From Halorubrum rutilum (GTDB lineage: Archaea; Halobacteriota; Halobacteria; Halobacteriales; Haloferacaceae): 64,000 nt of DNA. Positions 1 to 64,000 of the stretch are shown piece after piece (position 1 is the stretch's first letter; every line of letters begins with the position of its first letter). The position numbers and the translations under genes are program-made. Location of the stretch: the NCBI RefSeq assembly GCF_024494565.1, contig NZ_JANHDN010000001.1, forward strand, positions 372,001 to 436,000, given 5' to 3'. The notes under the pieces were generated by a model. The model had not been told where the DNA came from, did not search any database, and saw nothing but the letters and a program-made list of their open reading frames with translations.

Positions 1-108
1 GCGGACGTGTACGTGGCCGCGGCCGACCTGGCGACCGCGCTCGTCGAGCGCGACCGGGCGGCCCATCCGGAACCGCCGGAACCCGAAACCGGAGGTGAGC
101 CGGCGTGA
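1..108 (+). CDS. C-terminal end of an operon gene, possibly a TorD/NarJ-like chaperone (partial)
   Basis: Only the last 35 codons are present, open from the first base to a TGA at 106-108. The visible peptide is helical (ADVYVAAADLATALVERDR) followed by a Pro/Glu-rich tail. The next gene, a heme-b gamma subunit, starts on a GTG that overlaps this stop by 4 nt, so the two are translationally coupled. In DdhABDC, SerABDC and ClrABDC operons the gene just before the gamma subunit is the TorD-like assembly chaperone, and helical ends of this kind occur in that family. The identity is inferred mainly from gene order. Confidence 0.45.
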   Translation, partial: ADVYVAAADLATALVERDRAAHPEPPEPETGGEPA

Positions 109-1130
109 GCGGCGACCGAATCCGCGCCGCGGTCGGAGTCGCGACCGACCGCTTCGACTCCTCCGCCGTGGCGCAGGCAGCGGTCGTGACCGTCGCGGTC
201 GTCGCGCTCCTGATCGGGGTGCAAGCGGCGGTCAGCGCCGCCGCGGTCAGCGGGAGCCAGCCCGTCGAAAACGTCGGCGGCGGCGTCCCCTCGTCGCCGG
301 GCGCCGACGCGTGGGCGGACGCGGAGCGCCGGACGGTCAACCTCGACCCCCAACGGATGGCGATTCCGCGTGGGGGCGGCTCCGTCGACGAGGTCGACGT
401 GGAGGCGGTGACGAACGAGTCGCACGTCGCCTTCAGGCTGACCTGGGAAGACGAAACGCGAGACGCGAGCCTCGGAGCGCCGAACAGCTACAGCGACGCC
501 GCCGCGGTGATGCTCCGCCGCGGCGAGGAGCCGCCGATCACGATGGGCGCGGCCGGCGAACCGGTCAACATCTGGTATTGGCGTGCGAGCTGGCAGTCGG
601 CCGACGATGCCGACGGCACGGGAGACATGTACGCGTACCCGCAGGACGACGAGACGACGACGCCCGGGCTCGCGGCGGATAACCCCCTCTCGAAGGAGCG
701 GTACACGCGCTACGCACAGAACTACTACGCCGAGGGGTTCGGCTCGCTGACCCACGCGGAGACGCAGCCGGTATCGGCACAGGGTCGCTACACCGGCGGC
801 TTCTGGCAGGTGACGTTCGTTCGCGAGCGAACTACCGACGGCGAGTACGACGCGGACCTGACCGCCGGCGAACCGGTCCATCTCGCGTTCGCGGTCTGGA
901 ACGGGAGCGCCGACGAGGTCAACGGTGCGAAGTCGCTGACGTATCGGTACAGCCAGCTAGAGGGGGACGCGCTGTCCGTCCCCGGCGACGGCTCCGGGTC
1001 CGACGGCGGGTCCGAAACGGACGGCGGTAGCGGTTCGGTTTCGTCGTTCGTTTCGGCGGTCGGCGGGGGCACCATCGCCGCCGCCGTCACCTTCCTCGTC
1101 GCGTACGCCATGATCAAGCGGAAGTCCTAG
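105..1130 (+). CDS. heme-b gamma subunit of a DMSO-reductase-family dehydrogenase (ethylbenzene dehydrogenase/DdhC-like)
   Basis: 341 aa, GTG start overlapping the upstream stop. An N-terminal hydrophobic segment (about residues 23-48) and a C-terminal one (about 312-335, followed by KRKS) suggest membrane anchoring outside the cell. The body matches the ethylbenzene-dehydrogenase heme domain: HVAFRLTWED (107-116), ITMG with Met147, NIWYWRASW (155-163), YAEGFGSLT (208-216) and FAVWNG...NGAKS with Lys276. In EbdC the heme is ligated by a Met and a Lys, and Met147 and Lys276 sit at the matching places. By family it would pass electrons between a molybdopterin catalytic subunit, lying upstream of the window, and the respiratory chain. 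The substrate cannot be told from this subunit. Confidence 0.8.
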   Translation: MSGDRIRAAVGVATDRFDSSAVAQAAVVTVAVVALLIGVQAAVSAAAVSGSQPVENVGGGVPSSPGADAWADAERRTVNLDPQRMAIPRGGGSVDEVDVEAVTNESHVAFRLTWEDETRDASLGAPNSYSDAAAVMLRRGEEPPITMGAAGEPVNIWYWRASWQSADDADGTGDMYAYPQDDETTTPGLAADNPLSKERYTRYAQNYYAEGFGSLTHAETQPVSAQGRYTGGFWQVTFVRERTTDGEYDADLTAGEPVHLAFAVWNGSADEVNGAKSLTYRYSQLEGDALSVPGDGSGSDGGSETDGGSGSVSSFVSAVGGGTIAAAVTFLVAYAMIKRKS

Positions 1131-1138
1131 CTTCACCC

Positions 1139-2092
1139 ATGTCTGACGACGAATACGCCAACTGGAGCGCACGGGGCCGAGCGCCGGCCGGAGACGAATC
1201 GACGCTTCGAGACCACCTGACCGCCGACGATCCCGGAGTCAGGCGCGACGCCGCGCTCGGTCTCGTGGACGCCTCGACCGACGGCCTCGACGAGGCCACC
1301 GTCGCCCGCCTCGCGGAGCGTGTCGAGGCGGACGCGGACCCGGACGTCAGGCAGTTCGCCGCCGAGGCGCTCGGCGCGGCCGGGGCGCCGGCAGCGACGG
1401 TCGCGCCGGCGCTGACGGACGCCGACGAGTGGGTCCGGGCCGAGGGGGTCGTGGCGCTGTCGCGCGCGGCGGCGCGGAGGGACGATGGGGGCGATGTCGA
1501 CGTCGGCGAACGCCTCCGCGCCGCCCTCGACGACGATTCGGGGGCGGTCCGGCGCAACGCCGTCATCGCGCTCGCGAAGACGGGGCGCGTCGACCCCGGG
1601 ACCCTCCGCGATCGGCTGAAGCGAGACTCACACGCCGGCGTTCGGGAGTACGCCGCCAGATACCTCGCCGACGATCCCGGTCAGACCGACGAAAGCGTGA
1701 CGCTCCTCGCGGCCGTCCTCGCACGCGACCGGGAGGCGCTGGTCCGCGCGGCGGCGGCGACGTCCCTCGGCGAGCTCGGCACCGACCGCGCCGTCGAAGC
1801 GTTGGAGTCGCAGGGCGTCACCGACCGCAGTCAGGACGTGGTCAGGGCGGCCCGTCGGGCGGTCGCGGTCGCGCGAGGGGAGGATCCGGAAGACGTCGAA
1901 CTGCCGTCAGCCGCGCCCGGTGGGGGCCCGGACCGACCGTCGGAGACGCTCGGCACGGCGTCGGGTACGACCGGTGGGCTTCGCGGCGGCGTGGACGGCG
2001 GACTCCGCGGCGGTTCCGGCGGTCCGCCCGACGGAACCGGCGGTCCCGGCCACCTGGCCGACCGCGGCCCGCGGGGAGGTGAGCACCGATGA
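1139..2092 (+). CDS. HEAT/PBS-lyase repeat protein
   Basis: 317 aa. Residues about 20-245 form successive helical HEAT-type repeats (units such as DPDVRQFAAEALG, AGVREYAARYLA and EALVRAAAATSLGELG). A Gly/Pro-rich disordered tail of about 70 residues follows, with repeated RGG and GG motifs. There is no signal peptide or membrane segment, so it is probably cytoplasmic. It begins 8 nt after the gamma-subunit gene and overlaps the next gene by 4 nt, so it is part of the same operon. A scaffolding or maturation role for the molybdoenzyme is inferred from position only. Confidence 0.7.
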   Translation: MSDDEYANWSARGRAPAGDESTLRDHLTADDPGVRRDAALGLVDASTDGLDEATVARLAERVEADADPDVRQFAAEALGAAGAPAATVAPALTDADEWVRAEGVVALSRAAARRDDGGDVDVGERLRAALDDDSGAVRRNAVIALAKTGRVDPGTLRDRLKRDSHAGVREYAARYLADDPGQTDESVTLLAAVLARDREALVRAAAATSLGELGTDRAVEALESQGVTDRSQDVVRAARRAVAVARGEDPEDVELPSAAPGGGPDRPSETLGTASGTTGGLRGGVDGGLRGGSGGPPDGTGGPGHLADRGPRGGEHR

Positions 2093-2715
2093 CGGAGTAC
2101 GAGCTCGACGCCGACGACGCGGGCGACGGGGGCGGGCCCGCGACCGACGCCGACGCGGGTCCGGGCGATGATCCCGGGACCGTCGGCGAGCGCCTCGGCC
2201 TCACCGTTCCCGACGACCACGTCGCCGCCTTCGTGGCCGAGGCGTTCGAGGACCCCGAACTCGACGCGACCTGGGACGAGGCCGTCGGGGAGTTCGTCCC
2301 GGCCGACGCCCGCGACGAGTGGCGCGAACTCTCGATGCGGAACCGCGTCGAGGAGGTGCTCGCGGCCGCCGACGGGTACGACGACCGCGCCGTCGAACTG
2401 CTCGACGGGATCCCGCTCGACCGCGAGGCGGCGACCGCCGACGTCGAGGCCGCCTTCGACGAGGCGATGCGGCTCAGGCGGAACGCCGACGCGTTCCGCT
2501 CCGCGATCGCCGACGCGCACGCGGCGGGTCGGATCGACGACGAGGGGCTCGTCGCGGCCGTCGAGGGGTACGGCTTCGAGACCGACGCGATCGCCGAGCG
2601 CGAGGACTTAGTCGAGGCGGTCACGGAGCGGTACGGCCTCGACTTCCGGCCGTACGGCGGCACGCTGATGGACACGGACGAGGGCGACGGCCGCGAGGCC
2701 GAGGAGGCGTGGTGA
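2089..2715 (+). CDS. conserved-looking acidic protein of the respiratory operon, function unknown
   Basis: 208 aa. Not recognised as a named family. It has an acidic Gly/Asp-rich N terminus (about 30 residues), then predicted helices without transmembrane segments. It contains no Cys, so it is not an Fe-S protein. Its start overlaps the HEAT gene by ATGA, and its TGA stop overlaps the ATG of the Mrp gene by one base, so all three are translationally coupled. Its position suggests a maturation role, but nothing in the sequence proves that. Confidence 0.6.
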   Translation: MTEYELDADDAGDGGGPATDADAGPGDDPGTVGERLGLTVPDDHVAAFVAEAFEDPELDATWDEAVGEFVPADARDEWRELSMRNRVEEVLAAADGYDDRAVELLDGIPLDREAATADVEAAFDEAMRLRRNADAFRSAIADAHAAGRIDDEGLVAAVEGYGFETDAIAEREDLVEAVTERYGLDFRPYGGTLMDTDEGDGREAEEAW

Positions 2716-4214
2716 TGGCGGCCGACCGACCGCTCGTCGACCGCGTCGCGGACGCCCTCGCCGACGCCGACCTCCCGGGCATCGAGGCCGACGACCCGTT
2801 CACCGCCGGGGTGGTCACCGACCTCCGGTCGGACGACGGGGCGGTGACGGCGGCGGTCTCGCTGCCCGACGTCGACGCCGAGACGGCCGACCGCGTCGGC
2901 GAGCGCATCCGTGTCGCTGCGTTCGAGGTACCCGGCGTGGAGTCGGTGAGCGTCGAGCCCGCACCCCCCGACGGGACGGATCCCCACGGGAGTCGGGGAC
3001 GCGGGGTCCACGGACACGAGGCACCCGAACACGGGGAGTCCGGCCGCGGGCACGGCGGCCACGGCCCGGACGAGGACCGAGTCCTCGACGGCGTCGACCG
3101 GGTCGTCGCCGTCGCGAGCGCGAACGGCGGCGTCGGCAAGACGACGGTAACGGTGGCGCTGGTCCGCGGACTCGCCGCGGCCGGTCTCGACGTCGGACTG
3201 TTCGACGCGGACGTCTACGGTCCGAACGTCCCGGAGTTGCTCGACGTCGACGGGCCGGTCGAGGCCACCGACGACGGCCGGGCCGCGCCGGTCGAGTGCG
3301 GCGGGATCGAGGCGATGAGCGTCGGGCTGCTGGCGGAGGGCGGGCCGGTCGCGTGGCGCGGATCGATGGCCCACGAGGCGCTCACGGAGCTCCTCTTCGA
3401 CACCGCGTGGGGGCGAACGACCGACGGCGACCTCGACGTCCTCGTGGTCGACATGCCGCCGGGAACCGGCGACGTCCCGTTGACCGTCTCACAGTCCGTC
3501 CCGGTCGACGGCGCGGTACTCGTGTCGACGCCGTCGCCGACCGCACTCGCCGACACCGACCGGTGTGCATCGCTGTTCGATGAGAACGGCGTCCCGACGC
3601 TCGGGGTCGTCAGCAACATGGACGGGTTCACCTGTCCCAGCTGCGGCGACACGCACGACCTGTTCGACGGTGAAGGCCCCGCCGAACGGCTCGACGCGCC
3701 GCTGCTCGCGAGCCTCCCGTTCGACGCGTCGCTCCGCGACGCCCTCCGCGTCGACGACGGCGAAGACTCTCGCGACGGAGACGATCCGGAGACGGGTTCG
3801 ACTGACACGGAGCCGGCCGCTCCCGAGCCCGCGCGGGAGCTGGCCGGGGCCGTCCGGAGCCGCCTGCCCGACGAGGACCCCGATCCGCTCCCGGAGTCCG
3901 CCGTCGACCTCCGCGGGATGCCCGAACGGGCCCGACGCGAGCATCTCCGTGCGGAAGCCGGGGCGATCGATCCCGGCGAGCCGTTGCGTGTGATCCACGA
4001 CACGAACCCGGAACCGCTCCTGGACGCGATAGCCGCCGGGTTCGATCGACCGTTGGCGCGGCTTGACGCGACGGTCCACCGACACCGGACTGAGGCGTGG
4101 TCGCTGACCGTCGAGCGACCGGCAGCGGAGTCCGACAGCGGCGATGAATCCGCGGCCGACGGAGATTATTCGGAAATGAGCTCGGGAGCGGGGTCCGAAT
4201 CAAAACGAATATGA
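2715..4214 (+). CDS. Mrp/NBP35-type P-loop ATPase with C-terminal DUF2249 domain
   Basis: 499 aa, starting at the ATG overlapping the preceding stop. Order of parts: an N-terminal MIP18/DUF59-like domain (about 1-83), a His-rich linker (about 90-118, HGHEAPEHGESGRGHGGHG), an Mrp ATPase domain with NGGVGKTT (137-144), LFDADVYGPNVP and VDMPPGTGDVPLTVSQS, the CPSCG pair, then an acidic linker and a DUF2249 (TusA-like) domain with VDLRGMPERARREH and IHDTNPEPLL. Mrp proteins carry or transfer Fe-S clusters, so delivery of clusters to the operon's Fe-S/molybdo subunits is likely. The signature lysine normally before GGVGK is Asn137, and an Mrp-DUF2249 fusion is not the standard Mrp form. Confidence 0.8.
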   Translation: MAADRPLVDRVADALADADLPGIEADDPFTAGVVTDLRSDDGAVTAAVSLPDVDAETADRVGERIRVAAFEVPGVESVSVEPAPPDGTDPHGSRGRGVHGHEAPEHGESGRGHGGHGPDEDRVLDGVDRVVAVASANGGVGKTTVTVALVRGLAAAGLDVGLFDADVYGPNVPELLDVDGPVEATDDGRAAPVECGGIEAMSVGLLAEGGPVAWRGSMAHEALTELLFDTAWGRTTDGDLDVLVVDMPPGTGDVPLTVSQSVPVDGAVLVSTPSPTALADTDRCASLFDENGVPTLGVVSNMDGFTCPSCGDTHDLFDGEGPAERLDAPLLASLPFDASLRDALRVDDGEDSRDGDDPETGSTDTEPAAPEPARELAGAVRSRLPDEDPDPLPESAVDLRGMPERARREHLRAEAGAIDPGEPLRVIHDTNPEPLLDAIAAGFDRPLARLDATVHRHRTEAWSLTVERPAAESDSGDESAADGDYSEMSSGAGSESKRI

Positions 4215-4217
4215 TCC

Positions 4218-4236
4218 TTCCCACTCCAAGTGGGAA
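4218..4236. promoter_or_regulatory. perfect inverted repeat before the AbrB antitoxin gene (candidate operator)
   Basis: TTCCCACT-CCA-AGTGGGAA, 8-bp arms and a 3-nt loop, ending one base before the preferred ATG at 4238. VapB/AbrB-type antitoxins autoregulate by binding palindromes of this kind. Its place over the likely transcription or translation start would block expression when bound. Confidence 0.55.
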
Positions 4237-4237
4237 T

Positions 4238-4519
4238 ATGACCAAGGTGGATTCAAAAGGGCGAATCGTCCTCCCGCAAGAAGTGCGAGAGCGACTCGGT
4301 ATTACTCCGGGGACAGAGGTCGATGTCCGCGAAAAAGACGGGAAAGCAGTTGTTGAGCCAGAGGACAGCCCCGACGAAATTCTCGACCGGATGGAACGGC
4401 TCGTTGAAGAAGCGTCTTCGAACCGGGGGGAGACGATGCCGATTACCGAGGGAGTCGACCCGGTTGCCCACGAGCATAGAGATGCCGTTCAACGAGGCGC
4501 GGAGCAACACGGTGAGTAA
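4238..4519 (+). CDS. AbrB/MazE/SpoVT-family antitoxin (VapB-like)
   Basis: 93 aa from ATG 4238. An in-frame ATG at 4211 would place the start before the palindrome and is less likely. Residues 1-45 form the swapped-hairpin DNA-binding domain (KVDSKGRIVLPQEVRERLGI, then GTEVDV). The C-terminal half is polar and acidic, and would wrap the toxin. The PIN gene follows with overlap, giving an antitoxin-toxin operon. Codon use is visibly AT-richer than in the flanking genes, which fits acquisition by transfer. Confidence 0.85.
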   Translation: MTKVDSKGRIVLPQEVRERLGITPGTEVDVREKDGKAVVEPEDSPDEILDRMERLVEEASSNRGETMPITEGVDPVAHEHRDAVQRGAEQHGE

Positions 4520-4979
4520 CGCTGGTGGCCCGTACCTGCTCGATGCCGGAGTGATAGCTCTCGCACATACAACGGCCCCAGCTCGTGATGTGGCACTCTC
4601 GTACGTTCGAGAGGCAATCTCTGGCGAGATCGACGCCGTTGTTCCGTATCCTGCGCTCTTCGGTGCTCACACCGTCCTCACGACGCACTACGGGTATTCG
4701 AACGCGGACGCCTCTCGTCTGCTCCAGAACTTTCTGGATGCGAAACGAATTCACTGGTACGACCGGATGCCTGAAGATGTCGTTCGGGGTGGATTTTCAC
4801 AAGCGGGTGAGAGAAACGTTGATGGATGGGACGGGTATTACGCTCAAGTGGCGATCGAGGAAGGAGTGAAGACGGTGGTGACGATTGACGACGACTTCGA
4901 ACGGTTTGACGCATACGATACCGAGGTGATCCTTTCGCCTGAGCAGTTTGCCGAACTGAACAGATTTCTCGAAGACTGA
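4512..4979 (+). CDS. PIN-domain ribonuclease toxin (VapC-like)
   Basis: 155 aa from GTG 4512, which overlaps the antitoxin stop by 8 nt and has GGAG 8-12 nt upstream. An ATG at 4482 is possible but would overlap by 38 nt. The first PIN acid lies in YLLDAGVIALAH. Later acids are in VDGWDGYYAQVA and VVTIDDDFERF, the usual C-terminal metal-binding block. VapC toxins cleave tRNA or rRNA when the antitoxin is degraded. Pairing with the AbrB gene supports the call. Confidence 0.82.
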   Translation: MSNAGGPYLLDAGVIALAHTTAPARDVALSYVREAISGEIDAVVPYPALFGAHTVLTTHYGYSNADASRLLQNFLDAKRIHWYDRMPEDVVRGGFSQAGERNVDGWDGYYAQVAIEEGVKTVVTIDDDFERFDAYDTEVILSPEQFAELNRFLED

Positions 4980-5495
4980 TGTCAGCCGCCTCTCTGAATA
5001 AAGAAACCGCATTACCAACCGCTGTTATGAAATAAGCCGATGGCGGATTTACAGGTCGAACACGCCAGATCTCGGGAAGGGGCGGATTATCACTAGGATT
5101 AATTCACATCGACTAAGTCGTCGAACAGATGTATGTCCGAGCTATCATTTCACGCCTACTGCTCGGTGACGAGAATTTAAAAATAAGCAAGTATCTCGTA
5201 AACAATGAAAGAGCGAATTACGGACGTTTTATACCCGTCAACTGGTTACTCTATCCATGGTGGCCATGACGACGTGTTACCCCCACTGAGCCCCTTGTGA
5301 CGAGGGATTTTCCACCGAGCCACCACTTCCGTGCCGTCGAGCCGCGGCTCCGCCCCGCGAGCGGTCTCGCCGCGGAGTTCGGGCGTCGTCCGGACCGTGG
5401 TGAAAGTGATCGTGAGCGACCGTATCGCCCCGCTGTCGTGCAGTCTCGACGCGAAAGAAGCGGGTTCGATTCCGAGTCGCCGCCGGCGACCGGTC
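4980..5495. other. intergenic region between convergent genes, AT-rich on the left
   Basis: This is the space between the PIN toxin and a convergent aldo/keto reductase. Bases up to about 5270 are clearly AT-richer than the rest of the window and contain several TATA-like runs (for example GAATTTAAAAATAAG near 5173). A 46-codon open frame (5129-5269) is too short and unlike anything I know to call. After 5290 the sequence returns to normal GC. No RNA gene was seen. Confidence 0.6.
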
Positions 5496-6566
5496 TCAGT
5501 ACGACGCGGCGCGCTTGTCGAGCCCGGCGGCCTCGATGTCCTCGCCGTCGACGGAAGTGCGGAGGACGTCCATCCCGTCGTCGCGGTCGACGTCGAAGTT
5601 CCGGGCGTACAGCTCGTCGACGCGGTCGTACTCGGCGTCGGAGAGCGGCGGCACGCCCGCCGCGCTCCACTCGGCGATGTCGTCGCCGTCGCGGAACGTC
5701 GGCGTGACGGAGGCGACCTCGTCGTGCGCGAGCAGCCAGCGGATCGCGGCCTGCGCCATCGTGCGCGTCCCGTCGGCGTGATCGGGGTCTTCGAGGAAGC
5801 GGATCGCCTCGACCTTCTCCCAGCCGGTCTCGTACCACTCCTTCGGGCGGTGCGAGCGGTGGTCGCCGTCTTCGAGGACGGTGTCGGGCGTCACCTGCTC
5901 GTTGAGCAGGCCGGAGGAGTGCGGGACGCGGGCGATGACGGAGGTGTCCGACCCGCTCTCGCGGATGGTGTCGACGAAGTGGCGGCCGGGCTCCTGCTCG
6001 AACAGGTTGAACACGGTCTGGACCGCGTCGAACTCCTCGTACTCGACGGCGGCGTCGCCCTCGGCGAGCCAGCCGATCGAGGGGCCGAGCGCCCAGCCGA
6101 GCGCGCGGACGCGGCCGTCCGCCTTCCACTCGGCGAGGAGGTCGCGCACCTCGGGCGTCACCTCGTCGACGTTCGCGTTGTGGAGCTGGAGCACGTCGAC
6201 GTGGTCGGTGTCGAGCCGGTCGAGGGAGGCCTCGAACGCCTCGGTGAGGTACTCGCGGTTCAGCTCCTTCGGGAGCTCGCCGTGGCCCGCCTGCGGGTTG
6301 TCGTAGAAGTCGTAGCCGATCTTCGTCGACAGCGTCACCTCGTCGCGGCGGCCGGCGATCGCCTCCCCGATTATCTTCTCGCTGTCGCCGTGGCCGTACA
6401 CGTCCCCGGTGTCGACGTAGGTGACGCCCGCGTCGAGCGCGTCTTCGACCATCGCGACCGCCTGCTCGTCCGAGCGGTCGCCCCACCAGTCGGTGCCGAC
6501 GACCCACGCGCCGAAGCCGATCTCCGAGACCTCGACGCCGGAGTTCCCGAGTTCGCGCTGTTGCAT
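5496..6566 (-). CDS. aldo/keto reductase
   Basis: 356 aa, TIM-barrel NAD(P)H-dependent oxidoreductase. Catalytic tetrad positions are visible: Asp and Tyr in VDTGDVYGHGDSEKIIGEA, Lys in LSTKIGYDFYDN and His in VLQLHNANVD. The C-terminal part is normal length for the family. It is cytoplasmic. The substrate is unknown. Transcribed alone, convergent with the toxin gene and divergent from the small membrane protein at 6709. A second, distinct aldo/keto reductase lies at 33218. Confidence 0.85.
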   Translation of the reverse strand: MQQRELGNSGVEVSEIGFGAWVVGTDWWGDRSDEQAVAMVEDALDAGVTYVDTGDVYGHGDSEKIIGEAIAGRRDEVTLSTKIGYDFYDNPQAGHGELPKELNREYLTEAFEASLDRLDTDHVDVLQLHNANVDEVTPEVRDLLAEWKADGRVRALGWALGPSIGWLAEGDAAVEYEEFDAVQTVFNLFEQEPGRHFVDTIRESGSDTSVIARVPHSSGLLNEQVTPDTVLEDGDHRSHRPKEWYETGWEKVEAIRFLEDPDHADGTRTMAQAAIRWLLAHDEVASVTPTFRDGDDIAEWSAAGVPPLSDAEYDRVDELYARNFDVDRDDGMDVLRTSVDGEDIEAAGLDKRAASY

Positions 6567-6676
6567 GTCTTTCGATTGGCGGTCGGGACACTTATCGGAC
6601 GCGGTCGCTCTCGGACCGGGGGAACCGACGCGGTCGCGGCTACGACGGCCACGGTACCGTCTCGTCCCCGCCGGAG

Positions 6677-6685
6677 GATATTATT
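6677..6685 (+). promoter_or_regulatory. TATA-like element of the small membrane protein gene
   Basis: The AT run GATATTATT is about 28 nt before ATG 6709, in an otherwise GC-rich region. This spacing fits a leaderless transcript. Confidence 0.4.
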
Positions 6686-6708
6686 CGGTCCTCACCGATC
6701 GGACGCGC

Positions 6709-6885
6709 ATGGACGACTCCATCCGTCGTCGACTCGACGCGATCGTCGCGCTGCTCTCGGTCATCGCCACCGTCGCGGTCACCGCCCTGCTGCTCTCGTT
6801 CGGCGGGGGCGCTATCGGCCCGTTCATCGCGATCGCCTTCGTGGGCGCCCTCGTCAGCATCTTCGTCGACGCCGAGCTGTACTGA
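6709..6885 (+). CDS. small two-helix membrane protein
   Basis: 58 aa. A charged N terminus (MDDSIRRRLD) is followed by two hydrophobic segments (about 11-31 and 36-53). It is a typical haloarchaeal small membrane protein with no assigned function. A TATA-like run 28 nt upstream and the separate position between divergent and tandem neighbours support a real gene. Confidence 0.6.
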   Translation: MDDSIRRRLDAIVALLSVIATVAVTALLLSFGGGAIGPFIAIAFVGALVSIFVDAELY

Positions 6886-6950
6886 CCCGAGCCCGCGCGC
6901 CGCCCTCGCACAACCGAATCCCTTTGAGGGACGGCGACGAAGGTGGGCCG

Positions 6951-7853
6951 ATGACAAAGCGACACGTGTCCCTGCCCGACGGCGCGGAGGCCGGGGTCCG
7001 AGGGTTTATCGACGAGGTGGACGAGCGCCTCTCCTCGGACGAGGACACCTGCGACGTCGTTCGCGACGTCCTGATCGACCTCCACGGGGACCGCGAGCGG
7101 TGGGAGGCGTGGCGGGACGGGGAGTCGGTGTCGCGCGCCGAGCGCGTTCGCCTCCAGGGGTACGACCCGTGCAACGCCACGCTGGAGTCGGAGTACTACG
7201 CCGAGAAGGACGAGGACCGCTTCCAGCGCTCGAAACACCTCCAGTGGCTCTGGCGGCAGTTCGACGCCACGCCGATGGCCGACAACGTCGAGTTCGCCCT
7301 CCGGTTCCGCCAGATGCTCGGGAACCACCTGTTCGCCGAGTGCGGGGACGACTGTCGCTTCTTCAAGGGGATCTCCGTCACCTACGGCCACAACATCGAG
7401 GTCGGCGACAACGTCGTGATCCACGACGACGTCCACCTCGACGACCGCGGGAAGCTGACGATCGGCGACCGCGCGTCGGTCTCGGACGGCGTCCACCTCT
7501 ACAGCCACGACCACGACCTCGTCGACCAGACCGAGGTCCGCAACTTCCACACGATCGTCGAGGACGACGCCCGCGTCACCTACGACGCGATGGTGCGCGC
7601 CGGCTGCCGGATCGGCGAGAACAGCGTCGTCGGCGCGCGCTCGGTCGTGCAGGGCGACGTCCCCGACCACCACGTCGTCGTCGGCTCCCCGGCCCGGAGC
7701 GTCCGCGTGAAGCCGGGCTGGGAGGAGGTCGCCGAGGAGCTGGAGGACGGCCGGCTCCCCGACAACCAGGACGAGCGCGAGATCGAGTACGAGCTCCCCG
7801 AGGACCTCGACCGGTTCGACGAGTTCGGCCGGGACCTCCGGCCGCCGAACTGA
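6951..7853 (+). CDS. left-handed beta-helix (hexapeptide) acyltransferase
   Basis: 300 aa. The N-terminal 110 residues are acidic and helical. From about residue 140 the hexapeptide pattern begins (ISVTYGHNIEVGDNVVIHDD, LTIGDRASVSDGVHLYSHDH), ending in the usual NSVVGARSVVQGDVPDHHVV and GSPAR motif. This places it with the maltose/galactoside O-acetyltransferase (LacA/WbbJ) group, which transfers an acetyl group from acetyl-CoA to sugars. The His in SHDHDL is at the usual catalytic place. The acceptor is unknown. The N-terminal extension is longer than in bacterial Maa/LacA. Confidence 0.8.
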   Translation: MTKRHVSLPDGAEAGVRGFIDEVDERLSSDEDTCDVVRDVLIDLHGDRERWEAWRDGESVSRAERVRLQGYDPCNATLESEYYAEKDEDRFQRSKHLQWLWRQFDATPMADNVEFALRFRQMLGNHLFAECGDDCRFFKGISVTYGHNIEVGDNVVIHDDVHLDDRGKLTIGDRASVSDGVHLYSHDHDLVDQTEVRNFHTIVEDDARVTYDAMVRAGCRIGENSVVGARSVVQGDVPDHHVVVGSPARSVRVKPGWEEVAEELEDGRLPDNQDEREIEYELPEDLDRFDEFGRDLRPPN

Positions 7854-7886
7854 ACCGCCGGCTCGCGGGGGCGGGCGCGACCGCGG

Positions 7887-8543
7887 TCAGTCGCGCTCCC
7901 CGTCGATCAACAGCGTGTTCGACACCAGGGTAGCGATGCCGCGCCGGAGGCGCTCGGTGACGGCCTGATCGGAGATGTCGAACTCGTCCGCGAGCTCCTT
8001 CGTGGACATCTCCCGCGGCAGCGAGTAGTAGCCGGACTCGACGGCGTGCGCGAGCGTCTCGCGCTGCGGGGGCGTCAGCCCGTACCAGGGGCCGGCGTCG
8101 GGCTTCGTGGGGTTGTAGATGCGCTCGATCGACACCCGAATCTCCTCGTCGAGGTAGCGGTCCTGAAACGCGGAGAGCGCCTCGTGAGACGGGAACCTGA
8201 GTTCGAGCGCCCACGCGTCGGCGGTCCCGGTCGCGCTCAGAAGCACCGCGTCCAGGTCGAGGATCGTCCGCAGCAGCGAGTCCCCCGACGGCTCCCAGTC
8301 CAGCGCGTACAGCGTCTCGTCTTCGTGGGTGTTGACGAGCGTGATCTCGTCGACCGACGAGTGCTCGCGGACGGACCGCTCGAACGTCTCCCGCTCGTCG
8401 TTTCGGATCCGGACGAACGGGGTGGGCCTCCCTCCCAGCGGCACCATCGTTTCGAGCGTGATCCGGGTGCCCCCTTCGACCCGGAGGATCCGGCCCAGTT
8501 CGAACGCCGCGGACGGGACGGTTATCTCGGCGATGACGCTCAT
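7887..8543 (-). CDS. bacterio-opsin-activator-type helix-turn-helix regulator
   Basis: 218 aa. The N-terminal 150 residues form the bat-type sensory region (FELGRILRVEGG, YALDWEPSGDSLLRTI). The C-terminal HTH_10 domain starts with GLTPPQRETLAHAVESGYY and contains STKELADEFDISDQAVTERLRRG. This family regulates transcription in haloarchaea. The signal is unknown. A TTAA-type element near 8573-8580 lies about 30 nt before its start on the minus strand. Target genes cannot be read from the sequence. Confidence 0.85.
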   Translation of the reverse strand: MSVIAEITVPSAAFELGRILRVEGGTRITLETMVPLGGRPTPFVRIRNDERETFERSVREHSSVDEITLVNTHEDETLYALDWEPSGDSLLRTILDLDAVLLSATGTADAWALELRFPSHEALSAFQDRYLDEEIRVSIERIYNPTKPDAGPWYGLTPPQRETLAHAVESGYYSLPREMSTKELADEFDISDQAVTERLRRGIATLVSNTLLIDGERD

Positions 8544-8764
8544 TCGATACGCGTCCGTTTCGGTGCAACCGCGTTAAATGCTCGGTAGAGGGGCTCTCTC
8601 GGAGCGATGGCGACCCTGGTGTACCATGCGTTTCGATACCGTTATGCCGTGGGAAGGCGTACCGAGAAACGCAGAGACACGAGACTGCGGTCCCCCCTGT
8701 TCGTGCGGCGGTGGACGACGGTGTCGCGACGGCGTCGACATCGCAGTCGGGCGTGTGTCCCACT

Positions 8765-8944
8765 ATGACAACCGACTTCACAGCCGACGACGAGATATCG
8801 AGCACAGACGAGTTCGAGGCCGCGCTCGGTCGACTGATCCTCGCCGCCATGGAGAACGGCGTCGATCCCCGCGGAACCTGGGAGTACCGGACCGACGGCG
8901 CCGACTCGGACGTGGAGGTCATGGTCGTCGAGCTGGCGGACTGA
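8765..8944 (+). CDS. small acidic haloarchaeal protein
   Basis: 59 aa (MTTDFTADDEISSTDEFEAA to VMVVELAD). It has an amphipathic helix followed by two predicted strands, with Trp in GTWEYRTDG. There are no Cys and no membrane segment. I do not recognise a named family, but the compact sequence, acidic composition and clean borders suggest a real gene of unknown function. Confidence 0.55.
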   Translation: MTTDFTADDEISSTDEFEAALGRLILAAMENGVDPRGTWEYRTDGADSDVEVMVVELAD

Positions 8945-9038
8945 GCGCCGACCGCCCCGCCGCCGCGGTAGGCGCGTGTTACCACGCGCCAGTACCGTTA
9001 TCTGACAGCAGCGCGTATGTCCGTCCGGTGTCCCACGC

Positions 9039-9632
9039 ATGACAGGCCAGCAGATCCTGATGATCGTCGGCGACTTCGGCGAGGACTACGAGATCATGGT
9101 CCCGTTCCAGGCGCTCCAGGCCGTCGGCCACGAGGTCCACGCCGTCTGTCCGGAGAGGGAGGGCGGCGAGACCGTCAAGACCGCGATCCACGACTTCCGC
9201 GGCGACCAGACGTACCTGGAGGAGCGCGGCCACGACTTCGAGCTCACCCACGGCTTCGACGAGGTCGACCCGGCGGAGTACGACGCCTTGGTCGTCCCCG
9301 GCGGGCGCGCGCCTGAGTACCTTCGCGGATACGACGAGGTGCTCGACGCGGTGCGGCACTTCTTCGAGGCCGACAAGCCCGTCGCCTCGCTCTGTCACGG
9401 CCCGCAGGTCCTCGCGGCCGCGGGCGTGCTCGACGGCTACGAGATCACCGCGTACCCCGCCGTCAGGCCCGAGGTCGAGGCCGCCGGCTGCTCGTGGGTC
9501 GACGGCGTGACCACCGACGGGAACCTCGTCACCGGCCAGGCGTGGCCCGACCACCCCGAGTGGATCGCGCAGTTCCTCGACCTGCTCGGCACCGAGGTCG
9601 ACCACGACGCGCCCGCCGCCGCGGCGGAGTGA
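9039..9632 (+). CDS. DJ-1/PfpI-family protein (class I glutamine-amidotransferase fold)
   Basis: 197 aa, the usual family length. The nucleophile elbow is VASLCHGPQVLAAAG with Cys at about residue 119. The supporting Glu is in FGEDYE near residue 16, and VVPGGRAPEYLRGYD matches the family. Members act as proteases, chaperones or glyoxalase/deglycase enzymes in stress protection. The exact activity cannot be set. It lies 22 nt before the Nmad3-like gene on the same strand. Confidence 0.85.
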   Translation: MTGQQILMIVGDFGEDYEIMVPFQALQAVGHEVHAVCPEREGGETVKTAIHDFRGDQTYLEERGHDFELTHGFDEVDPAEYDALVVPGGRAPEYLRGYDEVLDAVRHFFEADKPVASLCHGPQVLAAAGVLDGYEITAYPAVRPEVEAAGCSWVDGVTTDGNLVTGQAWPDHPEWIAQFLDLLGTEVDHDAPAAAAE

Positions 9633-9654
9633 CGCGTCCGGAGCCCTTTTTCCG

Positions 9655-10506
9655 ATGGCCGACCCCCGCGCCGTCGCCGTCAACGTCGCCGCCAACACGA
9701 ACGCGCCCGGCTTCCGCGGCCCCGTCTACCCCGACGGTTCGTTCGCGTACGTGCCCATCCCCGAGTCGGCGGCGACGCTCCCGCGCGATCGGTTCCCGGT
9801 CGACGAGCCGCTCCCGACGTACGGCGACCTCGACCTCCCCTTCGCGGTGCCCGCCGACCTGCGCGCGACCCCGGTCCACCTCGACCCGGAGCTCCCGGGC
9901 GTCCACGGCCGCGAGCGCGCGACCTACGGCGACCCTCACGGCGTGAAGGCGGGGCGGATCGCCGGCCTCGAACCCGGCGACTGGCTCCTCTTCTACGCGA
10001 CGCTGTCGCTGCGCCCGTACGACTGGGCGGGGCCGAGAGAGCGGTCGACGGAGGTGGACGCGCTCGACCGCGACGACGGCCTCGCGCCCGACTGGGGCGC
10101 GTACCTCTTCGCGGGGATCCGCGTCGAACGGGTGCTCGCGGTCGGCGACGGCGACCGCTCCGGGACCGGCGACGGATCGGACGACGGCGCGTCCGGCGGC
10201 GGATCGGCCGGCGACGAGGGCGACCCCCGCGCCGTCGACCGCGACGCGGCGGCCGCGCTCGCGCCGACGAACGCCCACCTGAAGCGCGACCCGTTCGACG
10301 CGCGGGTCGTCGTCGCCGGCGACCCGGCGGCGTCCGGACCCTTCGACCGCGTCGTCCCCCTCAGCACGCCGGACGCGGGCGCGGAGGCGAACCGCCTCGT
10401 CACCGCGCTCTCCAGCGACTCGGGGAAGGGGCCGTGGTGGCGGCGGCCGATGGCGTTCGGCCCCGACGCGACGGCGACCCTGCTGGACCGCATCCAGCGG
10501 GGCTGA
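9655..10506 (+). CDS. Nmad3-like protein (putative nucleotide-modification-associated domain)
   Basis: 283 aa. FAYVPIPE near residue 24, HLDPELPGVHG and RATYGDPHGVKAGRIAGLEPGDWLLFYATL, then YLFAGIRVERVLAV, resemble the Nmad3 family, whose bacterial members sit near base-modification genes. A Gly/Asp-rich insertion (about 164-190) is followed by NAHLKRDPFDARVVVAGD and a GKGPWWRRPMAFG block. No catalytic function is known. No modification or phage genes are nearby, so a housekeeping version is likely. The family assignment is from memory of motifs. Confidence 0.5.
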   Translation: MADPRAVAVNVAANTNAPGFRGPVYPDGSFAYVPIPESAATLPRDRFPVDEPLPTYGDLDLPFAVPADLRATPVHLDPELPGVHGRERATYGDPHGVKAGRIAGLEPGDWLLFYATLSLRPYDWAGPRERSTEVDALDRDDGLAPDWGAYLFAGIRVERVLAVGDGDRSGTGDGSDDGASGGGSAGDEGDPRAVDRDAAAALAPTNAHLKRDPFDARVVVAGDPAASGPFDRVVPLSTPDAGAEANRLVTALSSDSGKGPWWRRPMAFGPDATATLLDRIQRG

Positions 10507-10752
10507 GACGCTCGTTCCCCCGCTGCGACGGAGAAAGGCACAAATATTGCTCGTTATAGCGGTGCGAAGAGTTCACACGACACATCGAAAATCGACCGGT
10601 AACGAGGCGTTCACGCCGATCTGCGGCCGTTGTTCCGTCGGGACGACGACCGAATACGTTCGGCCGCCGCAATATTTGCGCGAAGGCGGTTGCACCGCTC
10701 ATCCTTGTCGGTTTCCGGGGCTATACCTTACAATAAAACTAAGGAGCATTCG

Positions 10753-11706
10753 ATGTCAGATCTCAATGTCTCCCACGAATACTTCACGTGGAGACTCGTG
10801 CAGGACGTCGCGGAGGAGAAGGGGTACTTCGAGGACGAGGGCGTCGACGCCGACCTCTCGTACTTCGCGCCCGGGACCCAGGAGTTCGAGGGCGAGAACG
10901 CCTTCGACGCCGACTGGTGGGACGACATGGACGAGGACGGCGGCACCCACGGCGTCTGCGAGTGGAACGCGGTCCAGGAGGTCTCCGAGACCGACCGCGA
11001 CATCGTCGGCTCCTACAGCGAGTGGGACCGCGTCGTCTTCGTCGACGCCGACGACGACGCCGAGACGATCGACGACCTGCGCGGCCGCAGCGTCGGGATC
11101 AACAAGTACGCGACCTCGTTCTACTCGATGCGGGAGATGCTGGAGAACGAGGGGTTCGACGAGGACGAGATCGTCTTGGAGCACGTCGGCGAGGCCGAGG
11201 ACCGCTTCGAGGCCGTGAAGGACGGCGAGGTCGACTCCATCGCGGTGCTGGAGCCGTTCGTCACGCTCGGCCGCTACGACGAGGAGCTGAAGGAGGTCTT
11301 CGACGGGCCGTGCCGCGCCGCCATCACGACGCGCGAGCAGCCCGAGCCGGAGAAGCTGGAGGGGTTCCTCGCGGCGCTGAACCGCGCGGTCGCCGACATC
11401 AACGACGACCTCGACGGCTACACCGACCGCTACGTCGCGCTGCTGGAGGACGAGGCGGCCGACAAGGCGGCCTTCGACGACGTGAACTTCGACCGGCTGC
11501 GCGAGGAGTTCGAGCTCCGCGAGTTCCTCCCCGTGCGCGCCCCCGACGAGGACCGGATCGGCGCGACCACGGACTGGATGCGCGACAAGGGGTTCGTCCC
11601 GGACGACGCCGACATCGGGACCGCGGAGGAGGTCGAGAACGAGGGCGTGCTCCCGGACGACGAGGCCGAGTCCGAGGAGGACGAGCCCGAGGCGACGGCG
11701 GACTGA
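10753..11706 (+). CDS. NMT1/THI5-like substrate-binding protein without a signal peptide
   Basis: 317 aa from ATG 10753, preceded by AAGGAG at 10741. The fold signature of SsuA/THI5-type binding proteins is seen (DDLRGRSVGINKYATSFYSM, VKDGEVDSIAVLEPFVTLGR). The start MSDLNVSHEYFTWRL has no Tat or Sec signal and no lipobox, and the C terminus is an acidic tail. It heads an ATPase-lipoprotein-permease operon. It may be a cytoplasmic ligand carrier or an enzyme-like relative acting on the imported compound rather than the importer's receptor, since a lipoprotein receptor is encoded two genes later. Confidence 0.7.
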   Translation: MSDLNVSHEYFTWRLVQDVAEEKGYFEDEGVDADLSYFAPGTQEFEGENAFDADWWDDMDEDGGTHGVCEWNAVQEVSETDRDIVGSYSEWDRVVFVDADDDAETIDDLRGRSVGINKYATSFYSMREMLENEGFDEDEIVLEHVGEAEDRFEAVKDGEVDSIAVLEPFVTLGRYDEELKEVFDGPCRAAITTREQPEPEKLEGFLAALNRAVADINDDLDGYTDRYVALLEDEAADKAAFDDVNFDRLREEFELREFLPVRAPDEDRIGATTDWMRDKGFVPDDADIGTAEEVENEGVLPDDEAESEEDEPEATAD

Positions 11707-11709
11707 CCG

Positions 11710-12561
11710 ATGTCGCTCGAGTCCCGCGTGGCGACCGACGACGGCGGCGACGAGCCGGACGCCCGGTCCGACGCCGCGTCAGCGGTCGGCGCCGACGCCG
11801 GCAACGCGGACCGCCGCGCCGACGACGCGGCGCCGATCGCCGCCAGCGACCTCACGAAGCGGTACGACGAGACCCTCGTCTTCGACGGGCTCGACCTGTC
11901 CGTCGACCCCGGCGAGGTCTGCTGTCTCCTCGGGCCGTCCGGCTGCGGGAAGACGACCCTGCTCCACCTGCTCGCGGGACTCGAAGACCCGACCGACGGC
12001 CGCGTCGAGATCGACGGCGAGGCGGTGACAGGGCCCGACTACCGGTGGGGCGTCGTCTTCCAGGACCCCCTCCTCTACCCGTGGCTCTCGGTGCGCGAGA
12101 ACGTCGAGGTCGGCCCGCGGCTCCGGGGCGAGGAGCCCGACCCCGACCACGTCGACGAGCTGCTCGAACTGGTCGGGCTCGACGGCGTCGCGGAGGCCGA
12201 CACCGCGGACCTCTCGGGCGGGATGGCGCAGCGCGCGTCGCTCGCCCGGACGCTCGCGAACGAGCCCGAGGTGCTGCTCCTCGACGAGCCGTTCTCGGCG
12301 CTCGACCAGCTGACGAAGATGGAGCTGCAGGACGAGCTGTTGCGGATCGTCGACGAGCTCGGCGTCACCGCCGTGTTCGTCACGCACGACATCGACGAGG
12401 CGGTGTACCTCGGCGACCGCGTCGCGGTCATGGGACCGGTCCCCGCGGGCATCGAACACGTCGAGCCGATCGACACCGACACGCGTTCGCGAGACGACGA
12501 GGCGTTCCTCTCCGAACGGGCGGCGGTCTTCGAACGCCTGGAGGCGGTGGGACTCGAATGA
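11710..12561 (+). CDS. ABC transporter ATP-binding protein (SsuB/TauB type)
   Basis: 283 aa. An acidic N-terminal extension of about 40 residues precedes the nucleotide-binding domain. Walker A is GPSGCGKTT, the Q-loop is VFQDPLLYPW, the signature is LSGGMAQRASLART, Walker B is VLLLDEPFSALD and the switch His is in FVTHDIDEA. This is the nitrate/sulfonate/taurine/pyrimidine-precursor importer group. It starts 3 nt after the binding-protein gene and overlaps the lipoprotein gene by ATGA. Confidence 0.92.
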   Translation: MSLESRVATDDGGDEPDARSDAASAVGADAGNADRRADDAAPIAASDLTKRYDETLVFDGLDLSVDPGEVCCLLGPSGCGKTTLLHLLAGLEDPTDGRVEIDGEAVTGPDYRWGVVFQDPLLYPWLSVRENVEVGPRLRGEEPDPDHVDELLELVGLDGVAEADTADLSGGMAQRASLARTLANEPEVLLLDEPFSALDQLTKMELQDELLRIVDELGVTAVFVTHDIDEAVYLGDRVAVMGPVPAGIEHVEPIDTDTRSRDDEAFLSERAAVFERLEAVGLE

Positions 12562-13868
12562 CGCACCACGATCACACGGACCACGACGACGTCGACCCCG
12601 ACGTCGCCGAGAGCGCGCGCGAGCTCGTCGGCGGCGCCGGCTGGCGGAACCCCTCCGAGACCGCCCGCACGGACGGGCTCTCTCGGCGCGAATTCATGAA
12701 GGAGTCCGGCCTGGCGTCGCTCGCCGCGGCCGGCGTCGGCTCCGCGGCCGGCTGTCTCGGCGGTGGCGGCGGCGGGGACGGCCCGCCGACCGCGGAGATC
12801 GGCTACCTCCCGATCACGGACTCGGCGCCCCTGCTGACGGGGTACGCCAACGACCACTTCGCCGACCACGGCGTCGACGCCGCGGAGCCGACCCTGTTCC
12901 GCGGCTGGTCGGACCTCGCGGAGGCGTTCCTCTCCGGCGCGGTCAACGTCGCCCACTTCCTGATGCCGATGACGGTGTGGATGCGCTACGGCGACGAGCT
13001 GGACGCGAACGTGCGGGTCGTCGCGTGGGACCACACGGACGGCTCGGCGCTGACGGTCCAGCAGGAGATCGACGAGTGGGCGGACCTCGGCGGCGGCACC
13101 GTCGCCGTCCCGTTCTGGTACTCGATCCACAACGTCATCCTCCAGCTCGGCCTCCGCGAGGCCGGGCTCACGCCCCGGACGGACTCCTCGGCCGACGAGG
13201 TGGCCGACGACGAGGTCAACCTCGTCGTGACGCCCCCGCCGGACATGCCCGCGGCGCTGGAGAACGGCTCCATCGAGGGGTACATCGTCGCCGAGCCGTT
13301 CAACGCGATCGGCGAGCTCGACGCCGGCGGGAAGATCCTGCGATTCACCGGCGACGTCTGGCGCCAGCACGCCTGCTGCGTCGTCGTGATGCGCGAGGAG
13401 CTGGTGGAGTCGCAGCCGGAGTGGACGACCGACGTGATGAGCGGGCTCGTCGACGCCCAGCAGTACCTCCGCGGGAACCGGTCCGAGGCGGCGCGGCTGC
13501 TCTCCTCGGAGGGGAGCGGCCTGCTCCCGCAGGGACCGGAGCCGATCGACCGCGCGCTCACCCACTACGACGAGCACGAGCCGTACCTGGAGTCGGGCGC
13601 GATCCAGAACCAGGAGTGGGACGTCGACCGGATCGGCTTCTACCCGTACCCGTACCCCTCCTACACGGAGGAGCTGGTGCGCCGCATGCGCGAGACCCGC
13701 GTGGAGGGCGAAGACGCCTTCCTCGACGACTTGGAGCCCGCCGAGGTCGCCGACGACCTCGTCGCCTACGACCCCGTTCGCACAGCCCTGGAAGCGGCCG
13801 GCGGCCCGCCGGCGTTCGACGTTCCCGAGGACGATGGCTACGAGAGACAGGAGACGATACGGTTCTGA
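12558..13868 (+). CDS. Tat-exported lipoprotein substrate-binding protein
   Basis: 436 aa from ATG 12558. A cytosolic N-terminal stretch of about 40 residues precedes the twin-arginine motif (LSRREFMKESG), a hydrophobic core and the lipobox AAGC, then a Gly-rich linker. The mature part is an SsuA/NrtA-like domain (ADVYLP-type start EIGYLPITDSAPLL, HFLMPMTVWMRYGDEL, PPDMPAALENGSIEGYIVAEPFN). It is anchored outside the membrane and delivers ligand to the permease. It overlaps the permease start by 35 nt. The ligand is not identifiable; nitrate, cyanate, sulfonates or thiamine precursors are family options. Confidence 0.85.
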   Translation: MTHHDHTDHDDVDPDVAESARELVGGAGWRNPSETARTDGLSRREFMKESGLASLAAAGVGSAAGCLGGGGGGDGPPTAEIGYLPITDSAPLLTGYANDHFADHGVDAAEPTLFRGWSDLAEAFLSGAVNVAHFLMPMTVWMRYGDELDANVRVVAWDHTDGSALTVQQEIDEWADLGGGTVAVPFWYSIHNVILQLGLREAGLTPRTDSSADEVADDEVNLVVTPPPDMPAALENGSIEGYIVAEPFNAIGELDAGGKILRFTGDVWRQHACCVVVMREELVESQPEWTTDVMSGLVDAQQYLRGNRSEAARLLSSEGSGLLPQGPEPIDRALTHYDEHEPYLESGAIQNQEWDVDRIGFYPYPYPSYTEELVRRMRETRVEGEDAFLDDLEPAEVADDLVAYDPVRTALEAAGGPPAFDVPEDDGYERQETIRF

Positions 13869-14613
13869 GCTGGTCGGGGACGCCGGCCGCCTGCTGCCGG
13901 CGGTCGGGCTCCTCGGCGGCCTCGCCGTCTGGTGGGCGGTGACGGCGTTCGGGAGCGGCATCATCACCAACTTCGCACCGGCGGCGACGTTCGCCGTCCT
14001 CGCCGAGCTCGCGGTCTCGCCCGCGTTCTACGACCACGTGTTCGTCAGCGTCTACCGGTTCGCGGTCGCGCTCGGGCTCTGCCTGACGGTCGGGCTCCCG
14101 GTCGGGATCGTCGTCGGGTACTTCAAGGCCGCCGAGCGCGCGACGACCGTCCTCTTCCAGTTCATGCGGATGATCTCGCCGCTGGCGTGGTTCCCCATCG
14201 CCATCATCGTCTTCGGCGTGGGCACCCGGTCGGCGGTGTTCGTGATGTTCATGGCCGGCCTCTGGCCGATCGTGTTGAACACGGCCCACGGGATCGCGAC
14301 CATCGACGACGACTGGCTCACGGTCGGCGAGTCGCTCGGCGGCGACACGCGCGCGCTGCTCCGCCGGGTCGTCGTCCCCGCGGTGATCCCGGACATGCTC
14401 ACGGGGATCCGCCTGTCGATCGGCATCCTCTGGATCATCCTCGTCCCCGCGGAGATGCTCGGCGTCAACACCGGGCTGGGCTACCTCATCCTCGACGCCC
14501 GCGACCGGTTCTCCTACGCGGAGATCCCCGCCATCATGCTGGTGATCGGCTTCATCGGCTTCTGGCTCGACCTCTCCGTCCGCCGGCTCCACACCCGGTG
14601 GAACTGGGGGTAA
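13834..14613 (+). CDS. ABC transporter permease (SsuC/TauC type)
   Basis: 259 aa with about six hydrophobic segments. The cytoplasmic EAA loop is GESLGGDTRALLRRVVVPAVIP, at about residues 167-188, followed by the expected G-I-R-L. The ATG at 13834 overlaps the end of the lipoprotein gene. It forms the membrane channel for the importer with the ATPase at 11710. Confidence 0.9.
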   Translation: MATRDRRRYGSELVGDAGRLLPAVGLLGGLAVWWAVTAFGSGIITNFAPAATFAVLAELAVSPAFYDHVFVSVYRFAVALGLCLTVGLPVGIVVGYFKAAERATTVLFQFMRMISPLAWFPIAIIVFGVGTRSAVFVMFMAGLWPIVLNTAHGIATIDDDWLTVGESLGGDTRALLRRVVVPAVIPDMLTGIRLSIGILWIILVPAEMLGVNTGLGYLILDARDRFSYAEIPAIMLVIGFIGFWLDLSVRRLHTRWNWG

Positions 14614-14621
14614 TCGGTCGG

Positions 14622-14627
14622 TTTTTT
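14622..14627 (+). terminator. T-run after the ABC permease
   Basis: Six T residues start 9 nt after the permease stop in an otherwise GC-rich stretch. Archaeal termination commonly uses such T-runs. It would end the four-gene ABC operon. Confidence 0.45.
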
Positions 14628-14689
14628 CGACGCGATCGCGCGCCGATTCCGCACGGCGATTTATGTGGCGCGCCACCGTACCGATAGGC

Positions 14690-15100
14690 ATGACAGCCGA
14701 TGACACCGACGACGAGACGACGACGAGCGACCGCGGCGCCCCCTCGCGCCTCGGGCGCGTCCTGCTCGGCGTCGGCCTCGCGGCGCAGGCCTCCGAGGAC
14801 TTCCGCGAGATGGACGAGACGATCGAGTACGCGGAGTCGGCGGGCGTCCCCGCCCCCGACCTCGCGGCCCCGTTCGCCTCCGGGATGATGCTGGTCTCCG
14901 GGATCGGGATCGCGCTGTGGCGGGCGCCTCGAATCACGACCGGCGCGGCCGTGACGTTCCTCACCGTCGTGACCGCGACGATGCACGACTTTTGGAACGC
15001 CGACGAGGACGATAAGAGCGGCGAGCGGCTCGCCTTCTTCGGGAACCTCGCGATGCTGGGCGGGGCGCTGGTGTTTCTGCGCGAGGCGTATAAGAGGTGA
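14690..15100 (+). CDS. DoxX-like small membrane protein
   Basis: 136 aa from ATG 14690. A TTTATG run near 14661 is about 30 nt before it, fitting a leaderless start. An acidic N terminus of about 20 residues is followed by four hydrophobic segments with LGRVLLGVGLAAQASEDF and FASGMMLVSGIGIALWRAP, the DoxX/DoxD arrangement. ATMHDFWN is the conserved block. Such proteins are membrane components of redox or stress pathways with loosely defined function. Confidence 0.65.
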   Translation: MTADDTDDETTTSDRGAPSRLGRVLLGVGLAAQASEDFREMDETIEYAESAGVPAPDLAAPFASGMMLVSGIGIALWRAPRITTGAAVTFLTVVTATMHDFWNADEDDKSGERLAFFGNLAMLGGALVFLREAYKR

Positions 15101-15171
15101 ACGCCGGCGTGGAGTAGGGATCCGAGCGTTCGGCCGCTTGTTTAGGAATAGTCTCTGCCGGAACGGCTCAG

Positions 15172-15524
15172 AACACCGCCAAAGCCCCAGCCGCTCGGCC
15201 GTACGCCTCGTCAGTGAACACCGCCAAAGCCTCAGCCGCTTGGCCGTACGCCTCGTCAGTGAACACCGCCAAAGCCCCAGCCGCGAGGGCTCGGTGCGCT
15301 CGCTGCGCGCTTCGGTCGCTCACTCCGTTCGCTCCCTCAGTGCTTGCGTCGCGCGCCGTCGCCCTCGCGGCTGCCCCTTTGAGTCCCATCCCGACCGCAC
15401 AGCGACCGCACCTCACGCCTCCCCAGCCTCGTTAGTCGCCTCCGCTTCGCTCCGGCGACTAACTCCCTCGCACGCGCTCCTTCGCGGCCGCCGGGGGCGG
15501 CCGCTCGGAGGCGCGCGCCGCCGC
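15172..15524 (+). repeat. interspersed element, copy A (353 bp)
   Basis: The longest of four related copies in the window. It begins with 45-bp direct repeats (15172-15216 and 15217-15261, then a third start at 15262) whose shared head is AACACCGCCAAAGCCCCAGC. Next comes a pyrimidine-rich variable arm, then the core GCCCCTTTGAGTCCCA and CTCACGCCTCCCCAGCCTCG. It ends with a hairpin (15484-15504, GCGGCC arms) and GGCGCGCGCC. It lies 72 nt after the stop of the DoxX-like gene and just before the convergent stop of the CBS-domain gene. Confidence 0.85.
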
Positions 15525-15529
15525 ATCTG

Positions 15530-16615
15530 TTACAGTTCGTCGGCGTCCAGCGGGTCTTCCAGCTGTCCCATCACCGCCTCCATGGCGTCGGTCGCGGTGA
15601 GCAGCCCGACGATCTCGCCGTCCTCGACGACCATGGCGAGCTCCTGTGACTCGGCCTGGAACCGGTCGTAGGCGTCGCTGACGCTCGCGTCCGCCGCGAC
15701 CGTCATCGGCGGCGCCGCGATGTCCGCGAAGGTCACGTCGCCCGCGCGGAGCTCGTCGAACCGGCTCACGATCGAGGGGGCGTACACGATCCCCTCGAAG
15801 TCGGTCGGGTCGTCGCCGACGAGCGGGAAGCGGGTGTGGGGCGTGTCGCGGATCCGGTCGAGGTTCTCCTCGACGGACGCGTCGGTCGTCAGCGAGACGA
15901 CGTCGCCGGGAGGCGTCATCACGTCCGCGACCGTGACCCTGTCGACGTCGAGCGCGCTGAGGACCTCCTCCCGGCGCTCCTCGGGGAGCTCTACGTCCTC
16001 CATCATCGAGCCGAGCCGGTTCCGGAGCTCCGCGCGCGTCTCCAACACCTCGCTTTCGGCCTCGGTCCACGAGCCGGTCATCTCGACGCCGAACAGCCCC
16101 AGGGTGGCCTTCGCGACCCAGTCGCCGACCTTGATCAGCGGCGAGATGAGCCACGCGAACCAGTACAGCGGCCGGGACCCGTAGTTGGCGACCTGCTTCG
16201 AGCGCTCGACGCCGAGGTACGTCGGCGTCTGCTCGCCGTGCGTGAGGTGGACCATGTTGATGAGGAAGAAGCCGAGCAGCGAGCCGGCGCCGGCGGACGC
16301 GAGCGCCGTGTTCTCGAACAGCGGGGCGAACAGCGCCGCGAGCCCCGGCTCGGCGACGATACCGAGCGCGATTGAGGTCCCGGAGATCCACACCTGACAG
16401 GTCGTCAGGTAGAACTCCAGGTCGTCGGTCATCCCCCAGGCGCGGCGCAGTCCGGGGGTGTCCATCTCCGATTCGGGGTACTGACGCAGGCGCGTCAGGC
16501 CGAACTCGATCGCCACGAAGTACGCGTTGATCAGGATGAGGAGGACGCCCGCCGCCACGCGGAGGACGACCTCCGTCGGCGGCATGGCGGTCGCGAGCGG
16601 GATCATCGTTCCCAC
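15530..16615 (-). CDS. CNNM/CorC-type transporter with CBS pair
   Basis: 361 aa. The N-terminal DUF21/CNNM membrane domain (about residues 10-190) has four hydrophobic segments, and the loop HGEQTPTYLG stands where GExxPK is usual. Two CBS motifs follow (about 215-345: VTVADVMTPPGDVV, and MTVAADASVSDAYD with a LLTATDAMEAVMG ending). Relatives move Mg2+ or Co2+, or regulate transport. It ends close to repeat copy A. A shorter start at Met 4 or Met 11 is possible. Confidence 0.8.
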   Translation of the reverse strand: MGTMIPLATAMPPTEVVLRVAAGVLLILINAYFVAIEFGLTRLRQYPESEMDTPGLRRAWGMTDDLEFYLTTCQVWISGTSIALGIVAEPGLAALFAPLFENTALASAGAGSLLGFFLINMVHLTHGEQTPTYLGVERSKQVANYGSRPLYWFAWLISPLIKVGDWVAKATLGLFGVEMTGSWTEAESEVLETRAELRNRLGSMMEDVELPEERREEVLSALDVDRVTVADVMTPPGDVVSLTTDASVEENLDRIRDTPHTRFPLVGDDPTDFEGIVYAPSIVSRFDELRAGDVTFADIAAPPMTVAADASVSDAYDRFQAESQELAMVVEDGEIVGLLTATDAMEAVMGQLEDPLDADEL

Positions 16616-16712
16616 CGTCCCGCCGCGCGACTCAAAAGCGTTCAGGGATCGCGTCGCCGCCCCGGGGGGTCCGAGCGCGTCGCCGCCCCGCGTTCGACCG
16701 CGCGCCGCTTCG

Positions 16713-18035
16713 CTACGCGTAGTCCTCGTACGTCGGCAGCCCCTCGTCCGGCGGGAACTCCTCGACCGGGACGGTCGTCTCGTCGCCGCTCGCCATGTCC
16801 TTCACCGTGTACTCGCCGTTTTCGAGGTCGCGCTCGCCGACGACCACGACCGTCTCGGCGTTGATCGAGTCGGCGTAGCCGAGCTGCGCGCCGAACGAGC
16901 GGTCGGACACGTCCTGCTCGACGACCACGTCGTCGCCGAGCGCGCGGAGGTCGCTCGCGAGCGCGGCCGCCTCGCGCCGCGTGTCGCCGACCGAGAGCAC
17001 GTAGTAGTCGGTCGAGAGCGCCTCGTCGGGCCAGACGCCGGCGCGCTGACAGAGGAGCTTGAGGGTGGCGTGGCCGGGCGCGACCCCGACCGCGGGGGTC
17101 GGCTGGCCGCCGAAGCTCTCGATGAGGTCGTCGTAGCGCCCGCCGCCGAAGACGGAGCGGGACACCTCGCCGGTGGAGTCGAAGCACTCGAAGACGACGC
17201 CGGTGTAGTAGTCGAGCCCGCGGGCGGTGGTCAGCGACACCTCGCAGAACTCGCCCGCGCCGAAGTCGTCGGCCGCGGCGAGCACGTTCCGCAGGTTCTC
17301 GACCGCGGCCTCGACGTCCTCGCCGCCGGCCGCGGCGACCGCGTCGAGGTCCTCCGGGGCGTCGACGCCAGCGATGAGGTCGTCGAAGTCGCGGGCGGTC
17401 GCGCGGTCGAGCCCGGCGTCCGAGAGGAGCCCGAGGTACTCGCCGTCGTCGACCTTGGCGCGCTTGTCGACCGCGCGGATCGCCGCGGCGGTGTCGACCG
17501 CGTCGGGGTCGGCGGCGAGCGCCCGGACGAGGCCGCCGAGGATGTCGCGGTGCGAGACGCGGAACTCGAAGTCGTCGCCGGTGAGCCCGAGGTCGGTCAG
17601 GGCGTCGGCGGCGACCGCCAGCACCTCGGCGTCGGCCTCGGGCGCCGACGAGCCGAACACGTCGACGTTCGTCTGGTAGAACTCGCGGAACCGGCCCTGC
17701 TGGACCTGCTCGTAGCGCCAGAACGGTCGGGTGGACACCCACTTGATCGGCTTCGAGAGCTCCTGGCCCTTCGCGACGACCATCCGGGCGACGGTCGGCG
17801 TGAGCTCCGGCGTGAGCGAGACGCCGCGGCCGCCCCTGTCCTCGAAGGCGTACAGCTCCTCGACGATCTCCTCGCCGGACTTGTCGACGTACATCTCCGT
17901 CCGCTCCAAGGCGGGGGTGGCGATCTCGCGGAAGCCGTGCCGGCTCGCCGCGTCCTCGATCGCGTCGGTCACCTCGCGGCGGGCGGACTGCTCGCCGGGG
18001 TAGAAGTCGCGGAATCCCTTCAGACCGTCGTACAT
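16713..18035 (-). CDS. hisS: histidyl-tRNA synthetase
   Basis: 440 aa from the ATG giving MYDGLKGFRDFYP, the standard archaeal start. Class II motifs are visible: motif 2 RPFWRYEQVQQGRFREFYQ, the HisA motif TARGLDYYTGVVFE, and GGGRYDDLIESFGG near motif 3. A C-terminal anticodon-binding domain is present (about 350-440). It charges tRNA-His with histidine. Length is normal. It lies 62 nt after the NOG1 gene on the same strand. Confidence 0.95.
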   Translation of the reverse strand: MYDGLKGFRDFYPGEQSARREVTDAIEDAASRHGFREIATPALERTEMYVDKSGEEIVEELYAFEDRGGRGVSLTPELTPTVARMVVAKGQELSKPIKWVSTRPFWRYEQVQQGRFREFYQTNVDVFGSSAPEADAEVLAVAADALTDLGLTGDDFEFRVSHRDILGGLVRALAADPDAVDTAAAIRAVDKRAKVDDGEYLGLLSDAGLDRATARDFDDLIAGVDAPEDLDAVAAAGGEDVEAAVENLRNVLAAADDFGAGEFCEVSLTTARGLDYYTGVVFECFDSTGEVSRSVFGGGRYDDLIESFGGQPTPAVGVAPGHATLKLLCQRAGVWPDEALSTDYYVLSVGDTRREAAALASDLRALGDDVVVEQDVSDRSFGAQLGYADSINAETVVVVGERDLENGEYTVKDMASGDETTVPVEEFPPDEGLPTYEDYA

Positions 18036-18097
18036 GGGCGTCGGTTCGGCGAGCGCCCGCTTGAAACCATCCTTTCCGGGGCGCGACGGCCGGTCGG

Positions 18098-19084
18098 TTA
18101 CTCGCGGCCGTCGCGGGTCGGGAGGTCGGGCTCGAACGCGGCCGCCTCGACGGCCATGTCGAGGACGGCCTCGACGTTCTCGTCCTCGGTGACGCTCATC
18201 GTCGCGTCGACGGACTCGGCCTGCACCGCCTCGAACCGGTCGTGTTTGTTCGCCACGGTGAGGAACGGGACCGCGTCGCCGAACAGCTCGCGGACCTCCT
18301 CGCGCAGCTCCAGCTGGACGTCGAGGGGATAGCCGCAGTCGCCGGAGGGGTCGAGCACGAAGACGACGACGTCCGCGAGGTGTTCGAGGGCGCTGACCGC
18401 CTGTCGCTCGATGTCGTTGCGCTCGTCTTCGGGGCGGTCGAGGAGGCCGGGCGTGTCGACGATCTGGTACCGGACGTGGTCCCGCTCGAAGTGGCCGATC
18501 TGGACGCCGCGGGTCGTGAACGGGTACTCCGCGATCTCGTTGGAGGCGCGGGTGACCCGGTTGACGAACGACGACTTCCCGACGTTGGGGTAGCCGGCGA
18601 TGACGATGGCGGGCTCGTCGGGCCGGATGTCTGGGAGCACCTTCAGCTGGTCGCGCGAGTCGCCGATGTACCGCAGGTCGTCCTCGATCTGGTCCATCAC
18701 GTCGGCCATGCGCGCGAACGCCTGCTTCCGGTGTTTGCGCGCGGCGTCGACGTCGGAGCTCCGGATCTTCGTCGTGTACTCGTCGCGGAGGTCCTCGATC
18801 TGGCGGCTGGCCCACATCACCTGCGAGAGCGCCTGCCGGAGGCGGTCGACGTCGACGATGGCGTCGGCGAGCTCGTAGTAGAACGGGTCGACGTCGAAGC
18901 CGAAGTCCGGCCACGAGACGACGACGTTCTCCAGGTTGTCCGAGAGCACGTTGCCCGCGGTCCGCAGCATCGACTCCTGCGCCTCGTGGCCGCGCTTCGC
19001 GCGTCCCGCGCGGGCCGCCCGCGAGAACGCCTTGTCGACGAGCTCCTCCGAGCGGGGGGTCGTCGGGAGGCCCTCGAATATCAT
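18098..19084 (-). CDS. NOG1-family GTPase
   Basis: 328 aa from ATG giving MIFEGLPTTP, which is the conserved start of the family. G1 is GYPNVGKSSFV, G3 is DTPGLLDRPEDERN and G4 is NKHD. The N-terminal 150 residues form the helical NOG1 domain. NOG1 acts in large ribosomal subunit assembly. It is probably cotranscribed with hisS, giving a translation-related unit. Confidence 0.92.
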   Translation of the reverse strand: MIFEGLPTTPRSEELVDKAFSRAARAGRAKRGHEAQESMLRTAGNVLSDNLENVVVSWPDFGFDVDPFYYELADAIVDVDRLRQALSQVMWASRQIEDLRDEYTTKIRSSDVDAARKHRKQAFARMADVMDQIEDDLRYIGDSRDQLKVLPDIRPDEPAIVIAGYPNVGKSSFVNRVTRASNEIAEYPFTTRGVQIGHFERDHVRYQIVDTPGLLDRPEDERNDIERQAVSALEHLADVVVFVLDPSGDCGYPLDVQLELREEVRELFGDAVPFLTVANKHDRFEAVQAESVDATMSVTEDENVEAVLDMAVEAAAFEPDLPTRDGRE

Positions 19085-19231
19085 GTTGGCGGCCCTAGCC
19101 CACCGACGCGTATAAGACCGTCCGTTCGCGGACCGGCGCGACACGGCGCCGCACGTCGGACGCGGCGGGGAATCGGGGATCGCTCGGCGACGCCGATGAA
19201 CGATCGTTATCTTTGTCGTGCATATTCCGAT

Positions 19232-19240
19232 CTATATTTA
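19232..19240 (+). promoter_or_regulatory. TATA box of the NhaC-type antiporter gene
   Basis: CTATATTTA sits 29 nt before ATG 19265, which fits a leaderless transcript. The upstream 60 bp is also AT-rich and separates this gene from the divergent NOG1 gene. Confidence 0.5.
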
Positions 19241-19264
19241 TGCTTCAAGGGAATACACGCGCTC

Positions 19265-20737
19265 ATGGCACGCTCGTTCACGCCAACGACGTACGAGGAC
19301 CTCGACCCGGACCGCCGCCCGAGCCCGGCGGCGGCGCTGGTCCCGGTCCTCGCGGTCGTGGCGTTCCTCGGTATCGGCTCGGCCGTCCTCGACCTCGACC
19401 CGCACGCGCCGCTCCTCTGGAGCATCGCCTTCGTCGGCGCCTTCGGCCTCCGGCTCGGCTACGACTGGGACGACCTGTTCGACGGCATCGCCAACGGCCT
19501 CGTGATGGGGCTCCAGGCGCTGCTGATCATCTTCACCATCTACGGGCTCATCGCCACGTGGGTGAGCGCCGGCACGATCCCGGGGCTCATGTACTTCGGG
19601 CTGGAGACGCTCACGCCCGCGACGTTCCTCCCGGCCGCCGCGGTCGTCGCCGCGGTCGTCGCGTTCGCGATCGGCTCCTCGTGGACCACCGTCGGGACGC
19701 TCGGCGTCGCCTTCGTCGGCATCGGCGCGGGGCTCGGCGTCCCGGACCCGATGACGGTCGGCGCGGTCCTCTCGGGCGCGTACGCCGGCGACAAGCAGTC
19801 GCCGCTCTCGGACACGACGAACCTCGCCGCCGGGGTGGCGAACACCGACCTCTACGCGCACATCCGGCGGATGCGGACCGGCACGCTCCTCGCGTTCGGG
19901 CTCGCGGTGCTCGGCTTCCTCGCGCTCGGGCTCCGCGCCAGCGGCGCCATCCCCGCGGGCCGAATCGCCGAGATCCAGGGCGCGCTCGCCGGGACCTACG
20001 CGATCACGCTGCTCGCGTTCGTCCCGCTCGCCGTCACCTTCGGGCTGGCGCTGCGCGGGTACGCGCCCCTCCCGACGCTCGTCGCCGGCGTCTTCGCCGG
20101 CGTGCTCACGACGGTCCTCGTGCAGGGGTCCGGCTTCGTCGCCGCGTGGGACACGTTCATGTACGGGACCGCGCCCGAGTCCGGCTCCGAGCTGGTGAAC
20201 GAGCTGCTCGCGACCGGCGGGCTCACCGGCTCCGCGTGGACGATCACGGTCGTCGTCGCGGCGCTCTCGCTCGGCGGCATCTTGGAGCGGACCGGCGTGC
20301 TGGCCGTGATCGCCCACGCGTTCACCTCCTCCGTGAAGAGCCCGGGCGCGCTCGTCGCCGGGACCGGGGTCTCGGCGATCGCCATCAACGCGCTCACCGC
20401 CCAGCAGTACATGAGCATCGTGCTGCCGAGCGTCACGCTCCGGAACACGTACGAGGAGTTCGGGATGGACACCGACCAGCTCTCCCGGGCCGTCGAGGCC
20501 GCCGGGACGCCGACCGGCGCGCTGTTCCCGTGGCACGCGGGCGCCGTCTACATGGCCGGGGTCACCGGCGTGCCGACGCTGGAGTACGCGCCGTACTACC
20601 TGTTCGCGTTCCTCTCGCCGCTCGTGCTGTTCGCCATGGCCGCGACGGGCTACGACCTGCACGCGACGCCGACCGACGCGGGGGTCGACCCCGCCGACGG
20701 CGACGCCGCGGCGACGGCGCCCGCGACCGACGACTGA
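19265..20737 (+). CDS. NhaC-family Na+/H+ antiporter-type transporter
   Basis: 490 aa from ATG 19265. There are about 11-12 hydrophobic segments. Family blocks include SGAYAGDKQSPLSDTTNLAA (about 175-194), GTGVSAIAINALTAQQYMSI and AGTPTGALFPWHAGAVYMAG. NhaC members exchange Na+ for H+, or exchange malate or other organic acids, so the exact substrate is not certain. A sodium extruder is physiologically expected in a halophile. Transcribed alone, divergent from NOG1. Confidence 0.88.
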   Translation: MARSFTPTTYEDLDPDRRPSPAAALVPVLAVVAFLGIGSAVLDLDPHAPLLWSIAFVGAFGLRLGYDWDDLFDGIANGLVMGLQALLIIFTIYGLIATWVSAGTIPGLMYFGLETLTPATFLPAAAVVAAVVAFAIGSSWTTVGTLGVAFVGIGAGLGVPDPMTVGAVLSGAYAGDKQSPLSDTTNLAAGVANTDLYAHIRRMRTGTLLAFGLAVLGFLALGLRASGAIPAGRIAEIQGALAGTYAITLLAFVPLAVTFGLALRGYAPLPTLVAGVFAGVLTTVLVQGSGFVAAWDTFMYGTAPESGSELVNELLATGGLTGSAWTITVVVAALSLGGILERTGVLAVIAHAFTSSVKSPGALVAGTGVSAIAINALTAQQYMSIVLPSVTLRNTYEEFGMDTDQLSRAVEAAGTPTGALFPWHAGAVYMAGVTGVPTLEYAPYYLFAFLSPLVLFAMAATGYDLHATPTDAGVDPADGDAAATAPATDD

Positions 20738-20828
20738 GCGCGGTCGTCCTCGTTCTCCCCTCCGTTCCCCGTTCCGCGCCTCGCGCGGTCCGGTAGGTTT
20801 ACCGCCGTCGACGCCCCGCCGATCGCAC

Positions 20829-21335
20829 ATGAGCCTGGAGGTCGCCGTCGCCGTCCCGTTCAAACACCGCGCGAAGGAGCGGCTGGGCGAGGGCGAGTTC
20901 GTCGTCGCGCTGTCGCTCGACCGCGACTGGTTCTCGCCCGACCAGGCGAAGCGGCTGGTCGACGTCGCCGTCGGCCGCGGGCTGGTGGCCGAGGAGGACG
21001 GCGACCTCGTCGCGCGGTTCGACCCCGACGACGTGGTCGTCCCCGAGGGGTTCACCCCCGACGAGTCGATCCTGCGCGAGCAGTCTACCTTCGAGACCGC
21101 CCTCGACGCCATCGTCGCGGCCGGCGTCGAGAAGCAGCGCGCCGTCGCCGCGATCAACGAGCGGCAGCGCGCGCTCGCCGTCACCATCGAGGCGGCCGCG
21201 GTCCTCGTCGCGACGGAGCACGGCGCCGCGGTCGACCACCTCGCGGCCGACGTGCGCGAGGGGCTCGCGGCCGCGGGCGGTGAGGCGGAGGACGCCGACG
21301 TCGGCGACGCGGCGAACGCCGCGGGTGACGCCTGA
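20829..21335 (+). CDS. DUF2240 family protein
   Basis: 168 aa. It starts with SLEVAVAVPFKHRAKERL and continues with a winged-helix-like stretch (FSPDQAKRLVDVAVGRGLVAEEDGDL), then a helical part with EKQRAVAAINERQ. It matches the archaeal DUF2240 family, of unknown function. Its stop overlaps the ATG of the next gene by one base. A two-gene operon is likely. Confidence 0.75.
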   Translation: MSLEVAVAVPFKHRAKERLGEGEFVVALSLDRDWFSPDQAKRLVDVAVGRGLVAEEDGDLVARFDPDDVVVPEGFTPDESILREQSTFETALDAIVAAGVEKQRAVAAINERQRALAVTIEAAAVLVATEHGAAVDHLAADVREGLAAAGGEAEDADVGDAANAAGDA

Positions 21336-21781
21336 TGGTCGAGGACCGACTGACCGACGGCGTCCGGATCGGACAGCTCCTCGCCTCCGAGATATCCGGG
21401 AACGAGGGGCGGCTGCGCGACCTCGCGCTCGCCGACGCCGACCCCGACGCCGAGCCGACGCTCGACGGCGCGCTCGCGTACCGGATCGTTCGCGGTGGCG
21501 AGGGGACGGACGCGGGCGTCGACGCGCCCGACGCTCCCCTCGTCGCCGAGGTCTACGTCCAGCCCGACCGCGCCCGGATCGAGTTCGTCGGTGACGACGG
21601 TGGGGACACCGAGGCCGATCTCCCGAAAGCCGCCGCCGACGCGGCCGACGAGGCGGGGCTCCGCGTCAGGCCGAAGGCGGTCCGACCGCCGCGGACGCTG
21701 GTCTTCGTCGAGGACGGCGCGGAGGTGAAGCGCGCGCTCCCGGCGTTCGAAGCCGTCGTCGACGCGGTTCGGAAGGGATAA
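21335..21781 (+). CDS. hypothetical acidic haloarchaeal protein
   Basis: 148 aa, translationally coupled to the DUF2240 gene (TGATG). It consists of mixed strands and helices with no Cys and no membrane segment; a recurring block is RIGQLLASEISGNEGRL. The family is not recognised. A function linked with DUF2240 is inferred only from coupling. Confidence 0.6.
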   Translation: MVEDRLTDGVRIGQLLASEISGNEGRLRDLALADADPDAEPTLDGALAYRIVRGGEGTDAGVDAPDAPLVAEVYVQPDRARIEFVGDDGGDTEADLPKAAADAADEAGLRVRPKAVRPPRTLVFVEDGAEVKRALPAFEAVVDAVRKG

Positions 21782-21812
21782 GCAACGACCGCGAACCGCC
21801 GCGGCCGACGCC

Positions 21813-23729
21813 TCAGTCCGACCGCCCGCCGTCGCCCATCGCGACGTTGCGCGCGCCCGGCGCCGACGGGTCGTCCGGCGACTCCTCGCCGACCTCGAAC
21901 TTGCGGAGCAGCGCCCGGAGCCGCTCGGCTTGGTCGGCGAGCGAGCCGGCCTCGTCGGTCGCCTGGGACATCGCGGCGAGCTGCTCGTCGGCCGCCTCGC
22001 TGACCTCGTCCGCCTCGTCAGCGGTCGACTTGCTGATCCCCGCCACCTCCTCGACCATCGACACTGTCTCCTCCGTGCTGGCGGCCTGGTCGTCGGTCGC
22101 CTTGCTGATCTCGCGGATCCCGTCGTCGGTCTCGCTCGCGTTGTCGGCCACCTCGGCGAACGCGTCGGCGGCGTCCCTGACGGCCTCGGCGCCCTCCTCC
22201 ATATGTTCCTCGGCGGTCCGGACCTCCTCGACGGTCGCCTGCGTCTGCGCCTGCGTGCCGGCGATGAGCTCCTCGATCTCCTGGGCCGCCTCCTGGGTCT
22301 CCTCGGCGAGCTGTTTCACCTCGTCGGCGACGACCGCGAACCCGTCGCTCCCGCCGCCGCCCCCGCCGGCCCGGGCGGCCTCGATGTTGGCGTTCAGCGC
22401 GAGCAGGTTCGTCTGCTCGGCGATGTCGCCGATGAGGTCGACGATCTCGCCGATGTCCTCCATCCGCTCGTCGAGGACCCTGACCTTCTCCGCCGTCTCG
22501 CCGATCGAGTCGCGGGACTCCCGCACGCTGTCTATCGCTTCGCCCGCGGTGTCCTGGCCCTCGTCGGCGATCGACGCCGTCTCCTGGGCCGCGTCCGCGA
22601 CGGTCTCCGTCGAGGAGGCGACCTCCTCGATCGTCGCCGAGAGGTTGTTCATCTCGCCGGAGACCTGTTCGAGCATCTCGCGCTGCTCGTCGGCGCCCTC
22701 GGCGATCTCCGCCACCGATCGGCTCACGTCCTCGCTGCGCGCCTCCGCGGTGTCGACGCCCTCGACCGTCTTCTCGCTGGCCGCGGACACCTCGCCCGCG
22801 AACGACTGGACGTCCCGCATCGTCGCCTCGATGTCGTCCATCATCTCGTTGAACGCGGCGCCGATCTGCGCCATCGCCTCGCTCTCGCTGTCGGCGTCGA
22901 GCCGGACCGTGAGGTCGCCGTCGGCCGCGCGGTCCATCGTCGCGCTGTAGTCGTCGGCCTTCGTCTCCAGGTGCTGGTTCAGCCACTCGACCTCCTCGCG
23001 GCGCTTCTCGACCTCGGCCTTCGCCTCCTCGACGTCCTGGATCTCCGCCTTCTGCTCGGCGACGAGGTCGAGCTGGCGCTGCGCCTCCTCGCGCGACTTC
23101 TCGATCGAGTACCAGTTGACGATCAGCGCGCCGACGAGCCCGAGGACGAAGAAGGCGTGGATGCCGCCCCAGACGATCGGGTTCTCGATCGCCGCCGCGT
23201 GGTTGTAGACGAGGCTCGCGTCGATCAGGCTGAACGCCCCGTGGCCGACCGCGACGTACCCGACGCCCACGGCGAACGGGAGCCAGTCCTCGTACAGCGC
23301 GAGCACCGCGACGAAGACGAAGAAGCTGAAGTGCGCCTCGATGTAGCCGCCGGACAGCTTCACCAGCGCCATCGAGACGGTCATGAGGCTGAACGCCGTG
23401 AGCACCGTCCGCTGGCGGCGGCCGAGCCGCGACACGGTCGCCAGGGCGGCGGTGCCGAGGATGACGGCGACGAAGCCGCCGAGCATCCACATCGGGGCCG
23501 CGGGGATCTGCGCGCCGGTGAACGGCTCGGTCCCGCTGTACAGCCCTAACGCGACCAGGAACGGCACCTGCGCCACGATCGAGAGGAGGATGTTCCGGTG
23601 ACGGCCGCTCCACATCTCCTCCGGCATCGACGTGCCGTCCGGGATGTGCCGGACGACCTCGCGCAGCTTCTCCCCGATCCCCTCCGGTCGGCCGGCCGTC
23701 GTCTCCGACGTGAGCCCTGACTCTGCCAT
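21813..23729 (-). CDS. membrane-bound methyl-accepting chemotaxis transducer (Htr-type)
   Basis: 638 aa. About six membrane helices span residues 45-208 with no large external sensor domain. A HAMP-like region follows (about 258-310), then the signalling coiled coil with the hairpin tip DLIGDIAEQTNLLALNANIE and VVADEVKQLAEETQ. It relays a signal to CheA/CheW. The compact membrane sensor resembles haloarchaeal transducers that sense through the membrane domain. The tip carries a Gly-rich insert (AGGGGGGSDGF) where AGEHGRGF is common. No che genes are adjacent. Confidence 0.92.
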   Translation of the reverse strand: MAESGLTSETTAGRPEGIGEKLREVVRHIPDGTSMPEEMWSGRHRNILLSIVAQVPFLVALGLYSGTEPFTGAQIPAAPMWMLGGFVAVILGTAALATVSRLGRRQRTVLTAFSLMTVSMALVKLSGGYIEAHFSFFVFVAVLALYEDWLPFAVGVGYVAVGHGAFSLIDASLVYNHAAAIENPIVWGGIHAFFVLGLVGALIVNWYSIEKSREEAQRQLDLVAEQKAEIQDVEEAKAEVEKRREEVEWLNQHLETKADDYSATMDRAADGDLTVRLDADSESEAMAQIGAAFNEMMDDIEATMRDVQSFAGEVSAASEKTVEGVDTAEARSEDVSRSVAEIAEGADEQREMLEQVSGEMNNLSATIEEVASSTETVADAAQETASIADEGQDTAGEAIDSVRESRDSIGETAEKVRVLDERMEDIGEIVDLIGDIAEQTNLLALNANIEAARAGGGGGGSDGFAVVADEVKQLAEETQEAAQEIEELIAGTQAQTQATVEEVRTAEEHMEEGAEAVRDAADAFAEVADNASETDDGIREISKATDDQAASTEETVSMVEEVAGISKSTADEADEVSEAADEQLAAMSQATDEAGSLADQAERLRALLRKFEVGEESPDDPSAPGARNVAMGDGGRSD

Positions 23730-23926
23730 GGCTCCACGTGCACGGATTCCGGCAAAGAAGGTTCTCCCCCGAATATCTCGTCTGATACTGATAGAGCCGC
23801 TCTCCGGGCGAGAGGCGGCCGAACCGCGGTCGGCGGATCCGACCGCGGCGCCTCCGGAGCCCGCCCCGCCGACTCGGGCTCCCCTCGGGCGAACGGGTTT
23901 AAGACCGACCGGGCCGCAGTACGGCC

Positions 23927-25219
23927 GTGACGCTCGATCCGATCCACGTCGAGAACATCGCGCGGCTCGCGTACGGGATCGCGGGCGACGTGGACACGAC
24001 CGACCACGACGACCTCGCGGAGCGGGCGTGGCGCGACTGGCTCCCCGAGCTCCGCCGCGACGGCCGCGTCGTGATCGAGCCCGTCGGCGACCACGAGCGC
24101 CGGCTGGCCCCGATCGACGACGCCGCCCTCGCCGAGCGCCCGTTCGAGACGGTCCACGGGCTCGACTCCGGCACGATCAACCCGACCACGTTCAAGAACG
24201 GGCTCGTCGTCGACGTGGCCCACGCCGCGATGGCGAGCGAGCCGACGGACCTGGACCTCCACCGCGACCGCACGATCGTCGCGACCGTCCACGCCGGCGA
24301 CTCCACCGCCGACTTCGACGGCGACTGGACCGAGCGCGACGAGGGCCACACCCGCCAGCGCGTGCTCCACGCGCCGCGGGTGAACCGGTACGCCGAGGGG
24401 GTCGTCCACGCGCTCGCGCTCTACCTCGCCGAGGGGACCCACGCGCTCGACCACGCCGACGAGGTCGACGACCTGCTCGTCCTCGACGGCCCGATCTACC
24501 CGAAGGAGCTGTTCACGTGGGACGACCGCAACCCCGAGCTCGGCGCGCTCGCCCGCGAGGCGAAGCCCCGCGCCGTGGTGGAGAAGTACGTCCGGCTCGT
24601 CGAGCGGTTCGTCGAGCGCGACGTGCCGCTCACCGGCTTCGTGAAGAACCCCTCCGGCGGCGCGATCGTCCGGGCGCTGGCGCGGGCGGGCGTCGAGCCG
24701 CCGTGGCCCGACGACACCGCGCTGTTCACGCGGCTCCTTGAGCGCCGGGCGGACCCCGACCGACCGGCCGACGAGGGGTTCGGTCGGGGCGACGCCGGCC
24801 GTCGGGGCGACCGCCTCGACGACGCGATCACGTTCACCACGTGGTTCCACAGCCGCGGGGGCGCCGACGCGACGATGGCGGCCGACGGCGACGCGCTCGG
24901 GATCGAGCGCGAGCTCGACCCCGAGCTCTACGAGCCCACGTTCACCGTCGTGTACGACCCGCGGACCGACGTGACCTACAAGCTGGAGGCGCCGTACGCG
25001 TTCACCCGCGACCCCGACACCCGCGACCGGCTCACCAGGCAGGTCCTCGCCGAGGTGGCGACGACCCGCGGGCCCCCGGAGGCCGTCGCGAAGGCCGACG
25101 AGCTGGCCCGGATCGACGCGACGGAGAAGGCCGCGCTCCGCCGGAAGTTCGAGGAGCGCTTCGACAGCGACCAGCAGGCGACGTACGACGACCTGCGGTG
25201 GGACAAGGCGCGGTTTTAG
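23927..25219 (+). CDS. NurA-domain nuclease
   Basis: 430 aa with a GTG start. The NurA core begins with GLDSGTINPTTFKNGLVVDV (first metal-binding Asp about residue 75). LLVLDGPIYP holds the second motif and FVKNPSGG the third. NurA is the 5'-3' nuclease working with HerA at DNA breaks in archaea. No herA is beside it here. FTTWFHSRGGAD and VTYKLEAPYAF are as expected for the haloarchaeal form. Confidence 0.82.
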   Translation: MTLDPIHVENIARLAYGIAGDVDTTDHDDLAERAWRDWLPELRRDGRVVIEPVGDHERRLAPIDDAALAERPFETVHGLDSGTINPTTFKNGLVVDVAHAAMASEPTDLDLHRDRTIVATVHAGDSTADFDGDWTERDEGHTRQRVLHAPRVNRYAEGVVHALALYLAEGTHALDHADEVDDLLVLDGPIYPKELFTWDDRNPELGALAREAKPRAVVEKYVRLVERFVERDVPLTGFVKNPSGGAIVRALARAGVEPPWPDDTALFTRLLERRADPDRPADEGFGRGDAGRRGDRLDDAITFTTWFHSRGGADATMAADGDALGIERELDPELYEPTFTVVYDPRTDVTYKLEAPYAFTRDPDTRDRLTRQVLAEVATTRGPPEAVAKADELARIDATEKAALRRKFEERFDSDQQATYDDLRWDKARF

Positions 25220-25225
25220 CCCGAC

Positions 25226-26344
25226 CTACGACACGTCCGCCAGCGCGTCCATCGCCTCGTCCACTCGCTCGACCCGCGCGTTGTGGCCCATGTGACCGAT
25301 CCGCAGGACGTCGTCCGACAGCTCCCCGAGCCCCGTCGCGACGAGCACGTCGCGCTCCTCGCGCAGGCGCGCCTGCAGCTCGGCGGCCCGCCCGGGCGTG
25401 CGGAACGCGGTCACGGTCGGCGAGCTGCGCTCCGGCGCCGGGTACGGCTCCAGCCCGAGCTCCGCCCCGCGCTCGCGACACCGCGCCGCGGCCTTCCGGT
25501 GTCGCTCCCGGACCGCGTCGAGCCCCTCTTCTAACCACAGCCCGAGCGCCGCGTCGAGCGCGACGACCTCGGTCGTCAGGTGGGTGTACGGGAACCCCTC
25601 CGACGTGTCCCGCCACGGGAGGAAGTTCGTGTACAGCGAGTGCGGGTCGCGCGCCTCCATCGCGGCCCACGCGCGGTCGCTGATCGCGGCCGTGGTGAGC
25701 CCCGGCGGCGCGCTGAGACACTTCTGAGACGCCCCGAGACAGACGTCGATCCGCTCGGTCGGCACCTCCACCCCGCCGAGCGAGGAGACCGCGTCGACGA
25801 CGGTGAGGACCTCATCGTCGGCCTCCGCGAGCAGGTCGAGCGCGGGACCGAGGTCGTTGAGCGTCCCGGTGGGCGTCTCGCAGTGGACCAGGGTCGCGAC
25901 ATCGAAGTCGGCGTCCGCGCGCGCGAGCGTCGACTCCAGCGCCGCGAGCGGGAGCGGCTCGTCGTAGTCGGCCGAGACGAGGGTCGCCTCGCCGCCGTAC
26001 GACTCGACGAAGTCGGCGAACCCGTCGCCGTACAGCCCGTTCGAGAGGCAGAGGACCTCGGTCCCGGGCTCGACGAGCGAGGCGACCGCGGCCTCCAGGC
26101 CCAGGATCCCCTCGCCGCCGGGGACGACGACGTCGCGGGAGGGGGCGTCGCCCGCGCCGCTCCCGCCTGGCCCGCCGGCCTCACCGCTCCCGCCCGGCCC
26201 GACCCCGTACACCGTCGCCAGGCGGTCGGTGACCCGGTCGTATATCCGCCCGAACTCGGGGTCCACGTCGGGGTTGATCAGCTCGCGGCTCATCGCCTCG
26301 CGAACCGGTTCGGGGACCGCGGTCGGCCCCGGCGTCATGAGCAT
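25226..26344 (-). CDS. PLP-dependent aminotransferase, alanine-glyoxylate type (class V)
   Basis: 372 aa from the ATG giving MLMTPGPTAVPEPVREAM, the family's usual start. The PLP lysine lies in LGASQKCLSAPPG, with VVDAVSSLGG before it. FLPWRDTSEGFPYTHLTTEV is the active-site loop of the alanine/serine-glyoxylate aminotransferase group. An unusual Gly/Ser-rich insert (GPGGSGEAGGPGGSGAG) lies at about residue 50-66. The substrate pair is not certain. Stop is 7 nt from the convergent NurA stop. Confidence 0.88.
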   Translation of the reverse strand: MLMTPGPTAVPEPVREAMSRELINPDVDPEFGRIYDRVTDRLATVYGVGPGGSGEAGGPGGSGAGDAPSRDVVVPGGEGILGLEAAVASLVEPGTEVLCLSNGLYGDGFADFVESYGGEATLVSADYDEPLPLAALESTLARADADFDVATLVHCETPTGTLNDLGPALDLLAEADDEVLTVVDAVSSLGGVEVPTERIDVCLGASQKCLSAPPGLTTAAISDRAWAAMEARDPHSLYTNFLPWRDTSEGFPYTHLTTEVVALDAALGLWLEEGLDAVRERHRKAAARCRERGAELGLEPYPAPERSSPTVTAFRTPGRAAELQARLREERDVLVATGLGELSDDVLRIGHMGHNARVERVDEAMDALADVS

Positions 26345-26417
26345 GCCCGATACTCGGGGCGGGAGGTAACAACCCTGTCGCCCGGGCGATCCGCAGACCG
26401 GAGCGCCTCCCGACACG

Positions 26418-26423
26418 TTAATA
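26418..26423 (+). promoter_or_regulatory. TATA-like element of the DUF457-type gene
   Basis: TTAATA ends 28 nt before ATG 26451, fitting leaderless transcription. Confidence 0.4.
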
Positions 26424-26450
26424 CCGCGCTGTCGCGTTCGTCCCGCCACG

Positions 26451-27068
26451 ATGATGCTGCCGACCCACGTGCTCGCCGGGATGCTCCTCGCCGCGCCGCT
26501 CGCGCGCGTCGCGCCGGAGCTGGCGACCGTGGGATTCGTCGCGGGCTTCCTCGGCGGGCTGTTCCCCGACCTTGACATGTACACCGGTCACCGGAAGGCG
26601 CTCCACTACCCCGTCTACTACTCGGCGGCCGCCGTCGCCGCCCTCGTCGTCGCCCTGGCGGCCCCCTCGGCGGTCACCGTGGCCGCGGCCCTGTTCCTGC
26701 TCGGGGCGGCGCTCCACAGCGTCTCGGACGTGTACGGCGGCGGGCTGGAGCTGCGGCCGTGGGAGGGGAACTCCGACCGCGCGGTGTACGACCACCACCG
26801 GAAGCGGTGGGTCGCGCCGCGCGCCGGCGTGAGGTACGACGGCGCCCCCGAGGACCTCGCGCTCGCCGTCGGGCTGTCGCTCCCGCTCCTCGTCTTAGTC
26901 GACGGCCCCCTCCGGCTGGTGGTGTTCGGAACGCTGCTCGTCGCGGCCGTCTACGCCGCCTTCCGCCGGCACCTCGCGGAGCTCGCCGCGCTCGTCATCC
27001 CCCTCGTGCCGGCGGCGCTGACGCCGTACCTGCCGGACCGGTACGCCGACGAGGAGCCCCGCGAGTAG
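26451..27068 (+). CDS. DUF457/YdjM-type membrane-bound putative metal-dependent hydrolase
   Basis: 205 aa with about five hydrophobic segments. The conserved His/Asp motifs are present: PTHVLAGMLL, GLFPDLDMYTGHRKALHYP, and LHSVSDVYGGG. DUF457 proteins are membrane proteins predicted to bind metal; the substrate is unknown. YDHHRKRWVAPRAGVRYDG is a typical haloarchaeal extension. ATG 26454 is an alternative start. Confidence 0.75.
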   Translation: MMLPTHVLAGMLLAAPLARVAPELATVGFVAGFLGGLFPDLDMYTGHRKALHYPVYYSAAAVAALVVALAAPSAVTVAAALFLLGAALHSVSDVYGGGLELRPWEGNSDRAVYDHHRKRWVAPRAGVRYDGAPEDLALAVGLSLPLLVLVDGPLRLVVFGTLLVAAVYAAFRRHLAELAALVIPLVPAALTPYLPDRYADEEPRE

Positions 27069-27072
27069 CGGT

Positions 27073-27116
27073 CGTCGCCGACCCGTCGCCGGCCCGTCGC
27101 CGGCCCGTCGCCGACT
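27073..27116. repeat. four tandem imperfect 11-bp units
   Basis: The unit is CGTCGCCGGCC (or GACC/GACT ending), at 27073, 27084, 27095 and 27106. It lies immediately after the DUF457 stop. It may be replication slippage in a GC-rich spacer. Confidence 0.6.
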
Positions 27117-27178
27117 CCGGCGAGCCCGACGGGCGCCAGTGACAGTCGTCCGCACGGTATTGTGTGATTCGCCCAAAG

Positions 27179-27186
27179 CTATTATC
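27179..27186 (+). promoter_or_regulatory. TATA-like element of the thioredoxin gene
   Basis: CTATTATC lies 25-32 nt before ATG 27211, in a short AT-richer patch. Confidence 0.4.
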
Positions 27187-27210
27187 TGCGTCGGGAGCGT
27201 AGGGGCGACC

Positions 27211-27552
27211 ATGAGTTCGACCGAACCCGTTCCCGCGGAACCGATCCAGCTGTCCGACCCCGACGACTTCGACGACATCGTCGCCGAGCACGACGTGGTG
27301 CTCGTCGACTTCCACGCCGACTGGTGCGGCCCGTGTCAGATGATGGAGCCCGCCGTGGAGGCGGTCGCCGCGAACACCGACGCCGCCGTCGTGAAGGTCG
27401 ACGTCGACGTCCACCAGTCGCTCGCGGCCGAGTACGGGGTCCAGAGCATCCCGACGCTGCTGGTGTTCGCCGGCGGCGAGCTCGTCGACCGCACGGTCGG
27501 CGCGCAGAGCGAGGACGACCTGACGGCCGCGGTCGCGGAGCACGCCGCCTGA
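27211..27552 (+). CDS. thioredoxin
   Basis: 113 aa from ATG 27211. An in-frame ORF reaches further upstream, but the TATA spacing favours this start. The active site is WCGPC (ADWCGPCQMMEPA), with cis-Pro in GVQSIPTLLVFAGGE. It reduces protein disulfides in the cytosol. Its stop is directly followed by the ATG of the class V aminotransferase, so the two may be cotranscribed. Confidence 0.93.
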   Translation: MSSTEPVPAEPIQLSDPDDFDDIVAEHDVVLVDFHADWCGPCQMMEPAVEAVAANTDAAVVKVDVDVHQSLAAEYGVQSIPTLLVFAGGELVDRTVGAQSEDDLTAAVAEHAA

Positions 27553-28743
27553 ATGCCCGACCGCGACGGCGACGCGGCGACGCCGCCGGACGCGGCGACC
27601 GCCGGAGACGGCACGGCCGGCCGAGAGCCGATGACGGCCCGCAAGCTGCGCGCGGACGTGCCGGCGCTGGGCGAGGCGGCGTACTTCAACTTCGGCGCGC
27701 ACGGCCCGAGCCCGGAGTACGTCGTCGAGGCCGCCTCCGAGTTCATCGCCGACCACGAGTACGGCTCGGCGACGACCGACCCGTACGGTCACGCGTTCGA
27801 GACGTACGAGTCCGTCCGCGACCGGATCGCCGCGTTCGTGGGCGCCGACGCCGACGAGGTCGCCCTCACGGAGAGCACGACCGACGGCATCACGCGGATC
27901 GCCGGCGCGATCGACTGGGAGCCGGGCGACGTCGTCGTCCGGACCGACCTGGAGCACCCGGCCGGAATCTTACCGTGGAAGCGGCTCGAACGCGAGGGCG
28001 TCGAGGTCCGCGTGCTCGAAACCGAGGGGGGCCGGATCGACCCCGACGAGTACGCCGAGGCGGTCGCCGACGCGCGGCTCGTCTGTTTCAGCGCGATCAC
28101 GTGGACGCACGGGACGCGGCTCCCCGTCGCCGACCTCGTGGAGACCGCGAACGACGCGGGCGCGTTCACGCTCGTCGACGCCGTCCAGTCGCCCGGCCAG
28201 GTCCCGCTCGACGTGTCGGCGTGGGGCGCGGACGCCGTCGCCGCCGCGGGCCACAAGTGGACGCTCGGCCCCTGGGGCGCCGGCTTCCTCTACGTCGACC
28301 GCGACGCCGCCGCCGAGCTGGCCCCCCGCGCCGTCGGCTACCGCGGCGTCGAGGACCCCGACGCCGACGAGATCGAGTACAAGCCGGGCGCGCCGCGGCT
28401 GGAGGTCGGGACGGCGACCGCGGCCGCCCACGTCGGCCTCGCCGAGGCGCTCGACGCGATCGACGCGGTGGGCGTCGACGCGATCGAGTCCCGGATCGAG
28501 GCGCTCACCGACCGGTTCAAGGAAGGGATCCCGGAGGACCGGCTCCTGAGCCCACGCGAGTTCGAGAGCGGGCTCGTCACGGTCGACGTCGACGACCCCG
28601 AGGCGACCGTCGAGCGCCTCGCCGATCGGGACATCGTCGTCCGCTCGCTGCCGTATCCGGACGCGGTGCGCGCCTCGATCCACGCCGTCTCGACCGAGGC
28701 CGAGGTCGACCGGCTCGTCGACGCGCTCGCCGAGGAGTGGTGA
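27553..28743 (+). CDS. class V aminotransferase-family PLP enzyme (cysteine desulfurase-like)
   Basis: 396 aa. A low-complexity N terminus of about 30 residues precedes the fold; Met 27 (MTARKLRADVP) is an alternative start. VDAVQSPGQVPLDV and the PLP lysine in AAGHKWTLGPWGAGFLY are clear. HPAGILPWKRLEREGVEV is typical of the NifS/IscS fold. I could not see the mobile catalytic Cys loop of true desulfurases, so an isopenicillin-epimerase-like or other role is possible. It sits directly after thioredoxin. Confidence 0.85.
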   Translation: MPDRDGDAATPPDAATAGDGTAGREPMTARKLRADVPALGEAAYFNFGAHGPSPEYVVEAASEFIADHEYGSATTDPYGHAFETYESVRDRIAAFVGADADEVALTESTTDGITRIAGAIDWEPGDVVVRTDLEHPAGILPWKRLEREGVEVRVLETEGGRIDPDEYAEAVADARLVCFSAITWTHGTRLPVADLVETANDAGAFTLVDAVQSPGQVPLDVSAWGADAVAAAGHKWTLGPWGAGFLYVDRDAAAELAPRAVGYRGVEDPDADEIEYKPGAPRLEVGTATAAAHVGLAEALDAIDAVGVDAIESRIEALTDRFKEGIPEDRLLSPREFESGLVTVDVDDPEATVERLADRDIVVRSLPYPDAVRASIHAVSTEAEVDRLVDALAEEW

Positions 28744-28869
28744 GCGCGGGGGCGCCGTTCGGACCGCCCCGCGGTCGCCGCTCGGACCCCCCGCGGTCGG
28801 CCGGCTCCCCGCCCCGCCGCGACCCTCGCCGACCGGACGGGTTTTGCCGCTCCCCGCCCGAGACCGCAC

Positions 28870-29427
28870 ATGGGGTTCCACACGTTCGACGTCGACCGGG
28901 CGGCGGAGCTGGAGCGTCCCGACCGCTACCGCTGGGTGTCGGCCGAGGAGCTGATCGGCCCGCTCGCGGCCGCGGGCGCCGACGTCGTCGCCGACCTCGG
29001 CAGCGGCACGGGCTTTTATACCGACGACCTGGCTCCGCACGTCGAGACCGTGTACGGCGTCGACCTGCAGCCGGAGATGCACGACCGATACCGCGAGAAG
29101 GGCGTCCCGGGGAACGTCGAGCTCGTCGCGAGCGACGTGGCCGACCTCCCGTTCGCGGACGGCGAGCTCGACGGCGCCGTCTCGACGATGACGTACCACG
29201 AGTTCGCGAGCGACGCGGCGGTCGCGGAGCTCGCGCGCGTCGTCCGGTCCGGCGGCCCGCTCGTCACCTTCGACTGGACCGCCGACGGCGACGGGGCGGA
29301 CGGGCCCCCGACGGACGAGCGGTTCGCCGCCGGCGACGCGGTCGCGGCGCTGGAGGCGGCCGGCTTCGAGGTCGACTCCGCGTCGACGCGCACGGAGACG
29401 TTCGCGGTCGTCGCCCGCGCGCCGTAG
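28870..29427 (+). CDS. class I SAM-dependent methyltransferase
   Basis: 185 aa. Motif I is VADLGSGTGFYTDDL, the acidic motif II is VYGVDLQPEMHDRY, and the post-I region LVASDVADLPFADGELDGAV follows. The Ubie/COQ5-like small methyltransferase fold is complete. Substrate unknown. HTFDVDRAAELERPDRYRWV at the start is shared by haloarchaeal UbiE-like proteins. Confidence 0.85.
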   Translation: MGFHTFDVDRAAELERPDRYRWVSAEELIGPLAAAGADVVADLGSGTGFYTDDLAPHVETVYGVDLQPEMHDRYREKGVPGNVELVASDVADLPFADGELDGAVSTMTYHEFASDAAVAELARVVRSGGPLVTFDWTADGDGADGPPTDERFAAGDAVAALEAAGFEVDSASTRTETFAVVARAP

Positions 29428-29570
29428 GGCGGGTCCGTCCCGCGAGCCGCGTCCCCTCCCCCGCCGCATCTCTCCCGTCTCCCCCTTCTCGCGAGATCGA
29501 CCGTTTCGCGGTCGCTCTCGAACGTCCGTGAAGAAATACCGTTAGGTGCGTCCGGCCCGTAGGAGGGGGT

Positions 29571-30671
29571 ATGTCCGTTCGCTCTCGATCGGTCGCCGTC
29601 GCCGCGTTCGCCCTGTTCGCGACGCTCGTCGCGCGGCCGGTCGCGGCCCACGTGGACTACGTCACCGAAGACTCGGGCGATCCGCTCGACGCGGTCGCGT
29701 TCACCGCCGAGGTGCTCTCCGACCCGTTCAACGCGGCGCTGTTCGCGGGGTCCGGCCTCCTCGCGGTGGCCGGGATCGCCGCCTACCTGTGGGTGCGCCC
29801 GACGATCGTCGACGTCGTGGTCCTCCGCGAGAAGCTCGCCGGCTACGGCGACCTCGTCCCGTGGATGCTGCGGCTCGCCGTCGGGCTCCCCCTCGTCGGC
29901 GCCGGCTTCCAGGGGTACCTGTTCGCGCCGACGCTCTCGTTCGACCCCGGGGCGAGCCCGCTCCTCCGGGTGCTGTTCATCGGGCTCGGCTTCTGTCTCC
30001 TCTTCGGGCTCGCGACGCGGATCGTCTCGGTCGCGGGGCTGGCGACGTACGCGTGGGTGTTCCTCGCCGTCGACTCCCTCGTCGTCCTCGCGGTGGAGTA
30101 CGTCCCGATACTCGTCGCGCTGGCGGTCCTCGGCGGCGGGCGCCCGAGCGCCGACGACATGCTGTTGGAGGTGGCGAGCACGCCGGGGTCGTACTACGGC
30201 CGGATCGACCCCGTCCACCACCTGAAGGCGTTCCTCGACGAGTCGACCGCGCCCCTGCGGCGGTACGTCCCGACGGTGCTACGGGTCGGCATGGGCGTCT
30301 CGTTCGTCTACCTCGGGCTGATCCAGAAGCTCGCGGACCCGGGCAGCGCGTTACGGGTCGTCGAGAAGTACGACCTCACGTCGGTCGTCCCCGTCGACCC
30401 CGGGCTGTGGGTCGTCGGCGCCGGCGTGACCGAGATGGCGGTGGGGCTGGCGCTGATCTTCGGCTTCTTCACCCGCGGCGCGGCCGCGCTCTCGTTCGCG
30501 CTGTTCACGACGACGCTGTTCGGGCTCCCGGACGACCCGGTCCTCGCCCACGTGGCGCTGTTCGGGATGGCCTCCGCCGTCTTCACGCTCGGCTCCGGGC
30601 CGCTCGCGTTCGACCGGTGGGTGGGGCGGCCCGCGCTCGGCGACGACGAGTCGGTCATCCCCGCGGACTGA
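29571..30671 (+). CDS. DoxX-domain membrane protein
   Basis: 366 aa. An N-terminal signal-like helix ending in AHVDYVTEDSGDP is followed by eight or so membrane segments. The last half (from VPTVLRVGMGVSFVYLGLIQ) is a DoxX domain, with a further related unit earlier (LVPWMLRLAVGLPLVGAGFQ). It is a membrane protein of unclear role, often linked with redox or quinone chemistry. Transcribed alone. Confidence 0.75.
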   Translation: MSVRSRSVAVAAFALFATLVARPVAAHVDYVTEDSGDPLDAVAFTAEVLSDPFNAALFAGSGLLAVAGIAAYLWVRPTIVDVVVLREKLAGYGDLVPWMLRLAVGLPLVGAGFQGYLFAPTLSFDPGASPLLRVLFIGLGFCLLFGLATRIVSVAGLATYAWVFLAVDSLVVLAVEYVPILVALAVLGGGRPSADDMLLEVASTPGSYYGRIDPVHHLKAFLDESTAPLRRYVPTVLRVGMGVSFVYLGLIQKLADPGSALRVVEKYDLTSVVPVDPGLWVVGAGVTEMAVGLALIFGFFTRGAAALSFALFTTTLFGLPDDPVLAHVALFGMASAVFTLGSGPLAFDRWVGRPALGDDESVIPAD

Positions 30672-30730
30672 GGGGCGCGGGCGGGGGCGCCGCCCGTCCG
30701 TCGGCGGGCGCGCCCGGCCGCACCGGCCGG

Positions 30731-30737
30731 TTTTATG
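30731..30737 (+). promoter_or_regulatory. TATA-like element of pgi
   Basis: TTTTATG is 25-31 nt before ATG 30762 in a GC-rich spacer, so a leaderless transcript is likely. Confidence 0.4.
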
Positions 30738-30761
30738 TCTCGCTCGTCCGCGTGGTGAGGT

Positions 30762-32054
30762 ATGCACGTGGACCTCGGCAACGCGTTGGAGACGACGCCC
30801 GGACTCACCCGCGAGACGCTGGAGCGGCTCGACGAGCGCGTGGCGAACGCGCACGGTCGGATCACCGCCGGGATGGCCGGCGACGAGTTCGGCTACGCCG
30901 CGCTGACGCTCCCGGAGACGGCCGATCCGGACGCGATCCGCGCGACGACCGATCGCTTCGACCGCCCCGAGGCGGTCCTGACCGTCGGGATCGGTGGGAG
31001 CGCGCTCGGCGCGGCGACGATCGCGAACGCCCTCGATAGCGACGTGGACGCCCACTTCCTCGACAACGTCGACCCGGACGAGACCCGGGCGCTGCTCGAC
31101 CGCCTCCCGCTCGCCGACACCGTCGTCAACGTCGTCTCGAAGTCCGGGACGACCGCGGAGACGCTCGCGAACTTCCTCGTCGTGCGCGAGGCGATGACGG
31201 CGGCCGGGGTCGACTGGACCGAGCGCACGCTCGTGACGACCGGCGAGGCGGGGAACCTCCGGGCGCTCGCGGACGCCCACGACCTCCCCGCGCTCGACGT
31301 GCCGGACGGGGTGCCGGGGCGCTTCTCCGCGCTCTCGACCGTCGGGCTCGCGGTGCCGGCGCTGCAGGGCCACGACGTCGAGGCCGTGCTGGCGGGCGGG
31401 CGCGACGCGATGGAGAGCCTGTCCGGGTCGCTGTTCGAGACGCCGGCGTACGCCTACGGCGCGGCGACGTACGCGCTCGCGGAGCGCGGCGCGCTCACGA
31501 ACGCCGTGATGCCGTACGCGGAGTCGCTGGAGACGTTCGCAGAGTGGTTCGCGCAGCTGTGGGCCGAGAGCCTCGGCAAGGACGGGCTCGGTCAGACCCC
31601 GGCGCGGGCGCTCGGCGCGACCGATCAGCACTCCCAGCTCCAGTTATACCGCGCCGGCCCGCCGGACAAGCTGGTCTCCCTGATCCGGCCGACCGAGCGC
31701 GCCGAGGCGCCGATCCCGGAGACCGACCTCGACGGCCTGGCGTACCTCGGCGGCTCGTCGCTCGGCGAACTGTTGGACGCCGAGTTCGAGGCGACCGAGG
31801 CGAGCCTCGCGGCCGCGGACGTGCCGAACCTGCGCGTCGAGATCGACCGCGTCGACGAGCGGAACCTCGGTCGACTGCTCTACGAGATGGAGGCCGCCTG
31901 CGTGCTGTACGGCGAGCTCGCGGGCGTCTCGACGTTCACGCAGCCCGCGGTCGAGTGGGGGAAGAAGGCGGCGCGGGGGCTGCTCGGCGGCGGCGACTTC
32001 CCCGAGGCCGACGCCGTGGCCGACAAGCGCGAGCTGCGCGTCGACGGTTCCTGA
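30762..32054 (+). CDS. pgi: glucose-6-phosphate isomerase
   Basis: 430 aa. SIS-domain motifs are complete: VGIGGSALGA (about 76), VVSKSGTTAETLANFL (about 126), then LWAESLGKDGLG, DQHSQLQLYRAGP and a final TQPAVEWGKKAARG block. It interconverts glucose-6-phosphate and fructose-6-phosphate. Length fits archaeal PGI of the SIS superfamily, not the cupin type. Confidence 0.95.
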   Translation: MHVDLGNALETTPGLTRETLERLDERVANAHGRITAGMAGDEFGYAALTLPETADPDAIRATTDRFDRPEAVLTVGIGGSALGAATIANALDSDVDAHFLDNVDPDETRALLDRLPLADTVVNVVSKSGTTAETLANFLVVREAMTAAGVDWTERTLVTTGEAGNLRALADAHDLPALDVPDGVPGRFSALSTVGLAVPALQGHDVEAVLAGGRDAMESLSGSLFETPAYAYGAATYALAERGALTNAVMPYAESLETFAEWFAQLWAESLGKDGLGQTPARALGATDQHSQLQLYRAGPPDKLVSLIRPTERAEAPIPETDLDGLAYLGGSSLGELLDAEFEATEASLAAADVPNLRVEIDRVDERNLGRLLYEMEAACVLYGELAGVSTFTQPAVEWGKKAARGLLGGGDFPEADAVADKRELRVDGS

Positions 32055-32126
32055 GGTCGGCTCGGTCGGCCGCAGGCCCGTTCCCCTTCCGGTGCCGATA
32101 AACGCCCGCACGCCGTACGGCCGCCA

Positions 32127-32855
32127 ATGAGCGAGTCGCTGTCCGAGCCGGCGAACCGGATCCTCCGCGTCGCGAGCGCGGCGTTCGCGGTCTTCCTCGC
32201 GGTCTTCGTCGCCGGCGCGGTGACGACGCCCGTCTCCGAGTTCGCGGTCTCGCTCGGGCTCGTCGGAGCGGAGACGACCGGGCTTCAGGTGCTCCGGACC
32301 CTGCTGCAGTTCGCCGGGTTCCTCGTCGCGGTCGCGGGGTACCTCGCGATCACCGACCAGTGGGAGCTCGTCGGCGTCTCCCGGCCGACGCCCCGGGACG
32401 CCGGGCTCGTCGTCGTCGGCGGGGCGGTCCTGTTCGCGTTCCAGTACGGCGCGCTGTTCGTGCTGGGCGAGATCGGGCTCACGACCGGGCAGAACCAGGC
32501 GGTCGTGCCCGACGGCGACCCGGTGACGTACTACCTCGTCATGGTCGCGGTCTCGCTGCTCGTCGTCGGCCCGGTCGAGGAGGCGCTGTTCCGCGGGGTC
32601 GTGCAGGGCGGGCTCCGACGCGCGTTCGGCGCGGTCCCGTCGATCCTGCTCGCGAGCCTCGCGTTCGGGCTGATCCACCTGCCCTCCGTTTCCGGAACGC
32701 CCGGCCAGCAGTGGGCCTACGTCGCCGTCGTCGTCGTGCTCGGCGCGGTGCTCGGCTACCTCTACGAGCGCACGGGGAACGTTATCGTTCCCGGGCTCGC
32801 GCACGGCGTCTACAACGCCGTCATCTACGTGGTGCTGCTCGTGCAGTCGCTGTGA
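32127..32855 (+). CDS. CPBP-family intramembrane metalloprotease (CAAX/Abi)
   Basis: 242 aa with about seven membrane segments. The three catalytic motifs are intact: VGPVEEALFRGVVQGGLRR (EExxxR), FGLIHLPS, and GLAHGVYNAVIY. Related enzymes process prenylated proteins or signal peptides in the membrane. The natural substrate is unknown. Repeat copy B follows its stop. Confidence 0.88.
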   Translation: MSESLSEPANRILRVASAAFAVFLAVFVAGAVTTPVSEFAVSLGLVGAETTGLQVLRTLLQFAGFLVAVAGYLAITDQWELVGVSRPTPRDAGLVVVGGAVLFAFQYGALFVLGEIGLTTGQNQAVVPDGDPVTYYLVMVAVSLLVVGPVEEALFRGVVQGGLRRAFGAVPSILLASLAFGLIHLPSVSGTPGQQWAYVAVVVVLGAVLGYLYERTGNVIVPGLAHGVYNAVIYVVLLVQSL

Positions 32856-32930
32856 GACGTGCGTGACGCCGATGATAATACGTCTGCTGTTTCGGTCGCT
32901 CGGCGGTACGTAGTTGATCTCGGACCGTCG

Positions 32931-33120
32931 GTGAACACCGCCAAAGCCCCCGCCTCGCCGGCTGCCCCTTTGAGTCCCACCCGACCGCAACCGCACAGCG
33001 CCTCACGCCTCCCCAGCCTCGCGGTTCGCTCGGGGTTCCCTCCGGTCGCCCCTCACTCACCGCATCCCTCGCGCGTGCTGGCTCGCGGCCTGTCGGCCGC
33101 TCGCAGGCACGCGCCACCGC
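32931..33120 (+). repeat. interspersed element, copy B (190 bp, shortened)
   Basis: The copy has a single head unit (GTGAACACCGCCAAAGCCCC), then directly the core GCCCCTTTGAGTCCCACC and CTCACGCCTCCCCAGCCTCG, and the terminal hairpin 33085-33100 (GCGGCC-TGTC-GGCCGC) and CACGCGCCACCGC. The variable arm of copies A, C and D is missing. It lies 76 nt after the CPBP gene stop, in the same orientation. Confidence 0.85.
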
Positions 33121-33217
33121 GATCCGTTCGTAACCGTCGTCTTCGTGACTGGCCTCTCACTCCGCGGTTCCGCCTCCGGAACGCCCTTGCCGTCGCCCCG
33201 ATCAGGTGGGGGTGAAC

Positions 33218-34237
33218 ATGAACCATCGCGAGCTCGGCGACGTCGGCGCGGTCAGCGAGGTCGGCTACGGCTCCTGGCAGATCGGGAGCGACTGGGGCGA
33301 CGTGAGCGAGTCGGAGGCGGTCGCGGCCGTCGAGGCCGCCCGCGACGCCGGGATCGACTTCTTCGACACCGCCGACGTCTACGGCGACGGGCGCTCGGAG
33401 CAGATCCTCGGGGCGGTCCTCGAAGGCGACATCGCGCGCGGCGACGTGACGGTCGCCACGAAGGCCGGCCGCCGCCTCGACCCCCACGTCGCCGACGGCT
33501 ACACCGAGGCGAACCTCCGGCGGTTCGTGGACCGCTCGCGCGAGAACCTCGGCGTGGAGACGCTGGACCTGGTCCAGCTCCACTGCCCGCCGACGGACGT
33601 CTACTACCGACCGGAGACGTTCGACGCGCTGGCGACGCTCGCCGACGAGGGCCGGATCGCGGAGTACGGCGTCAGCGTCGAGCGCGTCGAGGAGGGGCTC
33701 AAGGCGGTCGAGTACCCCGGCGTCGAGTCGGTCCAGATCATCTTCAACCCCTTCCGCCAGCGCCCGGCCGAGCTGTTCCTCGACCGGGCCGCCGACCGCG
33801 ACGTCGGCGTGATCTGCCGGGTGCCGCTCGCCTCGGGCCTGCTGACCGGCGCGCTCTCGCGGGACGCGGAGTTCCCGGAGGACGACCACCGCAACTACAA
33901 CCGCGACGGCGACGCCTTCGACGTGGGCGAGACGTTCGCGGGGATCCCCTACGAGACCGGCCTTGACGCGGCCGACGCGCTCGCGGAGCGCGCCGACGCG
34001 GTCGGCGCCGACCCGACCGACGCGGCCGGCGACGGCCTCTCGCTCGCGCAGTTCTCGCTCCGGTGGATCCTCGACCACGACGCCGTCTCGACCGTCATCC
34101 CGGGGTCGACGACCCCCGAACACGTCCGCGCGAACGCGGCCGTCAGCGACCGCTCAGGGCTCGGCGACGACGCGCACGAGACGGTCCGCGAGGTGTACGA
34201 CGAGCACGTCCGCGAGCACGTCCACCACCGCTGGTGA
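33218..34237 (+). CDS. aldo/keto reductase
   Basis: 339 aa from ATG 33218 (an in-frame GTG at 33206 is possible; an AGGTGGGGGTGA stretch lies just before the ATG). Tetrad residues are in FFDTADVYGDGRSEQ (Asp, Tyr), VATKAGRR (Lys) and LVQLHCPPTDV (His). It is unlike the enzyme at 5496 in detail, so they are paralogues of different subgroups. Substrate unknown. Confidence 0.85.
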   Translation: MNHRELGDVGAVSEVGYGSWQIGSDWGDVSESEAVAAVEAARDAGIDFFDTADVYGDGRSEQILGAVLEGDIARGDVTVATKAGRRLDPHVADGYTEANLRRFVDRSRENLGVETLDLVQLHCPPTDVYYRPETFDALATLADEGRIAEYGVSVERVEEGLKAVEYPGVESVQIIFNPFRQRPAELFLDRAADRDVGVICRVPLASGLLTGALSRDAEFPEDDHRNYNRDGDAFDVGETFAGIPYETGLDAADALAERADAVGADPTDAAGDGLSLAQFSLRWILDHDAVSTVIPGSTTPEHVRANAAVSDRSGLGDDAHETVREVYDEHVREHVHHRW

Positions 34238-34306
34238 GGGCTGGTCGGCGGCGAGCGGCCGCCGTCGACGAACGGCCGCCGCCGAGGAGCGATCGGACGG
34301 CTACCC

Positions 34307-34315
34307 TTTATTATT
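34307..34315 (+). promoter_or_regulatory. TATA-like element of the AstE/AspA-like gene
   Basis: TTTATTATT is 23-31 nt before ATG 34338, consistent with a leaderless start. Confidence 0.45.
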
Positions 34316-34337
34316 CGACCGGCTCGTACGGTGTGCC

Positions 34338-35273
34338 ATGGAAACGATCGAGCGCGGGTCGGCCGGCTCGGCTCGCGTCGCGATCGTCGGCGGGATCCAC
34401 GGCGACGAGCCGGCCGGCGAGCGGATCGTCAGGCGCCTCGCCGACGAACTCGACGAGACGGGCGCGGGGAGCGGCGGCGTCAGGCTGATCGTCGCCAACG
34501 AGCCGGCGCTGGCGGCGGGGACCCGGTACACCGACGCGGACCTGAACCGGGTCTTCCCGGGGGACCCCGACAGCGACGAGTACGAGCGGGCGCTCGCGCC
34601 GCGGCTCGCGGCCGAGCTGGAGGGGATGGACGCGGTGCTCGCGCTCCACACCTCCCACAGCGCGCCGCCGCCGTTCGCGATCTACAGCGACCCGACCGAG
34701 TCCGTGCGCCGGAGCGTGACCGGCATGCCCGTGGAGTACGTGGTCGACTCCGGCGAGCTGCGGTCGACGACGCTCGACTCGGTCGTCCCGCACACGGTCT
34801 CGATCGAGGTCGGCAGACAGGGGAGCGAGGAGGCGGTCGCGTTCGGCTACGAGGCGTGCCTGGCGTTCCTCCGGGCGCACGGCGCGCTCGACGACGAGCC
34901 GCCGACGTTCACCGAGACGACCGTCGTCGCGGGCGATGAGGAGGTGCCGAAGGGGGGCGGCGAGCCGCGCGTCCACTTCGCGAACTTCGAGGCGATCCCG
35001 CCGGGGTCGGTGTTCGCCGAGGACGACGTGTACACCCACCGCGTCGAGGAGGAGGGGATCGTCCCGATCCTCGCGAGCGAGCAGGGTTACGAGGAGATAT
35101 TCGGGATCTACGGCCGCGTGCGGGGCGTCATGGAGCCGCCGGCGTCGGCGACGGACGGAGCGACTGCGACGGAGGGGTCAGGGGAGGAACCGACGGAGAG
35201 GTCGGCGGAAGAGACGGCGAAGAAGTCCACGGAAGAGACGGCGGAGAGCTCTGCGGAGGAGTCGGCCGAGTAG
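34338..35273 (+). CDS. succinylglutamate desuccinylase/aspartoacylase-family zinc hydrolase
   Basis: 311 aa from ATG 34338. Zinc ligands are in VGGIHGDEPAGE (His and Glu) and VLALHTSHSAPPP (His); DLNRVFPG carries the substrate-binding residues. It belongs to the AstE/AspA (M14-like) group that removes acyl groups from amino acids. The C-terminal 40 residues are a low-complexity tail of Glu/Ser/Thr repeats (EETAKKSTEETAES). Confidence 0.85.
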   Translation: METIERGSAGSARVAIVGGIHGDEPAGERIVRRLADELDETGAGSGGVRLIVANEPALAAGTRYTDADLNRVFPGDPDSDEYERALAPRLAAELEGMDAVLALHTSHSAPPPFAIYSDPTESVRRSVTGMPVEYVVDSGELRSTTLDSVVPHTVSIEVGRQGSEEAVAFGYEACLAFLRAHGALDDEPPTFTETTVVAGDEEVPKGGGEPRVHFANFEAIPPGSVFAEDDVYTHRVEEEGIVPILASEQGYEEIFGIYGRVRGVMEPPASATDGATATEGSGEEPTERSAEETAKKSTEETAESSAEESAE

Positions 35274-35280
35274 CCCGGCC

Positions 35281-35658
35281 TCACTTCGCGGTCGGCGTGA
35301 CGTCGCCGACGGCGTCCATCACCTGCATCGCGGCGCTGGCGGCCAGCCCGCGGGCGACCTCGTCGGTGTCGGCGTCGGCGATGCCGGCCTCCAGCTCGTC
35401 GGGGTCGGGCGTGAAGCCGGCCGAGACGGGGTGGCCGGCCGGGGGGTTGACCGCGACGGTCGCCTGGGGCCCGTTCGAGCCGACCGAGAGCTCGGAGCCG
35501 ACGGCGTAGCTGTCCGGGAGGTACGACTCGGTTCGCGAAACGATTCCGGCGACCGCGCGCCGGAGGCGCCGTTCTTGATCGGGGGAGAGGTCGACGGCCG
35601 CGGGCTCGCCCGCGTTCGTCACGCCCGGTGCCCCGGCGTACGGGTTGTTGCCGTTCAT
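35281..35658 (-). CDS. small haloarchaeal protein, unknown (DUF5811-like)
   Basis: 125 aa from ATG 35658 (MNGNNPYAGAPGVTN). A longer frame exists, but this start is compact and typical. LSPDQERRLRRAVAGIVSRT is a conserved-looking helix, followed by a stretch of strands. There are no membrane segments or Cys. The family assignment is tentative. It is the downstream neighbour of the arginine decarboxylase gene. Confidence 0.65.
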   Translation of the reverse strand: MNGNNPYAGAPGVTNAGEPAAVDLSPDQERRLRRAVAGIVSRTESYLPDSYAVGSELSVGSNGPQATVAVNPPAGHPVSAGFTPDPDELEAGIADADTDEVARGLAASAAMQVMDAVGDVTPTAK

Positions 35659-35743
35659 CGAAGACACGTCTCGTACGCGGAGCCGGTTCAAAAAGGCGTC
35701 GGCGGGGGCGATCCGCTCGGCGGGGCGGCCGAGCCCGCTCCGG

Positions 35744-36289
35744 TCACAGGATCGGCTCCGACTCGCCGTACGCCGCGATCACGACCGCGGTGGTGTACCG
35801 CCCCGGCGCCGAGGCCGCCGTCTCCACGCGTACCTCCCGGTCCGGGAGCGCCCAGTCGCGCAGCTCTCCGCCAGCGTCGAGCCCGGCCTCGATGCGCTCG
35901 CGGACGTCGTCCGGGTCCTCGCCGGTCACCTCGTAGAAGAGACCGGGGCCGGGGCCGGTCGCCCAGCCGAGCCCGGCGGCGACGCCGGGACGCCGGCGCG
36001 GGGCGCGCTTCGAGCCCGCGTCCTCCGCGCCGGCGCGGCCCCCCTCGCGGAAGTCCACCTCGTCGTCCGGGCCGACGGTGCGGCGCGCCTCGACCGCGGT
36101 GAGGCGGTTGCCCGCGGGACCGAGGTCCGGGGCCTCCGCGACCGCCTCGACGGTCGCCTCAGCCGGGACCACGGAGGAGACCGCCACGAGGTTGTAGTTG
36201 TGGAGGTTCGCGTCCGCGAGCGCGGCGTCGTAGGAGGCCATCGCCGTGTCGGCGACGCCGACGCCGCCGGCGACGTGGATGGTGTTCAT
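35744..36289 (-). CDS. pdaD: pyruvoyl-dependent arginine decarboxylase
   Basis: 181 aa. NLHNYNLVAVSSVVPAEATV contains the self-cleavage serine pair of the PdaD family, which generates the pyruvoyl group. VAGGVGVADTAMASYDAAL opens the fold and GWATGPGPGLFYEVTGED follows. It converts arginine to agmatine for polyamine or agmatidine synthesis. A stretch EGGRAGAEDAGSKRAPRRRP (residues about 81-100) looks like an insertion. Confidence 0.85.
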   Translation of the reverse strand: MNTIHVAGGVGVADTAMASYDAALADANLHNYNLVAVSSVVPAEATVEAVAEAPDLGPAGNRLTAVEARRTVGPDDEVDFREGGRAGAEDAGSKRAPRRRPGVAAGLGWATGPGPGLFYEVTGEDPDDVRERIEAGLDAGGELRDWALPDREVRVETAASAPGRYTTAVVIAAYGESEPIL

Positions 36290-36796
36290 CGAGGTGAGGT
36301 CGGCGGTCCGCGTGCTAAGGGGTTACGGAGCGGCTGTACTCGGGCGGCCGGCCGACGCGGATTATTTCAACAACTGCGGTGGCGCGCGCCTGCGAGCGGC
36401 CGCCGAGGGCGGCCGCGAGGAGCGCCGCGCGAGGGAGCCCGTGGCCGCCATCGGCGGCCACGGCGAGGCTGGGGAGGCGTGAGGTTGCGGTTGCTGTGCG
36501 GTGGGACTCAAAGGGGTAGCCGCGAGGGCGAAGCACGCCACAGCAAGCACCGCAGCGAGCGGTAGCGAGCGAGGAGCGCAGCAAGGCGCGCGAGCCGTCG
36601 CGGCTGGGGCTTTGGGGGTGTTCTCTGTCACAGCGACTTCAACAGAGTATGGCCGAGCGGCTGGCGCTTTGGAGGTGTTCACCGGTGACCCATCAGCAAC
36701 CATTTATAAACAAGCGGTTGGGGGTGTCGCGATCTTCCCCGCCGATCGACCGCCAGAAACGACGTAAAACCCGAAACCGACCGTTGACCAGTACGT
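36290..36796. other. 506-bp intergenic region holding repeat copy C
   Basis: Besides copy C (36376-36682) it has an AT-richer section at 36683-36730 with TTTATAAACAAG, and the region just after the PAN stop. No gene was seen apart from open frames that read through the repeat. Confidence 0.6.
36376..36682 (-). repeat. interspersed element, copy C (307 bp, minus strand)
   Basis: Read on the minus strand it begins GTGAACACCTCCAAAGCGCC and repeats a second head unit (AACACCCCCAAAGCCCCAGC). The variable arm, core (CCTTTGAGTCCCAC) and CTCACGCCTCCCCAGCCTCG follow. It ends in the hairpin 36396-36416 (GCGGCC arms) and GGCGCGCGCCACCGC. It lies 115 nt after the PAN stop, in PAN's orientation. Confidence 0.85.
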
Positions 36797-38017
36797 CTAA
36801 TACTGGTAGTTGATGACCTGTTCTTCCTTCTCCGCGTCCTGCAGCTTCTCGCGGGCCGCCTCGAAGTCGGCCTGCGTGACCTCGGTCCGGCCGTCGCGGA
36901 TCGCGAACATCCCGGCCTCGGTCGCCAGCGAGGCGATGTCGGCGCCGCTGTACCCCTCCAGGTCCGCGGCGACCTCGGAGACGTCCGTCCCCTCGGCGAC
37001 GTTCATGTCCTGCGTGTGGATCTCCAGGATGCGGGCGCGGCCCTCGGCGTCGGGCTCGGGCACCTCGATGAGGCGGTCGAAGCGGCCGGGACGCAGGATC
37101 GCCTCGTCGAGCATGTCGAAGCGGTTCGTCGCGGCCATGATCCGCACCTCGCCGCGGTCGTCGAAGCCGTCCATCTCGGAGAGCAGCTGCATCATCGTGC
37201 GCTGGACCTCGGCGTCGCCCGACGTCTTCGAGTCCGTGCGCTTGGCGGCGACGGCGTCGATCTCGTCGATGAAGATGACGGCGGGCTCGCGCTCGGCGGC
37301 CAGCTCGAAGAGGTCGCGGACGAGCCGCGCGCCCTCGCCGATGAACTTCCGGACGAGCTCGGATCCGGCCATCTTGATGAAGGTCGCGTCGGACTCGTTG
37401 GCGACCGCCTTCGCGAGCATCGTCTTGCCGGTGCCCGGCGGGCCGTGGAGGAGGACGCCGCTCGGGGGTTCGACGCCCACCGTCTCGAACTGCTCGGGGT
37501 TCTCTAAGGGGTCCTCGACGGCCTCGCGGACCTCCCGGATCTGGTCGTCGATGCCGCCGATGTCGGCGTACTCCACGTCCGGGGACTCGGTGACCTCCAT
37601 CGCCTGCGCCCGGGAGTCGGTCTCGTCGTCGAGCACCTGCTGGACCGCGAACGAGTCGTTGATCGCGACGCGGTCGCCGGGGCGGAGGTTCTCGTCGAGC
37701 CGGGTGGACGCCTGCGTCAGCACCTCCTGGTTGTTGCCGTGCTGCTTGATGACGACGCCGTCGTCCGTGATTTCCTCGACCGACGCGATGTACAGCGACG
37801 AGGTCTTCAGCACCTCGTTCTCGCGTTTCAGCTCGTCGACGTCGGTCTTCAGCTCGCCGCGGCGGCCCTGCGCGTCGTCGAGCCGCTGCTCCAGTTCCTC
37901 GTTCACCTGGAGGATCCGCCGGTAGTGCTGGCGGATCGCTTCGAGCCGCTCCGTCTCGCTCATCTCCGGATCGAGTTCCAGACGGGGGCGGTCGGGCAGT
38001 GAGGGGCTGTGAGACAT
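36797..38017 (-). CDS. pan: proteasome-activating nucleotidase (PAN)
   Basis: 406 aa. A coiled coil (about 20-75), an OB-fold domain (SLYIASVEEITDDGVVIKQH), then an AAA+ module: Walker A GPPGTGKTMLAKAVA, Walker B VIFIDEIDAV, SRH ILRPGRFDR. It unfolds proteins for the archaeal 20S proteasome. The last residues are INYQY, so the penultimate residue is Gln where canonical HbYX has Tyr. A GTAAAT element lies about 30 nt before the start on the minus strand. Confidence 0.95.
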   Translation of the reverse strand: MSHSPSLPDRPRLELDPEMSETERLEAIRQHYRRILQVNEELEQRLDDAQGRRGELKTDVDELKRENEVLKTSSLYIASVEEITDDGVVIKQHGNNQEVLTQASTRLDENLRPGDRVAINDSFAVQQVLDDETDSRAQAMEVTESPDVEYADIGGIDDQIREVREAVEDPLENPEQFETVGVEPPSGVLLHGPPGTGKTMLAKAVANESDATFIKMAGSELVRKFIGEGARLVRDLFELAAEREPAVIFIDEIDAVAAKRTDSKTSGDAEVQRTMMQLLSEMDGFDDRGEVRIMAATNRFDMLDEAILRPGRFDRLIEVPEPDAEGRARILEIHTQDMNVAEGTDVSEVAADLEGYSGADIASLATEAGMFAIRDGRTEVTQADFEAAREKLQDAEKEEQVINYQY

Positions 38018-38288
38018 TCGTTACTCCACGATACGAAGCGCGCGTAAATGTGCCTTTGGGTCACGGCCGTTCGCCGGTTCGACCGCGGAACTGAAACCCC
38101 GCCCCGGCCGCGAGCGGAGCGTCCCTCCGCGCCCGCGGCCGGACCGGAGCGGCTATCAGCGCTGAGAACCGCGGGTCAACGTTTTAACAGGCCGCGTTCG
38201 TAGCCCGTGACATGAGCGCACGAACAGCGGTCGATCGCGTCGGTCCAACGTTCCCGGCGGGCGATTCGCGGGCCGAGGTCGCCCGACC

Positions 38289-38846
38289 ATGAGCGACGAG
38301 ACGCCGGCGACGGTGCTCGCGGTCGACGACGAGCCCGACCTCGCCGAGTTGTACCGGGTATACCTCGACTCGGCGTACGACGTCCGGATCGCGACTGGGG
38401 GGGAGGCCGCGCTGGAGCGGATGGACGAGTCGGTCGACGTCGTCCTCCTCGACCGGCGGATGCCGGACCTGTCCGGCCACGAGGTGCTCTCGGCGATGCG
38501 CGAGGCCGGCTACGACGCCCGCGTCGCGATGCTGACCGCGGTCGAGCCCGACGTCGACATCGTCGACATGCCGTTCGACGACTACAAGACGAAGCCGGTG
38601 ACGAAGGAGGACCTCCTCACGCTCGTGGAGGTGCTCCTGCACCGCGCGGAGTTCGACGCGCACAGCCAGGAGTTCTTCGCGCTGGCGTCGAAGAAGGCCG
38701 CCCTGGAGGCCGCCGGCACGACGGGCACCGAGGAGTACGAGGAGCTCATCGAGCGCATGGAGTCGGTCCGCGACCGCGTCGACGACACGCTCGACAACCT
38801 CTCCGCGCGGGACGCCTTCGTCGAGGTCCCTGGCGGCGTCCCGTAG
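38289..38846 (+). CDS. HalX-domain response regulator
   Basis: 185 aa. Receiver domain at residues 1-115 with the acidic pair in AVDDEPDLAE, the phosphoacceptor Asp in VVLLDRRMPDLSGHE, Thr in AMLTAVEP and Lys in DDYKTKPV. The C-terminal HalX domain (about 125-175) is a coiled coil with EEYEELIERMESVRDRVDD. It is a haloarchaeal two-component regulator. No histidine kinase lies next to it. Confidence 0.9.
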   Translation: MSDETPATVLAVDDEPDLAELYRVYLDSAYDVRIATGGEAALERMDESVDVVLLDRRMPDLSGHEVLSAMREAGYDARVAMLTAVEPDVDIVDMPFDDYKTKPVTKEDLLTLVEVLLHRAEFDAHSQEFFALASKKAALEAAGTTGTEEYEELIERMESVRDRVDDTLDNLSARDAFVEVPGGVP

Positions 38847-38895
38847 GTCGACCCCGTTTCGCTCCGATCGCTCGGTCGTCGACGCCCCGCCGCGA

Positions 38896-39180
38896 TTACT
38901 CGATCGTTAACTCCCCGCCGGAGCCGCCGCTCTCGCCGCCCTCGTCCCACTCCAGCTCGAACTCGACGCTCAGCTCGCCGGGACCGTCGGCGGGGCCCTC
39001 GCGCTCCACCTTCACCTCGAAGGTCGGCCGGGTCGGGATCTCCATCGTCACCGACTCCTCGCCGCGCGCGAACGTGACGTCGCTCCCGGACTCCAGCGAT
39101 TCGACGACCGTTCGGAGGTACGCGGCGATCTCCTCGCGGCTCCGACGGCTCTCCGACTCGAAGAGGACTTCTTCAGGCAT
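38896..39180 (-). CDS. amphi-Trp domain protein
   Basis: 94 aa from ATG 39180 (MPEEVLFESESRRSREEIAA). The helix-strand pattern EEIAAYLRTVVESLESGSDVTF and VTMEIPTRPTFEVKVERE, then an acidic FELEWDEGG stretch, match the amphi-Trp family. Its function is unknown. It lies 215 nt after the aminopeptidase gene on the same strand. Confidence 0.75.
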   Translation of the reverse strand: MPEEVLFESESRRSREEIAAYLRTVVESLESGSDVTFARGEESVTMEIPTRPTFEVKVEREGPADGPGELSVEFELEWDEGGESGGSGGELTIE

Positions 39181-39251
39181 GGCGTGACGTACGTCACACC
39201 GCCGTATAAAGCCGCACGCCGAAGCGAGACGACCCGCGAGTCCAGATCGGC

Positions 39252-39291
39252 GGCCGATCCCTCCGAACCCGTCCTCGAAGACGAACGTCCC
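39252..39291 (-). repeat. 40-bp duplicate of the aminopeptidase 3' end
   Basis: This stretch matches 39386-39425, the last codons of the M29 aminopeptidase, at 38 of 40 positions. On the minus strand it still encodes GTFVFEDGF, but one of the two mismatches turns the stop codon into Gly. The two copies are direct repeats, 94 bp apart. It looks like a fragment of a duplicated gene end. Confidence 0.8.
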
Positions 39292-39395
39292 AGTCGCACC
39301 TTTTTGCCGGGCGAGCGGAGCGAGGCCGGCGAAAATCTGCAGCAAAAAAACCGCGTCTCCGAGGACGGTCGTCGACTCCGCTTGCGGCCGATCCC

Positions 39396-40475
39396 TCAGA
39401 ACCCGTCCTCAAAGACGAACGTCCCGTCGCGCTGGACGACCTCGCCGTCGACCTCGATGACGGAGTCCTCGCTCATGTCGACGATCATGTCGACGTGCTC
39501 GGCCGACTCGTTGATCTCGTTCCCCTCGCCGACCGTCTCCGGATACGCGGAGCCGACCGCCATGTGGACCGTGTCGCCCATCTTCTCGTCGAACAACATG
39601 TTGTATGTGAACCGGTCGATCTGGCGGTTCATCCCGATGCCGAGCTCGCCGAGCCGGCGGGAGCCCTCGTCGGTGTCGAGGATTCCCGTCAGCAGCTCCT
39701 CGTTGCGCTCGGCGGAGTGCGAGACGACCTTTCCATCTTTGAACCGGAGCCGGATCCCGTCGATCTCCCGGCCGTAGCGGTACAGCGGGAGGTCGAAGTG
39801 GACCTCGCCGTCAACCCCGTCGCGGACGGGCGCCGTGAACACCTCGCCGCCCGGGAGGTTCGCCTCGCCGTCGTCGTTGAGCGTCTGGTTCCCCGACACG
39901 TCGAGCGTGACGTCCGTCCCCTCGCCCGAGCGGATCCGGACCTCGTCGGCGTCGTCCAGGATCGCGACCATCTCCGCCTGGAACGCGCGCTGCTCGTCCC
40001 AGTCGAGCGAGACGGCGTCCCAGACGAAGTCCTCGTACGCCTCGGTGCTCATCCCGGCGAGCTGCGCGTGGCTCGCTGTCGGGTACTGCGTGAGACACCA
40101 CGTCTTCGAGAGGCGCGTCCGCTTGACGTCCTCCATCGCGCGGTTGTAGGCGGCGTTCGTCTCGGGGTCGACGTCGGCGTCCTCGGTCGCGTTCGCCCCG
40201 CCGCGCGCGATGACGAACACGTCGGCCTCCCGATACAGCGCGAGCCGGTGCTCCGGCTCGGTGAACTCGTCCGAGTTGCGCTTGAACGCGCGCTGGGCGC
40301 GCTTCGAGTAGTTGAGGTACACCGGGTTGGCGCCGCGGTCCCCGCAGATCTCGTGGAGGGCGACCGCGAGGTCCTCGGCCTCGGCGGGCAGCTGGATGAC
40401 GACGTCGTCGCCGGACTCGATGCCGGTCGAGTGGTCGGCGATGATCTCGGCGTGCTCGCGGATGCGTGCGTCCAT
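39396..40475 (-). CDS. M29-family aminopeptidase
   Basis: 359 aa. Metal-site motifs of the family: LPGGEVFTAPVRDGVDG, SRRLGELGIGMNRQID, FDEKMGDTVHMAVGSAYPET and EHVDMIVDM. Cleaves N-terminal residues of peptides; two metal ions are expected. The length is slightly shorter than the bacterial ampS/PepT proteins (about 410). It ends DGTFVFEDGF. Confidence 0.9.
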   Translation of the reverse strand: MDARIREHAEIIADHSTGIESGDDVVIQLPAEAEDLAVALHEICGDRGANPVYLNYSKRAQRAFKRNSDEFTEPEHRLALYREADVFVIARGGANATEDADVDPETNAAYNRAMEDVKRTRLSKTWCLTQYPTASHAQLAGMSTEAYEDFVWDAVSLDWDEQRAFQAEMVAILDDADEVRIRSGEGTDVTLDVSGNQTLNDDGEANLPGGEVFTAPVRDGVDGEVHFDLPLYRYGREIDGIRLRFKDGKVVSHSAERNEELLTGILDTDEGSRRLGELGIGMNRQIDRFTYNMLFDEKMGDTVHMAVGSAYPETVGEGNEINESAEHVDMIVDMSEDSVIEVDGEVVQRDGTFVFEDGF

Positions 40476-40612
40476 ACGGTCCCTTCTCGCGCCGGGGGAT
40501 TACCGTTACCGCTTCCGCGTCAGGAATCCGTCGCGATCGCGGCCGCCGGGACCGGTCGCGGTCGTCGGGATCGGTCGTGGCCTCGATCGTCGGAATCGGC
40601 CGTCCGAACCGG

Positions 40613-41974
40613 TCACTCTAGGTAGCCGAGGGCGCGGAGCTGCGCCTCGTCGTACCGCTCGGCGTCTCGCGCCTCGCCCGCGGGACCGCCGCGCGCGGCG
40701 AGGACGGCCGACAGGGACTCGGGGTCCGGTCGGGGCGCCGCGTCCGGGGGGCGGCGCTCGCGAACCCGCTCCGCCGCCGGGTCGTCGCTCGGGGCGACCG
40801 TCCGCAGCGCGTCGATCCCGTCGGCGGTCCGCCGCCCGAACAGCTTCTCGCCGTCGTCCCGGCGGACCCCGTGGACGAGGTCCGTCGCGCCGAGGGTCCT
40901 GGCGACCGTGAAGGCGTGCTCGCGGGCGAACGACGGGGGCGAGGGCGCGGTCGCCGGCCCGGGACCGTCGGCCGCCGCCGCCGTCGCCGCCGTCGCCGGG
41001 ACCGCCAGCATCCGCGGGAGGTCGATCAGCGAGACCTGGTCCGCGACGACCGACGCCGGCCAGTCCGGGCGGGCGACCACCAGCGGGACGCGGACGAGCG
41101 ACTCCCAGGAGGCCGCGGGGACGTGACCGATCAGCCCGCGGTCGGGCTCGAAGTTCTCGCCGTGGTCGGCCGTCAGCGCGAGCACGTCCCGGTCGGGGTC
41201 GTAGTGACCCCGGTCGCGGAGCCGCGCGACGAACCGCTCGACCGCCGCCCCGAGCGCGTCGCAACTCCGGTCGTACAGCGCCCGGATCGGACCGAGGTCG
41301 GCCGGGTCGACGGCGTCGACGCCGCGGACGGCGAGGCTCCGACTCCGCGCCGAGGTCCGGTAGTCGCCGGGCTCGGGGGGCGCGTCGGTCGGCGGCCAGT
41401 ACGGGGTGTGGGTGTCCATGTAGTGGATCCAGCAGAAGACCGGGCCGTCCGCGGCGGCGAGCCGCTCCTCGGCGCGGTCGTGCAGCGTCGTCGCCGACCG
41501 GTAGTAGGGTCCGAGGAGGCCGAGTCGCCGCGCGAGCGGCCACACCGCGTCGAAGTAGCCGCGCTCGACGACCCGCGTCAGCGACCGCGGGAGCGCCTCG
41601 TCGAACCGCGCCGTCAGTCCGCCCTCGGTCGCTTCGTCCTCCCCTCCTGTTTCATCGAGCGCCGGCCGGATCAGGGGGTTGTCCGTCAGCAGCACCGTCT
41701 CGTAGCCCGCCTCGCGGAACCGCGCGAGGAGCGACGGGGCGTCGTCGCCGGCGTCGCCCGAGCCGCCGGCCGCCTCGCCCTCGGAGTCGGTGCCGTCGAC
41801 GAATCGCCCGGTCGCGAGTGCCGGAACGGAACTGGCCGTGAACGGGGCGGGCGCGACGGCGGTAGCGAACCGCGTCCCGTCCAGTTCGTCCGCGAGGCGC
41901 TCGGCCGCGCCGGCGAAGGCGTCGGCGCGCAGCGAGTCCGCGGACAGCAGGAAGACGTTCGGCGCGCGCTCCAT
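40613..41974 (-). CDS. sulfatase-like alkaline-phosphatase-superfamily hydrolase
   Basis: 453 aa. Metal-binding Asp is in NVFLLSADSLRADAF (about residue 12), and LALTADHGENF with GLIGHVPAASWESLVRVPLVV is the second site. The nucleophile region APFTASSVPALATGR has Ser-X-Pro but no Arg two places later, so a formylglycine sulfatase is less likely and a phosphoesterase or phosphoglycerol-transferase-like activity is possible. There is no signal peptide. HYMDTHTPYWPP is a usual family block. Confidence 0.8.
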   Translation of the reverse strand: MERAPNVFLLSADSLRADAFAGAAERLADELDGTRFATAVAPAPFTASSVPALATGRFVDGTDSEGEAAGGSGDAGDDAPSLLARFREAGYETVLLTDNPLIRPALDETGGEDEATEGGLTARFDEALPRSLTRVVERGYFDAVWPLARRLGLLGPYYRSATTLHDRAEERLAAADGPVFCWIHYMDTHTPYWPPTDAPPEPGDYRTSARSRSLAVRGVDAVDPADLGPIRALYDRSCDALGAAVERFVARLRDRGHYDPDRDVLALTADHGENFEPDRGLIGHVPAASWESLVRVPLVVARPDWPASVVADQVSLIDLPRMLAVPATAATAAAADGPGPATAPSPPSFAREHAFTVARTLGATDLVHGVRRDDGEKLFGRRTADGIDALRTVAPSDDPAAERVRERRPPDAAPRPDPESLSAVLAARGGPAGEARDAERYDEAQLRALGYLE

Positions 41975-42078
41975 GGCGAAGCCGAGGGGGCGAGCGTGTT
42001 AAGCGCGTCGGGGGCGTCCCGTCTCCGGCTCGGAATCGCCGTTCGGAACGGGGGAGAAACGCGACGAGGAGAGGGGCG

Positions 42079-42201
42079 TCAGGAGCGCAGCCACGCCAGC
42101 AGGCGGGCGGCCGGGCTGGTCGCCGCGTCGAGGTCCTCGGGTCGCGGAGTGTCTTTCAGTCGCTCGGGGCCGTGTTCGATATTCGACTTGCTAACTCCCA
42201 T
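42079..42201 (-). CDS. 40-residue small protein
   Basis: MGVSKSNIEHGPERLKDTPR to LLAWLRS, encoded just upstream of the regulator at 42391 on the opposite strand. A longer in-frame reading starting at 42294 reaches into the AT-rich spacer and is unlikely to be the start. A short hydrophobic end (AARLLAWLRS) is the only visible trait. It is included because codon use is genic, but could be a chance frame. Confidence 0.4.
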   Translation of the reverse strand: MGVSKSNIEHGPERLKDTPRPEDLDAATSPAARLLAWLRS

Positions 42202-42360
42202 TACGGTATTCGATTGTGGTCGCACGTAGAAAAAGAACTCGAAATGTAAATTTATGCTCTCAAAAAGTCCATTATGTACTATTGTAATCATCACTATCGT
42301 TCGGGATCGGCGGCGCGGTCCGTCTCTCGCACGGTCGTCGGAACGGGGCCTCTTGAGGAG

Positions 42361-42368
42361 ATATATAA
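42361..42368 (+). promoter_or_regulatory. TATA box of the DUF6293-type regulator gene
   Basis: ATATATAA is 23-30 nt before ATG 42391, in the AT-rich divergent spacer. A leaderless transcript is likely. Confidence 0.55.
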
Positions 42369-42390
42369 CCGGTCCGGCGTACCGTCACGT

Positions 42391-43347
<957 letters not shown>

Positions 43348-43891
43348 GTCGGGGTTACCGCGAACGTGCTTCGAATCGTGGCCGTTCATTTATGAATCGC
43401 TGCTGACGCGGTGACTGACCTCGAAGCCCCAGCCGCTCGGTGATACGTGTTTAGCTACTTCACCGCGAACACCTCCAAAGCCCCAGCCGCGACGACTCGC
43501 GCGGCTCGGTGCGCTCCGCGCTCGTTCGCTTCGCTCACTCGCTGCGATGCTTCCGTCGCCGTGCTTCGTCCTCGCGACTGCCCCTTTGAGTCCCGCCCGC
43601 ACCGCACGGCGACCGCACCTCACGCCTCCCCAGCCTCGCCGCGGCCGCCATCGGCGGCCGCGGGCTCCCTCGCGCGTGCGGTTCGCGGCCTGCCGGCCGC
43701 TCACCGGCACGCGCCACCGCGTTCGTTTAAATACGAAGTCGAGTGAATCTCTCTAATTTATATCCCATGTCGCCGGCGGCGGTTCGGGCCTCCATTTCGC
43801 TCGTATCTCGCGCGTGCGGCCCGTATCACGGTTCTGAGAGGGGATGCCGTGACCGTCCCGCTTTTGGTCGTGGGGCGGGGACGGTTACCAC
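43348..43891. other. 543-bp intergenic region holding repeat copy D
   Basis: The region contains copy D (43411-43720), then a short AT-richer part near 43725-43765 (CTCTAATTTATATCCCATG), which could act as a promoter element. No further gene was seen before CofH. Confidence 0.6.
43411..43720 (+). repeat. interspersed element, copy D (about 310 bp)
   Basis: A partial head unit (TCGAAGCCCCAGCCGCTCGG) is followed by the full unit GCGAACACCTCCAAAGCCCC, a variable arm, the core CCCCTTTGAGTCCC and CTCACGCCTCCCCAGCCTCG. There are two GC hairpins, ending with 43685-43700 (GCGGCC-TGCC-GGCCGC) and GCACGCGCCACCGC. It lies 64 nt after the regulator stop, in its orientation. Confidence 0.85.
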
Positions 43892-45319
43892 ATGACTTCG
43901 GCGCGGGACTCCGACGCGGCCGCCGGCGACGCGGCCGCGCTCGACGACGACTTCGGCTTCGACGACCCCGCCACCGACCAGTCGTTCGAGAACGCGCTGG
44001 CGAAGGCCCGCGACGGGACCCGGCTCACGGTCGACGACGCCACCGAGCTCCTCGCGACCGGCACGGACCGGGCGGGGATCGACCCGGTCCGGAAGGAGGC
44101 CGTCTTGGAGGCCGCGGACCGGCGGCGCCGCGAGGCGGTCGGCGACGAGGTGACGTTCGTCGCCAACCTCAACAACAACGTCACGACCGCCTGCAACACG
44201 GGCTGTCTGTTCTGCAACTTCAAGGACTCGGCGCACGCGTTCGAGGCCGACAGCGACGCGGACCACGCCGGGTTCACGAAGCCCCCGGCGGAGTCCCGCC
44301 GGATCGTCGAGGACGCCCTCGACATGGGGATCTACGAGGTGTGCTCGGTGTCGGGGCTCCACCCCGCGCTGGCGCTGAACGAGGCGCACCACGAGGTCCT
44401 CTCGGCGTACGACGACCCGGCGAGCGCGGTGAACTACAAGCCGCCCGAGCGGTACGACACCGACCCGGGCACCTACGTCGAGCAGATCGAGGCGATGTCC
44501 GTCGGCGGGGTCCACCTGCACTCGATGACGCCGGAGGAGGCGTACCACGCCGCCCGCGGCACCGACTGGGAGTACGAGGCGGTGTACCGCGAGCTCGCTT
44601 CGGCCGGGCTCGACTCGGCGCCCGGCACCGCCGCGGAGATCCTCGTCGACGAGGTCCGCGACGTGATCTGCCCGGGCAAGATCCGCACGGACGACTGGGT
44701 GGCGGCGATGGAGGGCGCGGTCGCGGCCGGGCTCGACGTCACCTCGACGATGATGTACGGCCACGTCGAGACCGTCGAACACCGCGCGGAACACCTGAAA
44801 GTGATCCGGGACCTCCAGGACCGCACCGGGGGGATCACGGAGTTCGTCCCCCTCTCGTTCATTCATCAGAACACCCCCCTCTACCGCCACGGCGTCGTCG
44901 ACTCCGGCCCCTCGCGCGACGAGGACGAGCTCGTGGTGGCGGTCGCCCGCCTCTTCCTCGACAACGTCGACCACGTGCAGGCCTCGTGGGTGAAGTCGGG
45001 CGACGCCCACGGCCTGAAGCTGCTCAACTGCGGCGCCGACGACTTCATGGGCACCATCCTCTCGGAGGAGATCACGAAGCGGGCCGGCGGCGAGTACGGC
45101 GAGTACCGGTCGTTCGACGACTACGTCGAGATGATCGCGGCGATCGGTCGCACCCCGGTCGAGCGCTCCACCGACTACCGCACCCGCCGCCGGATCGACC
45201 CCGACGAGGGCCCCCACGGGCCGCGGCTCGGTCCCCGGGCCGACGGCTCCCCCATGCTGCCGGACCGGTCGCCCGACACCCCGGGCCCCGAGGGCGAGTC
45301 GGCCGGCGCGGACGACTGA
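43892..45319 (+). CDS. cofH: CofH, FO synthase subunit (5-amino-6-ribitylaminouracil-tyrosine hydroxyphenyl transferase)
   Basis: 475 aa. Radical-SAM Cys motif is NTGCLFCNF with three Cys in CNTGCLFC. GIYEVCSVSGLHPALALNEA, VHLHSMTPEEAYH, DVICPGKIRTDDWV, STMMYGHVETVEHR and FVPLSFIHQNTPL are CofH blocks rather than CofG. It joins a tyrosine-derived 4-hydroxybenzyl group to the ribitylaminouracil in coenzyme F420 synthesis. A 40-residue acidic N-terminal extension and a disordered C-terminal tail are extra. Confidence 0.9.
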   Translation: MTSARDSDAAAGDAAALDDDFGFDDPATDQSFENALAKARDGTRLTVDDATELLATGTDRAGIDPVRKEAVLEAADRRRREAVGDEVTFVANLNNNVTTACNTGCLFCNFKDSAHAFEADSDADHAGFTKPPAESRRIVEDALDMGIYEVCSVSGLHPALALNEAHHEVLSAYDDPASAVNYKPPERYDTDPGTYVEQIEAMSVGGVHLHSMTPEEAYHAARGTDWEYEAVYRELASAGLDSAPGTAAEILVDEVRDVICPGKIRTDDWVAAMEGAVAAGLDVTSTMMYGHVETVEHRAEHLKVIRDLQDRTGGITEFVPLSFIHQNTPLYRHGVVDSGPSRDEDELVVAVARLFLDNVDHVQASWVKSGDAHGLKLLNCGADDFMGTILSEEITKRAGGEYGEYRSFDDYVEMIAAIGRTPVERSTDYRTRRRIDPDEGPHGPRLGPRADGSPMLPDRSPDTPGPEGESAGADD

Positions 45320-45429
45320 GGATCGGCGACGAGAGCGAGTCGGCCGGGGCGGGTGACGAGGGACCGACGTCGACGCACGCCGCTTTCCCTTTCGCCGCCT
45401 CCCAGGGACCGGGAACGGCCGCAATACTC

Positions 45430-45437
45430 TTTATATT
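45430..45437 (+). promoter_or_regulatory. TATA box of the winged-helix protein gene
   Basis: TTTATATT is 23-30 nt before ATG 45460, indicating a leaderless start independent of cofH. Confidence 0.55.
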
Positions 45438-45459
45438 GGTATGCATTAACACGGGTAGC

Positions 45460-45777
45460 ATGCCAGCGTCAGACGCGCCGACCGCCGGCTCGGGGAGGGA
45501 CGCGCCGCCCGAGGAGGACGGCGCCGACCCCGACCGCTCCGGACTCGCGCTCACCCGCTCCGACGAGCGGGTGCTCGCGTACCTCGACGACGTCGGGACC
45601 GACTACCCCGCGTTCGTCGCGAGCAACACGGGGCTGTACGTCGAACACGTCGAGTCGCGGCTGGACGCGCTCGACGGGGCGGGGCTCGTCGAGCGGGTGA
45701 CCGGCGAGGCGGTCTTCCGCGTCACCGACGCCGGCCGCGACGCGCTCCGCGACGACTGCGACCGGTGGTCGGACTGA
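45460..45777 (+). CDS. winged-helix DNA-binding protein, small
   Basis: 105 aa from ATG 45460. Residues about 30-95 form a winged helix (SDERVLAYLDDVGTDYPAFV, VESRLDALDGAGLVERV, VFRVTDAGRDALRD). It resembles phage PhiH1-type or DUF2250-like repressors of haloarchaea. Targets unknown. Its stop and the HMG-CoA reductase stop converge 30 nt apart. Confidence 0.75.
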   Translation: MPASDAPTAGSGRDAPPEEDGADPDRSGLALTRSDERVLAYLDDVGTDYPAFVASNTGLYVEHVESRLDALDGAGLVERVTGEAVFRVTDAGRDALRDDCDRWSD

Positions 45778-45807
45778 GCGCGTTCCGGTGAGGCGACCGC
45801 GGCCGCC

Positions 45808-47031
45808 CTATCGTCCGAGGTCCGCGTGCGCCGAGGAGAGGTGTCTGGAGCCGAGCGCCGCGAGCAGCGAGAGCTCGCCCGCGAGCGCGCCGACCGCGAT
45901 CGCTTCCGCGAGCGCGTCCCCGTTGCTCCCGGCGGGGTCGCCGCCCCCGCGGACGCCGAGCACGTCGAGCCCGGCGGCCTGCGTCGGGAGCGTCGTCCCC
46001 CCGCCGACGGTCCCGACTTCGAGGCTCGCCAGCGACACGGAGCAGTAGAGGTCGCCCTCCGGCGTCGCCTCCGCGGTCGTGATCGCGTTCGCGCCCTCGA
46101 CGACCTGCGCCTCGTCCTGTCCGGTGGCGAGGAACATCGCCGCGACCGCGTTGGCGACGTGGGCGTTGAAGCCGAGCCCGCCGGCCTTCGCGGAGCCGAC
46201 GAGGTTCTTCCGGGTGTTGATCTCGGCGATCGCCTCCGGGGTCGTGTGGAGCCGGTCCTCGACGACCTCGCGGGGGACCTCGACGTCGGCGCTCACGGAG
46301 CGGCCGCGGCCCTCGACCGCGTTGATCGCGGCGGGCTTCTTGTCGGCACAGAGGTTCCCGGAGAGCGCGACGAGCGAGGCGTCCGTCTCGGCCTCGATCG
46401 CGTCGCAGGCCTCCCGCGTCGCGATGGTGGCCATGTTCATCCCCATCGCGTCCTTCGTGTCGTAGCGGAACCGGAGGAAGACGTTGTTGCCGACGACGTA
46501 CGGCGTCACGTCGAGCAGCTCGCCGTGGCTCGTCGTCGACTCGGCGGCCTCGCGCAGCGTCCCCTCGTTGTCGCGGACCCACGCGACGAGCGCCTCCGCC
46601 TCGGCCACGTCGGCGACGCGGAACACCGGCGCGCGGGTCATCCCGCTCTTCGTCACCCGGGCGGTCGCCCCGCCGGCGTCGTTGACGACCGAGCAGCCGC
46701 GGTTGATCGAGGCGACCAGCGCGCCCTCCGTGGTCGCCAGCGGGAGGTAGCGCTCGCCGGCGAACGCGCCGCCGTCGACCGAGACGGGGCCGGCGACGCC
46801 GAGCGGCACCTGCACGGCGCCGATCATGTTCTCGACGTTCGACCCGTGGGCGTCGGCGGCGTCGAAGGCGTAGTCGCCCAAGACGTCGACGTCGGCGTCC
46901 GCGGTCTCCGCGACGAGGCGGCGGCGGGCCGCCGCGGCCGTGTCGGCGTCGGCGTGCTCTTCGAGCTCGTGGAAGCGGACCTCGCCGTCGCGGACGCGCT
47001 CCGCGAGCGACGCGGGGGTGGGATCGGTCAT
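45808..47031 (-). CDS. hmgA: 3-hydroxy-3-methylglutaryl-CoA reductase, class I
   Basis: 407 aa. ENMIGAVQVPLGVAGPVSVD, the catalytic Glu in TTEGALVASINRG, Lys in DKKPAAINAVEGRG, Asp in GQDEAQVVEGANA, and His in LGSRHLSSAH are all present. It makes mevalonate with two NADPH for archaeal lipid synthesis. Length fits archaeal class I enzymes without a membrane domain. It is the target of statin drugs. Confidence 0.96.
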   Translation of the reverse strand: MTDPTPASLAERVRDGEVRFHELEEHADADTAAAARRRLVAETADADVDVLGDYAFDAADAHGSNVENMIGAVQVPLGVAGPVSVDGGAFAGERYLPLATTEGALVASINRGCSVVNDAGGATARVTKSGMTRAPVFRVADVAEAEALVAWVRDNEGTLREAAESTTSHGELLDVTPYVVGNNVFLRFRYDTKDAMGMNMATIATREACDAIEAETDASLVALSGNLCADKKPAAINAVEGRGRSVSADVEVPREVVEDRLHTTPEAIAEINTRKNLVGSAKAGGLGFNAHVANAVAAMFLATGQDEAQVVEGANAITTAEATPEGDLYCSVSLASLEVGTVGGGTTLPTQAAGLDVLGVRGGGDPAGSNGDALAEAIAVGALAGELSLLAALGSRHLSSAHADLGR

Positions 47032-47128
47032 GCCCGCGTCTCCTCGCGGCGCGTGCTAATGGTTGTCGATTCGGCGGGGGAGACGGGGCTCCCGGCCGCG
47101 GCCGCTTCGGCGTCCGACGGCCCCAGCT

Positions 47129-47602
47129 TCAGCGCCCGACGATCCCGGAGAGCCGCTCGCGCAGCGACTCGCCGCCGAGCTTCAGGTAGTAGGCGTCGCC
47201 GCCGTCCTCGTAGTAGCCGTCGATCCGGCGGACGACCTCGAAGCCGAGGTGCTCGTAGAAGCCGAGCGCCGACTCGTTCGTCGTCCGGGCGTGACAGGTG
47301 ACCGACCGATGCTCCTCGGCGACGTCGGCGACGAGCCGCTCCGCGTGGCCGCGCCCCCGGTGGTCGGGGTGGACGGCGAGGAAGAGGATGTAGCCGTCGC
47401 GGCGGACCGAGGCGAACGCGACGAGCGCGTCGTTCTCGACGAGGAGGTGCGTCGTGGAGCGGCGGTAGGCGTCGGTGAAGAAGCCGCGGCGCTGCCGGAG
47501 GACCCCTTCCTCGGCTCGGATCCGCTCTTTGAGGTCCCACGCCGCCGCGGCGTGGTCGGACGCTCCGGGCGGGTCCGTCCGCTTCTTCACGTTGACGCTC
47601 AC
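47129..47602 (-). CDS. GNAT-family N-acetyltransferase
   Basis: 157 aa starting at a GTG. The acetyl-CoA site is LAVHPDHRGRGHAERLVADV and the motif B is NESALGFYEHLGFEVVRRID. RimI-like, possibly protein-acetylating. It lies after hmgA's start region with a 97-nt gap on the same strand. Substrate unknown. Confidence 0.85.
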   Translation of the reverse strand: MSVNVKKRTDPPGASDHAAAAWDLKERIRAEEGVLRQRRGFFTDAYRRSTTHLLVENDALVAFASVRRDGYILFLAVHPDHRGRGHAERLVADVAEEHRSVTCHARTTNESALGFYEHLGFEVVRRIDGYYEDGGDAYYLKLGGESLRERLSGIVGR

Positions 47603-48374
47603 TGCAAGGATGTAATACGCCAGCGGATTATAACTCCACCGCCACCGGGAACGTGGGAAACACCGGAACGTCGTGGAGTCGCGGTTGAGCGACTACTGAA
47701 AGGCGCGAACTCTCGGGTTCCTCGGAAGCCGAACGACTCGCGTTCGACGCAAACCGTCCGGATCGAGGGAGCCCCCTCAGTCGGCGAGCCTTCGTGAGGG
47801 TGGGCGACCCGGGAACGGTAGGTGGGTCCCGATGACCCGGTCGACGCCGAGATCAGTCACGAGAATCCCGGTGATCCGGTCGACCGGATCGCCGATACGT
47901 CGCCGGTAAACGACTACCTGCTTACGGTACGGGCCGACCGGTCCCAAGCCGGACAGCCAGATACGGGGCTTCAGTCGCTCCCGCATCTCGACGACGAGCG
48001 ATCGGAACCACTCGAACACCAAGTGAACGCCGCCCGTCGAGCGTTGTTCGAGATCGGCGCGTTGCATCGGCCGACCTGCGGGCGGTGCGAGCCGATATGC
48101 GACGCGGGGGATCCGGTCGCGGGCGTCCGGAGGGGTCGCGTCGGATGCGGTCGGAACCCCTATGGCGTGTTCCCGGACGTCCCCCGAAGTCCTGTGAGGC
48201 GACGAGGTCGAACGGTGTCTCGGCCGGCTCGTCGTCGGGCGACGGGGAGCCCACCGCGAACGCGGAGCACAGGCGGTAGCGGGCCGCAGTACGGAGCTGT
48301 TTCCGCCACTCGGTTCGCCGGGGATCCGCCCTGCGGTGATCTCGGGACCGGTTCGCTCTCCGCCGGGTATGGTG
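47603..48374. other. 770-bp gene-poor region, possibly with decayed IS remnants
   Basis: No convincing gene. On the plus strand, 47650-47797 reads ...VRIEGAPSVGEPS before a stop, similar in spacing to the VVETGSP..LKEP ends of haloarchaeal TnpB proteins. The rest has short open frames on both strands with no recognisable domain, and slightly more even base use than genic parts. It marks the left border of the cobalamin island. Confidence 0.4.
47650..47797 (+). pseudogene. possible remnant of a TnpB (IS1341/IS605-type) C terminus
   Basis: The 3' end of an open plus-strand frame resembles a TnpB tail (RIEGAPSVGEPS). The zinc finger and catalytic parts are absent because the frame overlaps the GNAT gene antisense upstream. 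The call rests on a short tail only. Confidence 0.25.
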
Positions 48375-48752
48375 TCACTCCTCGACGGGGAACACCTCGT
48401 GGAGTGTGTGGTGTGAGTCCCCGAGGTCGTCGAGGAGCGACTCGCCGGCGTCGGCGAGCCGGGCCACCGATCGCTCGGCGTCCCGGACGGCCACGAGGCG
48501 GCCGCGGGCGTACCCGTACTCCGGGTCGTCCGCGTCGAGGGCCGCGACCTCCTCCTCTAGGTCGACGAGCGCGGCGTCGAGGTGGCGCCGAAGCTCCGCG
48601 AGGGAGTCGGCGGCCGCGAGGGCGGCGATCGGCGTGTCGCCGTCGAGGGCGTCGCCGAGCTCCCCCTCCGCGTGGCGGCGGACGGCGTCGTCCGTGGTTC
48701 CGAGGCAGTTCATCAGACCGAGTCGTAGGGCTTCGATTTCGTCACAGCTCAT
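48375..48752 (-). CDS. DUF3209 family protein of the cobalamin island
   Basis: 125 aa. MSCDEIEALRLGLMNCLGT opens the family; a long helical body with EYGYARGRLVAVRDAERSVA follows, ending HHTLHEVFPVEE. DUF3209 genes are found in haloarchaeal cobalamin clusters with unknown function. It is the last gene of the minus-strand cbi operon, 36 nt after cbiX. Confidence 0.82.
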   Translation of the reverse strand: MSCDEIEALRLGLMNCLGTTDDAVRRHAEGELGDALDGDTPIAALAAADSLAELRRHLDAALVDLEEEVAALDADDPEYGYARGRLVAVRDAERSVARLADAGESLLDDLGDSHHTLHEVFPVEE

Positions 48753-48788
48753 CGTGGAAGTGGTCGTTATGGGCGTGGTCGCGCGGTC

Positions 48789-50006
48789 TCACAGCGTCTG
48801 GTGAACGAGGTCGCTGACGATTCGGTCCCGCTCGACGGCGGAGACGATCCGGTCGGCGTCCGCGTCGTCGCAGGCCCCGTACCAGACCCCGTCGGGGTAC
48901 TGCGCGACGATCGGCCCGTCGCCGCACTGGTCGAAGCACGACGACCGCGTCACGTGGACGTCGGCGTCGGCGTCCCGGGCCGCCTGTCGGAGGTTCTCCA
49001 GGACCGCGGGGGAGCCGCCCGCCGCGCAGGTCTGGTTCGTGCAGACGGCGAGGTGGGTCTCCGGCGCGTCGTGGGCGTGGGGCTCGTCGGCGACGTCGTC
49101 GCGGTCCTCGTGCGCCTGCTGGTGGGTCAGCGCGCGGAGCATCGCGCGCGCGCCGCCCTCGTCCTCCTCGTACCCGTCGAGTTCGACCTTGTACTTGCAG
49201 GTGTCACACGACATGTCGACCGAGTCGGTGCGCGCCTCCTGCCACCGGTCGGCGAGGACGTCCAGCAGCCGCGTGTCCGTCCCGAGCGGGTCGCCGGCCG
49301 CGGCGTCGACGTACGGGTACTCCGCGTCGAAGTCGGCGGCGCCGTCGCGGATCCGCCCGGTCAACACGCCGTCGCCGAGCATGTACGGCAGCACGACGAC
49401 CGCGTCCGGTCGGGTCTTCGCGACGTCGTGGAGCACCTCGTCGAGGAGGGGTTCGGTGACGCCGATGAAGCCCGCCGCCACCCGGTCGAACTCGCGGCCC
49501 TCGTACAGCAGCCTCGCGAGCTTGTGCACGTCGGCGTTCGAGTCCGGGTCCGAGGAGCCGCGGGCGCAGACCACGACGGCGACGTCGTCGGCCGCGCGGT
49601 CGACGCCCAGCTCCGCCTCCACGGCCCGCGCCCGGTCGTCGAGCAGGTCGAGTATCGCCGGGTGGATCCCGAGGTGGGCGCCCGCGTGGAACCTGACGTT
49701 CGGGTGGTCGCTTCGCGCCCGCTTCACGGCGAGCGGGAGGTCGTTCTTGACGTGGCTGGCCGCGAACAGCGACAGCGGGACCATCGTGATCCGGCCGGAG
49801 CAGTGCGCGAGCGTCTCGATCGCCTCGGGGATCGACGGCTCCGCGAGCTCGAGGAACGCGGCGTCGGTCGAGACGCCGATCCGGTCTTCGAGCCCGGCCG
49901 CGAGCTCGCGCACCGCCTCGTTCGACTTGTCCCGGCGCGAGCCGTGGCCGACGAGCAGCGCGGTCTCGTCGTCGCCGATCCCGACGGCGTCGGCCGCGCG
50001 GCTCAC
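48789..50006 (-). CDS. cbiX: CbiX sirohydrochlorin cobaltochelatase fused to a 2Fe-2S domain
   Basis: 405 aa with a GTG start. Two CbiX halves: LLVGHGSRRDKSNEAVREL and LSLFAASHVKNDLPLAV, then VVVCARGSSDPDSNADVHKL and VVLPYMLGDGVLTGRI. A CDTCKYK motif joins to a C-terminal thioredoxin-like ferredoxin domain with AVCTNQTCAAGGSP and SSCFDQCGDGP. It inserts Co2+ early (anaerobic route) into sirohydrochlorin. The fused Fe-S part is known from haloarchaea. It overlaps the preceding gene by 4 nt. Confidence 0.9.
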   Translation of the reverse strand: MSRAADAVGIGDDETALLVGHGSRRDKSNEAVRELAAGLEDRIGVSTDAAFLELAEPSIPEAIETLAHCSGRITMVPLSLFAASHVKNDLPLAVKRARSDHPNVRFHAGAHLGIHPAILDLLDDRARAVEAELGVDRAADDVAVVVCARGSSDPDSNADVHKLARLLYEGREFDRVAAGFIGVTEPLLDEVLHDVAKTRPDAVVVLPYMLGDGVLTGRIRDGAADFDAEYPYVDAAAGDPLGTDTRLLDVLADRWQEARTDSVDMSCDTCKYKVELDGYEEDEGGARAMLRALTHQQAHEDRDDVADEPHAHDAPETHLAVCTNQTCAAGGSPAVLENLRQAARDADADVHVTRSSCFDQCGDGPIVAQYPDGVWYGACDDADADRIVSAVERDRIVSDLVHQTL

Positions 50007-50740
50007 GGCTCATCCCCCTCCGCGTCGGTCGGGTCGGTCCCCTCTGCGTCGGTCGCTTCGATGAGGCTTCCGACGTCGAGGCCCGCGGCCCGCTCGACGC
50101 TGCGGAGGGTCTTGCGGCGGCGGCTCGTCGCGAACAGCCCGCTGTCGGCGGCGCCCTCGTACACCCACTCGGCGAACGCGGCCGTGTCGCCGTCGGCGAC
50201 GCCGAACCAGTGCCCGCCCGACGACGACGGCTGCGGCTCCGCCGATCCGAACCCCGCCGCGTCGAGGAGCGTCCGGACCCGCGACAGCAGCCGGGCGTCG
50301 TCGTGGACGAACGAGATCCCGACCGCGGCGCTCGACTCGCGGAAGCAGACGACGCCGCACGACTCCAGCAGCCCGCGGAGCAGCTCCCGGCGGTGGTCGC
50401 GGAGCGCGTCGAACCGGTAGCCGCCCGGATCGGAGCCGACCGGCAGGCCGAGCGCCGCCGCGGCGTTCGCGGCCAGCGTCGGGTCGACGACCTGCACGGT
50501 GTACTCGTCGGTCCGCCGGGTGACCGCCGTGTCGTGCGCGAAGTCGCGCTCGGCGATCCGGTGGTCGACGGTGCCGCCGCCGGCGATGGCCGACAGGCGA
50601 CGGGCGGCGTCCTCGTCAGTGACCTCGATCTCGACGCTCCGCTCTGTCACCCGACCGCCGCCGGCGACGTGCCCCCAGAAGTAGGCCGTCTCCGGGTGGC
50701 GGGCGAGCATGTCGTCCGGCGTCGGCTCGACGGCGCTCAC
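50003..50740 (-). CDS. cobalamin-island protein with LAGLIDADG-like repeats
   Basis: 245 aa with a GTG start, overlapping ferredoxin and cbiX genes by 4 nt each. Annotated in haloarchaea only as cobalamin biosynthesis protein. Two internal units look like a LAGLIDADG fold: AYFWGHVAGGGRV followed by VEIEVTDEDAARRLSAIAGG, and LLRGLLESCGVVCF followed by VGISFVHDDARLLSRVRTLL. The acidic residues that make homing endonucleases catalytic are Gly or Ser here, so DNA cleavage is not expected. It may bind RNA or DNA or be a structural partner. Confidence 0.65.
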   Translation of the reverse strand: MSAVEPTPDDMLARHPETAYFWGHVAGGGRVTERSVEIEVTDEDAARRLSAIAGGGTVDHRIAERDFAHDTAVTRRTDEYTVQVVDPTLAANAAAALGLPVGSDPGGYRFDALRDHRRELLRGLLESCGVVCFRESSAAVGISFVHDDARLLSRVRTLLDAAGFGSAEPQPSSSGGHWFGVADGDTAAFAEWVYEGAADSGLFATSRRRKTLRSVERAAGLDVGSLIEATDAEGTDPTDAEGDEP

Positions 50741-51111
50741 GCGTCACCTCCCCGTCGGTCGGCGGCGTCCCGCTCCTCGACGGCGATCGCGTCGAGCGGG
50801 CACGCCGCCGCGGCCGTCCGGGCCTCGTCGACGCGCCCGTCCGAGAACGTCGCCGCGACCTCGTCGGCGGTCCGCTCGACCGGGCCCGCCGCGTCGGCGG
50901 GGTCGAACCCGACGAGCCCCCCGTCGGCCTCGACGAACCGGTCGTCGCGGACGAGGCAGGCGAAGACCCCGTCGCAGGCGTCCAGGTCGACGGCGACGCG
51001 GTACGTCGTCTCGGTGTCGATCGGCTCGGCGTCGACCGGCTCGGCTCCCTCGCGCTCGCCGTCGACCGCCTCGGCCCCCTCGCGCTCGGCGTCGGCGGGC
51101 TCAGTAGTCAT
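50737..51111 (-). CDS. 3Fe-4S/4Fe-4S type small ferredoxin
   Basis: 124 aa. DACDGVFACLVRDDRFVE has Cys-X5-Cys and AAAACPLDAIAVEE has the CP pair, the pattern of [3Fe-4S] ferredoxins. A repetitive acidic N terminus (EREGAEAVDGEREGAEPVD) of about 35 residues precedes it. It probably supplies electrons to the CbiH or CbiX steps. It overlaps cbiH2 by 11 nt. Confidence 0.82.
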   Translation of the reverse strand: MTTEPADAEREGAEAVDGEREGAEPVDAEPIDTETTYRVAVDLDACDGVFACLVRDDRFVEADGGLVGFDPADAAGPVERTADEVAATFSDGRVDEARTAAAACPLDAIAVEERDAADRRGGDA

Positions 51112-52153
51112 ACTTGCTCTCGTAGCCGCGCGGGGTGATCATCCGGCCGTCCCAGACGTACGTCTCCTCGTTGCCGACGAGCAGCGTCGTCGTCATGTCG
51201 ATCAGGTCGGTCTCGCCGAGCGACTCCAGCTCGCCGAGCTCGACGATCTCGACGCGCTCGTCGTCGCGCCCGGCGCCGTGGACGACGCCGACGGGCGTGT
51301 CAGCGGGGCGGTGTTCGAGGAGGATCTCGCAGGCCGTCTCGAAGTTCTCGCGGCGCTTCCGGCTCCACGGGTTGTAGATCGCGATCGTGAACCCCTCGGC
51401 CGCGACCGCGTTGAGCCGCGACTCGATCTCGTCCATCGGCGTGAGGTGGTCCGACAGCGAGATCGACACCGAGTCGTTGACGAGCGGCGCGCCGACGCGG
51501 GCCGCGCAGGACTGCGCGGCCGGGACGCCGGGGACGACCTCGAAGTCGACCGCCGACGCCGTCGCGCCCTTCGACTCGACGATCTCCAGCGCGAGCCCGC
51601 CGAGCGCGTAGACGTTCGGGTCGCCGGAGCCGACGATGGCGACGTCGTTGCCCGCGAGCGCGCGGTCGACCGCCTCCTCGGTCCGCGAGACCTCGCCGCA
51701 CATCGGCGTGTCGTACAGCTCGTCGGCCGCCTCGGTGATCTCGTCCGGGATCAGCTCCATGTACGTCGTGTAGCCGACGATGTGGTCCGCCTCCAGCAGC
51801 CTCGCCCGGGCGCGCCCCGTCATCCCCTCGGGCTGGCCGGGACCGAGCCCGACGGCGACCAGCCGCCCGGGGTCGGCGTCGAAGTCGTCGGCCGTCGACC
51901 CGACCGTCTCCTCGGTCGCCGCCGACTTCGAGGCGCCGCACGAGGAGCCGGAGCCGGCCGCGTCGCCGGACCCGCTCGCGCCGCAGGCCGACGACGACCC
52001 GCCCGTCGCCTCCGTCGTCGCGCCGCCGTCCGTCGCCGCGTCGGCGTCGGTCGCCGCGCCGCCGTCCGCGGCCGCGTCGGCGTCGGCGTCGGCACCGCTA
52101 CCGCCGCAGTTCGCGCTCGATTCGTCCGTCGTGCCGCAGGTGGTGTCGCTCAT
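51101..52153 (-). CDS. cbiH: precorrin-3B C17-methyltransferase (CbiH), copy 2, with four-Cys N-terminal tail
   Basis: 350 aa from ATG 52153. The enzyme part starts near residue 93 (VAVGLGPGQPEGMTGRARAR); GYTTYMELIP, VAIVGSGDPNVYALGG and VVPGVPAAQSCAARVGAPLV are CbiH/CobJ blocks. It methylates C17 and contracts the ring to form cobalt-factor IV. The first 85 residues are a low-complexity tail with Cys6, Cys16, Cys57 and Cys72, each followed by Gly, which may bind metal. A related copy is 2 nt upstream. Confidence 0.88.
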   Translation of the reverse strand: MSDTTCGTTDESSANCGGSGADADADAAADGGAATDADAATDGGATTEATGGSSSACGASGSGDAAGSGSSCGASKSAATEETVGSTADDFDADPGRLVAVGLGPGQPEGMTGRARARLLEADHIVGYTTYMELIPDEITEAADELYDTPMCGEVSRTEEAVDRALAGNDVAIVGSGDPNVYALGGLALEIVESKGATASAVDFEVVPGVPAAQSCAARVGAPLVNDSVSISLSDHLTPMDEIESRLNAVAAEGFTIAIYNPWSRKRRENFETACEILLEHRPADTPVGVVHGAGRDDERVEIVELGELESLGETDLIDMTTTLLVGNEETYVWDGRMITPRGYESKYDY

Positions 52154-52155
52154 TG

Positions 52156-53118
52156 TCAGAAGTCGTCGACGTCTCGCCCGCCACGCGGGGTGACGAGGAA
52201 CCGGTCGTAGTCGTTCTCCCAGACCTCGGTCTCGTGGGTGCCGACGATCAGGGACGTGCCCATGCCGCCGACCTCGTCGTCGTGGGCGGTCGCCTCGCCC
52301 AGCGTCGTCAGCGTGTACGTCTCGTCGTCGAGGTTGCGCCCGGCCTCGCCGCGGCCGGCGTCGTTGACGATCGCCACCGGGGCGTCGTCGGTGCGGTGCT
52401 CGCGGAGGACCTCGATCGCGCGCTCGTAGTCGCGCCAGCAGTTGTAGAGGACGATCGAGAAGTCCGCGACCGCCGCGGCGCGGAGCTTCTCCGCGATCTC
52501 CTCCCAGCCGCGCCACTTGTCGGACAGCGAGATCGTACAGAAGTCGTTCGAGAGCGGCGCGCCGACCATCGCGGCGCCGCCGAGCGCGGCCGTCACGCCG
52601 GGCACGATCTCGATCGGGACGTCGTCGGCGCCGTCCTCGTCGGCCATCAGGTAGACGAGGTCGGACTTGCCGTAGACGTTGGGGTCGCCGCCGGAGACGT
52701 GCGCCACGTCCTGTCCGGCGCGGACGCGCGCGAACGCCTCGCGGGCGAGCTCGATCTGCTGGCCCATCGACGAGCGCACGATCTCGACGGTCTCGCCGTC
52801 GGGGTGGGTGCCGACGTTGCCGGGCGTCCAGTCGGCGTCGACGGTGCCGTCGGCCGCGCTCCCGGACGAATCCGCCGCAGCACCGCCGTCGGTCGCGGCG
52901 GCGTCCTCGGTCCGGGACTCGGGCGGGATCGTGCCGTCCCGACGCAGGAACTCTTGGTAGAGGTTCGACGCGATGACGCAGTCGGCGTGGCGGATCACGT
53001 CGCGGGCCCGCTGGGTCATCGCGTGCGGGAGCCCCGGACCGATGCCGACGACGTACAGCGTCCCCATCTCGTCGGGCGCGCCGTCCGCGCCGCCGGGCGC
53101 CGAGCCGTTCCCGGTCAT
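52156..53118 (-). CDS. cbiH: precorrin-3B C17-methyltransferase (CbiH), copy 1
   Basis: 320 aa. [74 protein letters not shown] and [12 protein letters not shown] match CbiH. An acidic insert (about residues 68-95) is unlike bacterial relatives. Two CbiH genes in one operon may share methylation and ring contraction. The gap to cbiG is 28 nt. Confidence 0.88.
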
Positions 53119-53146
53119 CGGCGCCCTCCCGCGTCGGCGCGCCGGG

Positions 53147-54196
53147 TCATCGGCCCACCGCCACGGTCACTTCGCTCTCGTGGCTGGTCTTCTCCGCGAT
53201 CAGCTCGTGGTCGGCGCCGCCGGCGACGGCGCTCGCCTCGGCGACCCCCGGCCAGCCGATCAGCGCCTTCGCCTTCGACGGCGTCGGCCCCTCGAACTCC
53301 AGCAGCGTCTCCTTGTCGAAGGCGACGACGCCGACGTCGCGCGTCGCGGCCGCGGCGAGGAGGCCCTCCTCCTCGGCCTTCCGCGTCGCGGTGGCGACGA
53401 ACTCGACGTCGCCCCAGTCGCGGTCGACCTCGTCGAGCGCCCGGTCCCAGGCCTCCAGGAACCGCTCCTCGTCCGCGCCGGAGACGGAGCCCGTGCCGAG
53501 CACGACCCCGTCGTCGGCGTTGCGTTTGAGGACCGTCACGTCGTCGTCGACCAGCACCGCCCGCGGGCCGTCGAGCCGCGCGACCGGGCCCAGCTCGTCG
53601 TCGAGGACGGCGAGGTTCGTCGCGACCGTCGAGTCGCCGTTGACGACGTGGGCGGACAGCGCCTTCGCCCGCTTCTCGACGCCCTGCTTGTCCGCCGCCT
53701 CCGAGGCGGTGGTCATCGCCGGCACGGCGCCGAGCGTCGCGAGGTCGTCGGCCACCTGGTTGGCGCCGTGGTGGCCGCCGGTGATCGGGATCGCCCACGT
53801 GAGCTCCTCGTCGACGACGACGATCGCGGGGTCGTCCCACTTGTCGTCGAGCAGCGGCGCGGTCTTGCGCATGGCGATCCCGGAGGCCATCAGCCCGACG
53901 AAGCAGTCGTACTCGCCCCAGTGCTCGGCGAACACGTCGCCGTGGTACTCGATCACGTCGATCGACTCGTAGCGGTCGCCGATCCCCTCGACGATCTCGT
54001 CGGCGGTGTCGAGCTTCCGCTCGAAGCTGATTATCGCGATCTCCTCCGCCGTCTCGCCGTCCGAGTCGGCTGTAGAGCAGTGGCCGCCGCCGGAGCCGTC
54101 GGTCGCGTCGTTTGCGTCGTTTGCGTCGGTCCCGTCCGTCGCGTCGGTCGCGTCTGTACTCCCCGCGGTCGTGCCGTCGTCGCTGTCGGTGCTCAT
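53147..54196 (-). CDS. cbiG: cobalt-precorrin 5A hydrolase (CbiG)
   Basis: 349 aa. A repetitive N-terminal extension ([20 protein letters not shown], with GGGHCST) is followed by [57 protein letters not shown], and the C-terminal [34 protein letters not shown]. It opens the lactone and releases acetaldehyde. Overlaps cbiF by one base. Confidence 0.9.
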
Positions 54197-55167
54197 CAGT
54201 CGTCGGCCTCCGTGTTGGTCGGCGCCGCGGCGTCGCCCGCGTCCGCCCCGCCGGCGTCCGCCGCGTCGCTCGGTCCGTCGCTCGTCGCGTCCGCGCTCCC
54301 GCCGTTCGCGCTCTCACCGTTCGCCCAGTCGCCGTAGAGGTACGAGCGCTCGTAGCCGGCGCCCGTCGCGGCCTCGCCGATGAGGACCATCGCGGACGCG
54401 CGGTACCCCGCCGCCTCCACCTTCCCGCCGATGTCGGCGACCGTCCCGGTGATCACGTCCTCGTCGTCCCACGAGGCGTGGTAGACGACCGCGACCGGCG
54501 TCTCCGGGTCGACGCCCTCGCGGTCGAGCAGGCGGTCCATCGCGTCGCTCACCGCGTGGGTGCCGAGGTAGATGCAGGTCGTCACGTCGCCCATCTCGAC
54601 GAACTCGCCGATGTGGTCGTCCTCGGCGTCGAGCGTCTTCCCCCGGGGGCGGGTGAACGCGACGTGGTTCGCGACGCCGTTCAGCGTGAGCTGGGTGCGC
54701 AGCGTCGCCGCCGCCGCGAACGACGACGTGACGCCGGGGACGACGTAGGCCGGGACGCCCTCGCGTTCGAGCGCGTCGATCTGCTCGAGGGCGGCGCCGT
54801 ACACCGCGGGGTCGCCGCTGTGGAGCCGGACGACGGTGCGCCCCTCCTCGTGGGCGTCCCGCATCAGCGGGACCAGCTCCTCGAGGTCCTTCCCCACCGA
54901 GTTCACCAGCTCCGCGTCCGCGCAGTGCTCTTCGAGGAGCGCGCTGGAGACCAGCGAGCCGGCGTGGACGACGAGGTCGGCCTCGTCGACCAGCTCCTTG
55001 CCGCGCAGGGTGAGGAGCCCGGGATCGCCCGGGCCCGCGCCGATGAACGGGATCCCCTCCTGCTCCTCGCCGGCGGTGTGCTCGCGGACCCGCGGGTCGA
55101 GCCCGCCCTCCGACCGGTCGCCGGCGGCGTCGACCGAGCTCTCCGAGTCGGTCGGTCCGTCAGTCAT
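54196..55167 (-). CDS. cbiF: cobalt-precorrin-4 C11-methyltransferase (CbiF/CobM)
   Basis: 323 aa. IPFIGAGPGDPGLLTLRG, VHAGSLVSSALLEE, VRLHSGDPAVYGAALEQ, VPGVTSSFAAAATLRTQL, TRPRGKTLDAEDD and CIYLGTHAVSDAMDRL are diagnostic for CbiF. About 35 N-terminal and 45 C-terminal residues are acidic low-complexity extensions. It methylates C11. The start overlaps cbiL's stop by 8 nt. Confidence 0.93.
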   Translation of the reverse strand: MTDGPTDSESSVDAAGDRSEGGLDPRVREHTAGEEQEGIPFIGAGPGDPGLLTLRGKELVDEADLVVHAGSLVSSALLEEHCADAELVNSVGKDLEELVPLMRDAHEEGRTVVRLHSGDPAVYGAALEQIDALEREGVPAYVVPGVTSSFAAAATLRTQLTLNGVANHVAFTRPRGKTLDAEDDHIGEFVEMGDVTTCIYLGTHAVSDAMDRLLDREGVDPETPVAVVYHASWDDEDVITGTVADIGGKVEAAGYRASAMVLIGEAATGAGYERSYLYGDWANGESANGGSADATSDGPSDAADAGGADAGDAAAPTNTEADD

Positions 55168-55873
55168 CGGCGACCTCCGCGTCCTGGTCGACAGCGAACT
55201 CGTCCGTCGCGCTCGACGTTTCGAGGCCGCGGCGCTCGGCGTACGCGAGCGTGTAGTAGTCGCGGTCCGCGAGCGCGTCGGCGTCGGCGGTGACGGTCGT
55301 CTCGTCCCCCTCCATGAACAGCCGCCGCCCGAACCGCACGTCGTAGCCCGCGCGGTCGAGCTTCCGGGCCGTCTCGGGGGCGTCGGTCACCTTGAACAGG
55401 ACCATCCTGTCGGGGCCCGTGGGCGCGCTCCCGCCGGCGGCCTCGCGGAGCGCGAGCCCGGCGCCGGCCTCGACCTCGACGTCAAGGGCGGTCGCGAACG
55501 CCGTCATCGCGCTGATCCCGGGGACGATCGCCACGTCCACGTCGGGGTGGAACGCGTCGAGCGTCCGCCTGAGGTGGCCGAACGTGGAGTAGACGTTCGG
55601 ATCGCCGAGGGTGACGAAGGCGACGTCGCCGCCGCGCGCCTCGGGGGCGATCGCGGCCGCGGCCTCTCTCCACGCCTCGCGGAGCCGCTCCTCGTCGCTC
55701 GTCATCGGGAAGTCGAGGTCGCCGATCCGCTCGTCCGGGACGTGTTCGGTCGCGACCCGGCGCGAGAGCCGCCCGGGAGAGTACACCGCGTCGACCGAGT
55801 CGAGGACCTCGCGCCCGCGGACGGAGATCAGGTCGGGGTCGCCCGGCCCGAGTCCGACGCCGTAGAGGGTCAT
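55160..55873 (-). CDS. cbiL: cobalt-precorrin-2 C20-methyltransferase (CbiL/CobI)
   Basis: 237 aa from ATG 55873. LYGVGLGPGDPDLISVRGRE, VYSPGRLSRRVATEHV, DVAFVTLGDPNVYSTFGHLR and AIVPGISAMTAFATAL are CbiL blocks. It methylates C20. The start overlaps cbiT's stop by 4 nt. An in-frame extension upstream is antisense-like and not used. Confidence 0.92.
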   Translation of the reverse strand: MTLYGVGLGPGDPDLISVRGREVLDSVDAVYSPGRLSRRVATEHVPDERIGDLDFPMTSDEERLREAWREAAAAIAPEARGGDVAFVTLGDPNVYSTFGHLRRTLDAFHPDVDVAIVPGISAMTAFATALDVEVEAGAGLALREAAGGSAPTGPDRMVLFKVTDAPETARKLDRAGYDVRFGRRLFMEGDETTVTADADALADRDYYTLAYAERRGLETSSATDEFAVDQDAEVADD

Positions 55874-56475
55874 GCGTCGCCTCCGGAGTTGTCGGCGGCC
55901 GCCGACCCGTCGTCCGGCGCCGACCCGTCGCCGGCCCCGGGCTCGCCGACGAGCATGTACACCGGGTTGTCGGCGTCGAAGCTCGTCGCGCCCGCGAGGT
56001 CGTACCCCGTCGCCATCTGGAGGCACAGGACCTCGTCGAGCACGTCGCGGTCGCGGAAGGTCCGGGCCGCCTCCCCGGCGACCTCCAGGCGCGACACGTT
56101 CATCACGACCCGGTCGTAGCCGGCCGCGAGCGCCTCGTCGAGGACGCGCTCGTAGTTCCGCGAGCCGCCGAGGAAGAGCACGTCGCCGTCGGCCGGGAGC
56201 CGCTCCGGCGCCTCGGCGTTCACGAGGCTGATCTCGGCGTCGTGCTCGTTCGCGTCGAGGTTCGCGCGGGTGGTTTCGAGCCGTTCCGCCTTCCGTTCGA
56301 GCGCCGTCACCCGCCCCGCGCGGCGGGCGGCCTCGATCGTTACCGCCCCGGTACAGGAGCCGACCTCGACGAAGTGATCGTCGGGACCGAGCGCGAGCTT
56401 GCGCGCCAGCACCGCCCGGACCTCGGGCTTGGTCGGGCCGGCCTTCGCGTCGTTCGGGAGTCGTGTCGCCTGCAT
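55870..56475 (-). CDS. cbiT: cobalt-precorrin-6B C15-methyltransferase/decarboxylase (CbiT)
   Basis: 201 aa from ATG 56475 (MQATRLPNDAKAGPTKPEVR). SAM motif I is FVEVGSCTGAVTIEAARR, followed by VTALERKAERLETT and VLFLGGSRNYERVL. It performs decarboxylation and C15 methylation. It is the first gene of the minus-strand cbi operon, divergent from the winged-helix regulator. The C-terminal 25 residues are acidic and low in complexity. Confidence 0.9.
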   Translation of the reverse strand: MQATRLPNDAKAGPTKPEVRAVLARKLALGPDDHFVEVGSCTGAVTIEAARRAGRVTALERKAERLETTRANLDANEHDAEISLVNAEAPERLPADGDVLFLGGSRNYERVLDEALAAGYDRVVMNVSRLEVAGEAARTFRDRDVLDEVLCLQMATGYDLAGATSFDADNPVYMLVGEPGAGDGSAPDDGSAAADNSGGDA

Positions 56476-56546
56476 TCTCGATATACAAGTGCGCCGCACC
56501 ACAAAACAATTTTGGTTGTATTAAGAAAACTCTACTTTATAGCGAG

Positions 56547-56571
56547 CGCGCTGAGAACCCCGTTCAGCGCG
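56547..56571. promoter_or_regulatory. inverted repeat between cbiT and its divergent regulator
   Basis: CGCGCTGA-9 nt-TCAGCGCG, perfect 8-bp arms, about 72 nt from the cbiT start and 56 nt from the regulator start. In the AT-rich divergent spacer this GC palindrome stands out as a candidate operator for both directions. Confidence 0.5.
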
Positions 56572-56598
56572 ACTGCCCCGGAAGATAGACAACAAGAC

Positions 56599-56606
56599 TT
56601 TATTTA
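56599..56606 (+). promoter_or_regulatory. TATA box of the winged-helix regulator
   Basis: TTTATTTA ends 21 nt before ATG 56627, consistent with a leaderless transcript. Confidence 0.55.
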
Positions 56607-56626
56607 CGGCAGCAAAAGGATCCACG

Positions 56627-57430
56627 ATGGCTGACTCAGCGGACGGGGGCTCGCCGGACGTCCTGGAGAACAAGCGGAGCGCGACGCGGTATCAGGTGCT
56701 CGTGGAGATCGCGGCCCGCCAGCCGGCCGTGAGCCAGGGCGAGATCGCGGAGACGATCGGCGTGACCTCGCAGGCGGTCAGCGACTACGTCCGGGACCTC
56801 GTCGAGTCGGGGTACGTGGAGAAGGGCGGCCGCGGCCGGTACGAGGTGACGAAGGAGGGGGTCGACTGGCTCATCTCCCGGACCGACGACTTAGAGACGT
56901 ACCTCGAACGGGTCAACTCCGACGTCCTCGGCAGCGTCGAGGTCGACGCCGCGATCGCGCTCGACGACGTGGCCGAGGGGAGCGAGGTCGGGCTGGTGAT
57001 GCGCGACGGCGTCCTCCACGCCAACCCCGCCGGCGGGACCGCGACCGCGGTCACGGTCACGAGCGCGGAGCGCGGCGCGGCCGTCGGCGTCGCCGACTTC
57101 GAGGGCGTCGTCGACTACGAGACCGGGACCGTCACCGTCCTGCCCGTCCCCACCGTCACCGACGAGGCCCCGCCCGACCCGGCGGTGATCGCGGCGCACG
57201 CCCCCGACGACGGGCTCGTCGCGGTCGCCGGGACGGAGGCGTACGCGCTCGTCTCGCGGAGCGACACCTCCCCCGACATCCGGTTCGGGACCGCCGAGGC
57301 CGTCGCCGAGGCGGGGACGCTCGGCCTCGACGTGCTGTTAGTGGCCGTGACCGACGAGATCCCGCGGCACACCTCGAAGCTCCGCGACGGGAACGTGCCG
57401 CACCAGGTCCTCGACTCGGACGCGTTCTAG
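56627..57430 (+). CDS. winged-helix transcriptional regulator of the cobalamin island
   Basis: 267 aa. N-terminal winged helix (about 18-80: YQVLVEIAARQPAVSQGEIA, SQAVSDYVRDLVESGYVEKG, then WLISRTDDLETYLERVNSDV). The rest is a beta-rich domain with repeated VADFEGVVDYETGTVTVLP and GLVAVAGTEAYALV, likely a ligand-sensing region. It is divergent from cbiT, so control of cbi and cbt genes in response to cobalt or B12 is likely but not proven. Confidence 0.8.
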   Translation: MADSADGGSPDVLENKRSATRYQVLVEIAARQPAVSQGEIAETIGVTSQAVSDYVRDLVESGYVEKGGRGRYEVTKEGVDWLISRTDDLETYLERVNSDVLGSVEVDAAIALDDVAEGSEVGLVMRDGVLHANPAGGTATAVTVTSAERGAAVGVADFEGVVDYETGTVTVLPVPTVTDEAPPDPAVIAAHAPDDGLVAVAGTEAYALVSRSDTSPDIRFGTAEAVAEAGTLGLDVLLVAVTDEIPRHTSKLRDGNVPHQVLDSDAF

Positions 57431-57445
57431 CCGGGAGCAGGCGGC

Positions 57446-57856
57446 TCAGCCGATCGTCGCCGGGTCGGTCGCGTCGGCGGCGTCGTCCGGGACTGTCTCT
57501 TCTGCGGCGGCGTCTTCCGTGTCCTCGTCGTCCGCGTCACCGTCGTCCGCGCCGGACTCGAACAGCTGCGCCATGAGGGCCGGCACGTCGCCCGGCGTCA
57601 CCGCCGCGAACCACTCGTCGCGGGGGTGGACGACGACGGCGGCGCCCGCCTCGCTGCACAGCCCGAGACAGGAGGTCTCCGCGACGGCGACCTCCGACCA
57701 GTAGCGGTCCCGCTCGCGGAGCCAGTCGCGGGCCGCGTCGGCGACGGCGGCGCCGTCGGCGGCGGCGCAGGCGGCGTGCTCCGCGCGCTCGTTCGTACAG
57801 ACCAGCACGGTCGCGGCGAGGCCGCGCTCGCGCATCCGCTCGGTCCGCCGTTCCAT
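57446..57856 (-). CDS. 2Fe-2S thioredoxin-like ferredoxin protein
   Basis: 136 aa from ATG 57856. TVLVCTNERAEHAACAAADG and AETSCLGLCSEAGAAVVVHP give four Cys in the pattern of thioredoxin-like [2Fe-2S] ferredoxins. The C-terminal 35 residues are acidic. Its start overlaps the cbtA stop. It likely belongs to the cobalt-uptake and chelation unit. Confidence 0.8.
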   Translation of the reverse strand: MERRTERMRERGLAATVLVCTNERAEHAACAAADGAAVADAARDWLRERDRYWSEVAVAETSCLGLCSEAGAAVVVHPRDEWFAAVTPGDVPALMAQLFESGADDGDADDEDTEDAAAEETVPDDAADATDPATIG

Positions 57857-58599
57857 CAGTCGGCCCCCGTCGGGGTCGCCGCCGAGGAGTCCGGGACGCG
57901 TCGGCCGGCGCGTCGGTCGAGGCGGCCGAACGCGGCGGCGATCAGCGCCCAGAGCCCGGCCTGTGAGAGCGCCACGAGCCACCGGAAGGCGACCGCGAGC
58001 TCGGCGGGCGCCTCCCCCCCGGTCAGCGTCGGCGGCGCGAGCGCCGCGAGCAGCGCGAGCGCGACCAGGGGGAGGGCCGCGGCGACCGCGCCGACGCGCC
58101 GGCTACGGGCGGCGCTCGCGCGGTCGTACGCGAGCACGCTCGCGGCCGCGACCAGCGCGCCGACCCCGATCAGCCCGAGGTACAGCGGAACGCGGACGCT
58201 CGGGCCGTACAGCTGTTCCATGCCCGGGACGACGGGCGGGAGGACGGTCCACGGCGCGACCGAGACGGCGAGGAAGCCGGCCCCGGCGAGGACGTAGGCC
58301 TTCGCCTCGCCGCCGGGCAGCGCGGGCTCGAACAGGTAGTACGCGGCGCCGAACGCGGCGCCCAGCAGGATCCCCCACAGGACGCCGCCGCCGGCGCTGA
58401 CGAGCGCCGTCGTCGCCTCGCCCAGCGCGCGAGCGGCCTCCTGCGCGTGGCCGTGGCCGCCGTGCCCGTGCCCGCTCCCGTGGGACGCGGCGCGTTCCAG
58501 GTAGCCGACGGCGGGCGAGAGCACCAGCCACGTGAACAGCCCGTACGCCGCTCCGGCGACGCCCCCGGCCGCGACCCCGCGTCGGATGCGGTCGATCAT
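57856..58599 (-). CDS. cbtA: CbtA-type cobalt transporter subunit
   Basis: 247 aa with about six membrane segments. A His-rich loop (SHGSGHGHGGHGHAQ) is near residue 40-54. The name is from COG5446-type cobalt transport genes seen beside CbtB. It is in an operon chlID-cbtB-cbtA. The His-rich loop could collect Co2+. Import is inferred from family and neighbourhood. Confidence 0.85.
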   Translation of the reverse strand: MIDRIRRGVAAGGVAGAAYGLFTWLVLSPAVGYLERAASHGSGHGHGGHGHAQEAARALGEATTALVSAGGGVLWGILLGAAFGAAYYLFEPALPGGEAKAYVLAGAGFLAVSVAPWTVLPPVVPGMEQLYGPSVRVPLYLGLIGVGALVAAASVLAYDRASAARSRRVGAVAAALPLVALALLAALAPPTLTGGEAPAELAVAFRWLVALSQAGLWALIAAAFGRLDRRAGRRVPDSSAATPTGAD

Positions 58600-58787
58600 C
58601 AGTGGCAGGTGATCCCCGCCCCGTGCCGGAAGTCGTGGAGCGCCTCGTGGGCGAGCGGCTCCTGCATGAACAGGAGGGCGAAGCCCAGCGCCGCGACGAG
58701 CGCGGCCGCGGTGAGCGCGGTGAGCGGGTCGAGCTGTGCGCCGGCCGCGGCGAACCGGTCGGCGACGGTGTTGGTGTGCGTCGACAT
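58599..58787 (-). CDS. cbtB: CbtB-type cobalt transporter subunit
   Basis: 62 aa. One membrane segment (about 20-40) and a C-terminal metal-binding end, EPLAHEALHDFRHGAGITCH. The pattern fits CbtB. The stop overlaps the cbtA start by one base. A TTTACC element about 25 nt before the start supports its own promoter. Confidence 0.85.
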   Translation of the reverse strand: MSTHTNTVADRFAAAGAQLDPLTALTAAALVAALGFALLFMQEPLAHEALHDFRHGAGITCH

Positions 58788-58843
58788 AAATCCGAGTTGG
58801 AAAAGGTAAACTCAGATTGTAAAACTTTCGCTCCGCGGAAATC

Positions 58844-61063
58844 TCAGTGGTCTCCGAGCACGGACTCCGGCGAGAGCGCAGCGAGGTCGGTCCGCCGCGC
58901 GCCCGTCGCCTCGCAGACGACGTCGAGGACGCCCGCCCGCGGCTCGCCCGCGTCGACGACGAGGACGGAGGCGTCCGTCGCCGCGAGCCGGTCGGCCGCC
59001 CGCCGGGTCGCCGCCGTCGGGCTGCCGTCCGTGACGTTCGCGCGGCCGTCGGAGACGAGCACGACCGTCGCCGCGGCCGGGTCCTCGCGCTCGACGAGCG
59101 ACGCCGCCGTCCGGAGCGCGTCCGGGAGCGGGGTCCGGTCGGCCGTCGGGAGCTCCTTCAGCTGGCGCGCGGCCAGCGACACGCTCGCCGTCGGCGGGAG
59201 GAGCACCTCGGCCTCGTCGCCGCCGAACGAGACCAGCGCCACCTCGTCCCGCTCGGCGTACGCGTCGCGCAGCAGCTCCAGCGCCACCCCCTTCGCGGCG
59301 CGCATCGCCGGGGCCATCGAGGCGCTGGCGTCCGCGACGAACACCGTGAGCGCGCGGGCGTCGTCCTCCCGGACCGCCCGCCGAAGGTCGGCGTCGGTCG
59401 GGGTCGTCCGGCCGTTCCGCGCCGCCGCCCGGACCGTCGCGGCCGGGTCCGCGGCGTCGCTCCCGTCCGCGCGCTCGGTCCGGACCGCCGGCCCGCGGCC
59501 CCCGGGATCGGGCCCCGCCTCGTGCCTGCCGCCCGCCTCGTCGACCGCGTCCGCCCCGTCGCCGCGGTCGGCGGGCGACGGGACCGCCGGCGCCGTCGCG
59601 TCGCCGACTCCCGCCCGGGCCGCGCCGGGCGCGATCGGCGCGGGCGCCTCCCCGTCCGCGCCGTCGTCGCGGTCCGCGGCCGTCGCGCCGCCCGGCGACC
59701 GGTCGGGATCGTCCGGGTCGCCCGCGTCGCCGTCCCGGGGTCCGGGGTCGCGGGGACCGTCGGCGGGAGCGCGGTCGGCCCCGTCGCGGTCCCGATCCTC
59801 CCCGCCGCCGTCGGCTCCGTCGCGCTCCCCGTCGCCCCCGTCGCGGTCGGCGGGCGCTCCCTCGTCGCCCGCGCCGGGTCCCTCCCCGTCGCCGTCCGCC
59901 TCCCCGTCGGCCCCGGCGTTCCCGTCCCCGTCGCTCTCGTCCGCGTCGGGGGCCTCGGCTTCCCGGCCCTCGCCGTCGGACCCCGGCTCGCCGTCGCCCT
60001 CGGCGGCGTCGTCGAAGTGCTCGTCCACGATCGCCTCGGGGTCGGTCGCCTCGTCGAAGGGGGCCGACCGCAGGCGGTGCGCCAGCGCGTGCTCGGCGGC
60101 GGCCGCCACGTCCGATTCGAGGACTTTCGGGCGCCCGTCGAGGGCGGCGAACGCCCGGGCGGCCCGGGCGACGGCGAAGTCGGCGCGGTGACCGTCGACG
60201 CCCGCGTCGCGGCAGCACTCGGCGATGTCGCGCTTGAACTCCTCGGGGATCGCGGGGCGGCGGTCGCGCGCGTCGCGGACCCGTTCCCGGAGGGCCGCCG
60301 TCTCCGACGCGAACTCCGCACGGAGATCCCGGTCGCCGCCGTCGGCGCCGTCGACGACGCGGTCCAGGATCTCGACGCGCTCGTCGATCTCGTCGCTGCT
60401 CGCGACGTCGACGCAGAGATCGAAGCGGTCGCGCAGCTGTGGTCGGAGCTCGCCCTCCTCGGGGTTCATCGTCCCGACGAGGGTGAAGTCGGCGGGGTGC
60501 GCGACGCTGACGCCGTCGCGCTCGACGCGGTTCGTGCCCGCCGCGGCGGCGTCGAGCAGCACGTCGACGAGGTGGTCCGGGAGCAGGTTGACCTCGTCGA
60601 CGTAGAGGATCCCGCGGTTGGCGCGGGCGAGCAGCCCGGGGTCGAACTCGGCCTCGCCGTCGAGCGCGTCGGCGACGGAGAGCGTCCCGACCACGCGGTC
60701 GCGGGTCGCGCCGAGCGGGAGCGTCACGAGCGGGGCCGGCCTCGTCGCCACCGGGGGGTCCTCGCGGTCGCGGCAGTCGGCGCACCGCTCCGCCGCGGCG
60801 GCCCCTCCCGTCTCCGCCGCCGCCTCGGTCGCGTCCGGCGGCGGACAGCCGTACGGGCAGTCGGCGACGACCGCCTGCTCGGGGAGGAGGTCCGCGAGCG
60901 CCCTGACCGACGTCGACTTGGCGGTCCCCTTCTCGCCCCTGAGCAGGGCGCCGCTCAGGCCCGGTTCGACCGCCAGCGCGAGGAGCACCCGCTTGAGGTC
61001 GGTCTGGCCGACGACCGCCGGCAGGGGGGTGGAAACTTTTTTGTTTGTCCCCAAATCAACCAT
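58844..61063 (-). CDS. chlID: ChlI-ChlD fusion ATPase of the cobalt chelatase
   Basis: 739 aa from ATG 61063 (MVDLGTNKKVSTPLPAVVGQ). N-terminal AAA+ part: LLRGEKGTAKSTSVRALADL (Walker A), a Cys insert (DCPYGCPPP, RCADCRD), ILYVDEVNLLPD (Walker B) and VGTMNPEEGELRPQLRDRFD. A very acidic linker (about 385-540) leads to a C-terminal VWA domain with VFVADASASMAPAMRAAKG (MIDAS), VALVSFGGDEAEV and LVSDGRANVTDG. Drives Co insertion with CobN. Fusion is typical of haloarchaea. Confidence 0.93.
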   Translation of the reverse strand: MVDLGTNKKVSTPLPAVVGQTDLKRVLLALAVEPGLSGALLRGEKGTAKSTSVRALADLLPEQAVVADCPYGCPPPDATEAAAETGGAAAAERCADCRDREDPPVATRPAPLVTLPLGATRDRVVGTLSVADALDGEAEFDPGLLARANRGILYVDEVNLLPDHLVDVLLDAAAAGTNRVERDGVSVAHPADFTLVGTMNPEEGELRPQLRDRFDLCVDVASSDEIDERVEILDRVVDGADGGDRDLRAEFASETAALRERVRDARDRRPAIPEEFKRDIAECCRDAGVDGHRADFAVARAARAFAALDGRPKVLESDVAAAAEHALAHRLRSAPFDEATDPEAIVDEHFDDAAEGDGEPGSDGEGREAEAPDADESDGDGNAGADGEADGDGEGPGAGDEGAPADRDGGDGERDGADGGGEDRDRDGADRAPADGPRDPGPRDGDAGDPDDPDRSPGGATAADRDDGADGEAPAPIAPGAARAGVGDATAPAVPSPADRGDGADAVDEAGGRHEAGPDPGGRGPAVRTERADGSDAADPAATVRAAARNGRTTPTDADLRRAVREDDARALTVFVADASASMAPAMRAAKGVALELLRDAYAERDEVALVSFGGDEAEVLLPPTASVSLAARQLKELPTADRTPLPDALRTAASLVEREDPAAATVVLVSDGRANVTDGSPTAATRRAADRLAATDASVLVVDAGEPRAGVLDVVCEATGARRTDLAALSPESVLGDH

Positions 61064-61079
61064 ACTTGTGTTACTACAG

Positions 61080-61086
61080 AGGAGGT
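61080..61086 (+). promoter_or_regulatory. Shine-Dalgarno of cobN
   Basis: AGGAGGT ends 10 nt before the GTG at 61097. This perfect SD supports the GTG as the real start and shows that cobN has a leader, unlike most genes here. Confidence 0.6.
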
Positions 61087-61096
61087 TTAATAACTT

Positions 61097-64000
61097 GTGA
61101 CAACCATCGGCCTCTACACGGCGACGGAGAACGAGCTCGGAGCGGTCCAGACGGCCGCGGAGGGCCTCGACGAGATCGACCTCGTCGTCCGGTCCGACGG
61201 CGACCTCGGCGAGCAGCGCGACGTGGCCTCGTTCGTCGACGAGCTCGGGGACGCGGACGCGGTCGTCCTCTGGCTCCACGGGGGGAAAGACAGCATGCCG
61301 GGGTACGAGTTCGCGGTCGACGAGCTCCGTGACGCCGGCGTCCCCCTCGTCGTGAAGGCGACCGGCGACGCCTTCGCGTCGGAGGACACCTCGGTCGCGT
61401 CGGGCGACCGGGAAGCGGTCTCCGAGTACCTCGACCGCGGCGGCGCGGTCAACATCGCGAACGGGATGCGGTACCTCGCGCGGGAGTACGGCGACGGCGC
61501 GGTCGCGGGCGACGTCGACGACCCGATCGAGCTGCCGACCGAGGGCGTCTACCACCCCGATCACCCCGGCGCGGGGTACGAGGAACTGGTCGCGACCTTC
61601 GACGCGGACGCGCCGACGGTCGGCGTCTGGTTCTACGAGTCGCACTGGACCCACGAGAACGTCCGGTACGTCGACGCGCAGGTCCGGCGGCTGGAGGCGC
61701 TCGGCGCGAACGCGCTGCCCGTCTTCTGTAACCCCGTCAGCGACGAGCCGGGGCAGGAGGACGCGGAGTGGACGGCCGAGCGCTACTTCGCCGACGACCG
61801 CGGCGAGCCGGTCGTCGACGCCGTGCTCTCGTCGTTCATGTTCTCGCTGTCGATGAGCGAGCGCGGCCGCGACGCCGCCGATGAGGGCGCCGACGCGGAG
61901 GGCGTCTTCCTCGACGAGCTCGGCGTCCCCGTGATCCAGACGGTGACGACGATGCGCTCGCGGTCCCGCTACGCGTCGAGCGACACCGGCGTGATGGGGT
62001 TCGAGCTCGCGCTCTCCGTCGCGCTCCCCGAGTTCGACGGCAACGTGATCACGCACCCGATCTCGGGGAAGGAGCGCACCGACGACGCCGCCGGCATCGG
62101 CTCGGCGCCGAAACAGCACTTCCCGATCGAGGACCGCGTCGACCACGCCGCGCGGCTCGCGGTCAACTGGGCCGAGCTCCGGCACACGCCGAACGATGAG
62201 AAGAAGGTCGCGGTCGTGCTCCACAACTACCCGCCGAGCGACGACGGGATCGGGACCGCCTTCGGCCTCGACTCCCCCGAGTCGACGGTCAACCTGCTCG
62301 ACGAGCTCGACGCGCGCGGCTACGACCTCGGTTCGGGGACCTGTGGCGCCGCGGGGGGCGGCAACGCGGGCTCCGGCGGCGCGGGATCCGGCCCGACCGG
62401 CTCCGCCCCCGTCGCCGACGGCGAGGAGCTCATCGACGCGCTCACGAGCCAGCTCACGCTCGACGACCGGTGGGTCGCCCCGGGCGACGTGCGCGACCGC
62501 AGCGTCGACACCGTGTCGCCGGCGCGGTACGCCGAGTGGTTCGACGGAGCGAGCGACCGGTTCCGCGAGGGCGTTCTCGACGAGTGGGGCGAGCCGCCGG
62601 ACCGGCCGTTCGCGATCCCGGGCGTCGAGTTCGGCAACGTCCTCGTCACCGTCCAACCCCCGCGCGGGTTCGGGATGGACCCGGAGAAGGTGTACCACGA
62701 CTCCGACCTCTGGCCGCCGCACGACTACGTCGCCTTCTACGGGTGGCTCCGGAACGCGTTCGACGCCGACGCCGTCGTCCACCTCGGCACCCACGGCTCG
62801 CTGGAGTGGCTGCCGGGCAAGACGGTCGGGCTCGGCTCCGGCTCGGCGCCGGACGGCCTGATCGACGACCTCCCGAACGTCTACCCCTACATCGTCAACA
62901 ACCCCGGCGAGGGGACGCAGGCGAAGCGGCGGTCGTACGCCGCGGTCGTCGACTACCTCACGCCGGTGATGCGCCGCGCCGGGGCCTACGACGAGCTGGC
63001 CGAGCTGGAGGACCTCGCGCGGCGATACCGCGAGGCCGGCGGCACCGAGGTCCGCACCGACGAGGGCGCGCGGCTCGGCGAGCTCGTCCGGGAGGCGGTC
63101 GACGAGCTCGACCTCGCCGTCGAGCTCGGGATCGGCGGCGAGGTGGACGAGAAGGCCGACGTCCGCGGCCCCGACGCGGCCGGGACGACGCTCGCCGAGG
63201 GCGCGGTCGACGGCGACGAGCTCTCGACCGACGAGCTCGTCGAGCGGATCCACGCCTACCTCACCGACGTGAAGAACACCCAGATCCGACTGGGGCTCCA
63301 CACGATGGGCGAGCCGCCGGTCGACGACCGGCTCGTGGAGTACCTCGTCGCGCTCACGCGGCTGGAGAACCCGGGCGGGCCGAGCCTGCGCGAGTCGGTC
63401 GCCGGGGTGCTCGGGGTCGACTACGACCGGATGCTCGACGCGCCGGGCGAGTACGACGAGACGCTGGGGATGACCTACGGCGAGGCCGCCGACGAGGTGT
63501 ACGAGACGAGCAGGGAGCTCGTCCGGACGCTGGCCGCCCACGGCTTCGACGTGCCCGAGTCGGAGTCCGACGCCGGACCGGGGGACGAGACGACGATCAA
63601 CCTGCTCGTCGTCGACGTCGACCCGCTCGGCGACGCCCGGGTCCGCGGGGGCGCCCACGACGACCTCCGGGACGCGCTGCGGTTTATTTCCGAGGAGGCG
63701 GCCCCCCGCGTCCGCGGCGCAGAGGCGGAGATCCCGCGCACGGCCGACGCGCTGGCCGGGGAGTACGTCCCGCCGGGCGGCTCCGGCGCGCCCACCCGCG
63801 GGGGCGTCGACCTGCTCCCGACCGGGCGGAACTTCTACACCCTCGACCCGCGGAAGGTGCCCGCCAAGGCCGCGTGGGAGGTCGGGAGCGAGATCGCGGC
63901 CGACACGCTCGCGCGCCACCGCGACGAGCAGGGGGAGTACCCCGAGGAGATCGGCGTCGTCGCCTGGGGGACGCCGACCGTCCGGACCCGGGGCGAGACG
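61097..64000 (+). CDS. cobN: CobN cobaltochelatase large subunit (partial)
   Basis: At least 968 aa from GTG 61097, open to the end of the window, so the C terminus is missing. TTMRSRSRYASSDTGVMGFE, KVAVVLHNYPPSDDGIGTAF, VTVQPPRGFGMDPEKVYHDS, VVHLGTHGSLEWLPGKTVG, PYIVNNPGEGTQAKRRSYAA and RNFYTLDPRKVPAKAAWEVG are CobN/BchH blocks. It binds the corrin ring and works with ChlID to insert cobalt. A Gly/Ser-rich insert lies near residue 420-435. It is divergent from chlID with only 33 bp between start codons. Confidence 0.95.
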   Translation, partial: MTTIGLYTATENELGAVQTAAEGLDEIDLVVRSDGDLGEQRDVASFVDELGDADAVVLWLHGGKDSMPGYEFAVDELRDAGVPLVVKATGDAFASEDTSVASGDREAVSEYLDRGGAVNIANGMRYLAREYGDGAVAGDVDDPIELPTEGVYHPDHPGAGYEELVATFDADAPTVGVWFYESHWTHENVRYVDAQVRRLEALGANALPVFCNPVSDEPGQEDAEWTAERYFADDRGEPVVDAVLSSFMFSLSMSERGRDAADEGADAEGVFLDELGVPVIQTVTTMRSRSRYASSDTGVMGFELALSVALPEFDGNVITHPISGKERTDDAAGIGSAPKQHFPIEDRVDHAARLAVNWAELRHTPNDEKKVAVVLHNYPPSDDGIGTAFGLDSPESTVNLLDELDARGYDLGSGTCGAAGGGNAGSGGAGSGPTGSAPVADGEELIDALTSQLTLDDRWVAPGDVRDRSVDTVSPARYAEWFDGASDRFREGVLDEWGEPPDRPFAIPGVEFGNVLVTVQPPRGFGMDPEKVYHDSDLWPPHDYVAFYGWLRNAFDADAVVHLGTHGSLEWLPGKTVGLGSGSAPDGLIDDLPNVYPYIVNNPGEGTQAKRRSYAAVVDYLTPVMRRAGAYDELAELEDLARRYREAGGTEVRTDEGARLGELVREAVDELDLAVELGIGGEVDEKADVRGPDAAGTTLAEGAVDGDELSTDELVERIHAYLTDVKNTQIRLGLHTMGEPPVDDRLVEYLVALTRLENPGGPSLRESVAGVLGVDYDRMLDAPGEYDETLGMTYGEAADEVYETSRELVRTLAAHGFDVPESESDAGPGDETTINLLVVDVDPLGDARVRGGAHDDLRDALRFISEEAAPRVRGAEAEIPRTADALAGEYVPPGGSGAPTRGGVDLLPTGRNFYTLDPRKVPAKAAWEVGSEIAADTLARHRDEQGEYPEEIGVVAWGTPTVRTRGET

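Follow-up and report, generated by a model that had tools for sequence, protein, structure and literature searches.

What is the repeat that occurs four times in the 64,000 nucleotides of Halorubrum rutilum DNA analysed here (the window)? A sequence-only reading had described four interspersed copies with a shared order of blocks, and had proposed a MITE-like element, a structured 3' RNA or a DNA-architecture site. We compared the four copies with each other, with two related genomes (G127 and G153) and with wider sets of haloarchaeal genomes.

Anatomy of the repeat

All four copies were present at the places claimed, the coordinates being good to a few bases, and the block order was identical in all of them. 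Two outcomes had been named in advance as fatal to the claim, namely copies in no other genome and no common block order, and neither held when checked. The features of the window are as follows.

15171..15524, plus strand: copy 1, complete; both cores exact, also found by repeat search
15171, 15216 and 15261, plus strand: the three heads (GAACACC) of copy 1
15270-15274, plus strand: left side of helix P1 in copy 1; CCC loop at 15275-15277, right side of P1 at 15377-15381
15374-15387, plus strand: core of copy 1; second core 15412-15431, tail end 15524
32933..33120, plus strand: copy 2, with hairpin I reduced to a few base pairs
32965-32978, plus strand: core of copy 2; second core 33002-33021, tail end 33120
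36376..36710, minus strand: copy 3, both cores exact
36710-36703, minus strand: TATA-like box of copy 3; heads at 36680 and 36623
36516-36503, minus strand: core of copy 3; second core 36483-36464, tail end 36376
43389..43733, plus strand: copy 4, both cores exact
43389-43395, plus strand: TATA-like box of copy 4; degenerate head near 43418, head at 43467
43581-43594, plus strand: core of copy 4; second core 43619-43638, tail end 43720, second TATA-like box 43726-43733

The core CCCCTTTGAGTCCC and the second core CTCACGCCTCCCCAGCCTCG are letter-perfect in all four copies. Each gave four matches in the window with 2 or 3 mismatches tolerated, and none of 100 shuffled windows reached four. The head motif matched seven times against 0.03 expected, being repeated within copies: copy 1 has three heads, and copies 3 and 4 have two each, of which the earlier one in copy 4 is degenerate. 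A clear TATA-like box precedes copies 3 and 4, whereas in copies 1 and 2 it is weak or has been lost. In the repeat search of the window, copies 1 and 4 shared a 91-base match of 86% identity. Copy 1 lies between two convergent genes at 14690-15100 (plus) and 15530-16606 (minus), as called by a codon-usage caller made for this analysis, which is not a curated annotation. Three proteins encoded in the window had 94, 99 and 98% identity to those of a relative (G001). Apart from the repeat, 95-base stretches at 51449-51543 and 52519-52613 were 75% alike; they lie within neighbouring minus-strand genes and are probably paralogues.

The anatomy was taken from 148 distinct Halorubrum copies, with the head found in 141 and the tail in 120. 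Reading 5' to 3', a copy consists of a TATA-like box, the head, helix P1, a CCC/CCC loop, a variable stem, AGTCCC(A/G)CCC, a linker and the second core, followed by hairpin II, CTCCCTCGC, hairpin III, the tail GCGCGCCACCGC and a second TATA-like box, mostly 6-9 bases past the tail. The head consensus is GGTGAACACC(T/G)CCAAAGCCCCAG, and one to five heads are present per copy.

P1 is a covarying stem with three compensated forms. Among sides matching [CGT][AG]AAG and CTT[TC][GC], Halorubrum copies had CAAAG/CTTTG in 257 cases, CGAAG/CTTCG in 29 and other combinations in 7 (CGAAG/CTTTG 3, TAAAG/CTTTG 3, CAAAG/CTTCG 1), and all 37 copies from other genera had GAAAG/CTTTC. The variable stem, with the partner chosen without reference to pairing, was 0.960 Watson-Crick in 155 of 156 copies, against 73% when shuffled, the highest of 500 shuffles reaching 0.756; slid out of register, pairing was at most 0.445. 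An earlier set of 151 Halorubrum copies gave 1888 of 1963 Watson-Crick cells over P1 and the first eight pairs of P2, with the partner picked by pairing, so that the variable-stem test is the cleaner one. The cells in these counts share common ancestry, and their p-values overstate independence.

The unpaired blocks hardly vary. The CCC/CCC loop, despite being flanked by helices, is intact in 178 of 185 copies, and the tracts after it are kept in 182 (GTCCC) and 169 (A/G followed by CCC) of the same 185. Because unpaired blocks are conserved while the stem sequence is free, a folded single strand, RNA or DNA, appears to matter. Predicted RNA folds varied between the window copies: copy 1 (z -3.9) has P1, the CCC loop and P2 in its best structure, copy 2 (z -1.4) has P1 paired, copy 3 (z -1.7) has P1 and P2 paired, and copy 4 (z -3.1) lacks both in its best structure.

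The pairing does not tell which strand folds. A.C pairs exceeded G.T pairs by 87 to 20 in the first set, which at first hinted at the G-rich strand. Leaving out pairs 3 and 11 gave 34 to 16 (p 0.015) in that set and 7 to 11 in another, and the strand claim was dropped because the sets disagree. Fold energy also favours the G-rich strand, but came without a shuffled control and was set aside as evidence. At stem pair 3 of Halorubrum copies, C.A mismatches are common and T.G is nearly absent (30 to 1); the tandem heads may act as converters of the left arm there.

Twin-hairpin inserts of 50-60 bases are nested in the hairpins of some copies (loci L003, L010, L012, L016, L022 and L245, and copies of G127/G153). 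They are found in another genus too, and are a second small repeat family. In hairpin I, 13 of 155 copies carry the spacer GATGACGA and 4 carry CTGGCAGC.

The two boxes raise the possibility that the copies are small structured RNA genes, each under an archaeal promoter of its own, in which the left box would drive a transcript from GAACACC and the C-rich bubble stem would bind a protein or RNA. In the two relatives TTATAA was found 5' of the head in 121 copies, and in 88 of these its first base lies 29 bases ahead of the G of GAACACC, which is the spacing expected for an archaeal TATA box. Of 155 copies, 120 have the left box inside a fixed interval, against 0 and 2 in neighbouring control intervals that are themselves G+C-rich. 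This promoter-like spacing fits an RNA gene as well, and so do covarying stems around nearly invariant unpaired motifs, although single-stranded DNA would show such helices equally. Against an RNA gene, a second like box, which it would not need, follows the tail in 91 of 130 copies with the tail found (control 0), no A-rich BRE-like element was seen 5' of the left box, and the one-strand test was inconsistent. Moreover, a single RNA family would hardly be expected at about one copy per 15 kb, and a search of Rfam found nothing in the window at gathering scores or, for copy 1, at E values up to 1. We regard the RNA gene as rather unlikely. The presence of the boxes showed no clear dependence on the strand of the neighbouring genes (left box 34/71 and 13/29, right box 33/56 and 19/44), so we count them as part of the element.

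Spread and placement in the genomes

The strict pattern CCCCTTTGAGTCCC-N15-44-CTCACGCCTCCC occurred exactly in 47 of 170 genomes of the family, all in genus g1, i.e. in 47 of 52 g1 genomes and 0 of 118 from the other genera, with 1 to 84 copies per matching genome and none for reversed-pattern controls; these are undercounts, as lineages with a CTTCG core are missed. In a scan of named genomes the pattern matched at least 120 stretches, and among the 80 matches listed, 79 were Halorubrum and one an uncultured archaeon; judging from these titles, g1 would be Halorubrum. A sister form with core TTTCAGTCC was exact in 152 of 391 Halobacteria genomes and 53 of 86 genera, with up to 66 copies. A sequence like the second core, CTCCCCARCC, lay within 80 bases in 8 of 41 TTTCAGTCC cores examined. 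BLAST against plasmids gave seven records; the six examined were from Halobaculum, Haloarcula, Halorubrum and Halorussus, and the non-Halorubrum copies bear core TTTCAGTCC. In a sample of the phylum, 26 of 392 genomes had either core form, all of them within the 81 genomes that belong to the same order or are closer still, and an exact-pattern search found neither form in the 311 Halobacteriota genomes beyond the order. No copies were found in viral contigs and phage records. The family is large, old and common to much of the class Halobacteria. Among top-ranked results of the open-licence literature we found no paper naming it.

Paired copies were seen at some loci. In genus g34, inverted cores stand tail to tail, 32-34 bases apart, at five loci (L237, L238, L243, L245 and L248). 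At locus L233 two copies stand head to head, and at L220 a second inverted copy was seen by eye.

With a relaxed search, G127 had 106 copies in 1.6 Mb, i.e. one per 15 kb, and G153 had 50 in 0.8 Mb. This bears out the expectation of many copies per genome; extrapolated to 3.0 Mb, it means about 200. None of the 156 copies lies inside a called gene, nor did any of the 148 in the first set. Between co-directional genes, 45 copies run along with their neighbours and 42 against them, which leaves a strand-specific structured 3' RNA of the upstream gene, as earlier proposed, without support; a bias of 32 to 16 among the first 120 copies was not repeated in this two-genome set.

The placement is more favourable to the earlier idea of a DNA-architecture site, which is possible. 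Copies are enriched at convergent junctions (51 of 156, against 406 of 2150 among all junctions; p 4e-5) and few at divergent ones (18 of 156; p 0.018), and their spacing is evener than that of random intergenic picks (CV 0.77 vs 0.96; 11 of 2000 simulations were as low). These features, together with the inherited sites described below and the even orientation, would suit a chromosome-housekeeping site like BIME, whose hairpins between convergent genes would be bound by gyrase or a nucleoid protein, or would keep transcription units apart. However, promoter avoidance alone would enrich convergent gaps, a 100-kb count test of evenness was weaker (119 of 2000), and strict copies range from 0 to 84 across species of one genus, where some zeros are perhaps due to variant cores or incomplete genomes. 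A housekeeping site as the whole explanation is in our opinion unlikely.

Shared sites and changing contents

Three of the window sites were traced in 30 of 52 relatives, those with loci returned. The core or second core was found in the orthologous region of copy 1 in 10 of 30 relatives, of copy 3 in 16 (with head- or tail-only remnants in 3 more) and of copy 4 in 21. Orientation was constant wherever a site was occupied, and the remaining relatives were empty or carried remnants.

A closer comparison was made between G127 and G153, which are 93% identical over 4 kb. Of the 106 G127 copies, 49 could be placed in the 0.8 Mb of G153, 3 with flanks apart were set aside, and 39 of the 46 comparable ones have a site common to both species, 36 in the same orientation and 3 flipped. 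In the reverse comparison 49 of 50 G153 copies were placed, 5 set aside, and 41 of 44 shared. Five of ten apparently absent sites were aligned: one held a variant that the search had missed, two were deletion remnants, and two were absences with unrelated sequence. None of these five cases gave a recent insertion, cleanly resolved to the base, opposite an empty site. Copies reduced to head or tail only were also found.

The sites are shared, and the sequences in them are not correspondingly alike. Flank identity was 0.776 for orthologues (n=18) and 0.461 for paralogues, whereas stem arms gave 0.848 (n=29) against 0.842 and the linker 0.759 (n=26) against 0.743. Orthologous hairpins were slightly closer than paralogous ones (hairpin I loop 0.678 vs 0.620, hairpin II 0.631 vs 0.580, hairpin III 0.747 vs 0.668). 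At shared sites, 46 of 348 stem pairs had switched to another Watson-Crick pair and 18 had otherwise changed, counted in 29 of 36 copy pairs with at least 9 of 12 pairs formed in both species, a filter that holds the 18 down.

One explanation is that the contents stay put and the hairpins evolve fast in place, their arms kept complementary by intrahairpin template switching. Such copying could yield the paired changes, even as filtered, and the slightly closer orthologous hairpins agree with it; yet it should close the CCC/CCC bubble, which is kept, the unpaired linker has turned over too, though it is simple in sequence, and whole-element flips are unaccounted for, so we find evolution in place very unlikely.

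The three flips differ in their surroundings. At G127 787542, outer inverted repeats CGGGAGTGAGTGTAG / CTACACTCACTCCCG are present in both species, and in the G153 counterpart (L255-L374) the outermost flanks have the same order with the inside reversed; this segment is possibly invertible. At the second flip outer inverted repeats occur in the G153 copy only, and at the third there are none.

Across genera, 20 flanking genes had a homologue in G127, and for 7 of them that homologue also lies beside a copy, against 0 of 8 neighbouring genes and a background of 201 of 1422. Shared sites between genera are suggestive only, as the seven represent just four different genes.

The kind of element

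The ends of the copies give a mixed answer to the earlier statement that terminal inverted repeats are lacking: it holds for most copies, in that 15 of the 156 in the two relatives lie between outer inverted repeats and the other 141 lack these particular repeats. The statement that there is no target duplication stood, with a longest match between left and right flank of 6.13 against 5.86 in shuffled sequence (n=112), and a duplication at the two TATA-like boxes was tested and not seen. A search of 2.4 Mb for a longer, autonomous element bounded by the outer inverted repeats found none; there, 33 of 35 matches to longer end models sit at copies; a wider 14-base end model matched 107 and 41 times away from copies, which we took as chance, no control being run. 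With outer repeats this rare, end matches almost all at copies and no duplication, the family does not belong with MITEs. Among the earlier proposals, transposase-free mobile DNA has the most support.

Candidate movers were also considered. TnpA (PF01797) was present in 41 of 52 genomes and missing from 11, including one (G106) with 57 strict copies; it is not required, and IS200/TnpA does not fit the copy number. By eye, no transposase was seen among flanking proteins in the 14 largest clusters. Among 30 TnpB loci, 4 had head and core, 1 heads only, 2 a core-like sequence only and 23 nothing, with about 6 expected from the copy density of G127/G153. When 26 TnpB flanks, their transposon ends not defined one by one, were compared with copies by BLAST, one contained a neighbouring copy and 10 others had matches of 15-53 bases, 82 in all; of 26 control pieces, 8 had matches, 23 in all. 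Most of the best matches fall in the loop of hairpin I, which is simple in sequence. IS605 ends are thus not supported as the source: the conserved blocks were not seen there, and short simple-loop matches are somewhat above controls.

Among known systems, PATEs of Haloquadratum walsbyi come close. According to PMC3119063, they are heterogeneous, too short for a transposase, mostly without inverted termini or target duplication, and leave core-deleted remnants. The same paper describes near-terminal palindromes, repeats switched or reversed at identical positions ('SwitchRepeats') and small repeats nested in palindromes. The present family also has near-terminal palindromes, hairpin I near the head and hairpin III near the tail. 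It differs from PATEs in that TnpB loci do not as a rule carry its head, core, second core and tail, one core is conserved class-wide, TATA-like boxes stand at both ends, and a covarying stem surrounds a nearly invariant unpaired bubble. The family works like PATEs but is not filed as one, the tie of PATEs to IS605 ends not being established here. PMC10544981 describes a transcribed PATE in a Halorubrum virus. The twin-hairpin inserts sit in palindromes as SMR-A of Haloquadratum do (PMC3119063), but have half the stated length of about 110.

The bacterial REP/BIME sequences are likewise short, extragenic, palindromic and of high copy number, as given in PMC2817692 and PMC3733652, and the inverted pairs of genus g34 resemble them. 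The main text of RepRanger (PMC12306157) contains no word that begins with 'halo'. The present repeat is a composite of three hairpins, 190-350 bases long, and unlike REP needs no tyrosine transposase (Y1), as the 11 genomes without PF01797 indicate. REP palindromes have a conserved sequence with a short tag, whereas here the stem sequence is free and the unpaired blocks are conserved. Integron attC sites have conserved end boxes, an unpaired spacer, free stem sequence and exchange at fixed sites; all four are paralleled here, by analogy only.

Exchange, inversion, nesting and deletion, with no duplication, are the behaviour of mobile or recombining DNA. Our best reading, with about even chances of being right, is that these are transposase-free dispersed repeats of haloarchaea, of the general kind of PATEs and REP/BIME, recognised as a folded single strand and now mostly resident. 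The folded strand, made of P1, the CCC/CCC bubble and P2, would be the target of a recombinase, a transposase or a repair process, and recognition of this fold could leave the stem sequence free while constraining the bubble and its flanks. Copies might swap at existing sites through recombination between the conserved end blocks, and such swapping would be more frequent than entry into new sites. The stability of the sites is odd for active mobile DNA, and we count it against this reading. An improbable but more far-reaching version is a class-wide haloarchaeal cassette system of about 200 self-promoted hairpin units per genome at fixed intergenic sites. An undescribed recombinase would exchange or invert these units as folded single strands, and every unit would yield a structured RNA as well.

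The repeat family is an abundant non-coding feature of Halorubrum, common to much of the class Halobacteria, and is relevant to the annotation and assembly of haloarchaeal genomes. A fixed site with changing contents and a nearly invariant bubble offers a direct handle on the putative enzyme or binding protein.
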